Assembly: GCA_028753945.1 (NCBI GenBank)
Contig: JAPNXP010000018.1
Location: 2,419,643-2,483,642 of the forward strand
Direction: 5' to 3'
Length of the DNA stretch: 64,000 nt
DNA from: Hexactinellida sp. DTS-2022
Taxonomy: Eukaryota > Porifera > Hexactinellida
Shown: in pieces, positions 1 through 64,000 of the stretch
Layout of the letters: every line of letters starts with the position of its first letter
How positions within the stretch are numbered: position 1 is the first letter of the stretch
The notes under the pieces: model-generated
Told to the model about the DNA's origin: nothing
The model's database searches: none
What the model saw: only the letters and a program-made list of their open reading frames with translations
Translations under genes and position numbers: made by a program

Positions 1-2
1 AT

Positions 3-1672
3 ACACTCTGCGAGACTCTTGCGAAAGAACCCGTTCTGCTCGCGTTTCCTGTATGGGAAAAGCCTTTTCATTTGGAGGTAGACTCTTCAAGTGAGGCAGT
101 CGGCGGGATTTTGTCTCAGGAGGATGCACAGGGGCAGAGAAGGTCAGTCTCTTTCTCCTCATCTACTCTAAGCCCCCCTCAGCAAAAGTACAACGCCGGG
201 GAAAGAGAGGCATGGGCCATAGTAGCTGCGAGTCGTAAATGGCGAAAGTATTTGCAAGCAGCAGTGGAAATCGGAGTTTGGACTGACCACAACCCACTTG
301 CGTGGATGAGGAAACAGAAAGATCCCAGAGGCAAGTATGCCCGGTGGATTCTCGAGCTCGAACCCCTTAATTACGTTGTGAAGTACCGTAAGGGTCCTGA
401 AAACCTCGCAGCCCATCACCTAAGCAGGTGTCCGACAGGTGCAGACAACGTAGTTAACGACGACGTAGAGTACTTCGAAGGGAATGTTCACACTTCGAAA
501 AGGGAATAATTAGATGGGGCACGGTAATGAGTTACCGGATTTAGCAAAGAAGATATTGTAGGCACAGAGGCACGACGAGATGACGGAAGACCCAATTATG
601 CAACTACAGACCCACGGTATAGTTGCCTCCGGCCAACTGAAGTAGTTCTGCGGCCTTAAGATTAGGAATGGAATCTTGTATAGACGAAAAAGGATAGTAA
701 TACCAGCTTCCTTACGAGAGGAGATTTCCGAAATGGTTCATCGCTCATACCATGGGGGCATCCAACGCACAATTCAGGAGCTCAAAATTAGATTTTATTG
801 GCGTGGCATGGATGCCGACGCCGAGAGTGTGTGCAAGAGGTGCATGGTTTGTTTAAAGAATGAGATCGTACTACGAGATCGCACAGTTATGTCAGCAGCT
901 TGGTATACAGAAGTGTCACTCCACACCATATCACCCCCAAGGGGATGGTGAGGCTGAGAGGAGCATTCAGTCTTTCAAACAATCTTTGCGATGTCAGCTC
1001 GCGGAAAAGGAATTGTGTCTTACAGATTGGCCAAAATTACTCCAGGAAACCACTTTCATCGACAATGCACAGATAAACGCTAGTACCGTGTCACACCTAA
1101 CGCGTTTGCGAACAAAGGCTGATGTCACCGTCCCTCTGGGGGAAACCGATGGATTCGCGAGACCGCGGGAGTGTTGTGAAGTTTCTAGGGAGAGAGACAG
1201 CCTACTTTTCGATAGAGTAGCTGCGAACAAGTATTCGGCTAGGGAGAAAATGAAAAGGAGCTACGATAGGGGGACAAAAGTATCCAAAATCTTATCCGGG
1301 AATTGGGTACTCGTAAAAGACGAAGCGCGAACCGATTCACTGTCACCCGTTTACCGCGGACCTTGGAAAGTACTGAAGAGAAGCGGAGTTAACGTACACC
1401 TCAAGATCCCGGGTGTAGAGAGAGCTCGCGTGGTACATTTGAATAGGTGCAAAGACTCCCCACCTGCGAATGAGAATGGGGGTAGTACAGGCCATATAAC
1501 CTGGATAACACCCCAGCTCGAGAGTGACTTTCACAGTTCACACTCGGAAGCTGAAGAAGTTGAGACTACCTTTGGAGTCGACGAAAGCGTCCCGATACCA
1601 GAGCAAGAACCCAGAATGTCGTCTAGGCAACGCAGAGTCCCCGATCGATATGGCGAATGGGTTATGTATTAG
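3..1672 (+). pseudogene. Ty3/Gypsy polyprotein remnant (RNase H, integrase), 5' part outside window
   Basis: The reading frame is open from base 3 to 509 and encodes the end of a retrotransposon RNase H domain (LEVDSSSEAVGGILSQ, TDHNPLAWM, LSRCP). The methionine at 72 is internal, not a start. After stops at 510-675, bases 676-951 encode the integrase zinc finger (HRSYHGG, then CKRCMVC). Bases 860-1672 continue in another frame with HPQGDGEAERS, the C-terminal chromodomain-like region and a basic tail (SSRQRRVPDRYG). Compared with the intact element at 56829-61112, about 100 residues of the integrase core, including both catalytic aspartates, are deleted. The two elements are clearly related but diverged. 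This copy cannot make a working integrase. Confidence 0.9.
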
Positions 1673-1710
1673 CGAACAGCCCTAGTCAATACTCTTTGAT
1701 GGGGGAGTGA

Positions 1711-1874
1711 TGTAACGATGTTATATCTATTAGACGACCATTAGTTTAGTATAGTTAGTATAAGTTAATAGTTAGAGTTTACATAGAGTCAGTAGCAACA
1801 ATTTAGTTTTCTTAACTGTGTTCTATTAGACTGATTATACATTCGTAACTCTCTCAATCAATTTCGTCGTTACA
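1711..1874 (+). repeat. 3' LTR of the decayed Gypsy element
   Basis: The 164-bp segment starts TGTAACGATG and ends TCGTCGTTACA, with the usual TG...CA ends. It follows a purine-rich tract (gatgggggagtga, 1699-1710) directly after the polyprotein stop. Its length and layout match the 166-bp LTRs of the intact element, but the sequence differs. The partner 5' LTR lies outside the window. Confidence 0.85.
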
Positions 1875-1913
1875 CACACAAAAAATTAAAACTTTGTGAT
1901 TTAATATACTATA

Positions 1914-2290
1914 ACTAGCGCGCTTCGCTTGCTAGGTCGCTTCGCGGCAGAACACAACCACACACCAACCGCACGGTTATGGTTGTTTATATACTTCTAA
2001 GATTGATTATTATGATTATTAAGCGTAAATAGGCCTAAAATAGTCAACTTTAACAATGTCAAAGTTTAATGGATACGTCATAATGCGATAATGAGTCATA
2101 ATGCGATAATGAATTGCAATCTGGTGTGACCAACGTGTCCGCATCATTAATGTGCATGCACATTAATAATGATGTGCATGTTATATTAAAATTTCAGAAT
2201 TTAATCTCTTAGAGGGCGCGAATTATGTGCGATTAAGTGAATTTTATTGCTTGTCGAAATGTGACCAATATCACATTTGGAAACCGTCCA
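1914..2290 (-). mobile_element. Helitron-like non-autonomous repeat, truncated copy
   Basis: This is an inverted copy of the repeat seen complete at 18659-19182. It starts with the terminal ACTAGCGCGCTTCGCTTGC (reverse of the 3' end) and includes the region around the CACACCAACCGC hairpin, here degraded. It stops at ggaaaccgtcca, about 85 bp short of the family's 5' end, exactly where the CACAGTG end of the next element begins. Confidence 0.6.
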
Positions 2291-2660
2291 CACAGTGGCT
2301 TAAAATCGCAGTTGATAGGGAATAGATATCTGTGTGCACTTTAGCCTATTATAATGCATAAATTACATATGGGTTATTGATGTTTAGAAAAAGTTTGGTC
2401 ATATCAAAATTTATATACACCTCATACTTTGTCTGTTATGACGTCATGATGATGTTACTTATTTTTTTGAAATTCTGAAATCCGCTATATCTTTAGGGAT
2501 AGCGTTGTACTATGAATTAATTACATATGGGTTATCGGTGCCTATGCATCTTTTTACATAAAAATTTTTTATTTATGGCTCCAGATGTATTAGTTATGAC
2601 ATCATGCAACTGTGTTTTTTTTTAATTTCTAGTATTAATTAATTTAACCCCTTAAATTAA
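2291..2660 (+). repeat. CACAGTG terminal repeat, candidate end of a RAG-like transposon
   Basis: The segment begins CACAGTGGCTTAAAATCGC. The same start, and similar sequence for about 100 bp, occurs at both ends of the element at 16731-17869 and in degraded form at 46648. CACAGTG is the heptamer of V(D)J recombination signals and of RAG-like transposon ends. The transposase remnant at 2754-4925 lies just inside it. No matching inverted end was found to the right, so the element is probably truncated. Confidence 0.6.
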
Positions 2661-2753
2661 TATTTAGCAATTATATGTCGACTGTGACCTAGGAATTGCT
2701 TAGAAAATTAATTAACTTATTGCCTTAGTTCATTCAAAATAGGTTTATTAACT

Positions 2754-4925
2754 TTATTCATTATATAATACACTATTTACAATAATTTCAATATTTGAAT
2801 TTTGAATCTTCTTCCTGCAGCACTTTGCTCTACTTGTATGTCCGATAGTATTACATTTTTCACACACTAGCTTTGAACGGAATCTGATTAATATAGGGGT
2901 TTCAGATAGTAATCTAACAAAAATTTCAGATATATTTGCTTCAAAGCTGATCTTTCTTGACAAATTCTCGCGATACCTACGAATTAGTTTATTACACGAT
3001 TCAGATCCTTCTTCAGAAATATTATTCAACCCAAACTTGAATTGGACTCTCTAATGAGTTATTCAGAATGAGCTAAGACCTTGTGAAGAGTCGGTGTGAT
3101 ACTTGCCCATGGAAAATTGTCCAGAATCATGATATATGTATCTTTACATATATTACCAAGAAGATCCGTTTTAACTTTCTGGCTATAATTAATTATTCGT
3201 AAGATAGCCGATATATTTGTGTGTATCAATAAAAGTGAATCCCTGTGTTGAACATCAACAAGTGATAAAACGCAATTAATATACTGTACAGGTAAACCTC
3301 CCAAAGCGGCACCCATCGGGAGAATGATTTTGTGCCGCTTTGGGAGGTTTACCTGTAATTGGATTCTGAGAAAGCTTGTCTAGCAACGTTTCCTGTAGAA
3401 CTTGTTCCACCCCTGGAATCCGGCTGATCAATTCTAAGCCCAGTTTTCTCTTCGATTAGATTCCGAACGAATTGCATGGATGTTTTGATTTGTAGACTGG
3501 TTGGGCCCCACTTTTTCTTCCCGATATTTAAATGATAAACCAGGAGATTAAAACATCGAAACAAACAAGTGTAGGAATGAAGGGGCGACGCAGGAATTAT
3601 ACCAATGGTGGAAATCGGTATATGAGTTAGATTATAACGTTGATTAGATGGAAGTGATAGAAAATGTTCAATATCTTCGAGCTCTCCAAACAATTCGATC
3701 GCATCTGATATGTGCCTATTTTTGGGAAATTCCTCTAATATTAAGTCGCGTTCTGTGAGATCATTGTGAGTTGCTGTACACATTTGGCAGCTTACCCCTC
3801 CGGCGCCAGAGAGAATCCCTGCCATTTTTCCATCAATCAGAGAACGAACGATATTAATATGTACAAGTCCTCCAGGTGATGCAACTCCTTCTTGTTTCAT
3901 GAGATCTGTATCAGGGTTGATAAGATCACACATTAACTTAAGAATGTTTTGTTCAGACTCTTTGTTAGCCAAAGAAACACAGGTCTTTGTGAAAATGGAG
4001 TTGTTTGCCAAATTACATTATTCTCAACATTTGTCACTGATAGTGGTCTAAAGCAAAAAAGAATATAATTCTTAGTTTCTCTATTTGTCTTGGATTGATT
4101 GTAGATAACATGACTGCGAGAACCATCAAGGTCATCTGCAAATTGAAACGAAGAGGATATTCTTCAGGGAGTACAGGCTGTACAGTTGAAAGTATTCTTT
4201 TCTGATGTGTGTCTGACTATATGAATATAAGGGATAAAAATACCGATTGGTGCCTGTGGATCTGGATGAAGTTGAATAAATGGTCGTAAGACGATAACAT
4301 TCCTTTCTTCTACTATTCTCTGATAAGCAGGAAATTCAATACCACTTGGAATTAAAAGCTGACGTAAACTCGTATATTTCCTTTTACCAATATCCAAAAA
4401 ATCAAGAAGAAACAACGACTTATCAATCGGAACTTTTTTCGTTATCGCATCACTAATCTCCAGCATAGGCAATCTTTTTGGAAATCTGAGCTAACTGACG
4501 GTTATCGTCTTGATTGGATAGCAATTGTAAAGCAAAAGCTGCGATTGAAATATCAGACATGTCTTCAATTTCTGCAATTTCTTTAATGGACTCCAGTATT
4601 TTAGAGAGGCGTGATCTCTGATGTTTCAAAGAAACACTATCGAGACTCTTTCTATGGATTGGTCTACTTTCATCAGGCACAGAGGACGTAGTAAAGTCAG
4701 CTGGAGTTGACGACTCTTTTTTAAGTAATAATTAAAATCGATTTGAGAATTCCACCATTCTCGATCCAATTCGTCACATTATTACGAACCCTCCACAGCA
4801 ATGGTTGCAAGGCACTATTATTTGTTCCAACAGACTCTTCAATTTCAGTCATTGCTGCTTGAATATTGAATTCATGCGACTTCAAAATCTTTGCCAAATC
4901 AAGTCTGGTCTTGGGGATATTCCGA
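2754..4925 (-). pseudogene. RAG1-like (Transib/RAG superfamily) transposase, broken
   Basis: Reading from 4925 down to 2754, five reading-frame blocks joined by frameshifts and stops give a RAG1-like core in the right order. They are: an N-terminal helical region (4925-4453); GKRKYTSLRQLLIPSG (4164-4472), matching the DNA-binding/dimerisation region; LDGSRSH (about 4110), the first catalytic aspartate; CVSLANKESEQNIL (about 3960), the second catalytic site; CQMCTAT (about 3780), the zinc C-x2-C; GGTSSTGNVARQAF (about 3390); LHKVLAHSE (about 3070), the zinc H-x4-H; and SEEGSESCNKLIRRYRENL (about 2990), the catalytic glutamate region. A C-terminal knuckle CEKCNTIGH follows. RAG1 carries the equivalents HKTLAH and SEGNESGNKLFRRF. 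The second catalytic Asp is Asn here. A 67-bp MITE interrupts the gene at 3289. Transib is the alternative family, but the motifs look at least as close to RAG1-like proteins. Confidence 0.82.
3289..3355. mobile_element. 67-bp hairpin MITE (Tc1/mariner or pogo type) inside the RAG1-like gene
   Basis: A perfect 25-bp inverted repeat (CAGGTAAACCTCCCAAAGC... and its complement) surrounds a loop of about 17 nt. TA dinucleotides flank both sides (3287-3288 and 3356-3357). It splits the transposase frame just after VARQAFSESNY. Confidence 0.8.
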
Positions 4926-4939
4926 TCACTAGCTCAGAG

Positions 4940-5037
4940 CTGCAAATGGGTCACGAGCAGTGACCCATGACCCATGTGACCCATCGAAGGAGTGACCCAT
5001 GACCCACTGTCCACTGACCCATGGGTCAATGACCCAT
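4940..5037. repeat. Irregular TGACCCAT simple repeat
   Basis: About seven forward copies and two inverted copies of TGACCCA(T) fall within 100 bp with irregular spacing. It abuts the 5' end of the RAG1-like remnant. No function is evident. Confidence 0.85.
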
Positions 5038-5478
5038 TCATGTATTATCTGACCAATTATATATCCAATATTTGAACTTAGAAGTGACTATAATGTAAAT
5101 ATAATTTAGTCTCACACAACCATGATACCAAGTTGTTTTCATAACCTTCTAGCACTACAGATACGGCTTCGATGGTCTCAGGTAACATTGAATTACGTTG
5201 AGACGTTACTATATTTAGAGCATTAAAGGCATTAAAATGCCTCTCGCTCTCTGATGATCTCTTATTACAAGTGGAATACCTTATTTCAAATTCCAACAAA
5301 ACCGCAAATGGAACTAAATTACTGCAACGTTTGAAGGCAATTTTTATATACTTGTAGGCTTTAGATAAGCTGGAAATTTGAAATTTAGAACGCCCCCAAT
5401 GAATTCGAGGATGAGACTGAAGTTAAGAGTAATGCTGTAACTTACAGAGAGAAATCCCCCTTTGGCAGACATTTTGAA

Positions 5479-6722
5479 ATGATTTATCGTAATACTTTAG
5501 TCTCAATAAGTGAATTCGAAAATAATTCGCAACTTGATCCTAGTGTATCTTATAACCCCCAGATAATTGAATTTCTTCTCACGTATTATATGCCATTGTT
5601 ACCGTTGTGGAGTGGGATAATTTTATGTACAGTTAATTCGTCAGAGAATGCAACAGACAGTAATGCGATTGTTGAGAATTGGTTCAGAATTGATAAACAC
5701 AGCATATCTAATTCAGAGACCGGGATACGAGCTGCTGATTCATCAGAACAGTTTATAATAATATTGACGATAGGATCGCGGCTTTTAAATTTGCTTTTAC
5801 CCCACTGGCTCATAAAGTGTTCAAAGTTAAGAAGAGATTACGCGTGGAGAATGAGGAGGAGTGCAAAGAGGAGTGGTCTAGAAGTAAGAAGAGTAAGTTT
5901 AGTTATACTAAACCAACTGTTGATAAAGTAAGATATTTACAAATTTCAAGTCTAGTAAAAGTTTTAATGTAGAAAATTTAAGTAAACGTTCAACAAACAG
6001 GGAGGTAGCTGCTATTTGTGAAGAAAATCCAGTTGATGTTGCTACAGTTTGTGATGGTATTTTGCGTGCAAGTGAAGTTGAAATAATTAGTGATTTAGAT
6101 TTAGTAGAAATAGCTACCATGGAATATAAGTTACCGGCATTCCAACTACTTACATATCGGGGACAGAAGAAGTTATGTGAAGATTTACATTTACAATTGT
6201 CGGATTCTACAAATTCCTTAAGAGATAATATCCCAGCTAATTCTAATTTAAAAGAATATGTTCCTTCGAAGTGTTTGCGAATTCCTGGAGATGGAAATTG
6301 TTTATTTGCATCATTATCATACTGGTTGCTGGAAAAATTGATAGTTTTAATTTAGTACGGTTGAAAGTTGTAAGGAATATGGTTGATAAGCTGAAGGAAG
6401 CATGCAATAAGTTTATTGCCAATAAATTTCCGAAGATAACTATCGTAACGTGGCGGACTATGTAGTGAAATCAAATATGAAGAGGAATTCTACGTGGGCT
6501 ACTGATGTGGAGTTATTTTCTACGGCCTTATTACTACAGACGGATATTTGGGTATTTAGTTCAGACATGGGTAATAAGTGGATGGTATTCTCAGGTAGAG
6601 GGGTTAAACTAGTTGATACTTTGGAATCTCCCCCAGGAAATAATGATGGCTATATCTATATTAATCATAATGGAGTACATTATGAACCTACATATATTAC
6701 GGGTGGATTTAATATCTACTAA
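5479..6722 (+). pseudogene. Transposon-type protein with C-terminal OTU cysteine-protease domain, broken
   Basis: The first block (5479-5931) contains PLLPLWSGIIL and DSNAIVENWFRIDKHSI, a motif I associate with uncharacterised transposon proteins of invertebrates. The frame then shifts at about 5800 and again before 5930. From 5930 to 6355 it encodes a spacer and then LRIPGDGNCLFASLSYWL, the OTU active-site cysteine motif. Another shift leads through VRNMVDKLKEACNKFI, and a final block (6450-6722) ends NHNGVHYEP, with the OTU catalytic histidine. The Cys and His are kept, but at least three frameshifts rule out a working enzyme. OTU domains remove ubiquitin and have been picked up by several transposon groups. 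The element type is not determined. Confidence 0.65.
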
Positions 6723-6882
6723 GTAATCAATGAATTCATTGATTAGCTCGTAGATAATATTTAATTAATAACTATAGTATAATTAGATAATTAAAGAAAA
6801 TTTCCTTTATTAATTAATTAATAAATAATTATTTGTTGTATGCAGAATACTATCCAGGTTTAGGAATACTCCTTGGTATATA
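6723..6882. other. AT-rich spacer
   Basis: Mostly TTAATTAATTAA-type sequence downstream of the OTU remnant. Nothing else recognisable. Confidence 0.8.
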
Positions 6883-6944
6883 CAGTTAACTCCCGTTATA
6901 ACGAAGTTCAATTACTTGGACTTCGTTATAACGGGAGTTAACTT
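6883..6944. mobile_element. 62-bp pogo/Tigger-like hairpin MITE
   Basis: Starts CAGTTAACTCCCGTTATAAC and ends with the complementary sequence (24-25 bp arms, loop about 12 nt), flanked by TA on both sides. The end sequence is of pogo/Tigger type. Confidence 0.75.
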
Positions 6945-8008
6945 TAATTTCATTGATAGAAGGATAGAAGATTAAAAGAATTTCGGGCTTGATAGTGCAA
7001 AAAATTTTTTGATGTCTGCAGGCAATTAACTAACAATTATAAAGCCACTCTCTCTCCATTTATATTGGCCAACATTTATAGTGGTAAGTTATATTCTTAA
7101 AATAAATATGTGGTGATTTATACATATTTGTGAAAAGTTGTACCCTCTAGTTCTCAAAAGAAGGCAAATACGTATATTTCTGGAGAGAAGGAATTGGATA
7201 AGTAAGATCAATCCAAGAGCAGTCGGAATTGATACAAGCACGAATTATTTTAATGAAATTACTGGATGGCATTCCCTCTTCTATTAAGTAAGATCAATCC
7301 ATAAAGCAGGCGGAATTGATACAAGCACGCATTATTGGATGTCATTCTCTTCTTGCATTTGTTTATAATTATCACCTACAAGTTATTGCAACAGCCAGAA
7401 TATTCTTTGTTTACAAGATTCTGTTTGCATTCCAATCATTTATGTGACTTGTATAGTGTGAATATAGTTGCAATAACATATTTGCTATTATTAGTAGAAA
7501 GTTACTAGAAACTCAATGCTAGAATGGGAACTAAGAGGAAGCGAATGAATTGTGTTACATTACGTAGATAGTCTACACTAAATAGAATATGATATAATGA
7601 AGGTAGGCATAGCAAAAATAATGAAGAAATCGAATTTGAAACCTTTTGGAGAAATTATAAAATTCTGAAAGAAATCACTAGCGACTCCTGTTTTTTTTTG
7701 GGGATTGAATAATAATATATCAGAGAAAGTACTTGTAAAATTTGATTCGATTCTGATTATATTTTATCTCGGAAAATTGAGCTCAAAGTTTGAAAAGAGA
7801 AAACGATAAAAACAGAGATTTATACCATTTAAAAAATACTTATTTGTCTGTTATAAAGGGAATATTCGAGAATCTAATGGCATTGAGGTAAACCTCCGTG
7901 TCTCCTCTAACGAGTGATACCAAAATAAATTAGATTCAGTTTGATATTGGATAGGAATTGCACTTTGAACTAACCCTACTCGATGTACTTTCCAAAATTA
8001 TACTTCCA
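6945..8008. other. Non-coding stretch with an imperfect tandem duplication
   Basis: Contains two imperfect copies of an approximately 85-bp unit at about 7200-7285 and 7288-7370, each with aagtaagatcaatcca and ggaattgatacaagcacg. A pogo-like end sequence (gaggtaaacctccgtgtctc) lies at about 7885. No gene is seen. Confidence 0.6.
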
Positions 8009-8016
8009 CTCACTTT

Positions 8017-8175
8017 CAGTGGCGGCGCCAAGGGTGGTCAAGTGTGGTCAGCTGACCACCCTATCAAAGTGCTTGACCACCCTCCTGACTATACTATATT
8101 TGATGTTTGACCCACAAAATACGCATACTGACCCATGGGTGACCACCTAGTGGTGGAGCACACGCGCCGCCACTG
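8017..8175. mobile_element. 159-bp hAT-like MITE
   Basis: Terminal inverted repeat CAGTGGCGGCGC...GCGCCGCCACTG, flanked by a perfect 8-bp target duplication ctcacttt (8009-8016 and 8176-8183). No coding capacity. Confidence 0.9.
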
Positions 8176-8236
8176 CTCACTTTCCAAAATTCAAGTTTGA
8201 ATGTTTACAACTCAAATTTTTTTGGGAAATTTTAGA

Positions 8237-8738
8237 TCTATACTATTAAAATACAAGTCTGGGTGGGTGGGTAGGTGTATATATTTGTTTGTATGTTACG
8301 AGTTGATTGAAGAAAGTGGACGGTTTCCAAATGTGATTTCTGGCATATAGGGGTAACTTTTGGCACCTGCCAACGAGTTGAGGTTTCCACTCAAAATTTC
8401 TCACACCTCGACAAGTTATGACGTCAGTCACATTTCGAGAACCCTGAAAAGTAACTTAAACGCACATAATTCGCGCCATCCAAGGGATAAAAATCTGAAA
8501 ATTTAATAGAATATGGACATTAATGATGCGGACACGTCGGTCACACCAGATTGCCAATATGCTTACTCATTATCGCATGATGACGTAATCACTAAAATTT
8601 CACATTGTTAAATTCGACTATTTAGGCCTATTTACGCTTCATAATCAATGTTAGAAGTATATAAACCACACACCAACCGCGAAACGGTTGGTGTGTAGTT
8701 GTGTTCTGCCGCGAAGCGACCTAGCAAGCGAAGCGAGT
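8237..8738 (+). mobile_element. Helitron-like non-autonomous repeat
   Basis: Starts TCTATACTATTAAAATAC and ends near gcgaagcgagt, with ACACCAACCGCGAAACGGTT-type hairpin sequence about 45 nt before the end. It is homologous over its length to 18659-19182 and, inverted, to 1914-2290 and 13926-14066. A TC start and no inverted termini fit Helitrons, but the distance of the hairpin from the end is not classical. Confidence 0.6.
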
Positions 8739-9654
8739 AAAATTTAAATCACATAAACCTCCATTTCTCCAAAGTATGATTACAAATTTTCAGAATTGTA
8801 AACAAATTTTGAGATAGTGATTTTTTATGAAATACCAACCCTGAATTGTATGATAAGAATAACTAACTGAAAACTATTTTTTTAAAAATAAATCATATTA
8901 CAGTAAACCTCCGTATCTCCTCTCTCCAATGTTAGTAAATTTATTCAAATCTGAACTAATTTTAAGTGAGTCAAATATGTGACTGAAGTGACCTGGTCGA
9001 ATACTAAGCCAACTTCACACTCGTATAAAGTATAAACTAGGTGGATTTTCACACTTTCAAAAATGTGATAATAACTTCAAAATCACATGGTAGGTATGAA
9101 TCTTGGTTCAAGACTCGGATAATGTCCGAGCTAAACCCAAAATATCCCTGTATGCCAAAATCCTTCCCTTAGGGTATTGTAGATTCCATAGAAGTCAATT
9201 GCAAAATAGTTTTCATGGATATTAATCTCTTTTGATAGCCAATAGCGTAATGAATCAAATTTTCCAAGCTGTATTTTCGTAAAGAAATCGCTCATTTCAA
9301 TGCTAATCTTTTACTGTAGATATCGAATTGCTGACCAAATAGGATTGATGTGCAGGCTAATTAACGTTATGTAATTGTCGATGGGACATGTTACTACCAT
9401 ATGTGTGTCTTTATAATCACCTCCCCACTCACACAATGTGTTTCTAGTTGTAAAAGGAGCAAGATCAGTTATTTAATCTAACAGAATCCCAGGAGAACAT
9501 CTATGCGCGTCTTTCTGTGCAATATTCGAGTCTATCACGTCATCGAATGGGATTGAGAAAGAATGCGACTTTTTGCGAAATGTAGGAGTTACTTTAGTTT
9601 CAAATTGCCTTATTCTAGTCGATTATTCTTATTTTCTGATTTTTTTCAGCTGAA
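8739..9654. other. Non-coding stretch with a degraded repeat shared with 28020-28140
   Basis: A pogo-like end (cagtaaacctccgtatctcc) lies at about 8903. Bases 9040-9170 match, inverted and with many differences, bases 28020-28140 (shared words ggtggatttt and acccaaaat). The rest shows nothing recognisable. Confidence 0.5.
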
Positions 9655-11396
9655 ATTAGATTTAGGATGACATCCAGAAGTACAATAATATCCACGCACT
9701 TTACAAGGATAATGTTTCGTCGCACAATTTCCTCTACATAGACATTTGTTTTTGAGAAAGAAGATTAGTAATCGTATGAATTTTGATTACTGTTCTAGGA
9801 ATATCCTGAACACTGATATCGGATGAACCTATCCAATGTTCGATTTCACCCCTTGAATAATTTCGGGCTAAAGTTCCCTTTTTGGTTCCTATACGATAGG
9901 AATTGTTTGACACTTTCGTTATCACACCTAAAATGTGATTTGGACCTAGTTTTCCTTTGTATACTTTGGGGATAGGTATCCTTATATTGTCTCCAATACT
10001 CAGTGGGGGAAGCCTTAAAGTTGTATCGGTAACATTTTGTCTGATGAATATTTTGTGCTCGTTGTACAGTAAGTTGAGTTTTCTTTTGTTGGAAATTAAT
10101 TGTGCAATGCAAAATCATACAAAAAACATGCTTACGAGACTGTCCTCTTAGGAGCGACAATTTGTTTAAGCAATGTTTGTGCCCAATTGAATTTAATTAT
10201 ATAATCTAAGTTATCACACAACAGTCTTTCTAATTTAATCGAAAGTTTACAAACTTGGTATGAAGTAATTTCAGGAAGTGTATAAACTCTTGCTCCTAAA
10301 GACTTCGCATCAATTCTTTTTTCGATGTCATACTCATCTAATCTAGTTTCGTACACCACTTGATTCATCGTTACCTTGGCATTATGATATTCTAGATTGT
10401 AACTAATTGATCATCAGGTACATTGTCAAACCGGAATTTAATGCTTTGAAATCTTCAACGCTGTCAATAGAAGGGTGCAATTCTTCGGGGAAATTAAAAT
10501 CACGCAAGCGTTAGGGTGGACCTCTGTTAAATAGGATTCTGTATGCAGTATTCTTTCAAACGCTATGTATAGTAGTGTTTTTCAGGTAGGCGACTTTTCT
10601 AGTTCACTTACCCAATTTGATTATCAAAAGTAAATATATTCTACACGTTTGTTAGCACTCTCAACAGAGTCCTGTGATTGTGGGTGTCGTGGCTTGATAT
10701 GAATAACTTTTGTTAATGCCCATAATCGATTTAGAGTACCGTATCTAACAATAGACTGTTATCAAATACTTTCCCGTTATCACTTTGCAGAATACACGGG
10801 TACCCAGGATATAAAAGACGCCTGTTAGTGTATAAGCTACTCCTATAGCACATTTTCGCTTCAGTGGACGTGTTACTATCCATTTTGTGAAATGATCTTG
10901 ATAGTTGAGTATCCAATTATATTCCCCACTTGGATATGTTCTCATGTCGATGAGATCAAGATGGCGTCGAGCTACAAATTCATTGGATAATAACAGGTTG
11001 TTTACAAGTAATTTTGTTATTTTTCATTATTTTGGCTTGGTGTGCGGGACTTTGCAAAAGAAATGTCTTCACCAATTCAATATTTATGAAATAACCAGGC
11101 TCTCTAATTTTGGTATGTAGAGATTTCCATCCTCCATAGCCAATTTGCTTCTAACACCAATGAATTTTCTCAAATATGTTTTCAAACAGAACCACTATAA
11201 GTAATCGGTTTGTAGTTACTTTCGAGTATTGGTCAATGTATGTATCGTGTAGATTGTATATTGCATGCCTCTCTAAGATGGAAATATTGAACTGTACGCC
11301 AATCTCTTTTGTTTTAGGGCCATAACCCAACATGTTCATAATTTTTGCATTTCTAACTTGGTCCAGAATCCACATCCGACAATAGGGATTTTTCAT
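9655..11396 (-). pseudogene. KRBA2-like retroviral-type integrase protein, broken
   Basis: Read on the minus strand, the pieces follow the order of the integrase proteins usually labelled KRAB-A domain-containing protein 2-like in invertebrates. LDLIDMRTYPSGEYNWIL (about 10960) carries the first catalytic Asp. ILQSDNGKVFDNSLL (about 10760) carries the second. IKPRHPQSQDSVESANKRVE (about 10660) carries the Glu. Further on come the region RIDAKSLGARVYTLPEI, then VSNNSYRIGTKKGTLARNY (9734-9925), and finally a cysteine-rich tail (CLCRGNCATKHYPC, CTSGCHP) ending near 9655. Several frameshifts and stops separate the pieces. All three catalytic acidic residues are still readable, but no single frame joins them. 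The N-terminal part around 11151-11396 is weaker. Confidence 0.75.
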
Positions 11397-11556
11397 CTCA
11401 CATCAACGATTTCTTCGAATTGTTTTATGTGGTAATCTTCAGTCATTTTGAATGCGAATAAAGTAAAATTAATGTTTTACTATTTATTTATGGGATTGTC
11501 CATCGTGTCACTATCGAAATGGCTGTAGATTGCCTACATGTATAGCTATACTGCAT

Positions 11557-11806
11557 AGCTGGATTTCGCGGATGGCTCCAGCCATTTTTTATGGAAAAGA
11601 ATCCACAAAAGAGTTTCCGGCCTGCAGTTTATATTTTGCAAAAGTTAATCCTATACCCATAATTGCCTATAGCTCTACTGTATTGTTCGATATCGCGGAT
11701 GGCTCCAGCAATCGCTTATGGAAAAGAATTCATATAAGCGTACCCGGCTTCAGGTTAATATTTTTCAGAAGCCATATAGTTTACCTTATATCCATAATTA
11801 TAAACA
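11557..11806. repeat. Two diverged tandem copies of a ~125-bp unit
   Basis: Copies at 11557-11680 and 11682-11806 share gcggatggctccagc, tatggaaaagaat, cggc and atccataatt-type words in the same order. No open frame is conserved between them. Confidence 0.7.
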
Positions 11807-11847
11807 ACTGAAGCCATAAATGGTAAATAGTCAACATCTCCCATAAC

Positions 11848-12013
11848 AAGGGCTTCATTAGGGGATGGTTCTCGCCATCCCTTGTTTCTAACTAGCAATC
11901 CCTTGGACCCCTACCTTACACGTGATTCCGCGCGCGGTCACAACCTCGCCATCCCTTATTCCTGAAAATCATAATCTTGCCATCCCTTGAGTCAATGTCT
12001 AAATGAAACCCTG
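11848..12013. mobile_element. MITE ending ATGAAACCCTG
   Basis: The right end AAATGAAACCCTG matches the ends at 37489, 39767 and 44810. The left end AGGGCTTCATT is its approximate complement. Flanks ccataaca and cataaaca suggest an 8-bp target duplication with small changes. The interior carries four copies of catccctt-type sequence. Confidence 0.5.
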
Positions 12014-12631
12014 CATAAACATAACATATATGAGGAGAATTAGTATTAAGTACATTGACTAAGGTGTCTAATCCTAAACCTCACGAAGATCGATTTATCT
12101 AATTCACCAATCCAGATAGAAATACAAAGCATTTTTCTGAATACACCGATGATCGGCGATAGAATTATAACCAGCGACAGAATTATAACCAGCGATATAA
12201 CCAGCGACCATGCCAGCGATCAACTGTAATACCGATTATCGTTAAAAAAATACTCTTAGTAAATAGGGGAGCAATTTCAATGGGATAATTTTACAGAATC
12301 ATGTCCATCGGACCAATTTCTCCAAAACAGCATCACTTACATGCAACTGGATTCCATATAAATAATCTCGCCATTTAATATATTCAGAAATTATTCGCAA
12401 GTTATTATCAGAAAACAGCTACATATGAATTCCATTTTCAAAGTTTATTAATCGGAAATAATAATTGAACAACTAATAAGTAAGTGCCATCAGATAATTC
12501 AATTCAGGTCAGCACACTGCGCTAAATCAAAGGGTTGTACCTAAAGAAAGTATAAATTTAAAGCAATCATATCTTATATATTAAAAAGCAATGATTTCTA
12601 TAGGTAGATGCCATTTGGTATGGGCGGTGTA
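12014..12631. other. Non-coding stretch with short tandem repeat
   Basis: Bases 12160-12235 repeat a word like agaattataaccagcga about three times with variations. The remainder is AT-rich and shows no gene or known repeat. Confidence 0.6.
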
Positions 12632-12785
12632 CACAGGCGTAGCTAGGCCTTCATGAAGTTTCTCCACTGGCAAATTATGGGTTCGGCATTTTTTAGCATA
12701 GTATTAGACTAATGGGAATTTTTGTGGCTCAAATTTGTTGGTGTTGCCCCTGTGCCCCAAGTGCCTCATCTTGGCTACGCTTCTG
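12632..12785. mobile_element. 154-bp hAT-like MITE
   Basis: Ends CACAGGCGTAGCTAGG and TTGGCTACGCTTCTG are imperfect inverted repeats. Flanks gcggtgta (12624-12631) and acggtgta (12786-12793) form an 8-bp target duplication with one mismatch. Confidence 0.7.
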
Positions 12786-13158
12786 ACGGTGTATGTATAA
12801 CTTCGGTTACGTGGGGAAGTGTGGACGTTCGTCCACGCGATCCTGGAGAATTGAACGCATCGAATTCTACAAATTAGGAAGATATATTCAGTATAGGGTG
12901 CAGATTAGCACTTGATCTAAGGCTCGACAAATTGGAAAGAGGTTACAACAAATGTTCGGGGTCCGATATAAGAAAGCCTCAGAATCTGAAAGGTTGAGCG
13001 CTTTACAAAAACATGGGAACGCAGAGTGATAATAGATTGCCTTGTGAGATAAAAATTGTTTTGAAACAAAAATTATTACTTAATTAAGACCCTTTGATTT
13101 CGGTTGTTTCATGACAGAAACATCAAAAGAAAAGAAAAATTTTAATGTCCTTGTTTTA

Positions 13159-13523
13159 GCTAAGCCACATAAAATAAATTACTTGTTTATCATCCATATT
13201 TTTCGAGAAAATTGGGACGGCGGACGGGATTTTATTTTTATTTTTTATTCCCATTAATATGCAAATAACATCATTCTATGCCAAAATTAAATATAAATAT
13301 TTAATTTAATTAGAAAATAACATTACAATGCCCAAATAATTAAAGTAATGCTCTAAAATATAGGACTTATTAAAAATTTATGCTAGTAGGTACTTTACAC
13401 AAGTTTATTGCTTATATTTTGTACGATTATGTTCATAAGATAATAATAAAATAGATCCGGACGGATAGTAAAAATTGGGGCGGGCGGGGATGATAAACAA
13501 GTTATTTATTTTATACGGCCTAA
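13159..13523. mobile_element. ~365-bp MITE with TAAGCCACATAAAATAAA ends
   Basis: Arms of about 36 bp (left ...ACTTGTTTATCATCC, right GGATGATAAACAAGT...) face each other. Half of another copy lies at 30055-30105 (gggatgataaacaacattg, then ttatttggcttaattga). The interior includes a cggacgg/gggcgggcggg-type tract. No clear target duplication was found. Confidence 0.6.
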
Positions 13524-13925
13524 TGATGTTTTACGACTGTAAACACAAATCACATTTGGAAGACAAAAACAAACTAACAGACAGACAGACGGACAAATCT
13601 TTGAGATATAAAAAATTCGATTAATGGATTTTGATTAAACACATTCTACACTTTTACAACAAAGCTCTTGATTTTGCATGGAACTTATAACGAGTAATTA
13701 CTAAGGGGGTAATCGCAAATGTAGAAGCACCTCGAAGTCCGATTACTCAAATTCGTTTTAGATTAGTTCGTCAGTTATATAGAAATTTTTGTTCTGGTCC
13801 AGTGACTCCTTATAATTCGAAGTATAAATTGAAAATATAGAGACTGTATTCCTAAAGGTATTATGCCTATTTATCAATTAAAATGAATAAGTCAGTGTCA
13901 CTAACCAATTCTAGGTTGTGTCAAA

Positions 13926-14066
13926 ACTAGTGAGCTTCGCTTGCTAGGTTGCTTCGCACAAAACACAATCACAAACCAAACGCTTCGCGGTTAGTGTGTG
14001 GTTTATATACATCCAAAATTGATTATAAAGCGTGAATAGGTCTGAATAGTCAAATTTAATAATGCG
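13926..14066 (-). mobile_element. Helitron-like 3' fragment
   Basis: Begins ACTAGTGAGCTTCGCTTGC and contains the degraded hairpin (caaaccaaacgcttcgcggt) and the tattcacgcttta region of the family. It is the 3' end only, in inverted orientation. Confidence 0.6.
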
Positions 14067-14070
14067 ATTT

Positions 14071-14452
14071 TAAAAAAACCCTCACAGACGGGATGGGAGT
14101 GTGCTCCTTCTGATTACACTTCCCCAATGTTTAATTTAACTAGAATTTCAATATTCAAATTACATTTCATCTTAGTGTAATACAATTTAATTAATGTTTG
14201 AATTGTGAAGACTTCAAATGTTTAATTAAATTAATTAAAGATTAATTATTACAAATAGAAATTAGGAATACGTGCTAGTATTTACGTTACTATCTTGAAT
14301 AATAAATTGACATCATCATCATCAACTTGTAAAATATTCCAACTTCCAAGTGTTTCAATTGTACTTGTTATGAAACACATATTCACATACAAACCAATCA
14401 ATAACAGTCATTATCCTAGCAGATAGTAGGCTTATGTAATATGTTCTATTGT
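14071..14452. repeat. Dispersed repeat R3, copy 1
   Basis: Starts cctcacagacgggatggg and runs in close agreement with 34556-34823 plus 35569-35650. This shows that the palindrome at 34824-35563 is an insertion in the other copy. No coding potential. Confidence 0.8.
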
Positions 14453-14470
14453 ATTGAGTATACTATAGAG

Positions 14471-14585
14471 CAGTGGTTCCCAACCTGGGGTCCACAGGAT
14501 GTATTACGGACAATGGGAGGGGGTCCACAGAATGTCTAATATTTACTATAGGGGGTCCACGGTTGAAAAAGGTTGGGAATCGCTG
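14471..14585. mobile_element. 115-bp hAT-like MITE
   Basis: Ends CAGTGGTTCCCAACCT and GGTTGGGAATCGCTG are inverted repeats. An 8-bp target duplication ctatagag is perfect (14463-14470 and 14586-14593). Confidence 0.9.
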
Positions 14586-14593
14586 CTATAGAG

Positions 14594-15045
14594 TAATTAC
14601 AATATGGAGAAGATGGCTGATTTATGTAAATAATCGTTAATAAAACGTAGAATTGATTAGCGACCTAATAATTTTAATTGATATATAGAAAGAACATCCT
14701 TAGGAGAATACAACCTCTATATTTTCAATAACTAATTCGAATTATTAAAGAGTCACTGGACCAGAATACAAATTTCGATATAACTGACGAACAAAAGCGA
14801 AATTGAGAAATCAGGCTTCGAGGTGATCATCTCCAGGAAATTCTATATCTACTGTCCAAATTATAAATCTCTATCCCTTATGGTTTAGTCAGACCATCGC
14901 GTACGGCCGGCCAGCCGGCCGGCCGGAAGTCCGACAGAGGTAAATTCAATAGTGTGCACTTATAGAATAAAACTATAGTAGGACCCTACTATAACGTTTT
15001 TTACTAGAAGAAGCACACTAAAAATTTAATGATTATATCATCATG
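14594..15045. other. Spacer with a CCGG-rich near-palindrome
   Basis: Apart from the inverted arm listed above, it holds a short GC-rich tract (tacggccggccagccggcc, about 14902-14926) that stands out in an AT-rich background. Nothing coding is seen. Confidence 0.6.
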
Positions 15046-16148
15046 CGTGACCTTCGTTATATAAAGCCTTAATACTACTCCGAACCATGGATTACTTAAA
15101 GGCCATTGATTATTAGCTGACATATCTTTATCACAATAGCTAGTAATGACAGACCTGAGAAATGCATTATAATTATATAGAAAGTTAGGAACATGATATC
15201 AAGGCATACATAACACCCTTTTTAAATGTTATATATCACCATTTGATTACGTAATCGCTATTTTCGGTGGGAGTTATCGTGTTTTTATAGCCTACTTTTA
15301 ACATAGTTAAACGCGTTATAAATGTTCAAAATTGGAACATGATGATGCCCATAACTAGTTCGATGAAAAATATCGAAATTATAAATGGAATGTTGACAGA
15401 TTCCTCGGTTGCCAGGGAAAAGCATATTTCTTAAAATGAGCCATAACTCAAAAACTATCTATTTTATGTAAACTATGCTAGTACTGATCTATCCTCAATT
15501 GAAAACTTCCTATTCATTGATAATACATTTTCTAGGCCTAACTTCAATATTTTTTGAGATAATGAGATTATATGCACTTAATTCTTTATAGTGTAATCAT
15601 AGGCGTCGTAACCCGCCCGGGTGCCCGAAAGGGTTACCCCTATACTACTAATACTATACCCGGAGTTTACCCGGACATTACCCGGGTTTCCGGGCTGCCC
15701 GAAGGATTTACCTTTGCATTTACGACGCCTATGAGTGTAATACACTCATTATCTCAAAGATTATCGAAGTTAGGCCTAGAAAATGTATTATCAATGAATA
15801 GGAAGTTACCTATTGCGGATAGATCAGTACGTGTACTAGCATAGTTTACATAAAATAGATACTAGTTTTTGAGTTATGGCACATTTTAAGAAATATGCAT
15901 TTGTCCGGCAACCGAGGAATGTGTCAACAGTCCATTAATAATTACGATATATTTCATTCAAATAGTTATGGACATCCAGATGTTCCAATTTTGAATATCA
16001 TGTTCCTAAATTCCTATATAATTATAATGCATTTCTCAAGTCTGTCATTACTAGCTATTGAGATAAAGATAAGTCAGCTAATAATCAATGGCCTTTAAGT
16101 AATCCATGGTTCGGAGTAGTAATAAGGCCTTATATAACGAAGGTCACG
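15046..16148. mobile_element. R1 long-armed foldback element
   Basis: The left end CGTGACCTTCGTTATATAAAG is answered at the right by TTATATAACGAAGGTCACG. The two arms stay complementary for roughly 350-500 bp, with a deletion of about 200 bp in the right arm. Shared words include ccatggattacttaaaggcc and taggaagttacctattgcgg. A hAT MITE sits in the loop (15598-15733). Related copies are at 30246-32400, 38139-38714, 51149-51373 and 56577-61747. No protein is encoded. R1 may be the terminus of a P/Galileo-like transposon. Target duplication not visible here. Confidence 0.75.
15598..15733. mobile_element. 136-bp hAT-like MITE in the R1 loop
   Basis: Ends CATAGGCGTCGTAA and TTACGACGCCTATG are inverted repeats, with a perfect 8-bp target duplication agtgtaat (15590-15597 and 15734-15741). 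The interior is rich in cccggg. It is the same end type as 29571-29879. Confidence 0.9.
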
Positions 16149-16584
16149 ATTCACTCTACTATATTTACTTATTTGGATTAATTCATATTTAATTAAGGAA
16201 ATACTTACTGTTATACACTCGGTTATAACGTACCTGGGTTAAAATGTATAATGTATTAGTATTTTTTAGCCAAGTATATAAAGCAGTATATATTTCTATA
16301 TATGGTAAACTCAATTAGTAAGTACACTCGGATAATAGGTACTAATTACTGTACCGACTACAACTAAATGGGCCAGTATTGAAATCAGTGCCTCTATATA
16401 TAATATTTCTCCGTGGTCGGTGCCCTGCCCACACCTTTAAAGATTGAGGACTGAAATTGGAATGTAGGTGCGGTATGAGCGTCTAAATTGCACCTGGGGT
16501 TACGATTTTTGATTAAATAATTTTAACACCTATTTTAACTAATTATGGCTCAAAACATGAAATAATTAATCCGTAGAGATATTG
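16149..16584. other. AT-rich spacer
   Basis: No gene, hairpin or family match recognised between R1 and the Mutator-like element. Confidence 0.6.
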
Positions 16585-16621
16585 ATTAAATTTTGAGGTG
16601 CATGCATTAGTGCGAAATTGA

Positions 16622-16725
16622 GGGTTGTCACTAGTGCGAATTTCTTAAGTTGTCATTAGTTCTACTGAGATTTCATAGAGTTGTCATTAGTTCTATTGTA
16701 AGATTCATTGAGTTGTCATTAGGGT
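16622..16725. repeat. Left subterminal 31-bp array of the MULE
   Basis: About three and a half copies of a unit containing GTTGTCATTAGTTCTA with tttcatagag between. It is the inverted counterpart of the larger array at 19204-19556. It is cut by the insertion at 16731. Confidence 0.85.
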
Positions 16726-16730
16726 TTCTT

Positions 16731-17869
16731 CACAGTGGCTTAACACATGGAAATAGGAAAAGATTCGTGGTCATCAAAATGACTCTAAATTGTATTAAAT
16801 TCAAGTTAGATAGTATGCTAACGTTCGTATGAAATTTCAATTGATTTGAAAACAAACTACGCCTATAAAAATACAATTGCACTATATCAAATGTACGTAT
16901 AGTTCCATTTGTAGTTTTGAGAATTCTAAAAATACAACACATTTCAATTCACTCTGAATTACAATATATAAGGAATCGTGGTTATTTGTTAGTCAAATAC
17001 TATACAAAATGAGTATGCTAAAGAAATATTCTATAGTGATTTACTGTTACACAGATGCATTTTAATTTTTACAGGGGGTAAAAAATCTATGTCCAAAATT
17101 CTTCAAAACTTTACAATTAAAATCTCAGGTAGGGTACATGAAAAGATCAACGAGAAATTTTGGCAGGTTTTAGATTAATGTTGCAAGAATTAAATATGGA
17201 AATCTTTTAGCTTCCGAAACAGTGCGAACTTTGAATATTTTAACGAATTCCATTGGCTCTTGTGTTGCTATGAAAATGCTAAAACTTATTATTCGCTACT
17301 ATTCAGTAGTATATCTTATTGATTATCCAAATGTTTGGAAATTATTGTATATTAAGAACAACTGAACACGTAAGGATAATTTCATCAATCAGAGCAGCGA
17401 ATTATGAACTCATAATTGGTTTTCATATTGAAGGCCGTTAGTTTTGACAATTAGGAGGTTATTTAGTGTGTTGCACAATTGACAGCTATGCTAGAAAAAG
17501 CCATCTAGGGTTTATAGGAGATCTAATACACGTTATAATTACATTCAGTAATCATCTAGCCCCTTTACATGAGTGTACAAATCCTTATATCCCTTGGGAA
17601 CTGGACTTTTACGAAATATTCCCCAAGTTCAAGATATTTGAACAATAACTATGGGTGAGTATTAAAAGATTGTTAACAAACCAAAAAATTTGTGTTTCAT
17701 TGATTTACAACAAATCGCCGCGAACTAAACTTAAAAGAGTGGATACATCATTTTGACGATGCTATTCAATTCGTAGCTATCAATAACCTATATGTCGATA
17801 ATATTTCACTTTTGAGTACCTGCAACCCAAATGCCTTATTCCTATTAACTACAGTTTTAAGCCACTGTG
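16731..17869. mobile_element. 1139-bp element with CACAGTG termini and 5-bp target duplication
   Basis: It begins CACAGTGGCTTAA and ends TTAAGCCACTGTG. The perfect 5-bp duplication ttctt flanks it (16726-16730 and 17870-17874). The right end, read inward, resembles the repeat at 2291 for about 100 bp (CACAGTGGCTTAAAA, aGTtgATAGG, ggGTTATTGAT). A CACAGTG start and 5-bp duplication are the hallmarks of RAG-like and Transib-type transposons. There is no transposase inside. One unassigned open stretch is present (17466-17648), followed by ATGG|GTGAGT. It is therefore a non-autonomous member of the family whose transposase may be the gene at 2754-4925. Confidence 0.78.
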
Positions 17870-17939
17870 TTCTTAATCTTCTAAAATTTGCTTTTAGATA
17901 TCACCTATTGTATTCAGTGATCACTACCTAATTTTATTG

Positions 17940-18540
17940 AATTTGTGGGTTTCCCACTCAAAAACGCATAACAATCTTTCCAAATTACTATAAATTATCA
18001 TTCCCTAAACAGATCGTAAAATGGAATACAAAATAGATAATTATCGACGACAGACTGGCCAAGTTCTCACAACAGCAGATAGCCATAAATATCTTAGACG
18101 CAAATATACAGATAATGTAGTCTGTGTTCCGTGTTCCGTGTACTGTTTTTCCGAAGCAATTATATCAACTGTAGGCAGTTTTTGTAACAGTTGGCAGACA
18201 CAACTTACCTGCTATCCATTGTCTTTTGACTGGTAGAGAACAAGAGCAATACAAGTGCATTTTAAATAGCATTCGCATTCTCATACCCCAATTTAACCCT
18301 ACAACATGTATGTCAGACTGGGAAATCGCTCCACGAAATGCATTGAGAGAGATTTATCCAGATGTTTAAGTAAAGGGCTGTTGGTATCATTTTACACAAC
18401 GCATTTGGCATCAAACTAAAAAAATCGGACTTGTAAAGAATTTTCACAACAATCAAGAGTTATCATCATTTTTGTAAGTGAGTACGACGCGATTAAAAAG
18501 AATTGTGCAATTTGTCTTCATCCCAGAACATCGACATGGA
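17940..18540 (+). pseudogene. MULE transposase with FLYWCH-like N-terminus, broken
   Basis: The stretch at 18021-18130 (YRRQTGQVLTTADSHKYLRR) resembles the end of a FLYWCH-type zinc finger. After a frameshift at about 18205 comes the core IHCLLTGREQEQYKCILNSI, then FNPTTCMSDWEIAPRNALRE and GCWYHFTQRIWHQTKKIGL. These match the MULE domain: the MSDWE aspartate is catalytic, and the C/W-H-F-T-Q block is conserved. A stop follows IYPDV, and the frame ends after NNQELSSFL. The N- and C-terminal parts are lost. It lies within the 9-bp-duplicated foldback, so it is the relic of that element's own transposase, of the FLYWCH/MULE (Phantom-like) type found in animals. Confidence 0.78.
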
Positions 18541-18658
18541 TCTTTTTAATATGTAAGATTTGAAGAACTTGGAAATCCCTGTCCAACATGCCGTCTCCAT
18601 TGGTAATATTTATTAGTTAATTTCATAATAATATTTCAATAACTCTATTATTTGTAAT

Positions 18659-19182
18659 TTATACTATTAAAACACAAGCCTGGGTGTGTGTGTGTGTGTG
18701 TGTTTGTGTGTAAAATAAATATTTGTTTGTATGTTACGAGTTGATTGAAGAAAGTGGACGGTTTCCAAATGAGATTTTTGGCATATAGGGGTAATTTTTG
18801 GCACCCGCCAACAATTTGAGGTTTCCAATCTAAATTTCTCACACTTCAACAAGTTATGACGTCATTGTCACATTTCGAGAACCCTGAAAATTCACTTAAT
18901 CGCACATAATTCGCGCCCTATAAGTGATAAAAATCTGAAAATTTAATAGAACATGTATATTAATGATGCGGACACTTTGCTCACACCAGATCGCCACTAT
19001 GCTAACTCATTATCGCTTGATGACGCGATCATTAAAATTTCACACTGTTAAATTTGACTATTTAGGCCTATTTACGCTTTATAATCAATATTAGGAGTTT
19101 ATAAACCACACACCAACCGCTTCGCGGTTGGTGTGTGGTTGTGTTCTCCAGTGAAGCGACCTAGCAAGCGAAGCGCGCTAGT
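18659..19182 (+). mobile_element. Helitron-like repeat, complete copy
   Basis: Runs from TTATACTATTAAAACAC (TC in the sister copy) to GCGCGCTAGT, a CTRR-T type end. A perfect 17-bp stem with 3-nt loop (AACCACACACCAACCGC/TTC) lies at 19104-19140, 42 nt before the end. A (GT)n tract sits near the 5' end. No target duplication or terminal inverted repeat is visible. It is inserted inside the MULE downstream of the transposase relic. Confidence 0.65.
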
Positions 19183-19203
19183 ATGTAATAAATTATATTA
19201 AAC

Positions 19204-19556
19204 TATGACTCTATGAAATATCAGTAGAACTAATGACAACTCTATGAAATGTCAGTAGAACTAATGACAACTCTATGAAATGTCAGTAGAACTAATGACA
19301 ACTCTATGAAATGTCAGTAGAACTAATGACAACTCTATGAAATGTCAGTAGAACTAATGACAACTCTATGAAATGTCAGTAGAACTAATGACAACTCTAT
19401 GAAATGTCAATAGAACTAATGACAACTCTATGAAATGTCAGTAGAACTAATGACAATTATATGAAATGTCAGTAGAACTAATGACAACTCAATGAAATAT
19501 CAGTAGAACTAATGACAACTCCATGAAATCTCAGTCGAACTAATGACAACTTAGAA
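19204..19556. repeat. Right subterminal array, ~11 copies of a 31-bp unit
   Basis: The unit ctctatgaaatgtcagtaga plus actaatgacaa repeats with an exact 31-bp period. Copies are nearly identical in the middle and diverge toward the outer end. The array is three times longer than its left counterpart, so it has expanded. Copies are contiguous without variable spacers. Confidence 0.92.
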
Positions 19557-19613
19557 AATTCGCACTAGTGACAACCCCCAATTTCGCACAAACGCAGCGC
19601 TCCCATAAAATTT

Positions 19614-20037
19614 ATCTGCCTGGTAAAGAATATAATTTTAAATCCTTTGGCTAAACAAGAATGTCCAATTTGGGCTTAGTTTAAGCCATACTTGCTTGGG
19701 GTGCCAATTTCCTCTCACATTATATTCAGTCAAACTGTTAAATCGAAATCTATTGTCTCACTTGAGATAATTATATTGATTCTAATTGTGAGGTCAAGTA
19801 GGCTTCTATTTAATCAAAGTATTGTTAGTATATAATGGATGAAATATTAATTAATTTAATTGTGGATACTACAAGATAAATAATTATATTACAATAGGTA
19901 AACAAGTATGCTGATCACGAATTTTGCATTTATATATTTATAATATGAATATTTATTTGTTGTTGTTTACAAAAATAGATAAACAAATTGATTAAATTCC
20001 AAATCAGCCTAGAAGTTAGCTTTCAAGGTAGACATAG
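19614..20037. other. Spacer
   Basis: AT-rich sequence with no recognised gene or repeat. Confidence 0.6.
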
Positions 20038-20045
20038 GTAGACAA

Positions 20046-20343
20046 CAGTGCTCGACAAATCTGGTGGTTTGGTGGCGTTAGACACCAAAAATCTTATTTA
20101 AGCCACCTAATTTTGCTTTGGTGGCTTAACTAATCCACCATAAATTGTGGACTATTTGACTTTGTGTAATTATTTTCTTCGTTGCATTATTTGTTATTAA
20201 TATTAGTGTTGTTTTACAGCATTATAATTTTGTTAAGCCATCAGTCGTTTGTTAAACCGGCCGTTGTTTATTCTTTAGCCACCAGAAAAAGTGAGTTGGT
20301 GGCTTAGTTAGCCACCATAAAAGTTTCATTTTGTCGAGCACTG
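20046..20343. mobile_element. 298-bp hAT-like MITE
   Basis: Ends CAGTGCTCGACAAAT and GTCGAGCACTG are inverted repeats with a perfect 8-bp duplication gtagacaa (20038-20045 and 20344-20351). An internal ggtggcttaa...ttagccacc pair repeats the symmetry. A diverged copy is at 28495-28793. Confidence 0.9.
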
Positions 20344-20351
20344 GTAGACAA

Positions 20352-20710
20352 GTATGGTGAAGACGAATTTAGCATTTCTAAATTTAGAATATGAAAAAGG
20401 GTGAGGAGTAAGGGCGCATAGCGGCCGTTAACTTGAGGTACGTAGCACCGATCTGTCGCAAAGCGGCCGAGACCGAAGGGCTTGTAATAAATAAATTATA
20501 AAATTATCTCAGAGATGGTGCATGATAGAGACAAATTCCAATATATCAATTGATCCCTATGCGACGTAACACCTTGAAATTTTTGGTCTTAACACCTTGA
20601 AGTGATGATGACATCGTCAAAAAATGTGCTTCACTATTTTGTCAATACAATATTATGGATGTGTTGGTTAGCCTTGGATAAACACACAAGCACAGAGAAA
20701 TATAATATTA
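20352..20710. other. Spacer with a GC-richer block
   Basis: Bases 20400-20480 (gcgcatagcggccgttaac, cgcaaagcggccgagacc) are unusually GC-rich for the region. I do not recognise them and see no RNA fold that I could defend. Confidence 0.5.
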
Positions 20711-20795
20711 CAGCAGATGCCGACAGCATGTTCCTTTGGAGGCACTATATTTTGGTTGATTTATAGTGCCTCCAGAGAACATGTCGGCACAGGTG
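20711..20795. mobile_element. 85-bp hairpin MITE
   Basis: The core 20718-20789 forms a roughly 30-bp stem (TGCCGACAGCATGTTC... with GAACATGTCGGCA) and a short loop. TA dinucleotides at 20709-20710 and 20796-20797 suggest a Tc1/mariner-type MITE. Confidence 0.65.
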
Positions 20796-20950
20796 TAATT
20801 TTAAAATTTCTTTCATTCCCGGAGGATATTATAATCTTGATTTCTACTGAATATATATAAATGTGAAAGAGCAAAGCAGATTTAGAGTTTTATATATGAG
20901 CGCTCAAACTGCAATTGGAAAATTCCATAATCATGAATATATTTTAATAA

Positions 20951-21343
20951 TTAGTACTCAATACCTTGAAAAGTTTTGTAATATGAGGCAGGTTTTTCAA
21001 TTTGCCTTGCGTTCATGCTAATATCAATTGATATATGGTTAGTTAGGTCATCCAAAAGCTTTCCCAGTTGATTTAGTAAAATTGTTTTCTCTTGAACGTA
21101 AATATGATTGCATGAGAGATAAGTAATAAACGTATTGAGGTAATGTGCCAGAATACTCTTCTCTATTTCTTCACCCTTCGGGAGATTGTTAATAATTTGC
21201 AAATATTCATGGACTTTTTTCCAAGCAATTAAACTTCTTGGTTGATGACAAGCAACTAACATCGATGATATAAATGCTTTCATAACGTCGCTATGTGGAT
21301 CATTTATGATACAAATAGAAAAGGGTATAAATGAAATATCCAT
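20951..21343 (-). CDS. Unrecognised 130-residue reading frame, possibly a host exon
   Basis: The frame from the ATG at 21343 to the stop at 20951 is uninterrupted and has ordinary protein composition with amphipathic helices (SLIAWKKVHEYLQIINNL, VQEKTILLNQLGKLLDDL). An in-frame stop lies shortly before the ATG. I recognise no domain and no transposon motif. It could be a small gene, a terminal exon or an old transposon fragment. Neighbours are MITEs only. Codons look natural, but length alone is weak support. Confidence 0.35.
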   Translation of the reverse strand: MDISFIPFSICIINDPHSDVMKAFISSMLVACHQPRSLIAWKKVHEYLQIINNLPKGEEIEKSILAHYLNTFITYLSCNHIYVQEKTILLNQLGKLLDDLTNHISIDISMNARQIEKPASYYKTFQGIEY

Positions 21344-22475
21344 CCACACGGTTTAGATAAGCTAATTAACAAAAGATTTTGAATTAGAAAATAATCAGTA
21401 TTCGAGACTGATGATCTATTAATAAAGTAATAATTAAATGAATACTAAGGGATGCACCTAATTTCCGGGAGGGGACGTGACCATAGGATAAAATCTAAAT
21501 TACTAAAGTAGGGGACGTGATAGGCAATAGAAAATTACCAAATAGCTCTTTACAATTAAGATGAATCTAGAAAAGCACATTGAAGAAATCTATAATATTA
21601 AAACACAATTAATATATATATATGTTTAATTAAAAGTATATACACTCCAAACTCCCTTATCCGGGCACTGTGGTTCGGAGGGTGCTCGTATCTCGGAATT
21701 TCCCGGTTCGCGGAAATAGAATGGCTGGTACACATGGAATTCCTAAGTGTCTAAGCATATTTTATAAAATCATTCAAAATTTAAAACTCCTGTTTTTAAC
21801 GGGTTGTGGATAATTTAAGATAATATTTATCTTGTATAATTTTGTATTTTTAATGCCAAAATTCTGATAAAATCGAGTGATTATTTGAAAATCTAAAGAA
21901 AAAAGAATTAAATCGATAAATAAAATTCTGTGTGGCATAATCCCTTGTACTAGTGTAGTAGAGTTAAAATTGCAATATAACAGAACTTTCCCGCCAAATA
22001 GAGTAAATAGCTAGAATTTAGAATGTCTAGTATGGATTCACTAAATATTACGCTATTTTAAAACAATCAATATCTAATTCAAATTTTCATATGGGGGAAT
22101 TGTGATAATACTGTAATTTGTTCACACTAAAAGTCATGTCTAAAAACGCAATAAAAATTGAGAGTAATCAGGTGTCGAAAATTTGAGGATCTATCTCCTT
22201 AAATAATTATTAACTCTATAACTTTGTATTGATGTTGAAAATCGACACGGCATAATCCCAAGAACAACTGACAAGGATCATTTTTGAGAGATAATTTTTT
22301 TCTCTACGACTTATACTTTTTGAGATACACATAAGAATACAAAGGTCACTCTCACGAAATTCTAACGGAATGTATTTGTACAAAATGATGGTGATTTTGG
22401 GACTAGGTAAAAAGGTAAAAAAATGTCCGAAACGAATTTTTCTTTCGGATTAGGATAGATAGCATGTCACAGTAC
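21344..22475. other. Non-coding stretch with a candidate pogo-like end
   Basis: A short direct repeat (gggacgtga) occurs at about 21472 and 21513. At about 21647 the sequence cactccaaactcccttatcc resembles the complement of 27905-27955 (ccggatgacggaggtttgag). These may be the two ends of an older pogo-like element now split by the Merlin-type element. No gene is seen. Confidence 0.4.
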
Positions 22476-22841
22476 GGTACAATTGCACAATCTTACACCC
22501 CCCTACTTTTTCAAAGATGGTCAAAATCACTGTATGCCACGTGATTGAACCCGTCGAGACATGAAGATTGAGCTAAAGATCACTAAAATCGGTTAAGAAA
22601 TAAAAAAGTTAAATTTTTTTTAGCTCATAAGCCAAACTCTATGGGAAAAATTGAAATCATCACTGAAACCAAATGTACTATAAAATAGTATTGTAGTAGC
22701 ATAGTTATGTGCATACAAAGCCAATTTACATGTCTAACACTTCACTTCGTTATTACGGTGTCAGATTCATTTTATCAGATTCCTATTCTAAATTTCAAAT
22801 CACCAGTTTCATATTTATTCTACTAAATGCTAAGCTACATT

Positions 22842-23002
22842 TAAGGCTGAATTCGGTAACCGTTGCTGACATCGGTTAACGGTTAGAGATTTTATTAAGC
22901 AGTTAGCCGGTCTGTTGAATAACAGCAGAGTTATTGGGAAATTAATGTATAAAGTATTAAATTTTTTTGACTCAGATCGGTTAGCCAACCCCACCCTTGC
23001 GT
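22842..23002. mobile_element. 161-bp insertion in the left arm
   Basis: It interrupts the left arm relative to the right arm and is flanked by acatt on both sides (22837-22841 and 23003-23007). Its end ggttagccaaccccaccctt resembles 41888-41915 (aagggtggggttggttaacc), so it belongs to a dispersed family. Type unknown. Confidence 0.75.
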
Positions 23003-23035
23003 ACATTATTTATTATTTCAACTGTTATTAGATTA

Positions 23036-24978
23036 TTATTTAATTATTCGTCTGTTTAATAATTAAAACCTATAACTTGAGACGCGTACCGCCATGCTGT
23101 AGCTAGCTACGACGATACGTTTAATTTAGGCATACCAAGTTTAAATTGCTTCCTCTGACCTTCATTATGTACCTGATCAACTGAAAAGTACTATCTGGTC
23201 AACCGAATATATCTGGTTGCCAACCAAATCCCAAATGCTGATATTCTGCATCAACCCGAATATTGTACTAATTGGTTTCAACATTGCTTATTATCAACAT
23301 TTCTCATTATCAACTAATTTTCAGACATGATCTATTTTACAAAGTTCTCTTAGTAACAACAAATTTACAAATTTATTGAAACTCGATTGAATGTATATTT
23401 ATTTAAATGTGCTTATCCATTAACTTCAGAAAAGATTTGAAGGAAATTTGGATCCAAAAATGTCAAATATGAGAGCACCGTAGTTCCGAATTTCGATTGT
23501 ACCCCTATTTTGAATAGACTGAGTTCGAAAGAATCAAATATATACTAGTTGCTTAATGCCTGTTTTATAACACATGCTATTATTATACTGTTTTACCAAA
23601 TGACCACCTACAATAGTAATCTTGGAGATAAATTTGTCAACATTAATAATATTTTATAAATAAGCCCCTTCCAGATTACTGCAATATTCTTACATGTGTT
23701 GAAATTCCTATCAATAAATACTAGAATGGAAATAAAATCAGAATCCTATGCGCCTTTGTATCATTTCAAGCAGAGTTGTCTGTTACCCCCAAAGAGGTAT
23801 CCACATATTAGTTTGTCTAGAAATACTTAGATAATATGAGAAGCGTTGGCGGATTTTAGAAATTCCAGAAGGTTCACATTAATTAATTAAAACTTCTTCA
23901 CAACTTCTTCATATCAAATAACATCATTTACATGAATTACATCATTAATAAACAATTCTAAAACATCTCAATCAGGGTTTTAAATCAAACCAATTATTTC
24001 AAATGATTTGATTTTGGGAAAAATGATTTATTTACAGCCATGCAACTGATACATTTATTTTTATTTCATACAGAGTAAACAAACTTCATGAGTGTATATG
24101 GAGTTGCTTTTAACTACTCAGAGGATAATTTTAAAAATAAATCGTATATGTTTACCGACCATTATTTCTGCAAACTTCTTGAGCCTAAAATGATTCTAAT
24201 TTGTTGTGAATTTATTTCTTAAATTAATAAATCCTGCTTAATGCTTAATAGTCAATATTAATGAGTGTACTATCGCGAAACGACAGACTCCGAAGAGCTT
24301 TTACCAAATTAACTACAATTGAACATAAATTTTCACAAATTAAAAGCTTTTATCACGATTCTTGATTCCTAAAAATTGTTTAAATTTCTTAACCAATTAT
24401 TTAAGAGATTCTTTGATACATGAATAATTAGGTTGGAGTACTTCTTAGGGAAATCAATTAGGATTGGCATTATTGATTTACCTGAAGGAATTGTAATAAT
24501 TCATAAAAATGAATAATGTTCAAAATTTGGAGCGCCGCGCCGACTCCTGCTCCCCAAATACAAAGTAGGTTCCTCCTGAAATTCGAAGTACGTTATTATA
24601 ATAATGTTCTGTTTTGTGTTATTATGAAACAGAATTATACATAGTATACGTATTTGCAATCATTTCAATGGTTTTTATGCAGTAATGAATGATTATAATT
24701 TAATTCAATAAGAAACCCTCAATCCAATTGGAAGCACTCTAAATTAGTCAATTGTAGTTCATACTAACTTTTTAAAATTACAATTGGAATGATAATTGTT
24801 AAGCAATGGTTGGTTTCATAAAAGTGTCATACAAACCACAAGTAGTAAAGACCTTAGATACCTTAAATTCCAAAATGGCATACAAATCACCACTTATATT
24901 AATATAAAAGAGTTTCAGAGAAGACAATTCTAAAATTTCACATTTACATACCACACGTAATTATTCTTTCATTGATCA
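23036..24978. other. Left interior of the Merlin-type element
   Basis: AT-rich, non-coding. I see no reading frame, inverted repeat or family match that I can support. Confidence 0.6.
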
Positions 24979-25924
24979 TTGATGGCAATTGCTCCTTCAT
25001 TCCAACCTTTGATGGTTCCTACTATCTTCCCTACTGATAATGAAATGACATTAAAGCAACTTAATCGTGCTGTTACTATTGATGAAAATACCTGTATCAC
25101 GTGGTTGCAGACTAATGGACTTTTGGCTAGAGGGATGCTATGTAAATGCGGTAGCATGATGCGTCCTGGTGCATTTGCGGGTATATCAGAAGGAAAGGGG
25201 TGGAGATGTCCGGAAAAAAACTGTAAAAAGTTCGCATCACTGAGGATTGGTTCATTTTTCGAAGGTTCCAATGTACCATTACCCGAATTGGTAGAATTTC
25301 TCTATTTCTGGGCTAATAATCTGCAAACAACGGCATTTTTACACAAGAATCTTGGTTGGGGAGAACATACAATCACTGATTGGAAGAACTTTATTCGTGA
25401 CTTGTGTGTTGAAGTATTTTTAACTAATCCCAAACCAATTGGCAGACCTGGACATATCGTTGAAATAGATGAATCAAAATTCGGACACAGAAAATATTCC
25501 AGAGGTCGTTTACTTTCAGGTCAATGGGTATTTGGAGGAATTGATAGAGATACAAAGGAGGTTTTTATGATCCCTGTACTTAATCGAACAGCAGCAACTT
25601 TAGTCCCGATCATACAGCAGTATATTCTCCCTGGGACTACTATCTACTCTGATGAATGGGCCTCGTATAATTTAATTCCTGCTAGACATTCCAACACTTA
25701 ACCGTTAACCATAGCGTAAATTTTGTAAATCCCAGCACTGGTGTACATACCCAAACTGTGGAGAGTACTTGGGGTCAAGCGAAAAAAAGGATGAGGAACT
25801 CCATGACTACAAATCCGGAACTATTGGACACCTATCTGGCCGAAATATGTTGGAGAAAAAAATATATAGAAGCTACTTTCTCCAATTTAATTAAAGAAAT
25901 AAGGGATCAATACCCAGTAGTTTA
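24979..25924 (+). pseudogene. Merlin transposase (IS1595/ISXO2-like DDE), one frameshift
   Basis: The frame 24979-25701 begins with a zinc-ribbon-like region (CKCGSMMRPG, then CPEKNCKKF, residues about 54-83), as in IS1595-family and Merlin proteins. It continues with the catalytic core: GHIVEIDESKFGHRKY holds the first Asp, LLSGQWVFGGIDRDTKEVFM follows, and TTIYSDEWASYNLI holds the second Asp. At about 25695 the frame shifts by one base. The other frame continues NHSVNFVNPSTGVHTQTVES with TWGQAKKR, holding the catalytic Glu, and runs to the stop at 25924. All three DDE residues are present. Apart from the one shift the gene looks complete at about 310 residues, so it died recently compared with its neighbours. 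Confidence 0.92.
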
Positions 25925-26076
25925 ATTGTACTTCCTGTAATTTGGTAATTGTTAAATTATATTATTAAACAATTGATAATCCACGATGCAGTGGCTTCCA
26001 TTTCCTAAATTGTTAATCGATTAGATAAAGTTCACCATACACGATTATAATTTGTTACCTACAATCCAACGAATTA
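25925..26076. other. Spacer 3' of the Merlin gene
   Basis: AT-rich, no feature recognised. Confidence 0.6.
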
Positions 26077-26186
26077 CTGTCGAAACCGGTTTATTCTAAC
26101 ACCGGTTTTTTCTAACTATTATAAATCGGTTTTTTCTTACTTTATTTCCATGCAAAGAATTGGTTAGAAAAAACCGGTTTCGACTG
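26077..26186. mobile_element. 110-bp pogo-like MITE
   Basis: Ends CTGTCGAAACCGGTTT and AAACCGGTTTCGACTG are inverted repeats flanked by TA (26075-26076 and 26187-26188). The interior repeats aaccggtttattctaac-type sequence. Confidence 0.75.
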
Positions 26187-26248
26187 TACTAAGTATCGTG
26201 TTGCATTTATTCTCTAAACTTATCAACTTAGTTTGTGCTAAACTAAGC

Positions 26249-26584
26249 CAGTGTTCCCCAAACTATTTTTACTAGTGCACCCCCTGATACATGAAAGTTT
26301 GGTTGTGCACCCCCAGGAGATACCTAAGTCTGAATGACTCTATTGACCCCGACTATTTTATGTAATTAATATAATAGACAGGAGAATATTCACTACTCAC
26401 AGAACACAATAGTAATCAATCAATATAGTCAAGTAGTCAGAATGCACTTGCAGATTATAATAAAAAATAGTTGACTTTAAAATGCTCAATATTCACTCAC
26501 TCCTTGTCCCGTGCACCCCCGAGCCTTGTCCCATGCACCCCCAAGGGGTTCATGCACCCCAGGTTGGCACAATGGGAACCACTG
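26249..26584. mobile_element. 336-bp hAT-like MITE
   Basis: Ends CAGTGTTCCCCAAAC and GGGAACCACTG are imperfect inverted repeats. Flanks aactaagc (26241-26248) and aactaaaa (26585-26592) agree at six of eight bases. The interior has repeated tgcaccccc. Confidence 0.7.
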
Positions 26585-26592
26585 AACTAAAA

Positions 26593-27317
26593 ATTTAAGT
26601 CTAGTTCTTACCAGACTTATATGATTTTTTCATTTTAATATGCTTGTACTATTTGAAAATTATTTTATTAATTCATTTATTATACGTACCTCACATTCTT
26701 GTAGTATATAAACACTACTGTACTATATCCTAATTTTTGGGTGGTGGAATCGTGTTTTGATATTTCACTGGAAAATAATTTGCAATTAAAGAAGGTAATA
26801 GATTGATCAAGTAAAAATGTTCGTAGATTGCGAGGAAATAATAATTTAAGTTAAGTTTAAGTTTATACAAAACTAAGTTTGCAGATAAGTTTTGCGAAGT
26901 TAAGTAAACTTAGCCTAAACTAATTCAAAACTTTGTTTAGACTTAGTTTAAGTTTATGAAATGATAGTGAATAAGGCCCCTGGTTAATAGATAATAAAAC
27001 TAACAACAAATAACTTGGTTTGATTCTAAATGTATATTCAGCTTGTTTAATTAGAATGGAAAGGAATTAACAACTCAGAAATTGCCATACTGTTGGTTAA
27101 TTTATTAAGACTGACTGGATTTATGGGATTTGGTTAAAAGTAAGAGAAATCAGGAAAAAGGATCGGGATTGAAAATACAGGGTGACATCTATAACCTGTG
27201 AGACATATCCTGAAATTTTGAGCTCTTAGTTTCAAAATGAAACTTTGTTCTGTGGAGAGGATACGGACATAAAATATAAACTACCTAAGTCAGTCATTTG
27301 AAAACTGACCCACTACA
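26593..27317. other. Right interior of the Merlin-type element
   Basis: Contains a run of aagttta/taaactta words at 26840-26960 that can pair with each other. No gene is seen. Confidence 0.5.
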
Positions 27318-27716
27318 ATTAAGAATCTAATAACAGTTGAAATAATGAATAATGTAGCTTAGCATTTAGTAGAATAAATATGAAACTGGAGATTTGAAAT
27401 TTAGAATAGGAATCTGATAAAATGAATCTGACACCGTAATAACGAAGTGAAGTGTTAGACATGTAAATTGGCTTTGTATGCACATAACTATGCTACTACA
27501 ATACTATTTTATAGTATATTTGGCTTCAGTGATGATTTCAATTTTTCCCATAGAGTTTGGCTTATGAGCTAAAAAAATTTTAACTTTTTTATTTCTTAAC
27601 CGATTTTAGTGATCTTTAGCTCAATCTTCATGTCTCGACGGGTTCTATCACGTGGCATACAGTGATTTTGACCATCTTTGAAAAAGTAGGGGGGTGTAAG
27701 ATTGTGCAATTGTACC

Positions 27717-28494
27717 CTCCTATATAATATAGTAGAATAATTGAAAAGTGGTCCAGCCATGGCCGGACCAGCCGGACCCCGTGCTACGCCTATGAAGTAT
27801 ATATGGAATGCTTGAACAATAGTTTTACTTTATTTGATAATATTTTATTAATCTGAACTCCATCATTGATCAAATGAATACTATGTAGTTTTTTTTTACA
27901 TCCAAAAGTGTGCCCGATACGTGAAGTCCGGATGACGGAGGTTTGAGTGAAATATACAGTTTGTATATTTATCCGTATACAGAATTGATTGAATAAACTA
28001 CATTACGGCACAGGACTAATTTTTGACAGGCAGGGGTATTTTGGGTCTGGGTCGGACAAATTCAAGTCTGGAACGAAAATTCACACCTACGATGGAAATA
28101 TGACGTCATTGTCAGTTTGAAAGTAAAAATCCACCTAATTGCTTAAAACCAGGGTGTTATACTGTTATCCTGGTGTGCTGGGCGGGCTAAAGGAGCGTAA
28201 ATTGGCAGGATTTTTAAGTAGGCGTACAAAAATCGATTTTAGGCCTACAATATCGAGAGATGGTCCCAAAGACTGAATACAAGAGGACTGATCTAGGCGT
28301 ACAAAATGAAAACTGAACGAGTTCTAAAAAATTTAGGAAAGGGGATATATATATATATATGCTGTTTTAAAATATGGGCCAAATGGCAGCTGTGAGTCCC
28401 TAGATTGATAAGGGGACAAATGAGAAGTATAGGGGGCCACATTATAAACGAATATTAGATTGAAATTAATACTAGTTTACAATAGAAAACAATG
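27717..28494. other. Mixed old repeats
   Basis: Includes a candidate pogo-like right end (27905-27955) and the degraded match to 9040-9170 (28020-28140). A stretch at 28146-28215 (gctaaaggagcgtaaattgg) recurs at 52588-52650. A short (AT)n run lies at 28350. No gene is seen. Confidence 0.55.
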
Positions 28495-28793
28495 TTCGAT
28501 AAATCAGGTGGTTTGGTGGCGTTAGACACCAAAAACTTTTAATAAGCCATCAAATTTTGCCTTTGGTGGCTTAACGAATCTACAATAAATTTTGAATTAT
28601 TTGACTTTGTGTAGATAATATAATTCGTTGCATTATTTTATATTAATATTCGTTTGTTTTACTGAATCAGAAGTTTGCTAAGCGATCATTGGTTTGTTTT
28701 ACCCGAAGTTGCTTATTCTATAGCCACCATATAAAGTGAGGTCGTGGCTCAATTAGTCACAATCAAAATTTCATTTTGTAGTGCACCGGTAGA
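28495..28793. mobile_element. Diverged copy of the 20046-20343 hAT-like MITE
   Basis: Shares caggtggtttggtggcgtta, the ttggtggcttaa core and the tttcatttt end with the complete copy. Its termini are damaged and no duplication is visible. Confidence 0.75.
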
Positions 28794-29175
28794 AACAGGT
28801 TTTTTCAAAAGAATGCTTTTAACTATTTTTTTGATCAATTGTTGATTATTTTTGTCAGACAAAACATGGAAAAAGTTATAATGCCTCCGGTCTTTCGAAT
28901 ATTGTATAATAAACTACGGACAATCGATGGAAACGGTGAAATCCAATCTACCGCTAAACAAATAGGTCATAACTCTGAAAATAACTATGGAAAAGAGTCA
29001 AAACTGTGTGCAAACTATATATATTGTCCGTCTCCACTGTTTGGAAAAAGTTTTGGAAAAAATTCGGGATAGTTATTTTTCCTTACACAATCGAGAAATT
29101 TTCATGCAGGGAATACCGTTAAATAAGAAAGGTTAAAAATAAAATGATCGTTAGAATAAACGGATACTCAGCATA
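28794..29175. other. Spacer
   Basis: Contains an approximate direct repeat (ggaaaaagtt) at 28868 and 29044. No gene is supported. Confidence 0.5.
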
Positions 29176-29897
29176 CCTGCCAACCTTACAGGGATTTGAC
29201 CATTTTGGCTGTTCTGTACAGGTGTACAGGGGTTTATTTAATTTCAACAGGTATTTTAGTTGAGATCAGATTATTTTCTGGTTTGGGAATATGAGGGGCC
29301 CGCGTTAGCCGCCTCTCACAATACCAAAACTCAAAGGGCGCAATTAGGATCCAAGGCTGTGGGGGGGAGGGGGAATGCTCCCACCGCCCACGCCCCACCC
29401 AACTAAATGAAACCCTGCCCTGTTTGTTTTATCCTTTCAAAGTAATTAATTTGATTTATCTCAATCTTAATAATAAAAAATAAAATGATAGTATATCTTG
29501 CCATGCATTCTGAATTGACCACATTAATGCAATGTCCCGCAAAAGGATATGACTCAAATAGGTTGGCAGGCATAGGCGCCAAGTTTGGGGTTTTGGGGGG
29601 GGGGGGCGGCCCCCCCCCATATTGCTGATTGGGAGGCTGGGGGTCACTGGGAGCGACCTCCCGGACCTATCGGTGGATTTAATTTTTGTATGAAAGTGGT
29701 CCTTTTGATCGACCAAGGGATGATAGGGGTGAGAATCACGTTTGTTTACTCAATATATCCAGATTTTGTTTCTGAGGAAACAAATCTGGAAATATTTAGC
29801 AAACCTGCCAGTGGCCCCTCAGACCACCCCAAGTGGGCCCCCCATCTTTAATTATAAATTCCAAAACTTGACGCCTATGTTGGCAGGTATGATTGAG
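29176..29897. mobile_element. Candidate older MITE with CATACCTGCCAACC ends
   Basis: CATACCTGCCAACCTTACAGGG at the left faces GGTTGGCAGGTATG at the right once the nested hAT MITE is removed. A related left end lies at about 34434 (ttcctgtcaaccgcacaggg). Flanks do not give a clear duplication. Confidence 0.45.
29571..29879. mobile_element. 309-bp hAT-like MITE
   Basis: Ends CATAGGCGCCAAGTTTGG and CCAAAACTTGACGCCTATG are inverted repeats. A perfect 8-bp duplication ttggcagg flanks it (29563-29570 and 29880-29887). The interior has long G and C runs. Confidence 0.88.
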
Positions 29898-30865
29898 AAT
29901 AAACCGATAGTTCGAAAAAACGATACACTCAAATCTCTGGGGTGGGGGAAAACTATTATTGCTAACAAAAACACAAGGTCTCGGATGCCGATAAATAAAC
30001 ATTATGGTTGTCTAATAAATACAACAAATTCTCCAGACAGTGGATAAAATTTGGATGGGCGGGATGATAAACAACATTGTATTTTATTTGGCTTAATTGA
30101 GTCATAGCTTGCCATAGTGGAACAAATTGCTGCCAAAGATCCCCAGTACCTCTAGTCGTATCTCCCAACCCTCATTCCTAGGAGGGAGTCCCCCAAAGGA
30201 GCCGAGGTGTTTGGTATAATTAAAACTTCTAAATTTATTTTGAGCCCTGACCTACGTGATATAGGGACTATTCACCAAATTTGTGAACCATGACCATGGA
30301 TTAAGGGAAGGCCATTGATAAATAGGTTATTTACCGTTATCTAAATAACTAGTAGTGATAGACCTCATAAATAATGAGTGTATTACCTCGTAAGGAATTC
30401 AGTGCTAGATATCTTATTATCTCAAAAATTATTGTAGTTATGCATATATAATGTATTATCAATGAATAGGAAGTTACCTATTGCGGATAGAACAGTATGA
30501 GCATAGTTTACATAAAATCGATAGTTTTTGAGTTATGGCTTATTTTAGGAAATATACATTTCCCTGGCAAACGAGGAATGTTCCAACATTCCATATATAA
30601 TTTAGATATATTTCATTTAACTAGTTATGGTCAACATCATGTTCCAATTTTGAACATTTAAAATGCGTCTAACAATGTTAAAAGCAGGCTATAAAAACAC
30701 GATAATACCCACCAAAAATAGCGACTACGTAATCAAATGACATAGCTCAATTCTGAAGGGTGCTATGTATACCTTGATACCATTTTCCTATATAGTTATA
30801 GAACATTTATGAGGTCTATCACTACTAGTTAATTAGATAACGATAAATAAACCTATTTATCAATT

Positions 30866-32324
30866 GGGGGAGCTGCATTTGTCCGAATTTATTAGTTGTC
30901 ATTTGTCCGAATTGCGTTAACTGGTATTTGTCCTCATAGTATTTTGGAATATTATCATCTGTCCGAATCGTAACTTGGAATATTGTCATTTGTCCGAATC
31001 GTATTTTGGAATATTGTCATTTGTCCGAATAGTATTTTGGAATATTGTCATTTGTCCGAAAAGTGATTAATGATTATTAAAAAATATATTTGCAACATGA
31101 TACTAGTATAGGAAAACAAACATTGCCTATTTATCACACGTTGTGAATCAGACACACAACTGCAATTTCATAATATACTTATTTTCGCGAATCGAATACT
31201 AGAAATATCCATTCATCTTATCATTATAAAAGAATTCCCATTATTAACTTCGAAATCATTTCGCAATATATAGGACATCATGGAATTCAATTCTGAAGAG
31301 TATAAACGCTGTATAGGAAATCATTTTTGACTGATTTTACAGTATCAGGACAAAAGTATTCGACCATCCAACATTTTCCTTTGAAATAGTACTATAGTAG
31401 GTCTAATAATATTTTTCAATGTATTCAAATTTTATGACATATTGTTATTTTGAATTCAGATTCGTATTCTACCCATTCGAATTACCCATTTTAGATGCTT
31501 TCAAATTGATTACATATTAATTGGGTTGAAATTATCATCAAATGGAAATATGTGCCACCTGTTCCCATCTCTCCCATAGTGGCAATTTGGGAAAAGTGGT
31601 GCTAGTGGCCTAGGATTAGGATGATAATTTTAAACCAAATCAAAAGGGATTGAATTGAAAGCTTCTACAATTGATAATTCGAATGCGCAGAATACGAATT
31701 TGTAATCGAAATTGCAATATCTCATGTAATTTGAATACACTATCTTCCATTGTTAAACCTACTATATAACATTTTCAATGGGCAAATGTTGGGTGGTCGA
31801 ATACTTTTGTCCGTAAGTCGATGTCAGAATATTTCCTATACAGCGTTTGTACTCTTCAAATTGAATTCCATAATGCCCTATATATTGCGAAATGATTTCG
31901 AAGTTAATTATGGGAATTATTTTATATTGATAAGATGAATGGATATTTCTAGTATTCGATTGGCGAAAATCAAAATATTATGAATTTGCAGTTGTGTGTC
32001 TGAATCAGTGATTCACAACGTGTGATAAATAGACAATGTTTGTTTTCCTATATAGTATCATGTTGCAAATATATTTTTTATTTATCAATAATCATTTTTC
32101 GGACAAATGACAATAATCCAAAAATACTATTCGGACAAATGACAATATTCGCAAATACGATTCGAAAGAATGACAATAATACCATAATACGATTCGGACA
32201 AATGACAATATTCCAAAATACGATTCGGACAAATGACAATATTCCAAATTACGATTCGGGAAACGCCAGTTAGCGCTTTTCGGACAAATGACAACTTACA
32301 AATTCGGACAAATGCATGCGCCTC
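30866..32324. mobile_element. MULE-like foldback MITE with 31-bp repeat arms
   Basis: Ends GGGGGAGCTGCATTTGTCCG and CGGACAAATGCATGCGCCTC are inverted. Flanks ttatcaatt (30857-30865) and ttatcaatg (32325-32333) form a 9-bp duplication with one mismatch. Subterminal repeats (TTGTCATTTGTCCGAA units, 31-bp period) occupy about 30881-31075 and about 32085-32310. Inner arms 31076-31339 and 31814-32084 are complementary. No transposase is present. Confidence 0.88.
31340..31813. mobile_element. Tc1/mariner-like MITE in the loop of the MULE-like element
   Basis: Ends CAGTATCAGGACAAAAGTATT and ...AATACTTTTGTCCG, with TA on both sides (31338-31339 and 31814-31815). It is highly similar over its whole length to 63417-63895. 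Confidence 0.85.
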
Positions 32325-32407
32325 TTATCAATGGCCTTCCCTTAATCCATGGTCACGGTTCACAAATTTGGTGAATAGGCCTTATATAACGTAGGTCAAG
32401 TTTGAGG

Positions 32408-32790
32408 TTAAATAAGCCTATAATACTTTTATAGTAAAATTTTAACGTTAAATTTCATGAATACGTCATCACGCTGTAATGAGTAAGCATATTGATAATA
32501 TGGTTTGATCAACTGCCCGCATCATTAATGTGCATGTACTATTAAATTTTAATATTTGTATCTCGTAGAGGGTATTATGTGTTAATAAAAAGAATTTTCA
32601 CTCTTCACAAAATGTGATAATGACTTCATAACATGGCGAGGTGGGGGAAATTTTGAGTGGAAACTTGGGGGCCAAAGTTGCCTCTATATGCCAAAAATCA
32701 GAGTTGGAACCGTAGTTTCTTCAATCAATTCGGAACATAAGAACAAATATATACATACATGCACTATACAGCCTTTAGTTATAATAGTAC
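32408..32790. repeat. Degraded Helitron-family copy
   Basis: Reads in inverted orientation like 8237-8738: cgcatcattaatgtgcatg, gagtggaaac, cctctatatgccaaaa, ttcttcaatcaatt occur in order. The termini are lost. Confidence 0.5.
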
Positions 32791-33449
32791 GTATAGATAT
32801 TCTATCTAGATCAGGCTTGTCAAAAGTTCCCTAATTGTCAACTCAGGTAAGGTAGTCTTTGAAAAAATTGTTCTGCTCAGGTCGTTCAGGTCTTTTGGGA
32901 AAAAAATTGGAACCAGGTCATCTTCAGGTCCTTTTCAAGGCTTCTTCATGACATTTCATATCTTTTAAGATCATTCAGGAAATTTAAGTATTCAAGTTTG
33001 TTATAAACTTAGTTCTGTTCAGTTTCAAATAAATTACATGAATTACCAAATGTGTAATAAAATTCATCTAAATGACGACAACACCAGGCTTGTCAAAAGT
33101 TCCCTAATTGTTAACTATGGTCAGATCAGGTCAGGAACTTTAAAACTGTATATCACTGTGTTTATGCTTTTAATTAATAATATTCTTTTTCCAGAAAAGA
33201 GACTTTCATATTATTTTTAATTTTAGTAGATGCTTGTCCAACCAAAGGCCTAAAACACCTGTTATTACTGTATACTAATATTAATCGAGCACCGTAGTGA
33301 TAATTAAGTGAACAAAATATTGAATACATTTCGCTATTTTTAGTATATAATATTCAGGTATACACATCAAAGATTATAGTAATAATAGAAGTTAAATAAA
33401 ATTACATGGTATTATAAATATTTGTACACATTAATAGCCTAGATATTCA
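32791..33449. other. Spacer with a short duplication
   Basis: The word caggcttgtcaaaagttccc followed by taattgt occurs twice (about 32813 and 33087). This may also include the 3' untranslated part of the minus-strand exon that ends at 33450. Nothing else is recognised. Confidence 0.5.
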
Positions 33450-33758
33450 TTAGAGATAAATCAAGAAATCTTTCTGTCCAATATAGTTGAGAGCAAATGA
33501 AATCCCTTCTGGTGAAGGATCAGAAAATGCAAGTAAATCTTTAGATACCTTCATTCCTCTAAAGAACTTCAATCGAACACAATCTATTAAATGTGTTGCC
33601 ACTTTAAATCGTCTGTGTAGAGAATGTACCCATAACCTATCAATACCAATTTGAACAGGGTAACTGGCAGTAGATACACAACTAGAGGAATATTCCTTGT
33701 GATTTAGAATAATACGATTAGCAGAAAGTATCTCTTTAGCAAAGCAACATCCAATGAT
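33450..33758 (-). CDS. Candidate last exon of an unrecognised host gene
   Basis: On the minus strand a consensus branch point and acceptor (ctctaac, then ttccattttatatag) precede 33758. From there 102 codons run without a stop to TAA at 33450. The encoded stretch has conserved-protein character (VQIGIDRLWVHSLHRRFKVA, THLIDCVRLKFFRGM, ISFALNYIGQKDFLIYL) and lacks any transposon motif I know. There is no early methionine, which fits a terminal exon rather than a whole gene. Upstream exons should lie at higher coordinates, but I could not identify one before 34100. The protein family is unknown to me. Confidence 0.5.
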   Translation of the reverse strand: MIGCCFAKEILSANRIILNHKEYSSSCVSTASYPVQIGIDRLWVHSLHRRFKVATHLIDCVRLKFFRGMKVSKDLLAFSDPSPEGISFALNYIGQKDFLIYL

Positions 33759-34555
33759 CTATATAAAATGGAAATAATGTTAGAGTCAAAGTGCGGATAA
33801 ATATTATTTTATAGTATCATAATGCATTGTTTAAATTTGTTTGTAAACGTAGATGCTACGTATTTACGTATTTGAATTCTCCCTAACTGATTATGTCTTC
33901 GAAACATTACTTGGTAATGGTTAAAGGAACAGGGTTACTTTAAAATTGTATTTATGCTCAGATGCGTATTGCTAAACGGTATTTGATATGAAAGAATGAG
34001 AAATCAAGTATGACGCTAAACAAATAAACAGGGTAAAGTATTCAAGAGCGTCGGAGTCAGGGACGTTGCCAGGATTTTTCACCTATGGGGGGCATATAAA
34101 TTGCCAGGGGGGGGGGGGCTTGGGCAAACATTCTATTGGAGTTAGATCTAGTAGTTGACGTTACCAAAAACTAGGCGAAGAGGTTGAACCTTTTTAATTT
34201 AATGTTCTGCAAAGTATGAAATGTAGCCTACAAAAATCAATACATTAAACAAGAATTTTGCAACCCCAGCAAATACTACAGCTTAACCACTTGCTATAAT
34301 GACAGTAAAGTCAATTTTGACAGGTAACAGGTCTAAAGAAAAGGTGTATTTGGTTTGTAAAACAGTTGATTAGAAGTTAGAACAAAATAACTAGGAAAAT
34401 CCTAAAGCCGCATCTAGACTACCAACAGTCAATTCCTGTCAACCGCACAGGGATTTCAACCATTTTGTATCTGTCCAGACGTACAGGGATGTAATAAATT
34501 TGTATATGGATTACTAGTTTGGATAAATTATTGATTGTTTGTCGAATAATACATA
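33759..34555. other. Probable intron or intergenic sequence with old MITE ends
   Basis: Contains a CAGGGACGTTGCCAGGATTTT-type MITE end at about 34062 followed by a G run, and a second old MITE end at about 34434. No gene is seen. Confidence 0.5.
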
Positions 34556-35660
34556 AAAAGCCCCTCACAGACGGGATGGGAGTAGGCTTCTTCTGACTGC
34601 ACTTCGCGAATGTTTAGTTTAACCAGAATTTCAATATTCAAATTACATTTAATCTTAGTGTAATATAATTTAATTAATGTTTGAATTGTGAAGACTTCAA
34701 ATGTTTAAATTAATTAAAGATTAATTATTACAAATAGATTTAGGAATACGTGTAGTTTTACGTTACTATTTTGAATAATAGAATTGACATCATCATCAAC
34801 TTTGTAAAATGTTCAAACTTCAAGGCTTCGCGTCCCTGAGATTATGGCCGCAGGACCCCTGGCAAAAATATTCTGTTTAATATTGATTAATCTAATTTAA
34901 CATATTAGCTATCTTATTGTAACAGAGAGCTAGTCTCTAGCTATCCTACTTTTCTTATTTCAACAATTATTGTGTAATCGGAACCAAAAGGCTTCTATGA
35001 GAAAACAATACTGTAATCAAATCAGGTGATTTGTATACATCATAGCTCAATTAGTTGAAATGCTTTGATTTCAAGTTGATTTGAGCCTATACTAACTTAG
35101 TACATACTATTGCACATTGCGTGACAGACTCCAATAGTTGAATTCATATTTACTTTCAATACTACGGGAGTGACTAGTTGGAATTTTATGATTATCATGA
35201 CATTTCGAAATTACTCAAGCATTCCTATTGGTTTTAAATTATATATCGCTAATCGAAGTCTGTCACGCAATGTGCAATAGTATGTACTAAGTTAGTAAAG
35301 GCTCAAATCAACTTGAAATCAAAGCATTTCAACTAATTGAGCTATGATGTATACAAATCACCTGATTTGATTACAGTATTGTTTTCTCATAGAAGCCTTT
35401 TGGTTCCGATTACACAATAATTGTTGAAATAAGAAAAGTAGGATAGCTAGAGACTAGCTCTCTGTTACAATAAGATAGCTAATATGTTAAATTAGATTAA
35501 TCAATATTAAACAGAATATTTTTGCCAGGGGTCCTGTGGCCATAATCTCAGGGACGCGAAGCCTTCAAGTGTTTTCATTGCACTTGTATGAAACACATAT
35601 TCACTTACAAACCAATCAATAACAGTCATTACTAGCAGTTAGTACTACTGGATAACTCTT
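34556..35660. repeat. Dispersed repeat R3, copy 2, split by a palindrome
   Basis: Bases 34556-34823 and 35569-35650 together match 14071-14440. The break coincides with the palindrome's target duplication. Confidence 0.8.
34824..35563. mobile_element. 740-bp near-perfect palindromic foldback
   Basis: Arms of about 310 bp (34824-35133 and about 35252-35563) are complementary with only a few mismatches (for example near 34850 and 35090). The loop is about 120 nt. Ends are GGCTTCGCGTCCCTGAG and its complement. A 5-bp duplication ttcaa flanks it (34819-34823 and 35564-35568). It contains no reading frame. The family is unknown; it is unrelated to R1 and to the 31-bp-repeat elements. Confidence 0.9.
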
Positions 35661-35960
35661 TGTATTAATGGTAACCATTGAAAAGTCGATGAACTGTACA
35701 CTCGGGTGGTAAGCCATATTCTCAGATATGCTGCTAATTTATAAATATTTCAGAAATTTGGCAGATATGAAAATGTGAGATGAAATCTGTTAAACTAAGA
35801 TCATTCCAAAAGAAGTAGGAGTCGATAGAAGTTATTGAAAATTTATATGGGAATAAAATTTGGCAACCTTGTTAAAAAAGCAATTCTGATTGATCAAGTA
35901 ACCCGAAAAGTTATTTCTGCATTGATCTATGAGGACAAATTTTGATTAATTTGGTTTGTT

Positions 35961-37597
35961 TAGGGCTGAAACGAATATACAAAATAATCTTTTGAAAATA
36001 TTAAACGAATAATAGTATAAATGAATAATTGTTTAATTCTTTTGGACAACAACATGATTTTGTATAGATTGGTGGATCGTAAATACACGGGAAAATTCCA
36101 AAAATACACAAGATTTTCAAAATTTCCAAATATACTCAACTTTTTACTGACACTCAAATATAAACTAGATCTTTCCGAATCAACTCAAATTTTTCATAAT
36201 AATTCCAATTCTACTTAAGTTTTTCAAAAAATTCCTATTCTGCTCAAGTTTTTGTCAATAAATTCCAAATCTACTCAACTTTTCAATAAATTCACAGATC
36301 TACTCAAGTTTAGAAAGGCTATATTTGGTCTATCTAATATATGATTTGTGTTTGTTTGTTTGTTCATAATTGATTGAGGAACTAGTAAAGGTATAAACCT
36401 GAAATTTGGCAGGGGTGTAAGGAATACTGCATGTACAAACAGGTTTAATATCTAAAGATTTTTAAATTCTTCTATCACAAAAGGTGTCAAAACCTTTAGC
36501 CAATTAAATTCGAGGGTTGTTCAAGTATGGATTAACAGCTAGAATTCAATTAGTATAATTGAATGCTTTAGTGTCTCTCAAATGTTAAGTGTGCAATATA
36601 GAATACTGAGACAGTAATCTAATTGGTCGAGAGCAAGTTCAGGCATCTATTCAGTTATTTGTATTCTGTCTGTCTAGCCATACATTTCTAAAATTCTATT
36701 GTGTTATTTGATTTCAAATTATTATCAATCAATACAATAAATTCTCCACATCCCAAAGTTAGGACTTAGGGGTACACTGGTACAGTTTCTTAGTGATATT
36801 TAATGTTATATTTGGAGTTGGTATATTATTATACACGGATAAGCTTTATTATCTAGAGAATTATCTCTTCAAATGTGCATAAATACCAAAATTATTTAAT
36901 CAGTCCACATATAAACCTATAGCTAGGGGCCACTCAACAAGAACGATATTAATTTGGAAAGGAACATGTTTGGAATACAAGCGAGGGCAGCAGGCCCTAG
37001 TACAAGTAGTAAGGACGCGCTTAGAGCAGACGAGCAGATTGTACTAATAAATATTTGTTGTTGGAGCACCATACTAGCTTCAATAATCCAATAAAACTTG
37101 AGCATTTTTGGAATAATCCAATAAAACTTGTGTAGATTGACAAATTAGTTGAATAATGTTGAGTATTTTTAAAATTTTCATTAAAGTTGAGTATTTTGGA
37201 ATTTTCCCTAAATACGGAAAAATAATTTTTTACCAACTAGTTGAATAATAGCTGCTTGTGTCCATAAACACTTTGTAACCAGTGATGGATCTAGACTTTC
37301 ACCTCAGGGGGGGGTTAACGAAGTCCAATTGAAGTCAGGGGGGGGGGTAATTTACAATTCGCTATAGTTAATTAAATCCCCCCCCATGAGAGGGGGGTCA
37401 GAAAAAATCTCAGGGGGGTCTTTTTTCTCAAAAAATAATTTCAGGGGGGGGCTAACCCCCCCCTGAGGGGGGGTATTGATGAAACCCTGTTTGTAACTAT
37501 GATTAACTTATTTACTAACAAATACTCGAATATTCGAAAATTCGTTCGTTTAGAAAAGGATTCGTCCGTTGCATTTCGGATATTCGTTTCAGCCCTA
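35961..37597. mobile_element. 1.6-kb hAT-like element without transposase
   Basis: Ends TAGGGCTGAAACGAATATA and TATTCGTTTCAGCCCTA are inverted repeats. The flank gtttgtt is present on both sides (35954-35960 and 37598-37604). The interior shows no transposase and carries a nested MITE at 37280-37489. It shares ends with 47587-47933. Confidence 0.7.
37280..37489. mobile_element. 210-bp MITE, hAT-type duplication
   Basis: A perfect 8-bp duplication tttgtaac flanks it (37272-37279 and 37490-37497). Ends CAGTGATGGATCTAG and ATTGATGAAACCCTG are poor inverted repeats. The interior is dominated by G and C runs. The ATGAAACCCTG end recurs at 12013, 39767 and 44810. Confidence 0.85.
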
Positions 37598-37605
37598 GTT
37601 TGTTT

Positions 37606-38138
37606 ATTCAATTCTGTAAATTTGGAAAAACAATTTAAAACGGATTGATGATTAAGTATTAGATAAACTCAAATTCAATGGAATGGGAACTATATGAAAG
37701 ATGATTTGCTACTTGCAGTAAGTATAATCACTAATCTTTAATGTTATTATGAAATGCAGATAGTGTAGGCTTAACTAATTGTGAATAAATGAATATTGGA
37801 AAGATAATAATTTTGAGGTATTTACCCACAATTAGTGTGATTTTGTGAAGAATGAAAGAAGAAGGATAAAATATAAAATAATTCACCGGTTGGTAATTGA
37901 GAATATATGTATCCGGAAAAATATGCATTATATGGTCAAAAGCGAATATTTGTATTTTAAAATTGAAGTATAAAATAAGCCAAAAATTTCGTTGTGTTAT
38001 CATAGTTTTTATTTGTTTAATAAAAACCCTCAGTCTCATGTAATGGGTAATTTGTCCAGAGCCTAGGTCCTACTAATGGTGTCAAGAGATAAGTTAGGTA
38101 ACCTCAGGTAAGCTCTGACATCCCTAAACCGCTTTTTT
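37606..38138. other. AT-rich spacer
   Basis: Only chance reading frames. Nothing recognised. Confidence 0.6.
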
Positions 38139-38714
38139 GAGATAATGAATGTATTAGCACTTAATTATTTTATATGGTAATACATTCATTATCTCAAAGA
38201 TTATTCAAGTTAGGCATAGAAAATGTATTATCAATGAATAGGAAGTTACCAATTGCGGATAGATCAGTACTAGCATAGTTTACATAAAATAAATAGTTTT
38301 TGAGTTATGGCTCATTTTAAGAAATATGCATTTCCCTGGCAACCGAGGAATGTGTCAACATTCCATTTATGATTTCGATATATTTCATTCAACTAGTTAT
38401 GGACATCCTCATGTTCCAATTTTGAACATATATAACGTGTTTAACTATGTTAAAAGCACGCTATAAAAACACGATAATTCCCACGAAAAATAGCGATTAC
38501 CTAATCAAATGGTGATATATCACAATTTTAAAGGGTGTTATGTATGCCTTGATATCATGTTCCTAACTTCCTATACAATTATAATGCATTTCTCAGGTTT
38601 GTCAATACTAGCTATTGAGATAAAGATATGCTAGCTAATAATCAATGGCCTTTAAGTAATCCATTGTCCAGCAAAATCTACTCAGTAGTAAGGCCTTATA
38701 TAGCGAAGGTCACG
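38139..38714. mobile_element. R1 loop and right arm
   Basis: Starts with the loop symmetry gagataatgaatgtatta / taatacattcattatctc and continues through the R1 arm to TATAGCGAAGGTCACG at 38714. The left arm is missing. It gives the uninterrupted arm sequence used to place the Gypsy insertion at 56640. Confidence 0.8.
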
Positions 38715-38774
38715 TCTAAACATATTTATGAATGTTGAAAATTCCAATTCGAAATTGAAAACATTATAATAGTA

Positions 38775-39218
38775 CAGGGGTTTTCAACCTTTTGTACCAT
38801 GCGACCCCTTTTACAGATGTGGAAATGCTCGCGACCCCACAATGTTAATGTGCAAGTTTTTATTAATGTGTAATAAGTATTCCTATTGTTTAATCAAATC
38901 GATGCACCTCAAAGTTTCAAGCAAATTCTGACAATTATGAAATAATTACAAGGCTATATAATTAAAAATAATCGCGAATCCCAGAAAGCTCATTGCGTAA
39001 ATATTGCATGTACATTTCACATGCAGCACTGCATGTTTAAGTACATGCACAATGTTCACACATTAAAGCATTTCAATGTAGATAATTTAAATAAGTTTTG
39101 ACTTATATCTCGGTAGATTTCAACGATTTTATATAAATTTTCCGGAACTTTACGCGATCCCCCTATAAAGCCTTCGCGACCCCCTTGGGGGTCGCGCCCC
39201 CCAGGTTGAAAACCCATG
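38775..39218. mobile_element. 444-bp hAT-like MITE
   Basis: Ends CAGGGGTTTTCAACCTTTTG and AGGTTGAAAACCCATG are inverted repeats with a perfect 8-bp duplication taatagta (38767-38774 and 39219-39226). Confidence 0.9.
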
Positions 39219-39226
39219 TAATAGTA

Positions 39227-39568
39227 TAATGGTCCAAATTTGTAAATCCGTGTAGTTTCTAACTACTCTAATAGATGTTTCCTGTAAATATTTTTAAAAA
39301 TCAAACAATTTATCATGCATTGTTAATTGTTTTGATATTTCTTCTCTTAACTAACAAAATTCATCTTATGAAACCATCCAGTTTCTTCAATAAATTCTGA
39401 AAATACAAAAAAATATGTATTTATATATATAAATTGTGGTATTGTAATCTTGATGTGATTTGTATAACAATCGCACAAAAAGTATCATTTATTGTTAAAC
39501 GTAAAAAATTAATCTTAACGTATTTTCCTTGTGATTTTTTGCAAATTAGGCCGGACGTCCGCGGCTAT
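39227..39568. other. AT-rich spacer
   Basis: Nothing recognised. Confidence 0.6.
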
Positions 39569-39767
39569 CAGTGTTTCATACAGGATTTGCACACTAGGGG
39601 GGCAATCTGGGATATGTAAATTATCAAGGGGGGCACACTGGGATATGTATGTTCTTAAGGGGAGGCATAAATTAAACTTCGTAGTGTAGTGGTTTTTCTA
39701 GGGGGGACACTTGAAGGAGCAGGGGACATTTGCCCCCCCACCATACAACCCCCTGTATGAAACCCTG
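39569..39767. mobile_element. 199-bp MITE with ATGAAACCCTG end
   Basis: Ends CAGTGTTTCATACAGG and CCTGTATGAAACCCTG are good inverted repeats. The flanks share ggctat, offset by a base or two. The interior repeats ggggggcaatctgggatatg-like units. Confidence 0.7.
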
Positions 39768-41154
39768 GCTATAATTGATTATATAATTAAGAAAATCCGA
39801 AAAATCCGAAAATTAAAAATAACAATAATACGATTGGAGGATATGGAGGAATAATAAAATTAATTAAAATAAGAGCATATTATACTCAGTAAAGAGTTGT
39901 TTATTTTGTTAATCATAAGATTAAATGAAGTTGTGTTACTACTATTAATTAATTGGATTAATTAATTAATTAAATAATTAATTAAAACCCTCCAAGGCCC
40001 AGCAATGTAAAACTGAAACCAGAAGTCAATTTACTTTAAATTCAAATTGAAAGTGAAAATGAGATTTTTCTATTTATACCTTTTACTCCACGTGCATCGG
40101 GGGGATTATATATATATACGCACGTGTAGTTAGACTAGATACTGCTTTCTTGAAGGCAAGAAGATTATAAATAAATCTTTCAATAATAATCTGAATTTTA
40201 AATAAGTGATTGATGTATTGCATTGTAGCTAACAAAATCCTCGAAAGAAAGAAATAATTGCAAGAGTATTCGAATTTAGCTATCGTGTTTCGGAATAAGC
40301 TACTTCATTTACTTGTATGTAATCGGACCAAGTGAAGGAGATAACCAACGTGTACATTAGATTCCTGAATTTGAAGTTTACTTGTATGTAATCGGACCAA
40401 GTGAAGGAGATAACCAACGTGTACATTAGATTCCTGAATTTGAAGATAGAATATAAGCTGTTAGATCGGATTACATCAAATCCAATCACTGTAAATGATC
40501 TTGATGACTTCGTTGAGTCTTTCATACCAAGTACGAAGTTATAAACTACAAATAAATTACAGTTTAAGAATTATTTAATTAAAATAAGTATAATTTCAAA
40601 TAATTAATTTAACGAGACGTTGATAGAAGATATTTAGAATGAGCATGAAGAGCAGATCGAGCTGCCATTCCAAAATGCAGTCGAACAATTTTAAGCAATA
40701 TTTTAAGAACAGGGGATTCCTGGAGAATGAGAGAAGAAGAGCATGGTAGGGTGAGATAAATTATTTGAAAATAAAATTAGGGAGAATATCAGAAATTTGC
40801 AAGACAAGGAAATACTTAGCTTGAGGATTCAGAGGTGGAGGCATATCATTGGAAACTAAAATAATTTGTATTAGTACTCTATTATTTAGATGTTTCTGTG
40901 TCAATTAATTGATAAGATTAATTAAATAAAGCGGAGTTGCTACAATTAATGAATTGTATTAATTATTTAATCAATAAGGGAGAATATAGATAGATTAAAC
41001 TCGGCCTTCTTTTAACTTTTAAGGAAGTGGATTACAATTAAATCTTTCAATTGTGATAATTCAACGGGATAATTTATTGTAGTAGAGAGTAAATTCAGAA
41101 AACAGTTAATTTTATATTTAATTAATCTAGAAAGTGGGAACTTGTTTCACTACC
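39768..41154. other. Non-coding stretch with an exact 69-bp tandem duplication
   Basis: Mostly AT-rich. Bases 40308-40376 and 40377-40445 are identical copies (listed separately). No gene is supported. Confidence 0.6.
40308..40445. repeat. Exact 69-bp tandem duplication
   Basis: Two identical adjacent copies beginning tttacttgtatgtaatcgg and ending cctgaatttgaag. The length is divisible by three, and the minus strand is open through both copies, but the surrounding frame is short and unconvincing. The identity suggests a recent duplication. Confidence 0.9.
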
Positions 41155-41336
41155 AGCGTCTCAAAATACCAGTCTAATTTGTAATTGCACATTCAGTGTG
41201 TATAGCGTATCACATAGGAGTCTCAAAATTCAACATTGTCTCAAAATTCTAGTGTGATTTGTAATAGCACATCCATGATGTATAGAGTGTATCAGATAGG
41301 CGTCTCCTAATTCTACAGCGTCTCAAAATTCTACAC
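41155..41336. repeat. Imperfect repeats of gtctcaaaattc
   Basis: Five occurrences of (g)tctcaaaat(t/a)c with longer similar stretches (tttgtaattgcacat / tttgtaatagcacat). A degraded tandem array. Confidence 0.6.
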
Positions 41337-41724
41337 AACAGGCCAATTCACAACTTGATAATTTTGGATCATGGATAAGGCCGAAGTCCACAATGTCATG
41401 ATTCTATTAGTTTAATTAATCCCTTACCCAACTCAATAAGTAGTAATTAATTGTCTAATCAAATCATCAAAGCCTAAAAGTTAGTAAAAATCTTAAAGTA
41501 ACTAACAAAAAAAGAGACAACATTTTACAGAATACCTAGTCAGTTATTATATATCTTGCACACAGTATCACTGCAGGATGTTCTAAGTGTGTTAATGTTT
41601 AGTCATATTAGACAATATACAATTAGAGGTAACCATAACCTGTTTCCATAATATCTTCCATTCAACAGTTCACAACTTGAGCACGTATAGTCTATGAATC
41701 CCTCTGATGAATTTAAACTATAGC

Positions 41725-41887
41725 GCAGTAGAAAGTACTGTACGAACACGGTTAATATGAAATTCCGGTTAATGCTATCACTATTTCAGTCGCCTTCAAA
41801 GCCATCAAAAACATGAGACTAAGAATTCCGGATAAGGCGAATACATTTTGGTGGACCCTATGTGTTCGTACTAACGAAGTTCTACTG
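41725..41887. mobile_element. 163-bp pogo-like MITE
   Basis: Left end CAGTAGAAAGTACTGTACG, with gaacac further in, faces GTGTTCGTACTAACG and TTCTACTG. TA follows the right end only. Confidence 0.55.
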
Positions 41888-42529
41888 TACAAGGGTGGGG
41901 TTGGTTAACCGTTCTGACTCCTGAGTATATGGTTACGATTCAATCCTTCGCCACGGTAAACCGGCTAACAGCCCATGCTTACTCAACACAGAATATTAAC
42001 AACATTTTGTATATTCTACAGAACAAGACAGAGCTTTTTTAATATGTCAGCCAATAAATATATACATTAGCTGACACATTTCATAATTTAGTTAATTCAG
42101 AAACAATGTTGTTACTAAAAAAATACAGTTGGGAAATGGATATAGGAATATATTATAACAAAATTAACATAATTATATAGTATACAGTAGCAGATCAAAA
42201 GTATTTAAACAACACTACTTTGTGTTCCTAAACATTTAAAGCTTCTAGCAGAATAATAACAATTGTAGATGCTTCAACATAAATGTTTACAAAAAACACT
42301 GTTAACTAGAAAAATAACAATATTTTCAATTTAGATTTTACGCACAATGACTTTGTGCCACTTATGCCACAAGTGGGACGTTGGAGGAAAACTTATGCCA
42401 CTTTTTGGATATTGGCTAAAATGACTCAAAATCAAAATCGTAGGAACTTTATGTGTATAACAATATATTTAAAGTAATTTCAGCGTATTCTAGGCAAGCG
42501 TTAATAAGCTATAAGAAGTATCGTGTATC
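41888..42529. other. Spacer
   Basis: Begins with a fragment of the family inserted at 22842 (aagggtggggttggttaacc). The remainder is AT-rich with nothing recognised. Confidence 0.5.
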
Positions 42530-42892
42530 TGGAATAATATTCAGATTATTCAAATCGAATATTCGAAATGTAACGAACGATGTTTTTCTAAACGAAGGTA
42601 ATTCGAATATTCGTTCGTTTTGATGACTAAGAACTAAATCAAATTCAAGAATCAAAATAAGGTGAATAGTTTTCTGTAAATCATACAATAGTATTAGACA
42701 CAAGTTAGCTATTACTCAGCTAGTTTAGGTAGGAATATATTTTACGATCTCTCCAATAAAAACAAAAGTCATGTTGTTTTCAAAAAGTAGTCAACGAAAA
42801 TCCGTTTCAATCTAATATTCGGTTCGAAGCGAATATTTGTGGAATCATTTCGAACGAATGTTCAAATTTTCGGTATATTCGTTTCAGCCTAC
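42530..42892. mobile_element. Damaged copy of the TAGGGCTG hAT-like family
   Basis: Shares attcgaatattcgttcgtt, tacacaagtt-type and ggtatattcgtttcagcc words with 47587-47933, partly in inverted order. The left end is not clear. Confidence 0.55.
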
Positions 42893-43200
42893 ATAATACA
42901 TGATCAGTAACATCCAATGATGCGATACTATTAGATTGAAGAAAAATTATTCCGGGGCCCAAATAGGGGTGTATCGAGAAACCTATGGGCCTGCAAATCT
43001 GGCACCCAAATCGTATAAAACTGCAAGCACCTTGGCTCCTTAACAGATGGTGGGCTGGCAGCTAAAAGTGCTAACCGGAACCGAGATCAACCCCTGTGCC
43101 AGCCCAAAATTTTTATGTCTGGCTGCATTCGCAGAAAAAACCTAAATGCTTGAATAGGTATTGTTAATAATACAAAATGCTACAATTTGAGGGTGTAGAC
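42893..43200. other. Spacer
   Basis: Nothing recognised. Confidence 0.5.
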
Positions 43201-44178
43201 CAGTGGTACCCAAACTTAACTGCTCAGCGACTGATATATTTCTTCTTTTCACCGTGTCCATTCATAATACTTATCACCATACTATTTTAAGAAATTTAAC
43301 ACAATATAGGAGCCTGTGGCGTTCCCATGGCCAGGTCCCAGTTGTCGTAACCAGTGTGGACATCACATAGAGCAGTAGCCAGCGGCACTTGGACACAGGT
43401 TGCACCCAAAATTGTGTCCACCATAATGCCCACTATAGTGCGGTAATGTCGCACCCAAAGTTTAAGAGTGCTCTGATACCACCGACTTAGCTTTTTAGCC
43501 ATGTTGGCCCCGCTTAAATAGTTAGGGCCTGCTGAAGGGCGAAAGCGCGCCCAAGGAGGGATACAAAATTTCAATTTTCTCGAGTTCTATATACTTTAAA
43601 TAAGTGCAACCTCAATTAACCGGACTAGCTAGGAGCGGAAAAGGTAAATCGAGGTCTTGCGGTAGATATAACACAATGTAATGGGATATAAATTTGGGAC
43701 CAGTGGCACTTTCGAATAATTAAAATTTCTAGATAACGTCGAAAAATTTGACTTTATCTTTACTATCGTTCGGCGTGTCATTTGGTAAATTTACGACGGG
43801 TTTCCAGCGAAACTATCCCTTCAAGAAAAATTACTCCGCTAGTAAAATTACAAAATTTTCTGGATCCTCTCCTGAAGAGACAACTGCACTGTGGGCAACT
43901 TTTTAAAAATTAGACGATTAAATGTGAAAAGATTAAAATACTTAGTGCATAACCTATAGTCAAGACTATTTTATATTTAATTCGAATCACAGACGGTACA
44001 ATCATTCAGGTGTTTGCTTCGGCCCTGGAACACAGATGTGCCATTCGTAGTAATTATGAATTTAGGCCCCGAGTGTGCACCAGTAAAATTCTAATCACAA
44101 GCTACGGCAATGGTGACCCCTACCGTAGTTGTTCATTGACCCCCTTGGGGGTCGCGATCCTCAGTTTTGTAACCACTG
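43201..44178. mobile_element. Possible 1-kb hAT-like element
   Basis: CAGTGGTACCCAAACTT at the left and CAGTTTTGTAACCACTG at the right are compatible hAT-type ends, and cccttgggggtcgcgatc near the right end resembles 39183-39200. The flanking 8 bases do not match, so these could be ends of two different elements. No transposase is seen inside. Confidence 0.4.
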
Positions 44179-44650
44179 CTCTAAATCTTTGAATGTAGAT
44201 GAAATTACACTTAAATATCCACTCTCTCGACCAATTGAATTTTAATTTATAATAGAAACATTCCTGAGCGAGATTCAAATAAATTGAGGATTGGATAAGC
44301 AGAAATAAGCGGGAGAAATGCCGTGTACCTTGAGCAAAAAAAACTAGGCTGTGACGCTATAACACCCCATGTGTTTTGAAACTATTAAATATCTCAATTG
44401 ATCAAGTAGAATATAATTCCAAATTTTGGTAATATATAAGTTCTCGATTTGTCCCCTCAAATTCTACATCTTGATCAATGTGCTCTATTAATTCAATTGC
44501 ACTTTGCAACTAAATAATTCTCAACACTCTTTTTAACTGAAGGTTGGCGTTGGTTGGGTTTGGATTCAGGATTAATAACTGAAAATGTTTCAATTTCTAA
44601 TAGGAAAGTTTGAATTTGGCGAATGTCATTAATTTAGTGAGACTTGAGAG
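44179..44650. other. Spacer
   Basis: Nothing recognised. Confidence 0.5.
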
Positions 44651-44810
44651 CAGGCTTCACCTAGATTAATTTCAGCTCGCACACACGCGCCAAAAATACT
44701 CAATTTGTATTATGTCTATGGGGGCATATCTCGATTTCGCGCACCTAGAAAAGTTTCCTTTCAAAATTACGCGCCTTGAGGCGCGCCGCGCACACCTGAA
44801 TGAAACCCTG
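44651..44810. mobile_element. 160-bp MITE with ATGAAACCCTG end
   Basis: Left CAGGCTTCACCTAG, right AATGAAACCCTG. Flanks cttgagag (44643-44650) and gttgagag (44811-44818) form an 8-bp duplication with one mismatch. The interior carries gcgcgccgcgcac-type sequence. Confidence 0.75.
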
Positions 44811-44818
44811 GTTGAGAG

Positions 44819-45654
44819 ATAAATATATTTGGCGCTTGTGTTGATCAAAACGATTAATTAATAAACATTAGTCTAGTACGAGTGAACATTGAATAGAAAG
44901 ATGGTTTTCTAAAGTTATAATTTTTAGAAAAAAGACAGTGTCGACTTTGTGGACGAGCCAACTATTAGAGATCGATGCAACTCAGCTTATCAACAATATC
45001 ATTAACAATACTTTTTGAGAACGTATCTATAAATATGTCGGAATTAAAGGTTAATGTACGGAGTTAATAAACTGAATGCAGTTGATCTCAAATTGACGCA
45101 CAATCAGTTTGTTCATGTTGACCATCTAACTTCAACACCACCAGCGTTCGTTCAGTCGTTCAACGTGAATCCATTAAAAGTCCTGTGTCAGTTCGTTCAA
45201 TTCAAGCTTCAATAAGTTCGTTCGTGAACCTTTCATTCCCTGGAATATGTATTGTCCACTAAGCTCAGATTGATTGCAGTTGAATCATTGACAGATCTCT
45301 ATCGTCTCGAAATTATTTTTGTCCTCTCAGTTGTATTTGTCAAGTAGATTGGACAGTATAGTTGGTACAGCAGTCTTTTTCCAGGGACAATTGGTCTCGT
45401 GATGTCACAACCATCTTCTTTCGGTAAAATATTTGAATGTCTTTTCAACAAATTGAGGTTTTGAATGATAGGAATAAGTATAGTATAGTAAATATTAAAA
45501 ATTTGCTCATTTATTTTGAATAGTTAAATTAATAATTATGGGTGAATTAAAAAATGATCTACAAAAACCTTGGTAAAAGTTTTATACTTAAGTTATACAG
45601 TTAGTTTTGCATCTCATAGACTATTTTATTATTAAAACAGCTTATGGATGATAT
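44819..45654. other. Spacer
   Basis: Nothing recognised beyond short gttcgttc repeats at 45140-45230. Confidence 0.5.
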
Positions 45655-45662
45655 ATAACGTA

Positions 45663-45734
45663 CAGGGGCGGATGGGCCTATGCCCACCTGAATTTGAGTG
45701 TCCCATCAGTTGCACCGCGCTAGCGCCTCCACTG
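45663..45734. mobile_element. 72-bp hAT-like MITE
   Basis: Ends CAGGGGCGGATGGG and CTAGCGCCTCCACTG. Flanks ataacgta (45655-45662) and ataaccta (45735-45742) agree at seven of eight bases. Confidence 0.7.
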
Positions 45735-45987
45735 ATAACCTAATAAAGGAAAAATGTAAATTTAAATATACTAACCAATCCCTCGTCGATAAAAAATAGT
45801 GACTGACATTAACTAATGAATATAATGCTGTGGATTAGGTAATGGAATATTAATAATCATAAAGTAAATATTTAGGGGGGGGGGGGGTTACGGGGAGTGC
45901 TACGCCACTAGATGGTAGTTTGATGAAACTAATCTTTTTAAAATCTTGCAGGACATATTTTAAGTCTTGGAGCATCATTATACAATA

Positions 45988-46480
45988 CAGTCAACTCCGC
46001 TTAATAGGGACACATTTATTTCAGGCCTCGTGTCACAATTAAGTGAAGATCTCAATAAACCGAAACTAGAAGCGATTTTCAACAATTTCAGTTTTAAACC
46101 TGTAATAAAAATTCCTCCACTGCCTGCAGATCCCTGATTATACTCACACCCAAAGTATGAGCCTTAATATTTTGTGGACCGTTTGGAACTATCCGTGAAT
46201 AACAAGGTCATAATCTCTGAGAAATTTCGATTTTACGGAAATCAATAAGAAAATAGACCCTATTTAGATATTTTGTTATACCTTTATCAGAATTGATCAA
46301 GATTATTAGAATTTGTTCTGAACAATTTGAATTTTAATTGGAGGGAGCACCAATTTTGAATCCAATTTGTGGAGGATTTCCCGAAAACCGTGAAATTTTA
46401 GAATTAGCTTCTATGGAAAGAATTGTTTTTTGGGAAATTGTCCCAATTAACCGGTGTCCAAAGTAAGCGGAGTCATAGCA
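45988..46480. mobile_element. ~490-bp pogo/Tigger-like MITE
   Basis: Left end CAGTCAACTCCGCTTAATAG, then gggacac; right end gtgtccaaagtaagcggagt. TA flanks the left end, and TA follows shortly after the damaged right end. No transposase inside. Confidence 0.65.
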
Positions 46481-46647
46481 TACTAAATTAAGGCCTTATA
46501 ATAGAATGATGGTTATACAGGTGTGGAAAGGTGTTCATCTTGACTTACTAAGTAAACAGGAATCTAAATAATTATAAATACATGTAGTAATAAATTAGGG
46601 TATTAAGAGCCAAATTTACGTTTTTAAATTCCTCTACATGCAACCAT

Positions 46648-47340
46648 AGAACAGTGACTTAAAATTGCAGTTGGTATGGCAAAGATATCTGTGTGCACTT
46701 TAGCCTAATAGAATGTAATATTTGCATATGGGTCATCGAAGTTCAGAAACTGATTGGTCACATCAAAATATATATACAGTTCAGACATTGTCTGTTATAA
46801 AGTCATGATGATATACTAAATTTTTTTGAAATTCTGAAATCTACTATATCTTTGGAGTTAGCTCAAAGATGTAGGGTTTTGGAGCGGTCTGCGCTCCAGA
46901 CTGGGATCGAACCGAAGCGATTTAATGGTCTGGACCGGTTCATCTGTCTGGACACATCCTGAATTGGACAAATTATCTGGCTCCAATCGGTTATTATTCA
47001 TTGTTTACTAATAAGTATATACGTATTAAGAAGGACAAACATAAGTGGATATAATTAGCCACTCTACTATGCGGTCTGGAACGGTCCAAATAAAGGATAT
47101 TAGTCTGAACCGTCCATGAAAAAATCAATGACGGTCCGGTCCGGTTCATGAAATAACCGGACTTGTGGACTCTGAGTTACTTTATACTATGAAATAATTA
47201 CATATGGGTCATCGATACCCATGTAATGATTGACATTCAAAAAATGATACACGGCATCAATTGTATTAGTCATGACGTCATGCAAGCATGTGTATTTTTA
47301 AACATTTTGTGGTATCAATTTATTTAACCCCTTAATTCGG
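46648..47340. repeat. Second copy of the CACAGTG-family terminal region
   Basis: Begins aacagtgacttaaaattgc and follows 2291-2660 in order (gatatctgtgtgcactttagc, catatgggtcatcga, gacgtcatgca). It is interrupted by an insertion at 46861-47173. The heptamer is degraded to AACAGTG. The right end is not identified. Confidence 0.7.
46861..47173. mobile_element. ~313-bp insertion with gagtta flanks
   Basis: Absent from the copy at 2291-2660. gagtta occurs on both sides (46855-46860 and 47174-47179). Internally ggagcggtctgcgctcc, ggtctggaccggttcat and ggtccggttcatgaaataac are rich in ccgg. Family unknown. Confidence 0.65.
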
Positions 47341-47586
47341 TATATTGTTAACTCCAATTTATTAGTTTACTCTTGTTTTTCCACTTACGTCTTTCTTTCG
47401 ATGGTTTGATTAGACAAATAATCACTACTTAATGAATTGAGGGGGATTAATTTAGACTAAATAATCCTGATATGATGGACTTCGGATACATCCATGGTCC
47501 AATTTTATCAAGTTGTGAATAGGCTTTTTATAACGAAGGTCAAAACTTTGAACACATTAAAATTGAATGTATATTACAATAATTAC

Positions 47587-47933
47587 TAGGGCTGTACAAA
47601 ACGAATATACCGAATATTCGTTGGAAATGATCGAACGAATATTTATTTGGATGAAACAGATATTCGTTGATTACTTTTGGGCAACAAAATGACGTTTGTT
47701 TAGCTTGGAGATATCGAAAATATAAATTCCTACCTAAAATAGTTGATTATTAGATAACTTGTGTCTAATACACATTGTAACTATTATTAAACTATTGCAA
47801 CACAAATATAAACCTATATTTTATGTATTTTGTGTCTTGGAATTGATAAATGCTAAGTCATCCAAACGAACGAATATTCGTTCGTTAGGAAAAAGATTCG
47901 TTCGTTACATTTCGAATATTCGTTTCAGGCCTA
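47587..47933. mobile_element. 347-bp hAT-like MITE, TAGGGCTG family
   Basis: Ends TAGGGCTGTACAAAACGAATA and AATATTCGTTTCAGGCCTA are inverted repeats. A perfect 8-bp duplication ataattac flanks it (47579-47586 and 47934-47941). Confidence 0.9.
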
Positions 47934-47941
47934 ATAATTAC

Positions 47942-48634
47942 AATTCTCATAAAATTGTTTGGAGAGAAAGCATCGAAATGTCTTATCATTTAATAGGAAG
48001 TTGAGGACGGACTATCAATTGGATCAATTGAGTAAGCTGTAACTATATGTATTCTCGAGATATGACCTCAAGCATTGAAATAACGTTTCCAAAGCAAAAG
48101 AGGAATGTGATAACATTCGATAATTGATACTGAGATATTTTATGTAAAATGACTCCTAGAAGGGTTAGTCACAGGAATTTGTGTAAAAAGCGAAATTGAA
48201 AATTCTACACGTGTTCAAAGTTTTGGCATAATTTTCCTATTAGACAATACAGTGACGTCATTTCGACCAAGTGGTGACTCAAAAATATGCGTCTTGTGCA
48301 CCACCATCTTTATAAAAAACAATTACATAAATAGAAGTACCCAGGATTATTTATTTCGAAGAATAATTACATTGCATATATTTTTGTGACTATACTAACC
48401 AATCCCTGCTCCAGAAAATTGAGTGCCTGGCATTGCCTTATGTATAGAATGCTATGGCTGGAAATAATTATAACAAGCAGGAAATATAAGATGAGTTTTG
48501 ACTGAGAGAATTTGTGTGAGTATGTTGTATCTACGTCGCTTTTTGGGGACAAGGCTATTTACTAATTGGAATTGAATTAATTGAAGTCGATTAAGTTCTG
48601 GAGACTCGGATGTTTCTAAATTCGAAGTGGTATA
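47942..48634. other. Spacer
   Basis: Only chance reading frames. Nothing recognised. Confidence 0.5.
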
Positions 48635-48784
48635 CAGAGTGGCGTCGTGCTTGAATACATTATTGGGGGGCACAGAGTGTCGTAGTTAGTGACCAGATCA
48701 ATGTTTTTCGGGACAAGCCTCTAAAAAATGGGGGGCACAGGAAATTTTGGGGGAGGCCCGGGCCCATAGAGCACGACGCCACTG
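48635..48784. mobile_element. 150-bp hAT-like MITE
   Basis: Ends CAGAGTGGCGTCGTGCT and AGCACGACGCCACTG are inverted repeats. ggtata occurs on both sides but is not perfectly placed for an 8-bp duplication. Confidence 0.75.
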
Positions 48785-49788
48785 GGTATACATAATATTG
48801 ATGGCCTGTTGGATGTGAGCTTTCCCTGAATATACATGGGAGGCAGTAGTTGAGTCAGATTTCTTAAATGAATAGCAGTGATGAGGCGAAAAATACAGTT
48901 CATTCAGAAAAGACTCAAGATGTCGAATATCAGTGAGGCAACTTAACGAAAGTGACAATGTCTCATTTTACAAAATATAAATATGGAAAGATCGAATTTA
49001 CTAACAAATAAACATCAAAGAGGATACGAGAATTCTCAAAATTAGGACGCATAAAAATTGACCTACGGTATGTTCATTTGGGTACCATAATGACCAAATT
49101 TTAGGTAAATAAATAGATTATAATTTAACTAGAAGATCTTGGAAACTTGTAATCTTGAACTTGGCTTTCTCTTCAGTATCAGTTTTCAAGCTAAGTATCA
49201 AAGCTTCATTGAGTAATTCAACTTCTTAAGAGTAGAGAGATAGGCGACTGAGCATTGTTGCAGATTGAGAATACTAAGAGGGACATCCTGATAGAAAAAC
49301 TGGTACAGCACCATGTTTCAGCTTGGGGTTCAGTCTTGGAATTTCCTCAAAAGTACAGTATCGATTCGGGACCCGGTGTGTGACTCAGGGGTTTGCATAT
49401 ATCATTTCGATGATTTTTATCTAAATCAAATCAATGATTTATGATTGAACTTTGGGTTTTATACAAAGATTCGATGATTAATTTTTTCGATCTAATTTTT
49501 CGAATGATTTGATTTGATTGCTTTGTCCATAGCTTACTCAATATCAGGCCTAACAGTAACCTTGAAATTATGGACTAGGGATGAACTAATAGATGGAAAT
49601 ATTTAACTAACCACAATATTGTAACCCATATTTCTATTTATAATGAGCACATTTTTTTGTTACAACTACCCCACTACATAATAAGTTTAAATTTTTATTG
49701 ATTATTAGCCCCTCTTTATATGTATTTTGTCATTTTCATGTTCACTTACTGTTCATATTCAATTCTAACTATTAGATTCGTGTACATT
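48785..49788. other. Spacer upstream of THAP remnant A
   Basis: Nothing recognised. A TATA-like or splice context for the downstream gene cannot be claimed. Confidence 0.5.
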
Positions 49789-50370
49789 ATGCCCAACAGT
49801 GGCTCAACCCCGAATGCAGAAGTAACTACAGCCTAGATGAGCGAGTTCCTATAATCAGGATGTCTGAACATCCACCAGAACTCAGACAAGCTTGGATACG
49901 GGCTCTTCAACGTGAGAATATTGATAACCTCAAGGTAGTTAACGTGGGCGTGAAGGATTTTCGGGAAGATGTCGAAGTTTCTCACAAGGTTTCCAATGGA
50001 GACGGAACTTTCACTGAAATACCTCGTGCCAAGCCCAAGGTGAGTGACAGCACAGTTCCCTGCTTGCTTCCTGGTTGTCCATCCTACTATTCTTCAACCT
50101 CAACAACCAAACGGACTCTCTTGTCGTATGACGCAAATGAAGAAGAATTGATGAATCAGACACTACAGCTTAGAATACTATCTGAGAGTGAGGAGAAACA
50201 TAAATACATCATCAGAAATTGACAGGATCTAAAAGCTAGTTAATCTTGAATGCATTACCTGATAATTGTTTAGTATGGCATCCAGATACCCATAATACTA
50301 GGTTCATTCAACCCAACATGGTTGATAGGACTGTTTCTGTCGATTTATATCAGGAAGAAATTAATTTTTA
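49789..50370 (+). pseudogene. THAP remnant A (P-element-type transposase, N-terminal part)
   Basis: The ATG at 49789 opens a THAP-like start, but a one-base shift at about 49816 is needed to continue into CRSNYSLDERVPIIR. From 49860 the frame runs through LRQAWIRALQRENIDNLK and VPCLLPGCPSYYSS to a stop at 50222. Beyond it LPDNCLVWHPDTHNTRFI follows in a shifted frame. The VPCxxPGCPSYxS block is shared with the other four THAP remnants. Three of the four zinc ligands of the THAP finger are substituted (first Cys to Gly, and C-x2-H to G-x2-D). The DNA-binding fold is therefore lost although the downstream frame is open. No catalytic domain follows. Confidence 0.65.
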
Positions 50371-51148
50371 ATCTGTATCCGCCTGGTTCCATGGATAGTG
50401 TATTCCCCTTTCGGTAAATTCAATTAATGAGATTCGACAAATTGAATCTATACTGCATGAAATCTCCATAAAAAATGTCTCTGATTCTAGTTGCATCTCA
50501 CATTGATACCATATTCCTCTTGCCAAAAAATATTTAAAGAATGTTGTTGATGATTTAGCGTGAATCGACGTACCTACATACAATTCTTCAGAATTAGCTA
50601 AGCTTCAATTTATCCTTTGTCAATTAGATAGTAATACATTTATTCTTAAAAACAGGCGAAGATACAATATAATTACACAATTTATGTCCATTAAGACTCA
50701 TCTATTAGCCAAATAATATACGCCAGTGTGATGTAGATTGCTAAAAAACAATTAAGATCAAAATACTGATTTAAATACTGATTTCGAGGTCCTTAGGAAT
50801 GTAGTTTTGTGGTTAGGGACTATTTATGATGACGGTAGCATTATTTCTAATCATTAGATATATCCAAATACCTCGACATTTTAATTCATATTTTATACTG
50901 TAATCCTATAATTTGTAGAAAGTGCAACTATATAGCATATTATTTCTCTATATTAGAAGTTCAACTTCAGCATGAAATTAGTATTAATTTAGAGCAAATA
51001 CAATTATAATATTGCTAAAGTAAACATAGATGGACCATTTAAACAAGTTCATAATAGATTATTGTTAAGTTTGTTAGCCTTAAATTATTCTACTTGATCT
51101 TTACGCCTAGTTTCATTGATATCCCTTGAAAGTCCAGTTAGGTAGAGG
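50371..51148. other. Spacer between THAP remnant A and R1 arm
   Basis: AT-rich. A few residues of further THAP-gene-like coding may persist just after 50370, but I cannot support them. Confidence 0.4.
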
Positions 51149-51373
51149 CGTGACCTTCGTTATATATGGCCTTACTACTGAGTAGATTTTGCTGGACCAT
51201 GGATTACATAAAGGCTATTGATTATTAGCAAACATATCTTTATCTCAATAGCTAGTAATGACAGACCTGAGAAATGCATTATAATTATATAGGAAGTTAG
51301 GAACATGATATAAAGTACAATACATAACACCCTTTATAATTGTGATATATCACTATTTTGCTACGTAATCGCC
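51149..51373. mobile_element. R1 left arm
   Basis: Starts CGTGACCTTCGTTATATATGG and follows the R1 arm for about 225 bp to ctacgtaatcgcc, where similarity stops abruptly. The inverted counterpart is the right arm at 56577-56639 plus 61302-61747. The THAP genes B, C and D lie between these arms. Confidence 0.8.
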
Positions 51374-51439
51374 GAAATTACACAAAGAAGTTGGAAATCA
51401 ACATCATTCACAATCTTGATACAATAAACTATTCCTTCA

Positions 51440-52518
51440 CACATGATCTGTTTTGATAACTTTACAATTGATATCGCTTTAGTATATAAGGAATTAATTT
51501 TTTAAGAGATACAACTATGAAGTATAGAATACGCTTAAACATCTCAAGAATATCGTTACAATGATCTCGGACATCAAATTGCACTTTATGTTGAAGATGC
51601 ATTTCGTCTAAGAGAAGTACGACATCATTCCCACAAACCCCTTCATCTTGAAGTAAACAAAGTGCACTGATACTGTCAATATACTCTGATTTAATATCAC
51701 GGAATAGTCGTTTACTAGGTAAGGGGATGTGCTGATGTAAAATCTATATGCGGCATGGGAAGTGCAACTTATTGGGAGAGCGAATCTAATAACATGTGAA
51801 GAATATTTAGAAGACTTAGGGTGGTAACTACAAAGATGCAAGAGTTCTTTAACAGGCTCAAAATAAAAATGATTCTTAAAGTTTCTGCAATAGTTTGGTG
51901 AATTGGTGAGCATGTATAAAGATGTAATTTAGAGTTCGCTTATTTTATTTGGCAATATTATCTGGCAGTGGTATTGAAGATCTTAGAAAACTTAGCTTAA
52001 CATGCAAGTCACTAGTAATGTGAATGCATTCTTTAACCTGAGCTATTCCTGAATCGATTTCGACGTGATATCCAGTGGCACCACTTTCAGTTAACAATGA
52101 GTGAAATTTTGATATTACATTGCGGTGTTAATTTATTTTACAACGTCCTCAATATCAGCACACCTAAATTGATCTCAGAATAGAAGAAGTTGGTCAGACT
52201 GTACAACACGTTTAGACGGTGGTTTTCTGATAGATTTAGGAACCGTAGCTTGGCTTTGAGGAATTTAGGAATGATGAATAGTTGGTAAAGGATTAATTGA
52301 CATAATGGGTCTAGTTTTGTATAAATGACGTAGAATGTACTTAGATTCGAACTTCGAAGTGATCGACACAAATTTTTTAAGAAGAAGTAACAGAAACGGT
52401 TAATAAATTGTATCCATCTTTGTCTGAGATCAGTATTGGAAGGAAATCAAAACATTGGTCTCACAGGTACATCAGTATAACCAGCACGACACTTGACTAC
52501 AGAACATTTGTGAGGCAT
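51440..52518 (-). pseudogene. THAP remnant B (P-element-type transposase with catalytic start)
   Basis: Read on the minus strand from ATG at 52518: MPHKCSVVKCRAGYTDVPVR, then an in-frame stop, FPSNTDLRQRWIQFINR, and in a shifted frame ICVDHFEV. Together these give the THAP C-x4-C and C-x2-H ligands, all four present. Several hundred bases further on, the frame near 51600 reads VVLLLDEMHLQHKVQFDV followed by FIVVSLKKLIPYIL. That is the RNase H-like start of P-element/THAP9-type transposases, where the Asp of LLDEMHL is catalytic. Frameshifts and stops separate the pieces, and the region from 51700 to 52100 is poorly preserved. It abuts the R1 left arm. Confidence 0.65.
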
Positions 52519-52587
52519 TATCTAATTTTCAAAACGAAATAAGAAAATTAGTAAATGAGTCCCAATGGAGACGAAACATATATAATC

Positions 52588-52650
52588 AGGGTGTTATCCA
52601 GGCGTGCTGGGCGCGCCTAAAGGAGCGTAATTTGGCAGGATTTTTTTCTA
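52588..52650. repeat. Short dispersed repeat shared with 28146-28215
   Basis: Shares gtgctgggcg, ctaaaggagcgtaa and ttggcaggattttt with the other copy. Extent and type are unknown. Confidence 0.65.
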
Positions 52651-52654
52651 TGCC

Positions 52655-52725
52655 GTGACCTACGTAATATAAGGTCATGGTACAGGATGTTAAATTTGGA
52701 CTATGGATATGTCACCGTGCCGGAT
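52655..52725. repeat. R1-type terminus
   Basis: ccgtgacctacgtaatataa followed by ggactatggat resembles the R1 start (tgacctacg form as at 30246). It lies about 780 bp upstream of THAP gene C on the same strand and may be the left end of that element. Confidence 0.45.
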
Positions 52726-53435
52726 TTAAAAAGCACAAAATCAATTCAATAGTTTATTTGATTGGTATATCATTAGACTGTAGTTTCTTTATGAAGCGTA
52801 AAACTATTAGAACAGATATACGTATGTACAGTTGCATGTTCTGTACGTAACACAATCAACTAGGAAAGGACTATTAGAAACAGATAATTATTATATACTA
52901 TTTTAACTCAATTTGAACTTCTTTAATTTCCTACAATTTTCGCTTCTTGACAACAATACTGAAATTAGGTTTTTCACTTTGTTAGTAATAATACAGTTGA
53001 TGGTGACTGTTATCAGTTTAGTTAGAATATCCCAATCAAATGTACTGCAATTTTGACAAATTATTCTCCATTCTTCATTACTGTCTAGTTCAATTAGTGT
53101 AAGGGATAGGTGGAATAATTAGATGGTCATTTTCCACTAAAACTCTCTGAATCTTGGTCTGAATAATCACATTCAGCTATAGCATAGCCTACTAAACATA
53201 AGGCCATTTCACTGAGCCAAATGAGCCTGGACCAGGGATAAGATGAAGGCGATTTTCTTATGTACCCATAATGTAAATATAAATATTTGATTAAAACTAC
53301 AATGCTTATCTGGTTTAGAAAAATAGTTAACGAGATTCGTCTGTAAATATTAGCTATCTAACTACAAATTCTCTTTAATTCAATAATACTTTGCCTTTAT
53401 AATGCTAGCTCCTTGTTTATTTATATCCTGAACTC

Positions 53436-55228
53436 ATGCCCAACTCTCATTCTGCTCCCAGATGTGCTACTAGATACTATAGTGATTATAGTGGTGTTGC
53501 AGTATTTCACATTCCTTCTGAGCCGCAAGACATCGTCCATAAGTGGAAACTTTTCTGCATAAAGATGGTGAGTATGTCTTTACTAGTTGGACAAGCTTAA
53601 TTAATTACTTTACCAGTTTTCCTTTAAGCTTAACATCACTTACATACTTTAATTAAGAAATAACTTATATATAGACCGTCTATTTCTAGACCAGGTTTTC
53701 CTACATATACATTATTAATACCCATAGACGCAGGGCTTTTGGTCTATAGAATTTATAGACGGTCGACAAATTTTTGGCTTATTTGTATGGGCTTTTTTTA
53801 TAGACCGTCTCATATAAGGATGCTCTTTAATTAATCATACGTAATTATGTAATTAAATGCTAGATCTTCACACACTGAAAACATTTTCGTTTGTGCTTAT
53901 AACACTTTGATCCTGATGATATCATTGACACACAAACTAATCTTGACAATGATGGCCAAACGAAGATACGACAGAAGATATGAAGAAAGGCGCAGTACCT
54001 AAATACCTTCCTGGTGGCCTGATCGTCTTATTGATCACACTATCAAGTATCAGTGGCTTGATAGAGACAGATGGAGCATGATTTACAGAAAAGTTTTGTA
54101 TTTTAACATGTTGTATGTTATTGTATAAAGTTGATGAAACAGAGTGTTGACTTGACGAAGAAGAACAGAGAAAATTCATTGTCTCTAAATCATCTGACAT
54201 TATGATCCCCAAGGATTGTTTTTTGGCACCTTGATACCACATTTATATTGTCAATATGACATCAAATACAGTAGTCATTTCAGTTTCTTCAAGTTAAAGT
54301 GTGTTCTAATTGTGGAACCCTTGCGAATCTCTCAATCAGCTGTTTGTTTGAAAACCGATAGATATGGACATTTGATTGATTATTCAACACTCTTGGAAAG
54401 GAGTTCGTCTCAAGTACCGAAATTACATAATGATGCCAGATTTAGCTGAATGTATACTCTAGTTCGTTGGTTAGAGTCTGGGGAAGCTTACCAGTTCATA
54501 GGAAAATTAACAGTTCAAACTTTCACGAGTTTATACCATTCAAGAATTGCACTGCCTAAACTTGTAATATAGTAACCGGCGAATGTGGAATTACTTAAAT
54601 ATTGTCATCATTTATACAAATTGATCTTATTGAACACCATTTTGGATTATACAAACAGATGTAAAACTACAATGTATTGGTTTGTCAAGTCCTGGAAAAT
54701 GAGAGGGCACTTAAACAGTCTAATATTCTCAAGTTGTATAATAGGAAATATCATGTCCATAAAGATAGAGATTCGTTTAAGGAATTTATCAGCAGCTTCG
54801 AAACCCATGAAGATTATCTTTATCGCAGCTATCCGGAGGATTGTGATTCCACACATAATGTCTGTGGCCACTCTTTTGAAGTTTTTCCTGAATTCATACA
54901 CAATACAACCTCTAGCTTTTATCGGAGGATATGCTGCCTTTCTTATTAAGGAAATTGTCTAAAATCTCAGATTTGTACCCCGATTGTTGTTCAGACTCAC
55001 TGAAAATATACGGAATTGAATGGAAATTGAAGACCCGAATTTTAACTTTGCCTTTTGATTGGCCTTTTTGATCGTGGCTGCTTAAAATGGCCATTCCAAT
55101 TACGTGCTAAATGCGGTGTTTACACCTTTGATAGTGTTTACAATTATGTTTTCAATCGGATTCAAGCAACTGCCCTCCTAAAACTCGATAGTGAAAAAAG
55201 TGCGAAGACTTCGTTAATGAGTGTATAG
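53436..55228 (+). pseudogene. THAP remnant C (P-element-type transposase, both ends preserved)
   Basis: Exon 1 starts at ATG 53436 (MPNSHSAPRCATRYYS, then FHIPSEPQDIVHKWKLF) and ends ATG|GTGAGT at 53567-53568, a good splice donor. The next recognisable piece (about 53890-54050) reads HFDPDDIIDTQTNLDND and KGAVPKYLPGG, the second half of the THAP region. After a poorly preserved middle, about 54890-55228 reads LAFIGGYAAFLIKEI and, in another frame, LFDRGCLKWPFQLRAKCG with FDSVYNYVFNRIQ. This is the typical C-terminal part of P-element/THAP9-type transposases (the GY and RGGLxxP blocks). The first THAP Cys is His, and a stop lies in the C-x2-H motif. It is an old copy, but it is the longest of the five. 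Confidence 0.65.
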
Positions 55229-55619
55229 ATTGCTTAGTACAGAAGGAAAATCAATTTATTACTTTAAATTTTAACAACAGTAGCCAATTGTTACTTAACA
55301 TCAACAAGGCAAAGAACCATATTGTATTATTGTTCCTACTACCTGCCCCAAAGAAAATCATGAGAGATTCCTCTAAATATTTGCTTAGTTTTCATAATTA
55401 TACTATCTAGTTTGCATGTAATAATAATACTTGAGCTTGAATTTATGTTGGGAGACAACTATGACCCATATATAAAACTTTGATATGTGTAGTTGATATA
55501 ATGAGTATAGTATTAATCAAGTAATTGGTTACAGTTAGAAAAATAAAACGCCTTATCTTATCCCAGGTCCAAAGCAGTAAAATGGCCTTTATATAGTAGG
55601 CTATGGCTATAGCTAATTT

Positions 55620-56412
55620 TATTTGAGCTGCTGCTTCATGGACATATGTATCCAATTGATTTGTAATCGGATCTTCCGCTGTTGTTAATTGAAAACTTGT
55701 TATTTCGTTGAGGAGTTCGATTTGTCTGGTGTCGCTGATGGTATTGACGCTAAGAGAAACAGTAACGCTACCACGTTTAGCCCTAACGTAGAGTGAAGAA
55801 TCAATTGTCATCGAAGAATTTAGTCCCAATTGTTCTATGAAGTATGTTGGCTTAAGAAAATATACATAGTTCGAGTTAGAATTCCACTGTATCTAATCCT
55901 CGGGCAGAGGAAGTAAATTGATTTTTACTTTAAGTTGCTCATATGAGTCGATTGTATAAGTTAGTTGATCTGTAGCGTGTTGCTCTAGACTCTGTCTGAT
56001 CGATTTTTCAAATAATTCAGCTTCCTTCTCATCGCGAGAGTAACGAACTAGTTTTGTTTGAATTGAAATAAGGTAAGATGGACAGTTAGGATAAATGCAT
56101 GGTACCGCATCATCAGATAATTTGCATCTTATACGAGGTATACTACGATAGGTACAGTCAGGCTGCAAGACGTTATAACTTCTAATGGTATCTTCTTAAC
56201 GAAAATGCTTTACACAAACAACACACTCTGACTTAAAGTTTACACATCTTTAAGTCAGATATATTTTCACGAAGAATCGCTCATAGCCATGCATACACAC
56301 GCTCTGGAAGACTAGTGTGCGGTGTAAATACAGGAACGTGAGGTAGACAAGGAACATGGGCGAATCTGTAATTGCTTGTACAACCGGGCACTGAACATTT
56401 GTTAGGCAGATT
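55620..56412 (-). pseudogene. THAP remnant D (minus strand)
   Basis: From 56412 downward: LPNKCSVPGCTSNYRFAHVP (ATG changed to CTG), then LPERVYAWL with a stop, ILRENISDLK, and a degraded C-x2-H (CLCKAF). The next frame (56168-55893) contains AVPCIYPNCPSYLI. One TAG separates it from the same-frame continuation FLKPTYFIEQLGLNSSMTID and on to about 55620. THAP ligands are partly lost. It shares its layout with A and E. No catalytic block is seen downstream. Confidence 0.6.
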
Positions 56413-56576
56413 ATATAATATATTGATTAGCTTAGGGATGGATCCAGCCATAGGCGTAAACGTTCCCCAAATTATTATAATCTCCCCGGGCGAGTTAGCG
56501 ATACTTGGCTGTTTTGATCCATCGTCAATATGGCTTTTAGACGATCTCTGAGAGTAGCTTGGACACTAACAAGCGT

Positions 56577-56639
56577 CAAGGCCTAGAAATGTATTATTAA
56601 TGAATAGGAAGTTACCTATTGCGGATATATCAGTACTAG
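56577..56639. repeat. R1 right arm, 5' piece
   Basis: gcctagaaatgtattattaa through atatcagtactag matches the R1 arm at 38213-38272. The match resumes at 61302 on the far side of the Gypsy element. Confidence 0.85.
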
Positions 56640-56805
56640 TGTCATGGATTATATAACTTGTAGGCATTTCCATGCAACCACAATAGCAATAGTCACTCCC
56701 TAATAAACGTGTGTTAATATTATGTAGTTAGTTAGTATTCTCAATTGTACTTCTACCGAAATTAAAGTTTACTTCTTATACAGTTGTAAGAGTTCGTTCG
56801 TCACA
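56640..56805 (+). repeat. 5' LTR (166 bp)
   Basis: Starts TGTCATGGATTATATAACT and ends GTTCGTTCGTCACA. Very short for a Gypsy LTR. ggattatataact near its start could act as a TATA-like element. It should contain the promoter; the start site cannot be placed by eye. Confidence 0.95.
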
Positions 56806-56828
56806 TAAGTACAATTGATTTCTCTCGG
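56806..56828 (+). promoter_or_regulatory. 23-bp leader where the primer-binding site should be
   Basis: Only 23 bp (taagtacaattgatttctct + cgg) separate the 5' LTR from the gag-pol ATG. They do not contain the TGG-start sequence complementary to a tRNA 3' end that most LTR elements use. Priming may use an internal tRNA region or a self-primer, or the site may be unusual in another way. Confidence 0.5.
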
Positions 56829-59800
56829 ATGGCAGAATCGATCCATGCACCTATTCTAAAGAAGGATGAGCGTATTGAAGATTGGAAGCCCTTGTTTCAG
56901 GCAGCGACCGCGGGTTTGAGAACGACAGAGGGCGGAGTTCTAAAGGCGCTACAGATGTTACCCAATTACGTAAACCGTACTTACGCAGAGCGCAGGTTGG
57001 TAGTTGAGGTGATTGAGGAAAACAGGGAAGAGGAGAGCCTGGACGTAGCATTCGCCACTTTGATCAAGCAAATCGACCCTCCCAAAGACCCCCATCGTGC
57101 TTTACGAGAGTTAAGAAAAACGGATTGGCAGGCGGGTGAGAGTGTAGATGACTTTTTCTACCGCATGCAAGATCTAGCCCGTGAAGCAAGGACCTCCACG
57201 TCAATGGCGTGCAACATTTTCGTATCTCAGCTCCCCCTGAGTATACAACCTTCGTTGCGAGAGTGGCTGGATGTCCGAGAAGAAGTAGGTACCAAGGAAG
57301 CTCGAGAGCTGATAGTCAAAGTGAAAACAGCATTAGTAGAGAAGAATATACCTTTGGACTACGGGTATAGAGAGTTAGGAAAGATCGCGGTCCTTCAACG
57401 GGATGAAGCGCCGAAAGTAAGGGTGGAGCCCGCCCCGGAACGAGAGATACCACAGGACGAGGGTGAATGCCCGTCAGTATACATTACGACTAGCGGTAGG
57501 CCTAGAGGCGCGTCACGTGGTCAGGCTTATGGGCAGGGCAGATCGAGACCTTTCGAAAAACGTACCAGTGGCCAGTACCAACAGAGAGGACGTTGTTTTA
57601 TCTGCGGGTCAAACCAGCATTTCATGTCTCAATGTTCGGAGCGGTACTGCCCAAAGTGCGGAGAAAAAGGACACGGAACCCGGAATTGCCCCAACACGAA
57701 AGCCTATAGGGGTGTGTTTCAAGCAGTTTCCAGGCAAGATGGAATAAGAGACACCGCAGTCGTAGTGGCCATGAAATGGAACGATCAACCAATAGATGTG
57801 ATGATCGATACAGGAGCTGACCCCTCCGTCGTGGATAAGCGTACCATCCAAGCAATGCAAATTCCCTACGAAACGAAGGAGGATCGGGTATACGGGCTTG
57901 GTCGAACGCCACTAGTGGTATGTGGTGTGGCCCGGGTTTCTATAGACATCGGAGATTCCCATCTAGTAGACCATGAGATTGAAGTACTCGACACAGACGC
58001 AAGGACCGCAATATTGGGTAGGAAGTTTCTATCGCTGTATAAAGATACTACTTTCGATTGGGAGAATTGGCGAGTGAGGTTGGGGGAGCATTGGGTGCCT
58101 TCTCTAGCTGCTGTCTACGGAGGTCAGGCGGTTACAAGGGCTGAGGTAGTGCGAATAGAGGCCGAGGGCGTCAGTTCAACTATCACGACTGGATTCGATA
58201 TAAACCAGCAACTGTCTTCCAAGCAACGTCAAGCGATTTATCGGGTGTTAGAGAAGTGGAGAGGGGTTTTCGCAGAGAACCCGAAGAAGCCTCAGGAAAT
58301 CAGAACGGCTGAGCATATCATTACTTTATTAGATGAGCGACCGATCCGTCACCGGCCGCTCCGTGTATCTCCTGAGATGGAAGCAGAAGTTTCTAAACAA
58401 ATAGACGAAATGCTATGTAATGGGATAATACGTCCCTCGTCCTCACCTTGGGCCAGTCGGGTAATTTTGGTCAAAAAGAAGGATGGATCGCGGCGATTCG
58501 CCGTCGACTATCGGGATTTGAACGATATATCCAAGAAGGATGCTTATCCGATGCCTGACGCGCGCGACTTGTTTGATAGAATGGGAGGTTGCACAATATT
58601 CTCGAAACTGGACGGCGCATCGGCTTATTGGTGTATCCCAATGAGAGAAGAGCATAAGGAGTTCACTGCGTTCGTTTCTACACGAGGACAGTTTGAATTC
58701 AACCGAATGCCATTCGGTTTATCAAATTCGCAGGCGACTTATCAGAGAGCAGTGGATCAAGCACTCCGAGGATGCCCAAACGCCCAGGCTTTCGTGGACG
58801 ATACATGTGTGCACTCGCACGATTTCGAGGCTCATTTGGACCATTTGGACCAAACGTTAGGTAGGTTTAACCGAGCCGGGATTCAACTGCGAGTTGATAA
58901 ATGCTCTTTCGGATATGAGGAGGTCGAGTTCCTGGGTCACCGAGTCTCTAGTAAGGGTAGACGTCCACTCCCCACAACTTTATCCAAAATTTCAAAATTT
59001 CCCCGCCCGCGGAGTAAGAAGGAGGTGCGCCAGTTCATGGGGCTGGTGAATTGGTATCGCGATTATATTCCAAGCGTGTCAGATACGGCAGATCCATTAC
59101 TCGCGCTGACAAACAAGGGGACGGAGTGGCTTTGGACAAAGGAGTGTGAGTGTAGTTACCAGAAGTTGAGGACACAGTTAATTAATGAGCCACAGCAGTT
59201 GGCTTTCCCGGATTGGAAGGTTCCTTTCTACGTAGAAACCGATGCATCAGGTATAGCGGTGGGGGCAGTACTCTCTCAAGATGATGTAACCGGCAGGAGG
59301 AGAATATTAGAGTTCTGCTCGAGTAAGCTGAACGACGCTCAACGGAAATACTCAGCGGGAGAGTTGGAGACCTACGCAGTGGTGGCTGCATTAAGGAAAT
59401 GGAAGGTCTACTTGCAAGCGGCTAGTAGGGTCGTCATAATCACCGACCACCATCCTCTGGAGTGGCTGAGGCGACAAAGAGACCCGAGGAACAAGTACGC
59501 AAGGTGGATTCTTGAATTCGAGTCCATTCATTACGAAATCCAGTATCGGAAGGGTTACGAAAACGGAGCGGCAGACTATTTGAGTCGGGTGCCTGGGGAC
59601 GTAGATGACGTCATGGCTGACGAAGATAGTTTTGAGCGAAATGTGTATTGGTTAAATCGGGAGGTTAGCTTACTACGTGAAGACTTAACGGTGGGGCAGC
59701 TGAAGGACCAGAGTATCGTGAATGCCATCAAGCAACTACGAGAACAAGGAGAGATTATGTCGGGTCCTTTCAAAAAACAGGAAGGTATGCGAATAGACGA

Positions 59801-61112
59801 ATTAGGTAGACTCTTTCGGAAAAGGGCGTTAGTAATTTCTCGGAATCAAAGAGCAGAAGTTACCGAATTAGCACACAGAGTCACACATTCGGGGGTAGAG
59901 AAAACGTGTGCGTATTTACGAGACCGATTTTATTGGATAGGGATGAGGAAAGACGTGGAACAGTGCTGTAGGGTGTGTATAGTGTGTTTGGAGAACAAGA
60001 GAGTGATGAAGAAAAGAGAACCGTTGAAGCCGATCGTATTGAATAACCCAGAACCGAGAAGAGCTATTGCAGCAGATATTGCTGTCCTACCTTGGGGCGC
60101 GGAAGGATACCGATATATATTGATAATCATTGATCTGTTCTCGAAGTTCGTTGAAATCGTCGCTATGCGAGACCAAACAGCTGAGTCCGTATGCAATGCG
60201 CTACTAAATGGGTGGATTTATCGGTATGGAGTTCCAGACATGCTCTTGACGGATCAGGGAAGGAACGTCGATGGAGAAGCAGTACGAGAAATGTGCGCAG
60301 GTTTCGGGATAAAGAAAAAACATTCATCGGCATATCACCCTCAGGGCGATGGGCAGGCGGAACGAGCGGTAGAGAGTGTCAAACAAGCATTGCGCTGTTT
60401 TCTTGTAGACCGTAACTTGGATAAGACAAGTTGGCCAAGTGTGCTCCAGGAGGTAGCATTTAATGTGAACTCATTGATGAGTAGCAGTACAAAGTTCACA
60501 CCTCAAGAACTGATGTTCGGAGCAAGTATAAGGTCGGCGATCGATCAGGTCGTGGGGGATTGTCAGAAAACGGGTGGCAAAGAGATGAGATCCAGGGAAC
60601 AGGAGGAATGCGTGAAGGAGGCTGCTGAAAATATAGCCAGTGCTAAATCCCAGGCTAAAAAGTACTATGACAGGAATACAGTAGAAAAACCGACGTGTGT
60701 CCTGGTGGGTCAGAGCATTTTACTAAGGAACTTTACGCGAGAAGATGGGTTAGCTCCAAAGTATATAGGCCCTTACTTAGTATGCGATACCAAGTACCCT
60801 AACCTAAAGATTAAAAGGGGAAACAAGTACTCGTGGGTTCACCTCAACAATTGTAAGATAGTTCCTGAGCTGTCTCCCGAAATACTACATCCCGAGGAGG
60901 CGATGAGTGAACCTATTCCCCCAGAGACAGACGTGGCGCAATCGGCACAGTTGGATGGTAGCATATCTTCACAAGCGGATATAACCGAGGACGAAGTAGT
61001 AGAACATATATCGATAGAGGAACCGGAAAATCCGTCATTAAGCGGATTGAGGCGTTCGTCTAGGATTCGCAAAGAACCCGAGAGATTTGGTGCTCCTGCC
61101 TACTGGTCGTAG
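56829..61112 (+). CDS. Gypsy Gag-Pol polyprotein, 1427 residues
   Basis: One frame encodes the whole polyprotein. Order: a Gag-like helical region (about 1-200); two zinc knuckles from residue 256 (CFICGSNQHFMSQC and CPKCGEKGHGTRNC); protease with DTGAD at 327-331; reverse transcriptase with FVDD at 655-658 (Phe in place of the usual Tyr); RNase H with Asp 805 (YVETDASG) and TDHHPLEWL; integrase zinc finger (H1016, H1020, then CCRVCIVC); integrase core with D1083, D1142 and E1178, exactly D,D35E; and a basic C-terminus (SSRIRKEPERFG). There is no stop or frameshift between gag and pol. No env-like frame follows. The order RT-RNase H-IN is that of Ty3/Gypsy. The element is related to the remnant at 3-1672. 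Confidence 0.97.
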   Translation: MAESIHAPILKKDERIEDWKPLFQAATAGLRTTEGGVLKALQMLPNYVNRTYAERRLVVEVIEENREEESLDVAFATLIKQIDPPKDPHRALRELRKTDWQAGESVDDFFYRMQDLAREARTSTSMACNIFVSQLPLSIQPSLREWLDVREEVGTKEARELIVKVKTALVEKNIPLDYGYRELGKIAVLQRDEAPKVRVEPAPEREIPQDEGECPSVYITTSGRPRGASRGQAYGQGRSRPFEKRTSGQYQQRGRCFICGSNQHFMSQCSERYCPKCGEKGHGTRNCPNTKAYRGVFQAVSRQDGIRDTAVVVAMKWNDQPIDVMIDTGADPSVVDKRTIQAMQIPYETKEDRVYGLGRTPLVVCGVARVSIDIGDSHLVDHEIEVLDTDARTAILGRKFLSLYKDTTFDWENWRVRLGEHWVPSLAAVYGGQAVTRAEVVRIEAEGVSSTITTGFDINQQLSSKQRQAIYRVLEKWRGVFAENPKKPQEIRTAEHIITLLDERPIRHRPLRVSPEMEAEVSKQIDEMLCNGIIRPSSSPWASRVILVKKKDGSRRFAVDYRDLNDISKKDAYPMPDARDLFDRMGGCTIFSKLDGASAYWCIPMREEHKEFTAFVSTRGQFEFNRMPFGLSNSQATYQRAVDQALRGCPNAQAFVDDTCVHSHDFEAHLDHLDQTLGRFNRAGIQLRVDKCSFGYEEVEFLGHRVSSKGRRPLPTTLSKISKFPRPRSKKEVRQFMGLVNWYRDYIPSVSDTADPLLALTNKGTEWLWTKECECSYQKLRTQLINEPQQLAFPDWKVPFYVETDASGIAVGAVLSQDDVTGRRRILEFCSSKLNDAQRKYSAGELETYAVVAALRKWKVYLQAASRVVIITDHHPLEWLRRQRDPRNKYARWILEFESIHYEIQYRKGYENGAADYLSRVPGDVDDVMADEDSFERNVYWLNREVSLLREDLTVGQLKDQSIVNAIKQLREQGEIMSGPFKKQEGMRIDELGRLFRKRALVISRNQRAEVTELAHRVTHSGVEKTCAYLRDRFYWIGMRKDVEQCCRVCIVCLENKRVMKKREPLKPIVLNNPEPRRAIAADIAVLPWGAEGYRYILIIIDLFSKFVEIVAMRDQTAESVCNALLNGWIYRYGVPDMLLTDQGRNVDGEAVREMCAGFGIKKKHSSAYHPQGDGQAERAVESVKQALRCFLVDRNLDKTSWPSVLQEVAFNVNSLMSSSTKFTPQELMFGASIRSAIDQVVGDCQKTGGKEMRSREQEECVKEAAENIASAKSQAKKYYDRNTVEKPTCVLVGQSILLRNFTREDGLAPKYIGPYLVCDTKYPNLKIKRGNKYSWVHLNNCKIVPELSPEILHPEEAMSEPIPPETDVAQSAQLDGSISSQADITEDEVVEHISIEEPENPSLSGLRRSSRIRKEPERFGAPAYWS

Positions 61113-61121
61113 TAGTTTTGT

Positions 61122-61135
61122 TAGGAGGGAGGTGA
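61122..61135 (+). promoter_or_regulatory. Polypurine tract
   Basis: taggagggaggtga directly precedes the 3' LTR, the expected position of the plus-strand primer. The decayed element has gatgggggagtga in the same place. Confidence 0.85.
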
Positions 61136-61301
61136 TGTCATGGATTATATAACTTGTAGGCATTTCCATGCAACCACAATAGCAATAGTCACTCCCTAAT
61201 AAACGTGTGTTAATATTATGTAGTTAGTTAGTATTCTCAATTGTACTTCTACCGAAATTAAAGTTTACTTCTTATACAGTTGTAAGAGTTCGTTCGTCAC
61301 A
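61136..61301 (+). repeat. 3' LTR (166 bp)
   Basis: Identical by eye to the 5' LTR across all 166 positions. Confidence 0.95.
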
Positions 61302-61747
61302 CTAACATAGTTTACATAAAATCGATAGTTTTTTTAGTTATGGCTCATTTTAGGAAATATACACTTCCCTGGCAACCGAGGAATGTGTCAACATTACATT
61401 TATAATTTTGATATATTTCATTCAACTAGTTATGGACATCCTCATGTTCCAATTTTGAACATTTATAACGCGTTTAACTATGTCAAAAGCTGGCTATAAA
61501 AACACGATAATTCCCACGAAAAATAGCGATTACGTAATCAAATGGTGATATATCACAATTCTAAAGGGTGTTATGTATGCCTTGATATCATGTTCCTAAC
61601 TTCCTATAAAATTATAATGCATTTCTCAGGTCTGTCAATACTAGCTATTGAGATAAAGACATGTTAGCTACTAATCAATGGCCTTTAAGTAATCCATGGT
61701 CCAGCAAAATCTACTCAGTAGTAAGGCCTTATATAACGAAGGTCACG
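61302..61747. mobile_element. R1 right arm, 3' piece
   Basis: Resumes the R1 arm after the Gypsy insertion (catagtttacataaaatcg) and ends TTATATAACGAAGGTCACG at 61747. Confidence 0.85.
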
Positions 61748-61993
61748 AAGGAAAGCTATTATATTAATGAACCACAATTGGTATATTTTTGTTTGATTTA
61801 TCAGTAGTGTATCCTATCACGATTTAGTACACATTATTGATATACTATTTCAGTTTATTTCTTCAATAATGTAATGTACATTCATTTTTCATCTTTATCA
61901 ATCTTCCATTTATATTTGTTCACAATTGTCCTTTCTATTCCCCACTTACTTGTTTCTTTTGTGTATAATTAGAACTTTTCTTTTTACTTTTCT

Positions 61994-62582
61994 TTGGCAA
62001 TGCCCAATAAATGTTCCGCTCCTAATTGTAGGAGTAACTATGACGGTGAACCACACACACCCATTTTCAAGATGCCTAATGGTCCACCTCACATAGTTTA
62101 TCAATGGAAACGATTTCTTCACAGAGAATTTATTGAGGAAATTAAAAATATTTTCGTCTGTTTAAAACATTTCCGTTATGAAGATGTGGATTTTTAAAAA
62201 TATTCCTCAAACTGACGGTTCAATCTTACAAGAAAAACGCAGTCTGCCTAGACTTCGCCCACTTGTAGTTCCCTGTTTTTTACCTGGTTGCCCAAGTTAC
62301 CTCTCCAATCCAATTCAATATACACCTACTACTCCGTCAACTCGTTTAAACTTAAATACTAAAGACTGTAACTTTCTGGCTCTTGGAATGGAACTGAGTA
62401 TGGAACAGATTAAACTGGACGAAGATAAATTTCAAGTACTTTATCATTTAAAATCTAAGCTTTTTCGTATTTCTCTTCCAAAGCAATGGAAACTTTGGCC
62501 TTCTGATGAAAATCAACTCCATTTTCTTAAACCAGCTACACGTATATCAAATGTCACTGCCGCTCATTATATTGAATCCTGA
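61994..62582 (+). pseudogene. THAP remnant E, best preserved THAP domain, one frameshift
   Basis: The frame from 61994 gives a full THAP zinc finger: MPNKCSAPNCRSNYDG (C-x4-C), VYQWKRFLHREF, IFVCLKHFRYEDVDF (C-x2-H). All four ligands and the usual spacing are present. It stops at 62197 in a T5A5 run. The continuing frame (62178-62582) reads FKNIPQTDGSILQEK, VVPCFLPGCPSYLS and LPKQWKLWPSDENQLHFL, so a single-base change separates the two halves. The catalytic part is absent. THAP domains bind DNA, and in P-type transposases recognise the element ends. Frameshift in a homopolymer could also be a sequencing error, which would make this an intact 190-residue THAP protein. Confidence 0.75.
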
Positions 62583-62694
62583 TCCTTGGGGGACCTCTAG
62601 AATCTTATCAAATGAGCTAAAAACTTAACATGCAACAATATAATAAAATAAATAAACTATTTGAGGGGTGGACATGACATTTTCGAACATTTAA

Positions 62695-63021
62695 AATGAT
62701 TGGGAAGCCCTAAATTCTGGAAGTTATTCACCTATACAGTATCTCAAGAGTATAGGATGTACAATAGGTAACGACAACTATGTGGAAGAGCTTGATCTAT
62801 CTGACTTATCTGATTCGGAATCTTCACACGAGACAGAAATGGAGGTCCGAAACACTCAGTGTGTGGTCTGTCTACAAAGAAAATATGCCACTTACCTATT
62901 TCTGCCATGTAGACATGCTAACTATTGTCGAGATTGCAGTGACAGGTTGGAACAACAGGATCAGCCCTGCCCAACCTACCGTGCTCAAATTCAGAGTAGA
63001 CTCCAAATCTTTTTGAGTTAA
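62695..63021 (+). CDS. RING-finger (IAP-type) reading frame, last ligand missing
   Basis: The frame is open from 62695 (just after a stop) to 63021. It contains an acidic stretch (EELDLSDLSDSESSHETEM) and then an IAP-like RING: CVVC, LFLPCRHANYCRDC, CPTYRAQIQSR. Spacing fits C3HC4 of the BIRC type, but the eighth ligand is Tyr where Cys is expected. There is no ATG in this frame near the start, so it is probably a 3' exon or part of a disrupted gene. It lies 110 bp after THAP remnant E and just before a 31-bp array of a Mutator-like end. IAP-type RINGs act as ubiquitin ligases; activity is doubtful here. Confidence 0.6.
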   Translation, partial: NDWEALNSGSYSPIQYLKSIGCTIGNDNYVEELDLSDLSDSESSHETEMEVRNTQCVVCLQRKYATYLFLPCRHANYCRDCSDRLEQQDQPCPTYRAQIQSRLQIFLS

Positions 63022-63096
63022 TGATTGCATTTTTCTTTTCTCTTTGTCATTTTATTAGATTAAATAGAACATTATCCTTCAATTTTAAAGTTAATT

Positions 63097-63207
63097 CCAA
63101 ATTAGATTCGAACTAACGACTACATGTCCAAATTAGATTCGAACTAACGACTACATGTCCAAATTAGATTCGAACTAACGACTACTTTGAAATTCGAACT
63201 AATGCGT
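63097..63207. mobile_element. Right end of a third Mutator-like element with 31-bp repeats
   Basis: Three copies of ccaaattagattcgaactaa plus cgactacatgt at 63097, 63128 and 63159 have an exact 31-bp period, followed by ATTCGAACTAATGCGTGCGCCTC. That terminus matches the right ends at 32324 (...CGGACAAATGCATGCGCCTC) and 19604. The left end was not found in the window, so the span of the element is unknown; the RING frame could lie inside it. Confidence 0.75.
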
Positions 63208-63416
63208 GCGCCTCGGTGCAACCCCCCTGAAAACCCCGGTGGATCCATCCGTGGATCATTAGCTAATAAGGTGGCAAGAGAATAATAAACTACAAGCAAG
63301 AGTAATGGATTAAAAGATCTTCAAAAAACATCATATTTGTAACATTGATAGTAAATAAATTGTAGGAGCATGGTAGAGAATATGTGCGTAAATAATTGCG
63401 ATAGTAACTCAATATA

Positions 63417-63895
63417 CAGTGCCCGGACAAAAGTATTCGACCACCCAACATTTTCCCATTGAAAATAGTACTATAGTAGGTCTAATAATATTGTTCAATG
63501 TAATAAAAATTTATGACCTATTGTTATTTTGATTTCAGATTCGTATTCTACGCATTCGAATTACCCATTTTAGATGCTTTCAAATTGATTACATATTAAT
63601 TGGGTTGAAATTATCATCAAATGGAAATATGTGCCACCTGTTCCCATCTCTCCCATAGTGGCAATTTGGGAAAAGTGGTATATAGTGGCACAGGATCATG
63701 ATTTTTAACCAAATCAAAAAGGGATTGAATTGAAAGCTTCTACAATTGTTAATTCGAATGCGCAGAATACGAATTTGTAATCGAAATATCAATATCTCAT
63801 GTAATTTGAAAACACAATCTTCTATTGTTCAACCTACTATAGTACTATTTTCAATGGGAAATGTTGGGTGGTCGAATACTTTTGTCCGGATGGTG
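63417..63895. mobile_element. 479-bp Tc1/mariner-like MITE
   Basis: Ends CAGTGCCCGGACAAAAGTATT and AATACTTTTGTCCGGATGGTG are inverted repeats flanked by TA (63415-63416 and 63896-63897). Near-identical to 31340-31813 across its length. The interior has the words gtgccacctgttcccatctc and gcaatttgggaaaagtgg. Confidence 0.88.
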
Positions 63896-64000
63896 TATAG
63901 TGAACAATATAAAAATGTGACAGTAGACATAATTCGATGACGTCATTGATAGAAATTATTTTGCACATGATGGTTACTGAAAAAGGTAACTAACAAGCTT

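Follow-up and report, generated by a model that had tools for sequence, protein, structure and literature searches.

The relic described here belongs to a known superfamily, Transib, and is not a RAG-like (RAGL) transposon. Very probably it is what remains of a decayed, 5'-truncated cut-and-paste DNA transposon, by its features most like the Transibs of Subgroup I. The gene, its catalytic and zinc residues, transposon ends, 5-bp target duplications, empty sites and near-identical copies are all present in this genome. Several intact, near-identical and recently moved Transibs with CACAGTG ends and unequal spacers are more useful than a relic, and they are candidates for biochemistry beside HzTransib.

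The relic and its 3' end

The window, the whole 64,000-nucleotide stretch that we analysed, corresponds to C10:2419643-2483642 of a genome with 18 contigs and 112.4 Mb; its GC content is 33-38%. The host is probably a sponge, given at least 153 SRCR-domain matches in the genome and an 18S gene that reads like one of a non-bilaterian animal. The relic has the following parts.

2754 to 4933, minus strand: Transib transposase relic, 5'-truncated, with frameshifts, stops and small deletions; about 94% identical by blastn to the intact element L010
3933 to 4163, minus strand: frame with the LDGSRSH block, the first of four RAG1-type motifs
3349 to 4017, minus strand: frame with the CQMC block, the second
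3059 to 3379, minus strand: frame with the HKVLAH block, the third
2754 to 3050, minus strand: frame with the SEEGSESCNKLIRRY block, the fourth
3286 to 3355 (about), no strand: insert within the relic, about 70 bp and hairpin-like, not in L010 in the alignment, with visible inverted halves
2291 to 2340, plus strand: 3' terminal inverted repeat of the relic, beginning CACAGTGGCTTAAAATCGCAG, at which the L010 alignment ends base-exact
2291 to 2297, plus strand: the heptamer CACAGTG, with a second block, TAGGGAATAG, further in
2286 to 2290, no strand: GTCCA, at the expected place of one target duplication copy by position only, with no partner found

Seven reading-frame pieces, of which adjacent ones overlap or almost touch, carry the gene from 4933 to 2754 on the minus strand. 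The sequence-only reading of this DNA had placed the four blocks in this order on that strand, and an end starting with CACAGTG about 460 bp past the 3' end of the gene; both observations are confirmed, with the frames running from 4163 down to 2754, the gene ending at 2754 and the heptamer standing at 2291. L010, a full-length intact element of the same genome, aligns with the relic in two pieces at 94.2% and 94.3% identity (92% with indels counted through), and the alignment stops exactly at window base 2291, the relic's 3' end. The heptamer by itself was rejected as evidence, as CACAGTG occurs 6 times in the window against 4.5 expected; CACAGTGGC occurs 3 times against 0.12 expected. The relic end is real because L010 ends at base 2291 and because CACAGTG ends next to 5-bp duplications recur in other copies.

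In the alignment to L010, the first 721 bases of an L010-type element are missing from the relic, and this alignment together with the paired-end search gave no recognisable 5' end, second end or duplication for it. A 123-bp match beyond the broken side (window 5269-5391, L010 91-213) was left out of the relic and may be a shared unrelated repeat. A CACTGT near 5010-5020 was likewise dropped as a 5' end; it lies within a TGACCCA satellite and matches no 5' terminal repeat. By eye, a short tandem array of TGACCCA units occupies 4944-5040, at the relic's broken 5' side. Frames at 5927-6722 have weak OTU or otubain matches, and such a domain is clear (2e-10) close to a further Transib copy, at L023:2207-2950.

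A family of complete elements in the genome

The relic's 222-aa piece, used as a query, has at least 151 transposase matches in the genome, broken copies included, whereas one report gives one or a few autonomous Transibs per animal genome (PMC4411706). Twenty loci and four more, picked by closeness to the relic or by long open frames, were fetched. An open transposase frame of 711-757 aa is present in 11 of the 20, and one of 712 aa in one of the four further loci (L035). The paired-end search covered all 24 together with the relic of the window, 25 loci in total, and recovered 15 elements (L010, L012, L013, L014, L018, L020, L021, L022, L024, L025, L026, L027, L028, L036 and L037). The sixteenth in our counts of ends is a non-autonomous element in the window, which also holds a second relic.

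16731 to 17869, plus strand: complete non-autonomous element of 1,139 bp, with ends CACAGTGGCTTAA and no ATG frame of at least 100 aa
16726 to 16730, no strand: target duplication TTCTT, left copy of this element, a perfect match to the right copy
17870 to 17874, no strand: target duplication TTCTT, right copy, a perfect match to the left copy
46651 to 47347, minus strand: second, more decayed 3'-end relic of the same element type, divided by an unrelated insert

Over its 5' half, about 550 bp, the non-autonomous element is 83-84% identical to the elements L013 and L014; the second relic matches L010 at 46651-46862 (86%) and at about 47174-47347 (about 76%).

CACAGTG stands at 31 of the 32 ends of the 16 elements and CACATTG at the remaining one, in a search that required CAC. 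Fifteen elements are flanked by perfect 5-bp target duplications, and the other by a duplication that agrees in 4 of 5 bases. Empty sites were found for four of the 16 (L020, L021, L028 and L036), each inside repeats: they are other copies of the repeat without the insertion and with a single copy of the 5 bases, mismatches between repeat copies being allowed. Candidate empty-site spans are listed for a fifth element, L025. Copies are 98.1-99.7% identical in pairwise DNA comparison over long stretches, and the family has therefore moved recently.

The sequence-only reading had also proposed that a RAG2-like gene be sought in other copies. No such gene, nor any other second gene, was seen in the 15 transposase-bearing elements (2.9-3.8 kb), in which every ATG frame of at least 100 aa is the transposase or a piece of it; a gene in short exons would escape this check. 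Genome-wide searches for RAG2, COX1, insect cuticle and Wnt sequences had no matches; for RAG2, cuticle and Wnt the controls were silent as well, which makes those three results no evidence of absence. The intact relatives each encode one open-frame transposase of about 710-750 aa. A dimer of this protein may bind both ends through an NBD-like helical region and the core, with help from a zinc-knuckle tail in some subfamilies. If it works as HzTransib and RAG1 do, it would make a nick ahead of the CAC in CACAGTG, turn the flanking DNA ends into hairpins and excise the element, and the two-block, unequal-spacer ends would have a role in the process; joining would then occur across a 5-bp stagger.

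Position between Transib and RAG1

The residues equivalent to what we take to be sites D600, E662, D708 and E962 are kept in all 13 copies compared, and the relic pieces retain the same catalytic residues in DDLDGSR, ANKESEQ, SLIDGKM and ISEEGSE. From the zinc CxxC to the active-site histidine there are 69-70 residues in the 13 copies, compared with 68 in RAG1, 64 in RAG1L and 34 in HzTransib (23 in the fragment used and 11 more that it does not show). A region equivalent to alpha11-alpha12, judged by its length only, is present in the 13 copies. Six of 12 aligned transposases have a zinc tail of the form Cx2Cx3GHx3-6C, one more has S for G, and five lack it; the tail of the relic reads Cx2Cx3GHx5C, and CTT1 of RAG1L reads Cx2Cx3GHx4C. 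A match to the NBD is weak (E 0.041), and about 100 residues precede the NBD-like region in intact copies. A Pfam search of 12 members with E up to 0.1 returned only RAG1 (12), zinc knuckles (3 and 1) and DeaD_dimer (1), and did not find the N-terminal non-core zinc fingers of RAG1.

Protein searches place the relic in the RAG1/Transib superfamily with significance, and HzTransib (Helicoverpa zea, PDB 6pqn) is the best match. The pieced relic matches HzTransib at 3.6e-14, amphioxus RAG1L at 0.0039 and RAG1 at 0.018, and an unrelated chain (0.017) does about as well as the latter two; its match to Pfam RAG1 (6.4e-4) is under the family cut-off. The intact sister L010 reaches 8.5e-26 with HzTransib, passes the Pfam RAG1 cut-off (31.6 against 25 bits), and scores 94 bits with HzTransib, 48 with RAG1L and 28 with RAG1. 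A profile of the family against the PDB gives 159, 73 and 57 bits, respectively. When RAG1L is the query, the scores are 251 bits for mouse RAG1, 24-50 for the 13 copies and 19 for HzTransib. HzTransib is the best match in fold, too; the fold comparison did not tell Transib and RAG1 apart.

Core identities of the 13 transposases are 23.1-28.4% to HzTransib, 18.6-21.4% to amphioxus RAG1L and 17.8-22.2% to mouse RAG1, whereas amphioxus RAG1L and mouse RAG1 share 34.1%. Martin et al. 2020 (PMC7204232) set Transib apart from RAG1 and RAG1L by an identity below 22% and by the missing N-terminal region; a single value here, L020 against mouse RAG1 (22.2%), lies at that limit.

The tree of the core has 18 rows, is unrooted and includes one named Transib. 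RAG1 and RAG1L stand apart in it with full support, with long-branch warnings. An AU test rejects a placement of the relic's subclade, chosen after tree inspection, beside RAG1/RAG1L (p-AU 0.006). Two further arrangements are not rejected: the whole family joined to RAG1/RAG1L, with HzTransib and L039 on the other side (p-AU 0.32), and the family joined to HzTransib, with RAG and L039 on the other side (p-AU 0.25). The AU tests of this unrooted tree leave the deep branching order undecided, and the family does not fall firmly inside ordinary Transib, given this order and its Subgroup I features.

Those features suggest that the closest group is Subgroup I as described by Tao et al. 2022 (PMC9435367), which comprises the Transibs nearest RAG1L; the assignment is by features and not by tree, the comparison being with published descriptions and not with published sequences. 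A single transposase gene, asymmetric ends, 5-bp duplications and a region of alpha11-alpha12 size are shared with that subgroup, as is the zinc tail in half of the aligned members here, but five of 12 members are without the tail. Neither asymmetric ends (found in all of Subgroup I and part of Subgroup II) nor the NBD are restricted to Subgroup I (PMC9435367).

It is rather unlikely, though not far-fetched, that the family instead belongs to Subgroup II as an ordinary Transib of the HzTransib kind, without any particular link to RAG1. HzTransib is the top match in every comparison and shares the DDE residues and the ZnC2/ZnH2 ligands, the five members without a zinc tail fit such an assignment, and part of Subgroup II also has asymmetric ends (PMC9435367). 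HzTransib differs, however, in sequence (23.1-28.4% identity), in its ends, which are symmetric (PMC8289069), and in its short zinc-domain region: the 69-70 residues seen here are near RAG1 and RAG1L and not near the 34 of HzTransib, and half of the aligned members carry the RAG1L-type tail.

We regard it as very improbable that the relic is a true RAGL transposon that lost RAG2L. The sequence-only reading had taken it for a RAG-like transposon, and this stands as far as the RAG1/Transib superfamily and a heptamer identical to that of the RSS are concerned; the RAG1-sized stretch between CxxC and histidine, the RAG1L-type tail of the relic and the weak NBD-like match also point that way. It is not supported for the RAG1L-RAG2L type. 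RAG1L finds RAG1 with 251 bits and this family with 24-50, the family's core identity to RAG1L is far below the 34.1% between RAG1L and mouse RAG1, HzTransib is favoured, no second gene is present in 15 of 15 transposase-bearing elements, and the RAG1/RAG1L grouping of the relic's subclade is rejected. The RAG1L-RAG2L transposons (ProtoRAG, AanRAGL) do share CAC-start ends, 5-bp duplications and two-block asymmetric ends with the elements here, but they carry RAG2L, and ProtoRAG also has N-terminal zinc fingers and a RAG1L core only 18.6-21.4% identical to these transposases. That the relic is a domesticated gene and not a transposon relic has practically no chance of being right: nothing about the window copy favours it, the one intact relative without ends (L039) lies elsewhere, the window copy is broken, which refutes domestication for that copy, and ends and duplications are present in its sister copies, four of which also have empty sites.

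L039 is an intact frame of 698 aa on contig C2 (about 3227715-3229808, or L039:1716-3809) that keeps the DDE residues and is 26-31% identical to the Transib transposases here. It has no zinc tail, and no paired ends were found within the fetched 6 kb. Its score with amphioxus RAG1L, 80 bits, is the top among the loci scored in the genome (the next is 49), yet its best match is still HzTransib (104 against 80 bits). It is a candidate for a domesticated gene or for a member of a second lineage.

Among the matches listed in the literature, no title or beginning of an abstract reports sponge Transibs. Scans of bacterial and viral contig collections gave no relatives and no Subgroup I or bacterial Transib match.

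Unequal ends

Both ends of the elements have a second block in common inside the heptamer (consensus GGAAATAGG), which varies between subfamilies and whose distance from the heptamer is 9-10 bp greater at the 3' end than at the 5' end, the spacers being about 11 and 20 bp. When only shifts of at least 3 are considered, the best match between the two ends falls at +9 in 12 of 16 elements, at +10 in L010, L012 and L037, and at +14 in L018; five of the +9 elements (L024, L025, L027, L036 and the window element) tie with another shift. L018 is a close relative of L037, and its value suggests that its 5' end has lost 4 bp. With all shifts allowed, four of the first 13 elements match at least as well at some other shift: 0 for L024 and L028 (here it is the outer repeats themselves that match), -2 for L025 and -8 for L027.

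For 12 subfamily representatives taken together, the total is 91 at shift 9 and 81 at shift 0, and no other shift exceeds 66. When the 3' ends are shuffled, the best shift never exceeds 77 and 0 of 1000 shuffles reach 91; when ends of different subfamilies are mispaired (n = 1000), shift 9 has a mean of 72 and a maximum of 83, and again 0 of 1000 reach 91. Only 6 of 13 elements pass 0.05 in a shuffle test of their own, and the strength lies in the sum. The shuffle and mispairing scores therefore divide the offset into a part that is a universal motif and a part that is a block co-varying between both ends of the same element.

In most Transib families the ends are symmetric (PMC8289069), and a few insect Transibs are known to have asymmetric ends of a 12/23-like kind (PMC8355894). 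The spacers of AanRAGL from Aureococcus, 4 and 13 bp, are 9 bp apart, as here (PMC9435367). The RSSs of V(D)J recombination share the identical heptamer CACAGTG and, like the ends here, have a second block at two unequal distances, one short and one long (12/23 in the RSS and about 11/20 in this family), but the second block here resembles GGAAATAGG, not the nonamer ACAAAAACC, and changes between subfamilies.

Research on the origin of adaptive immunity has yet to settle whether a 12/23-type rule came before RAG2. It is tempting to speculate, although we consider it less probable than its opposite, that these RAG2-free Transibs follow a 12/23-type pairing rule without RAG2 and outside the RAG lineage: their roughly 12 diverged subfamilies would all retain the RSS heptamer unchanged and an offset of 9-10 bp between short- and long-spacer ends, with a second block that varies jointly at both ends. 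If so, the rule would be older than RAG2. If the asymmetry should be needed for transposition, these elements would offer a direct test of whether the rule preceded RAG2.

Other features of the window and genome include a 1440-aa open frame at 56790-61112 and a broken frame at 1-1672, both of which by eye have the look of a Ty3/Gypsy-type retrotransposon polyprotein. A 241-aa frame at 24976-25701, without a match in a PDB search with E up to 1, presumably resembles an ISXO2/IS1595-type transposase. The ends of contigs C1 and C11 (L029-L032) consist of long tandem units that are alike between the two contigs, and no TTAGGG-type repeat occurs in the inspected parts of these ends.
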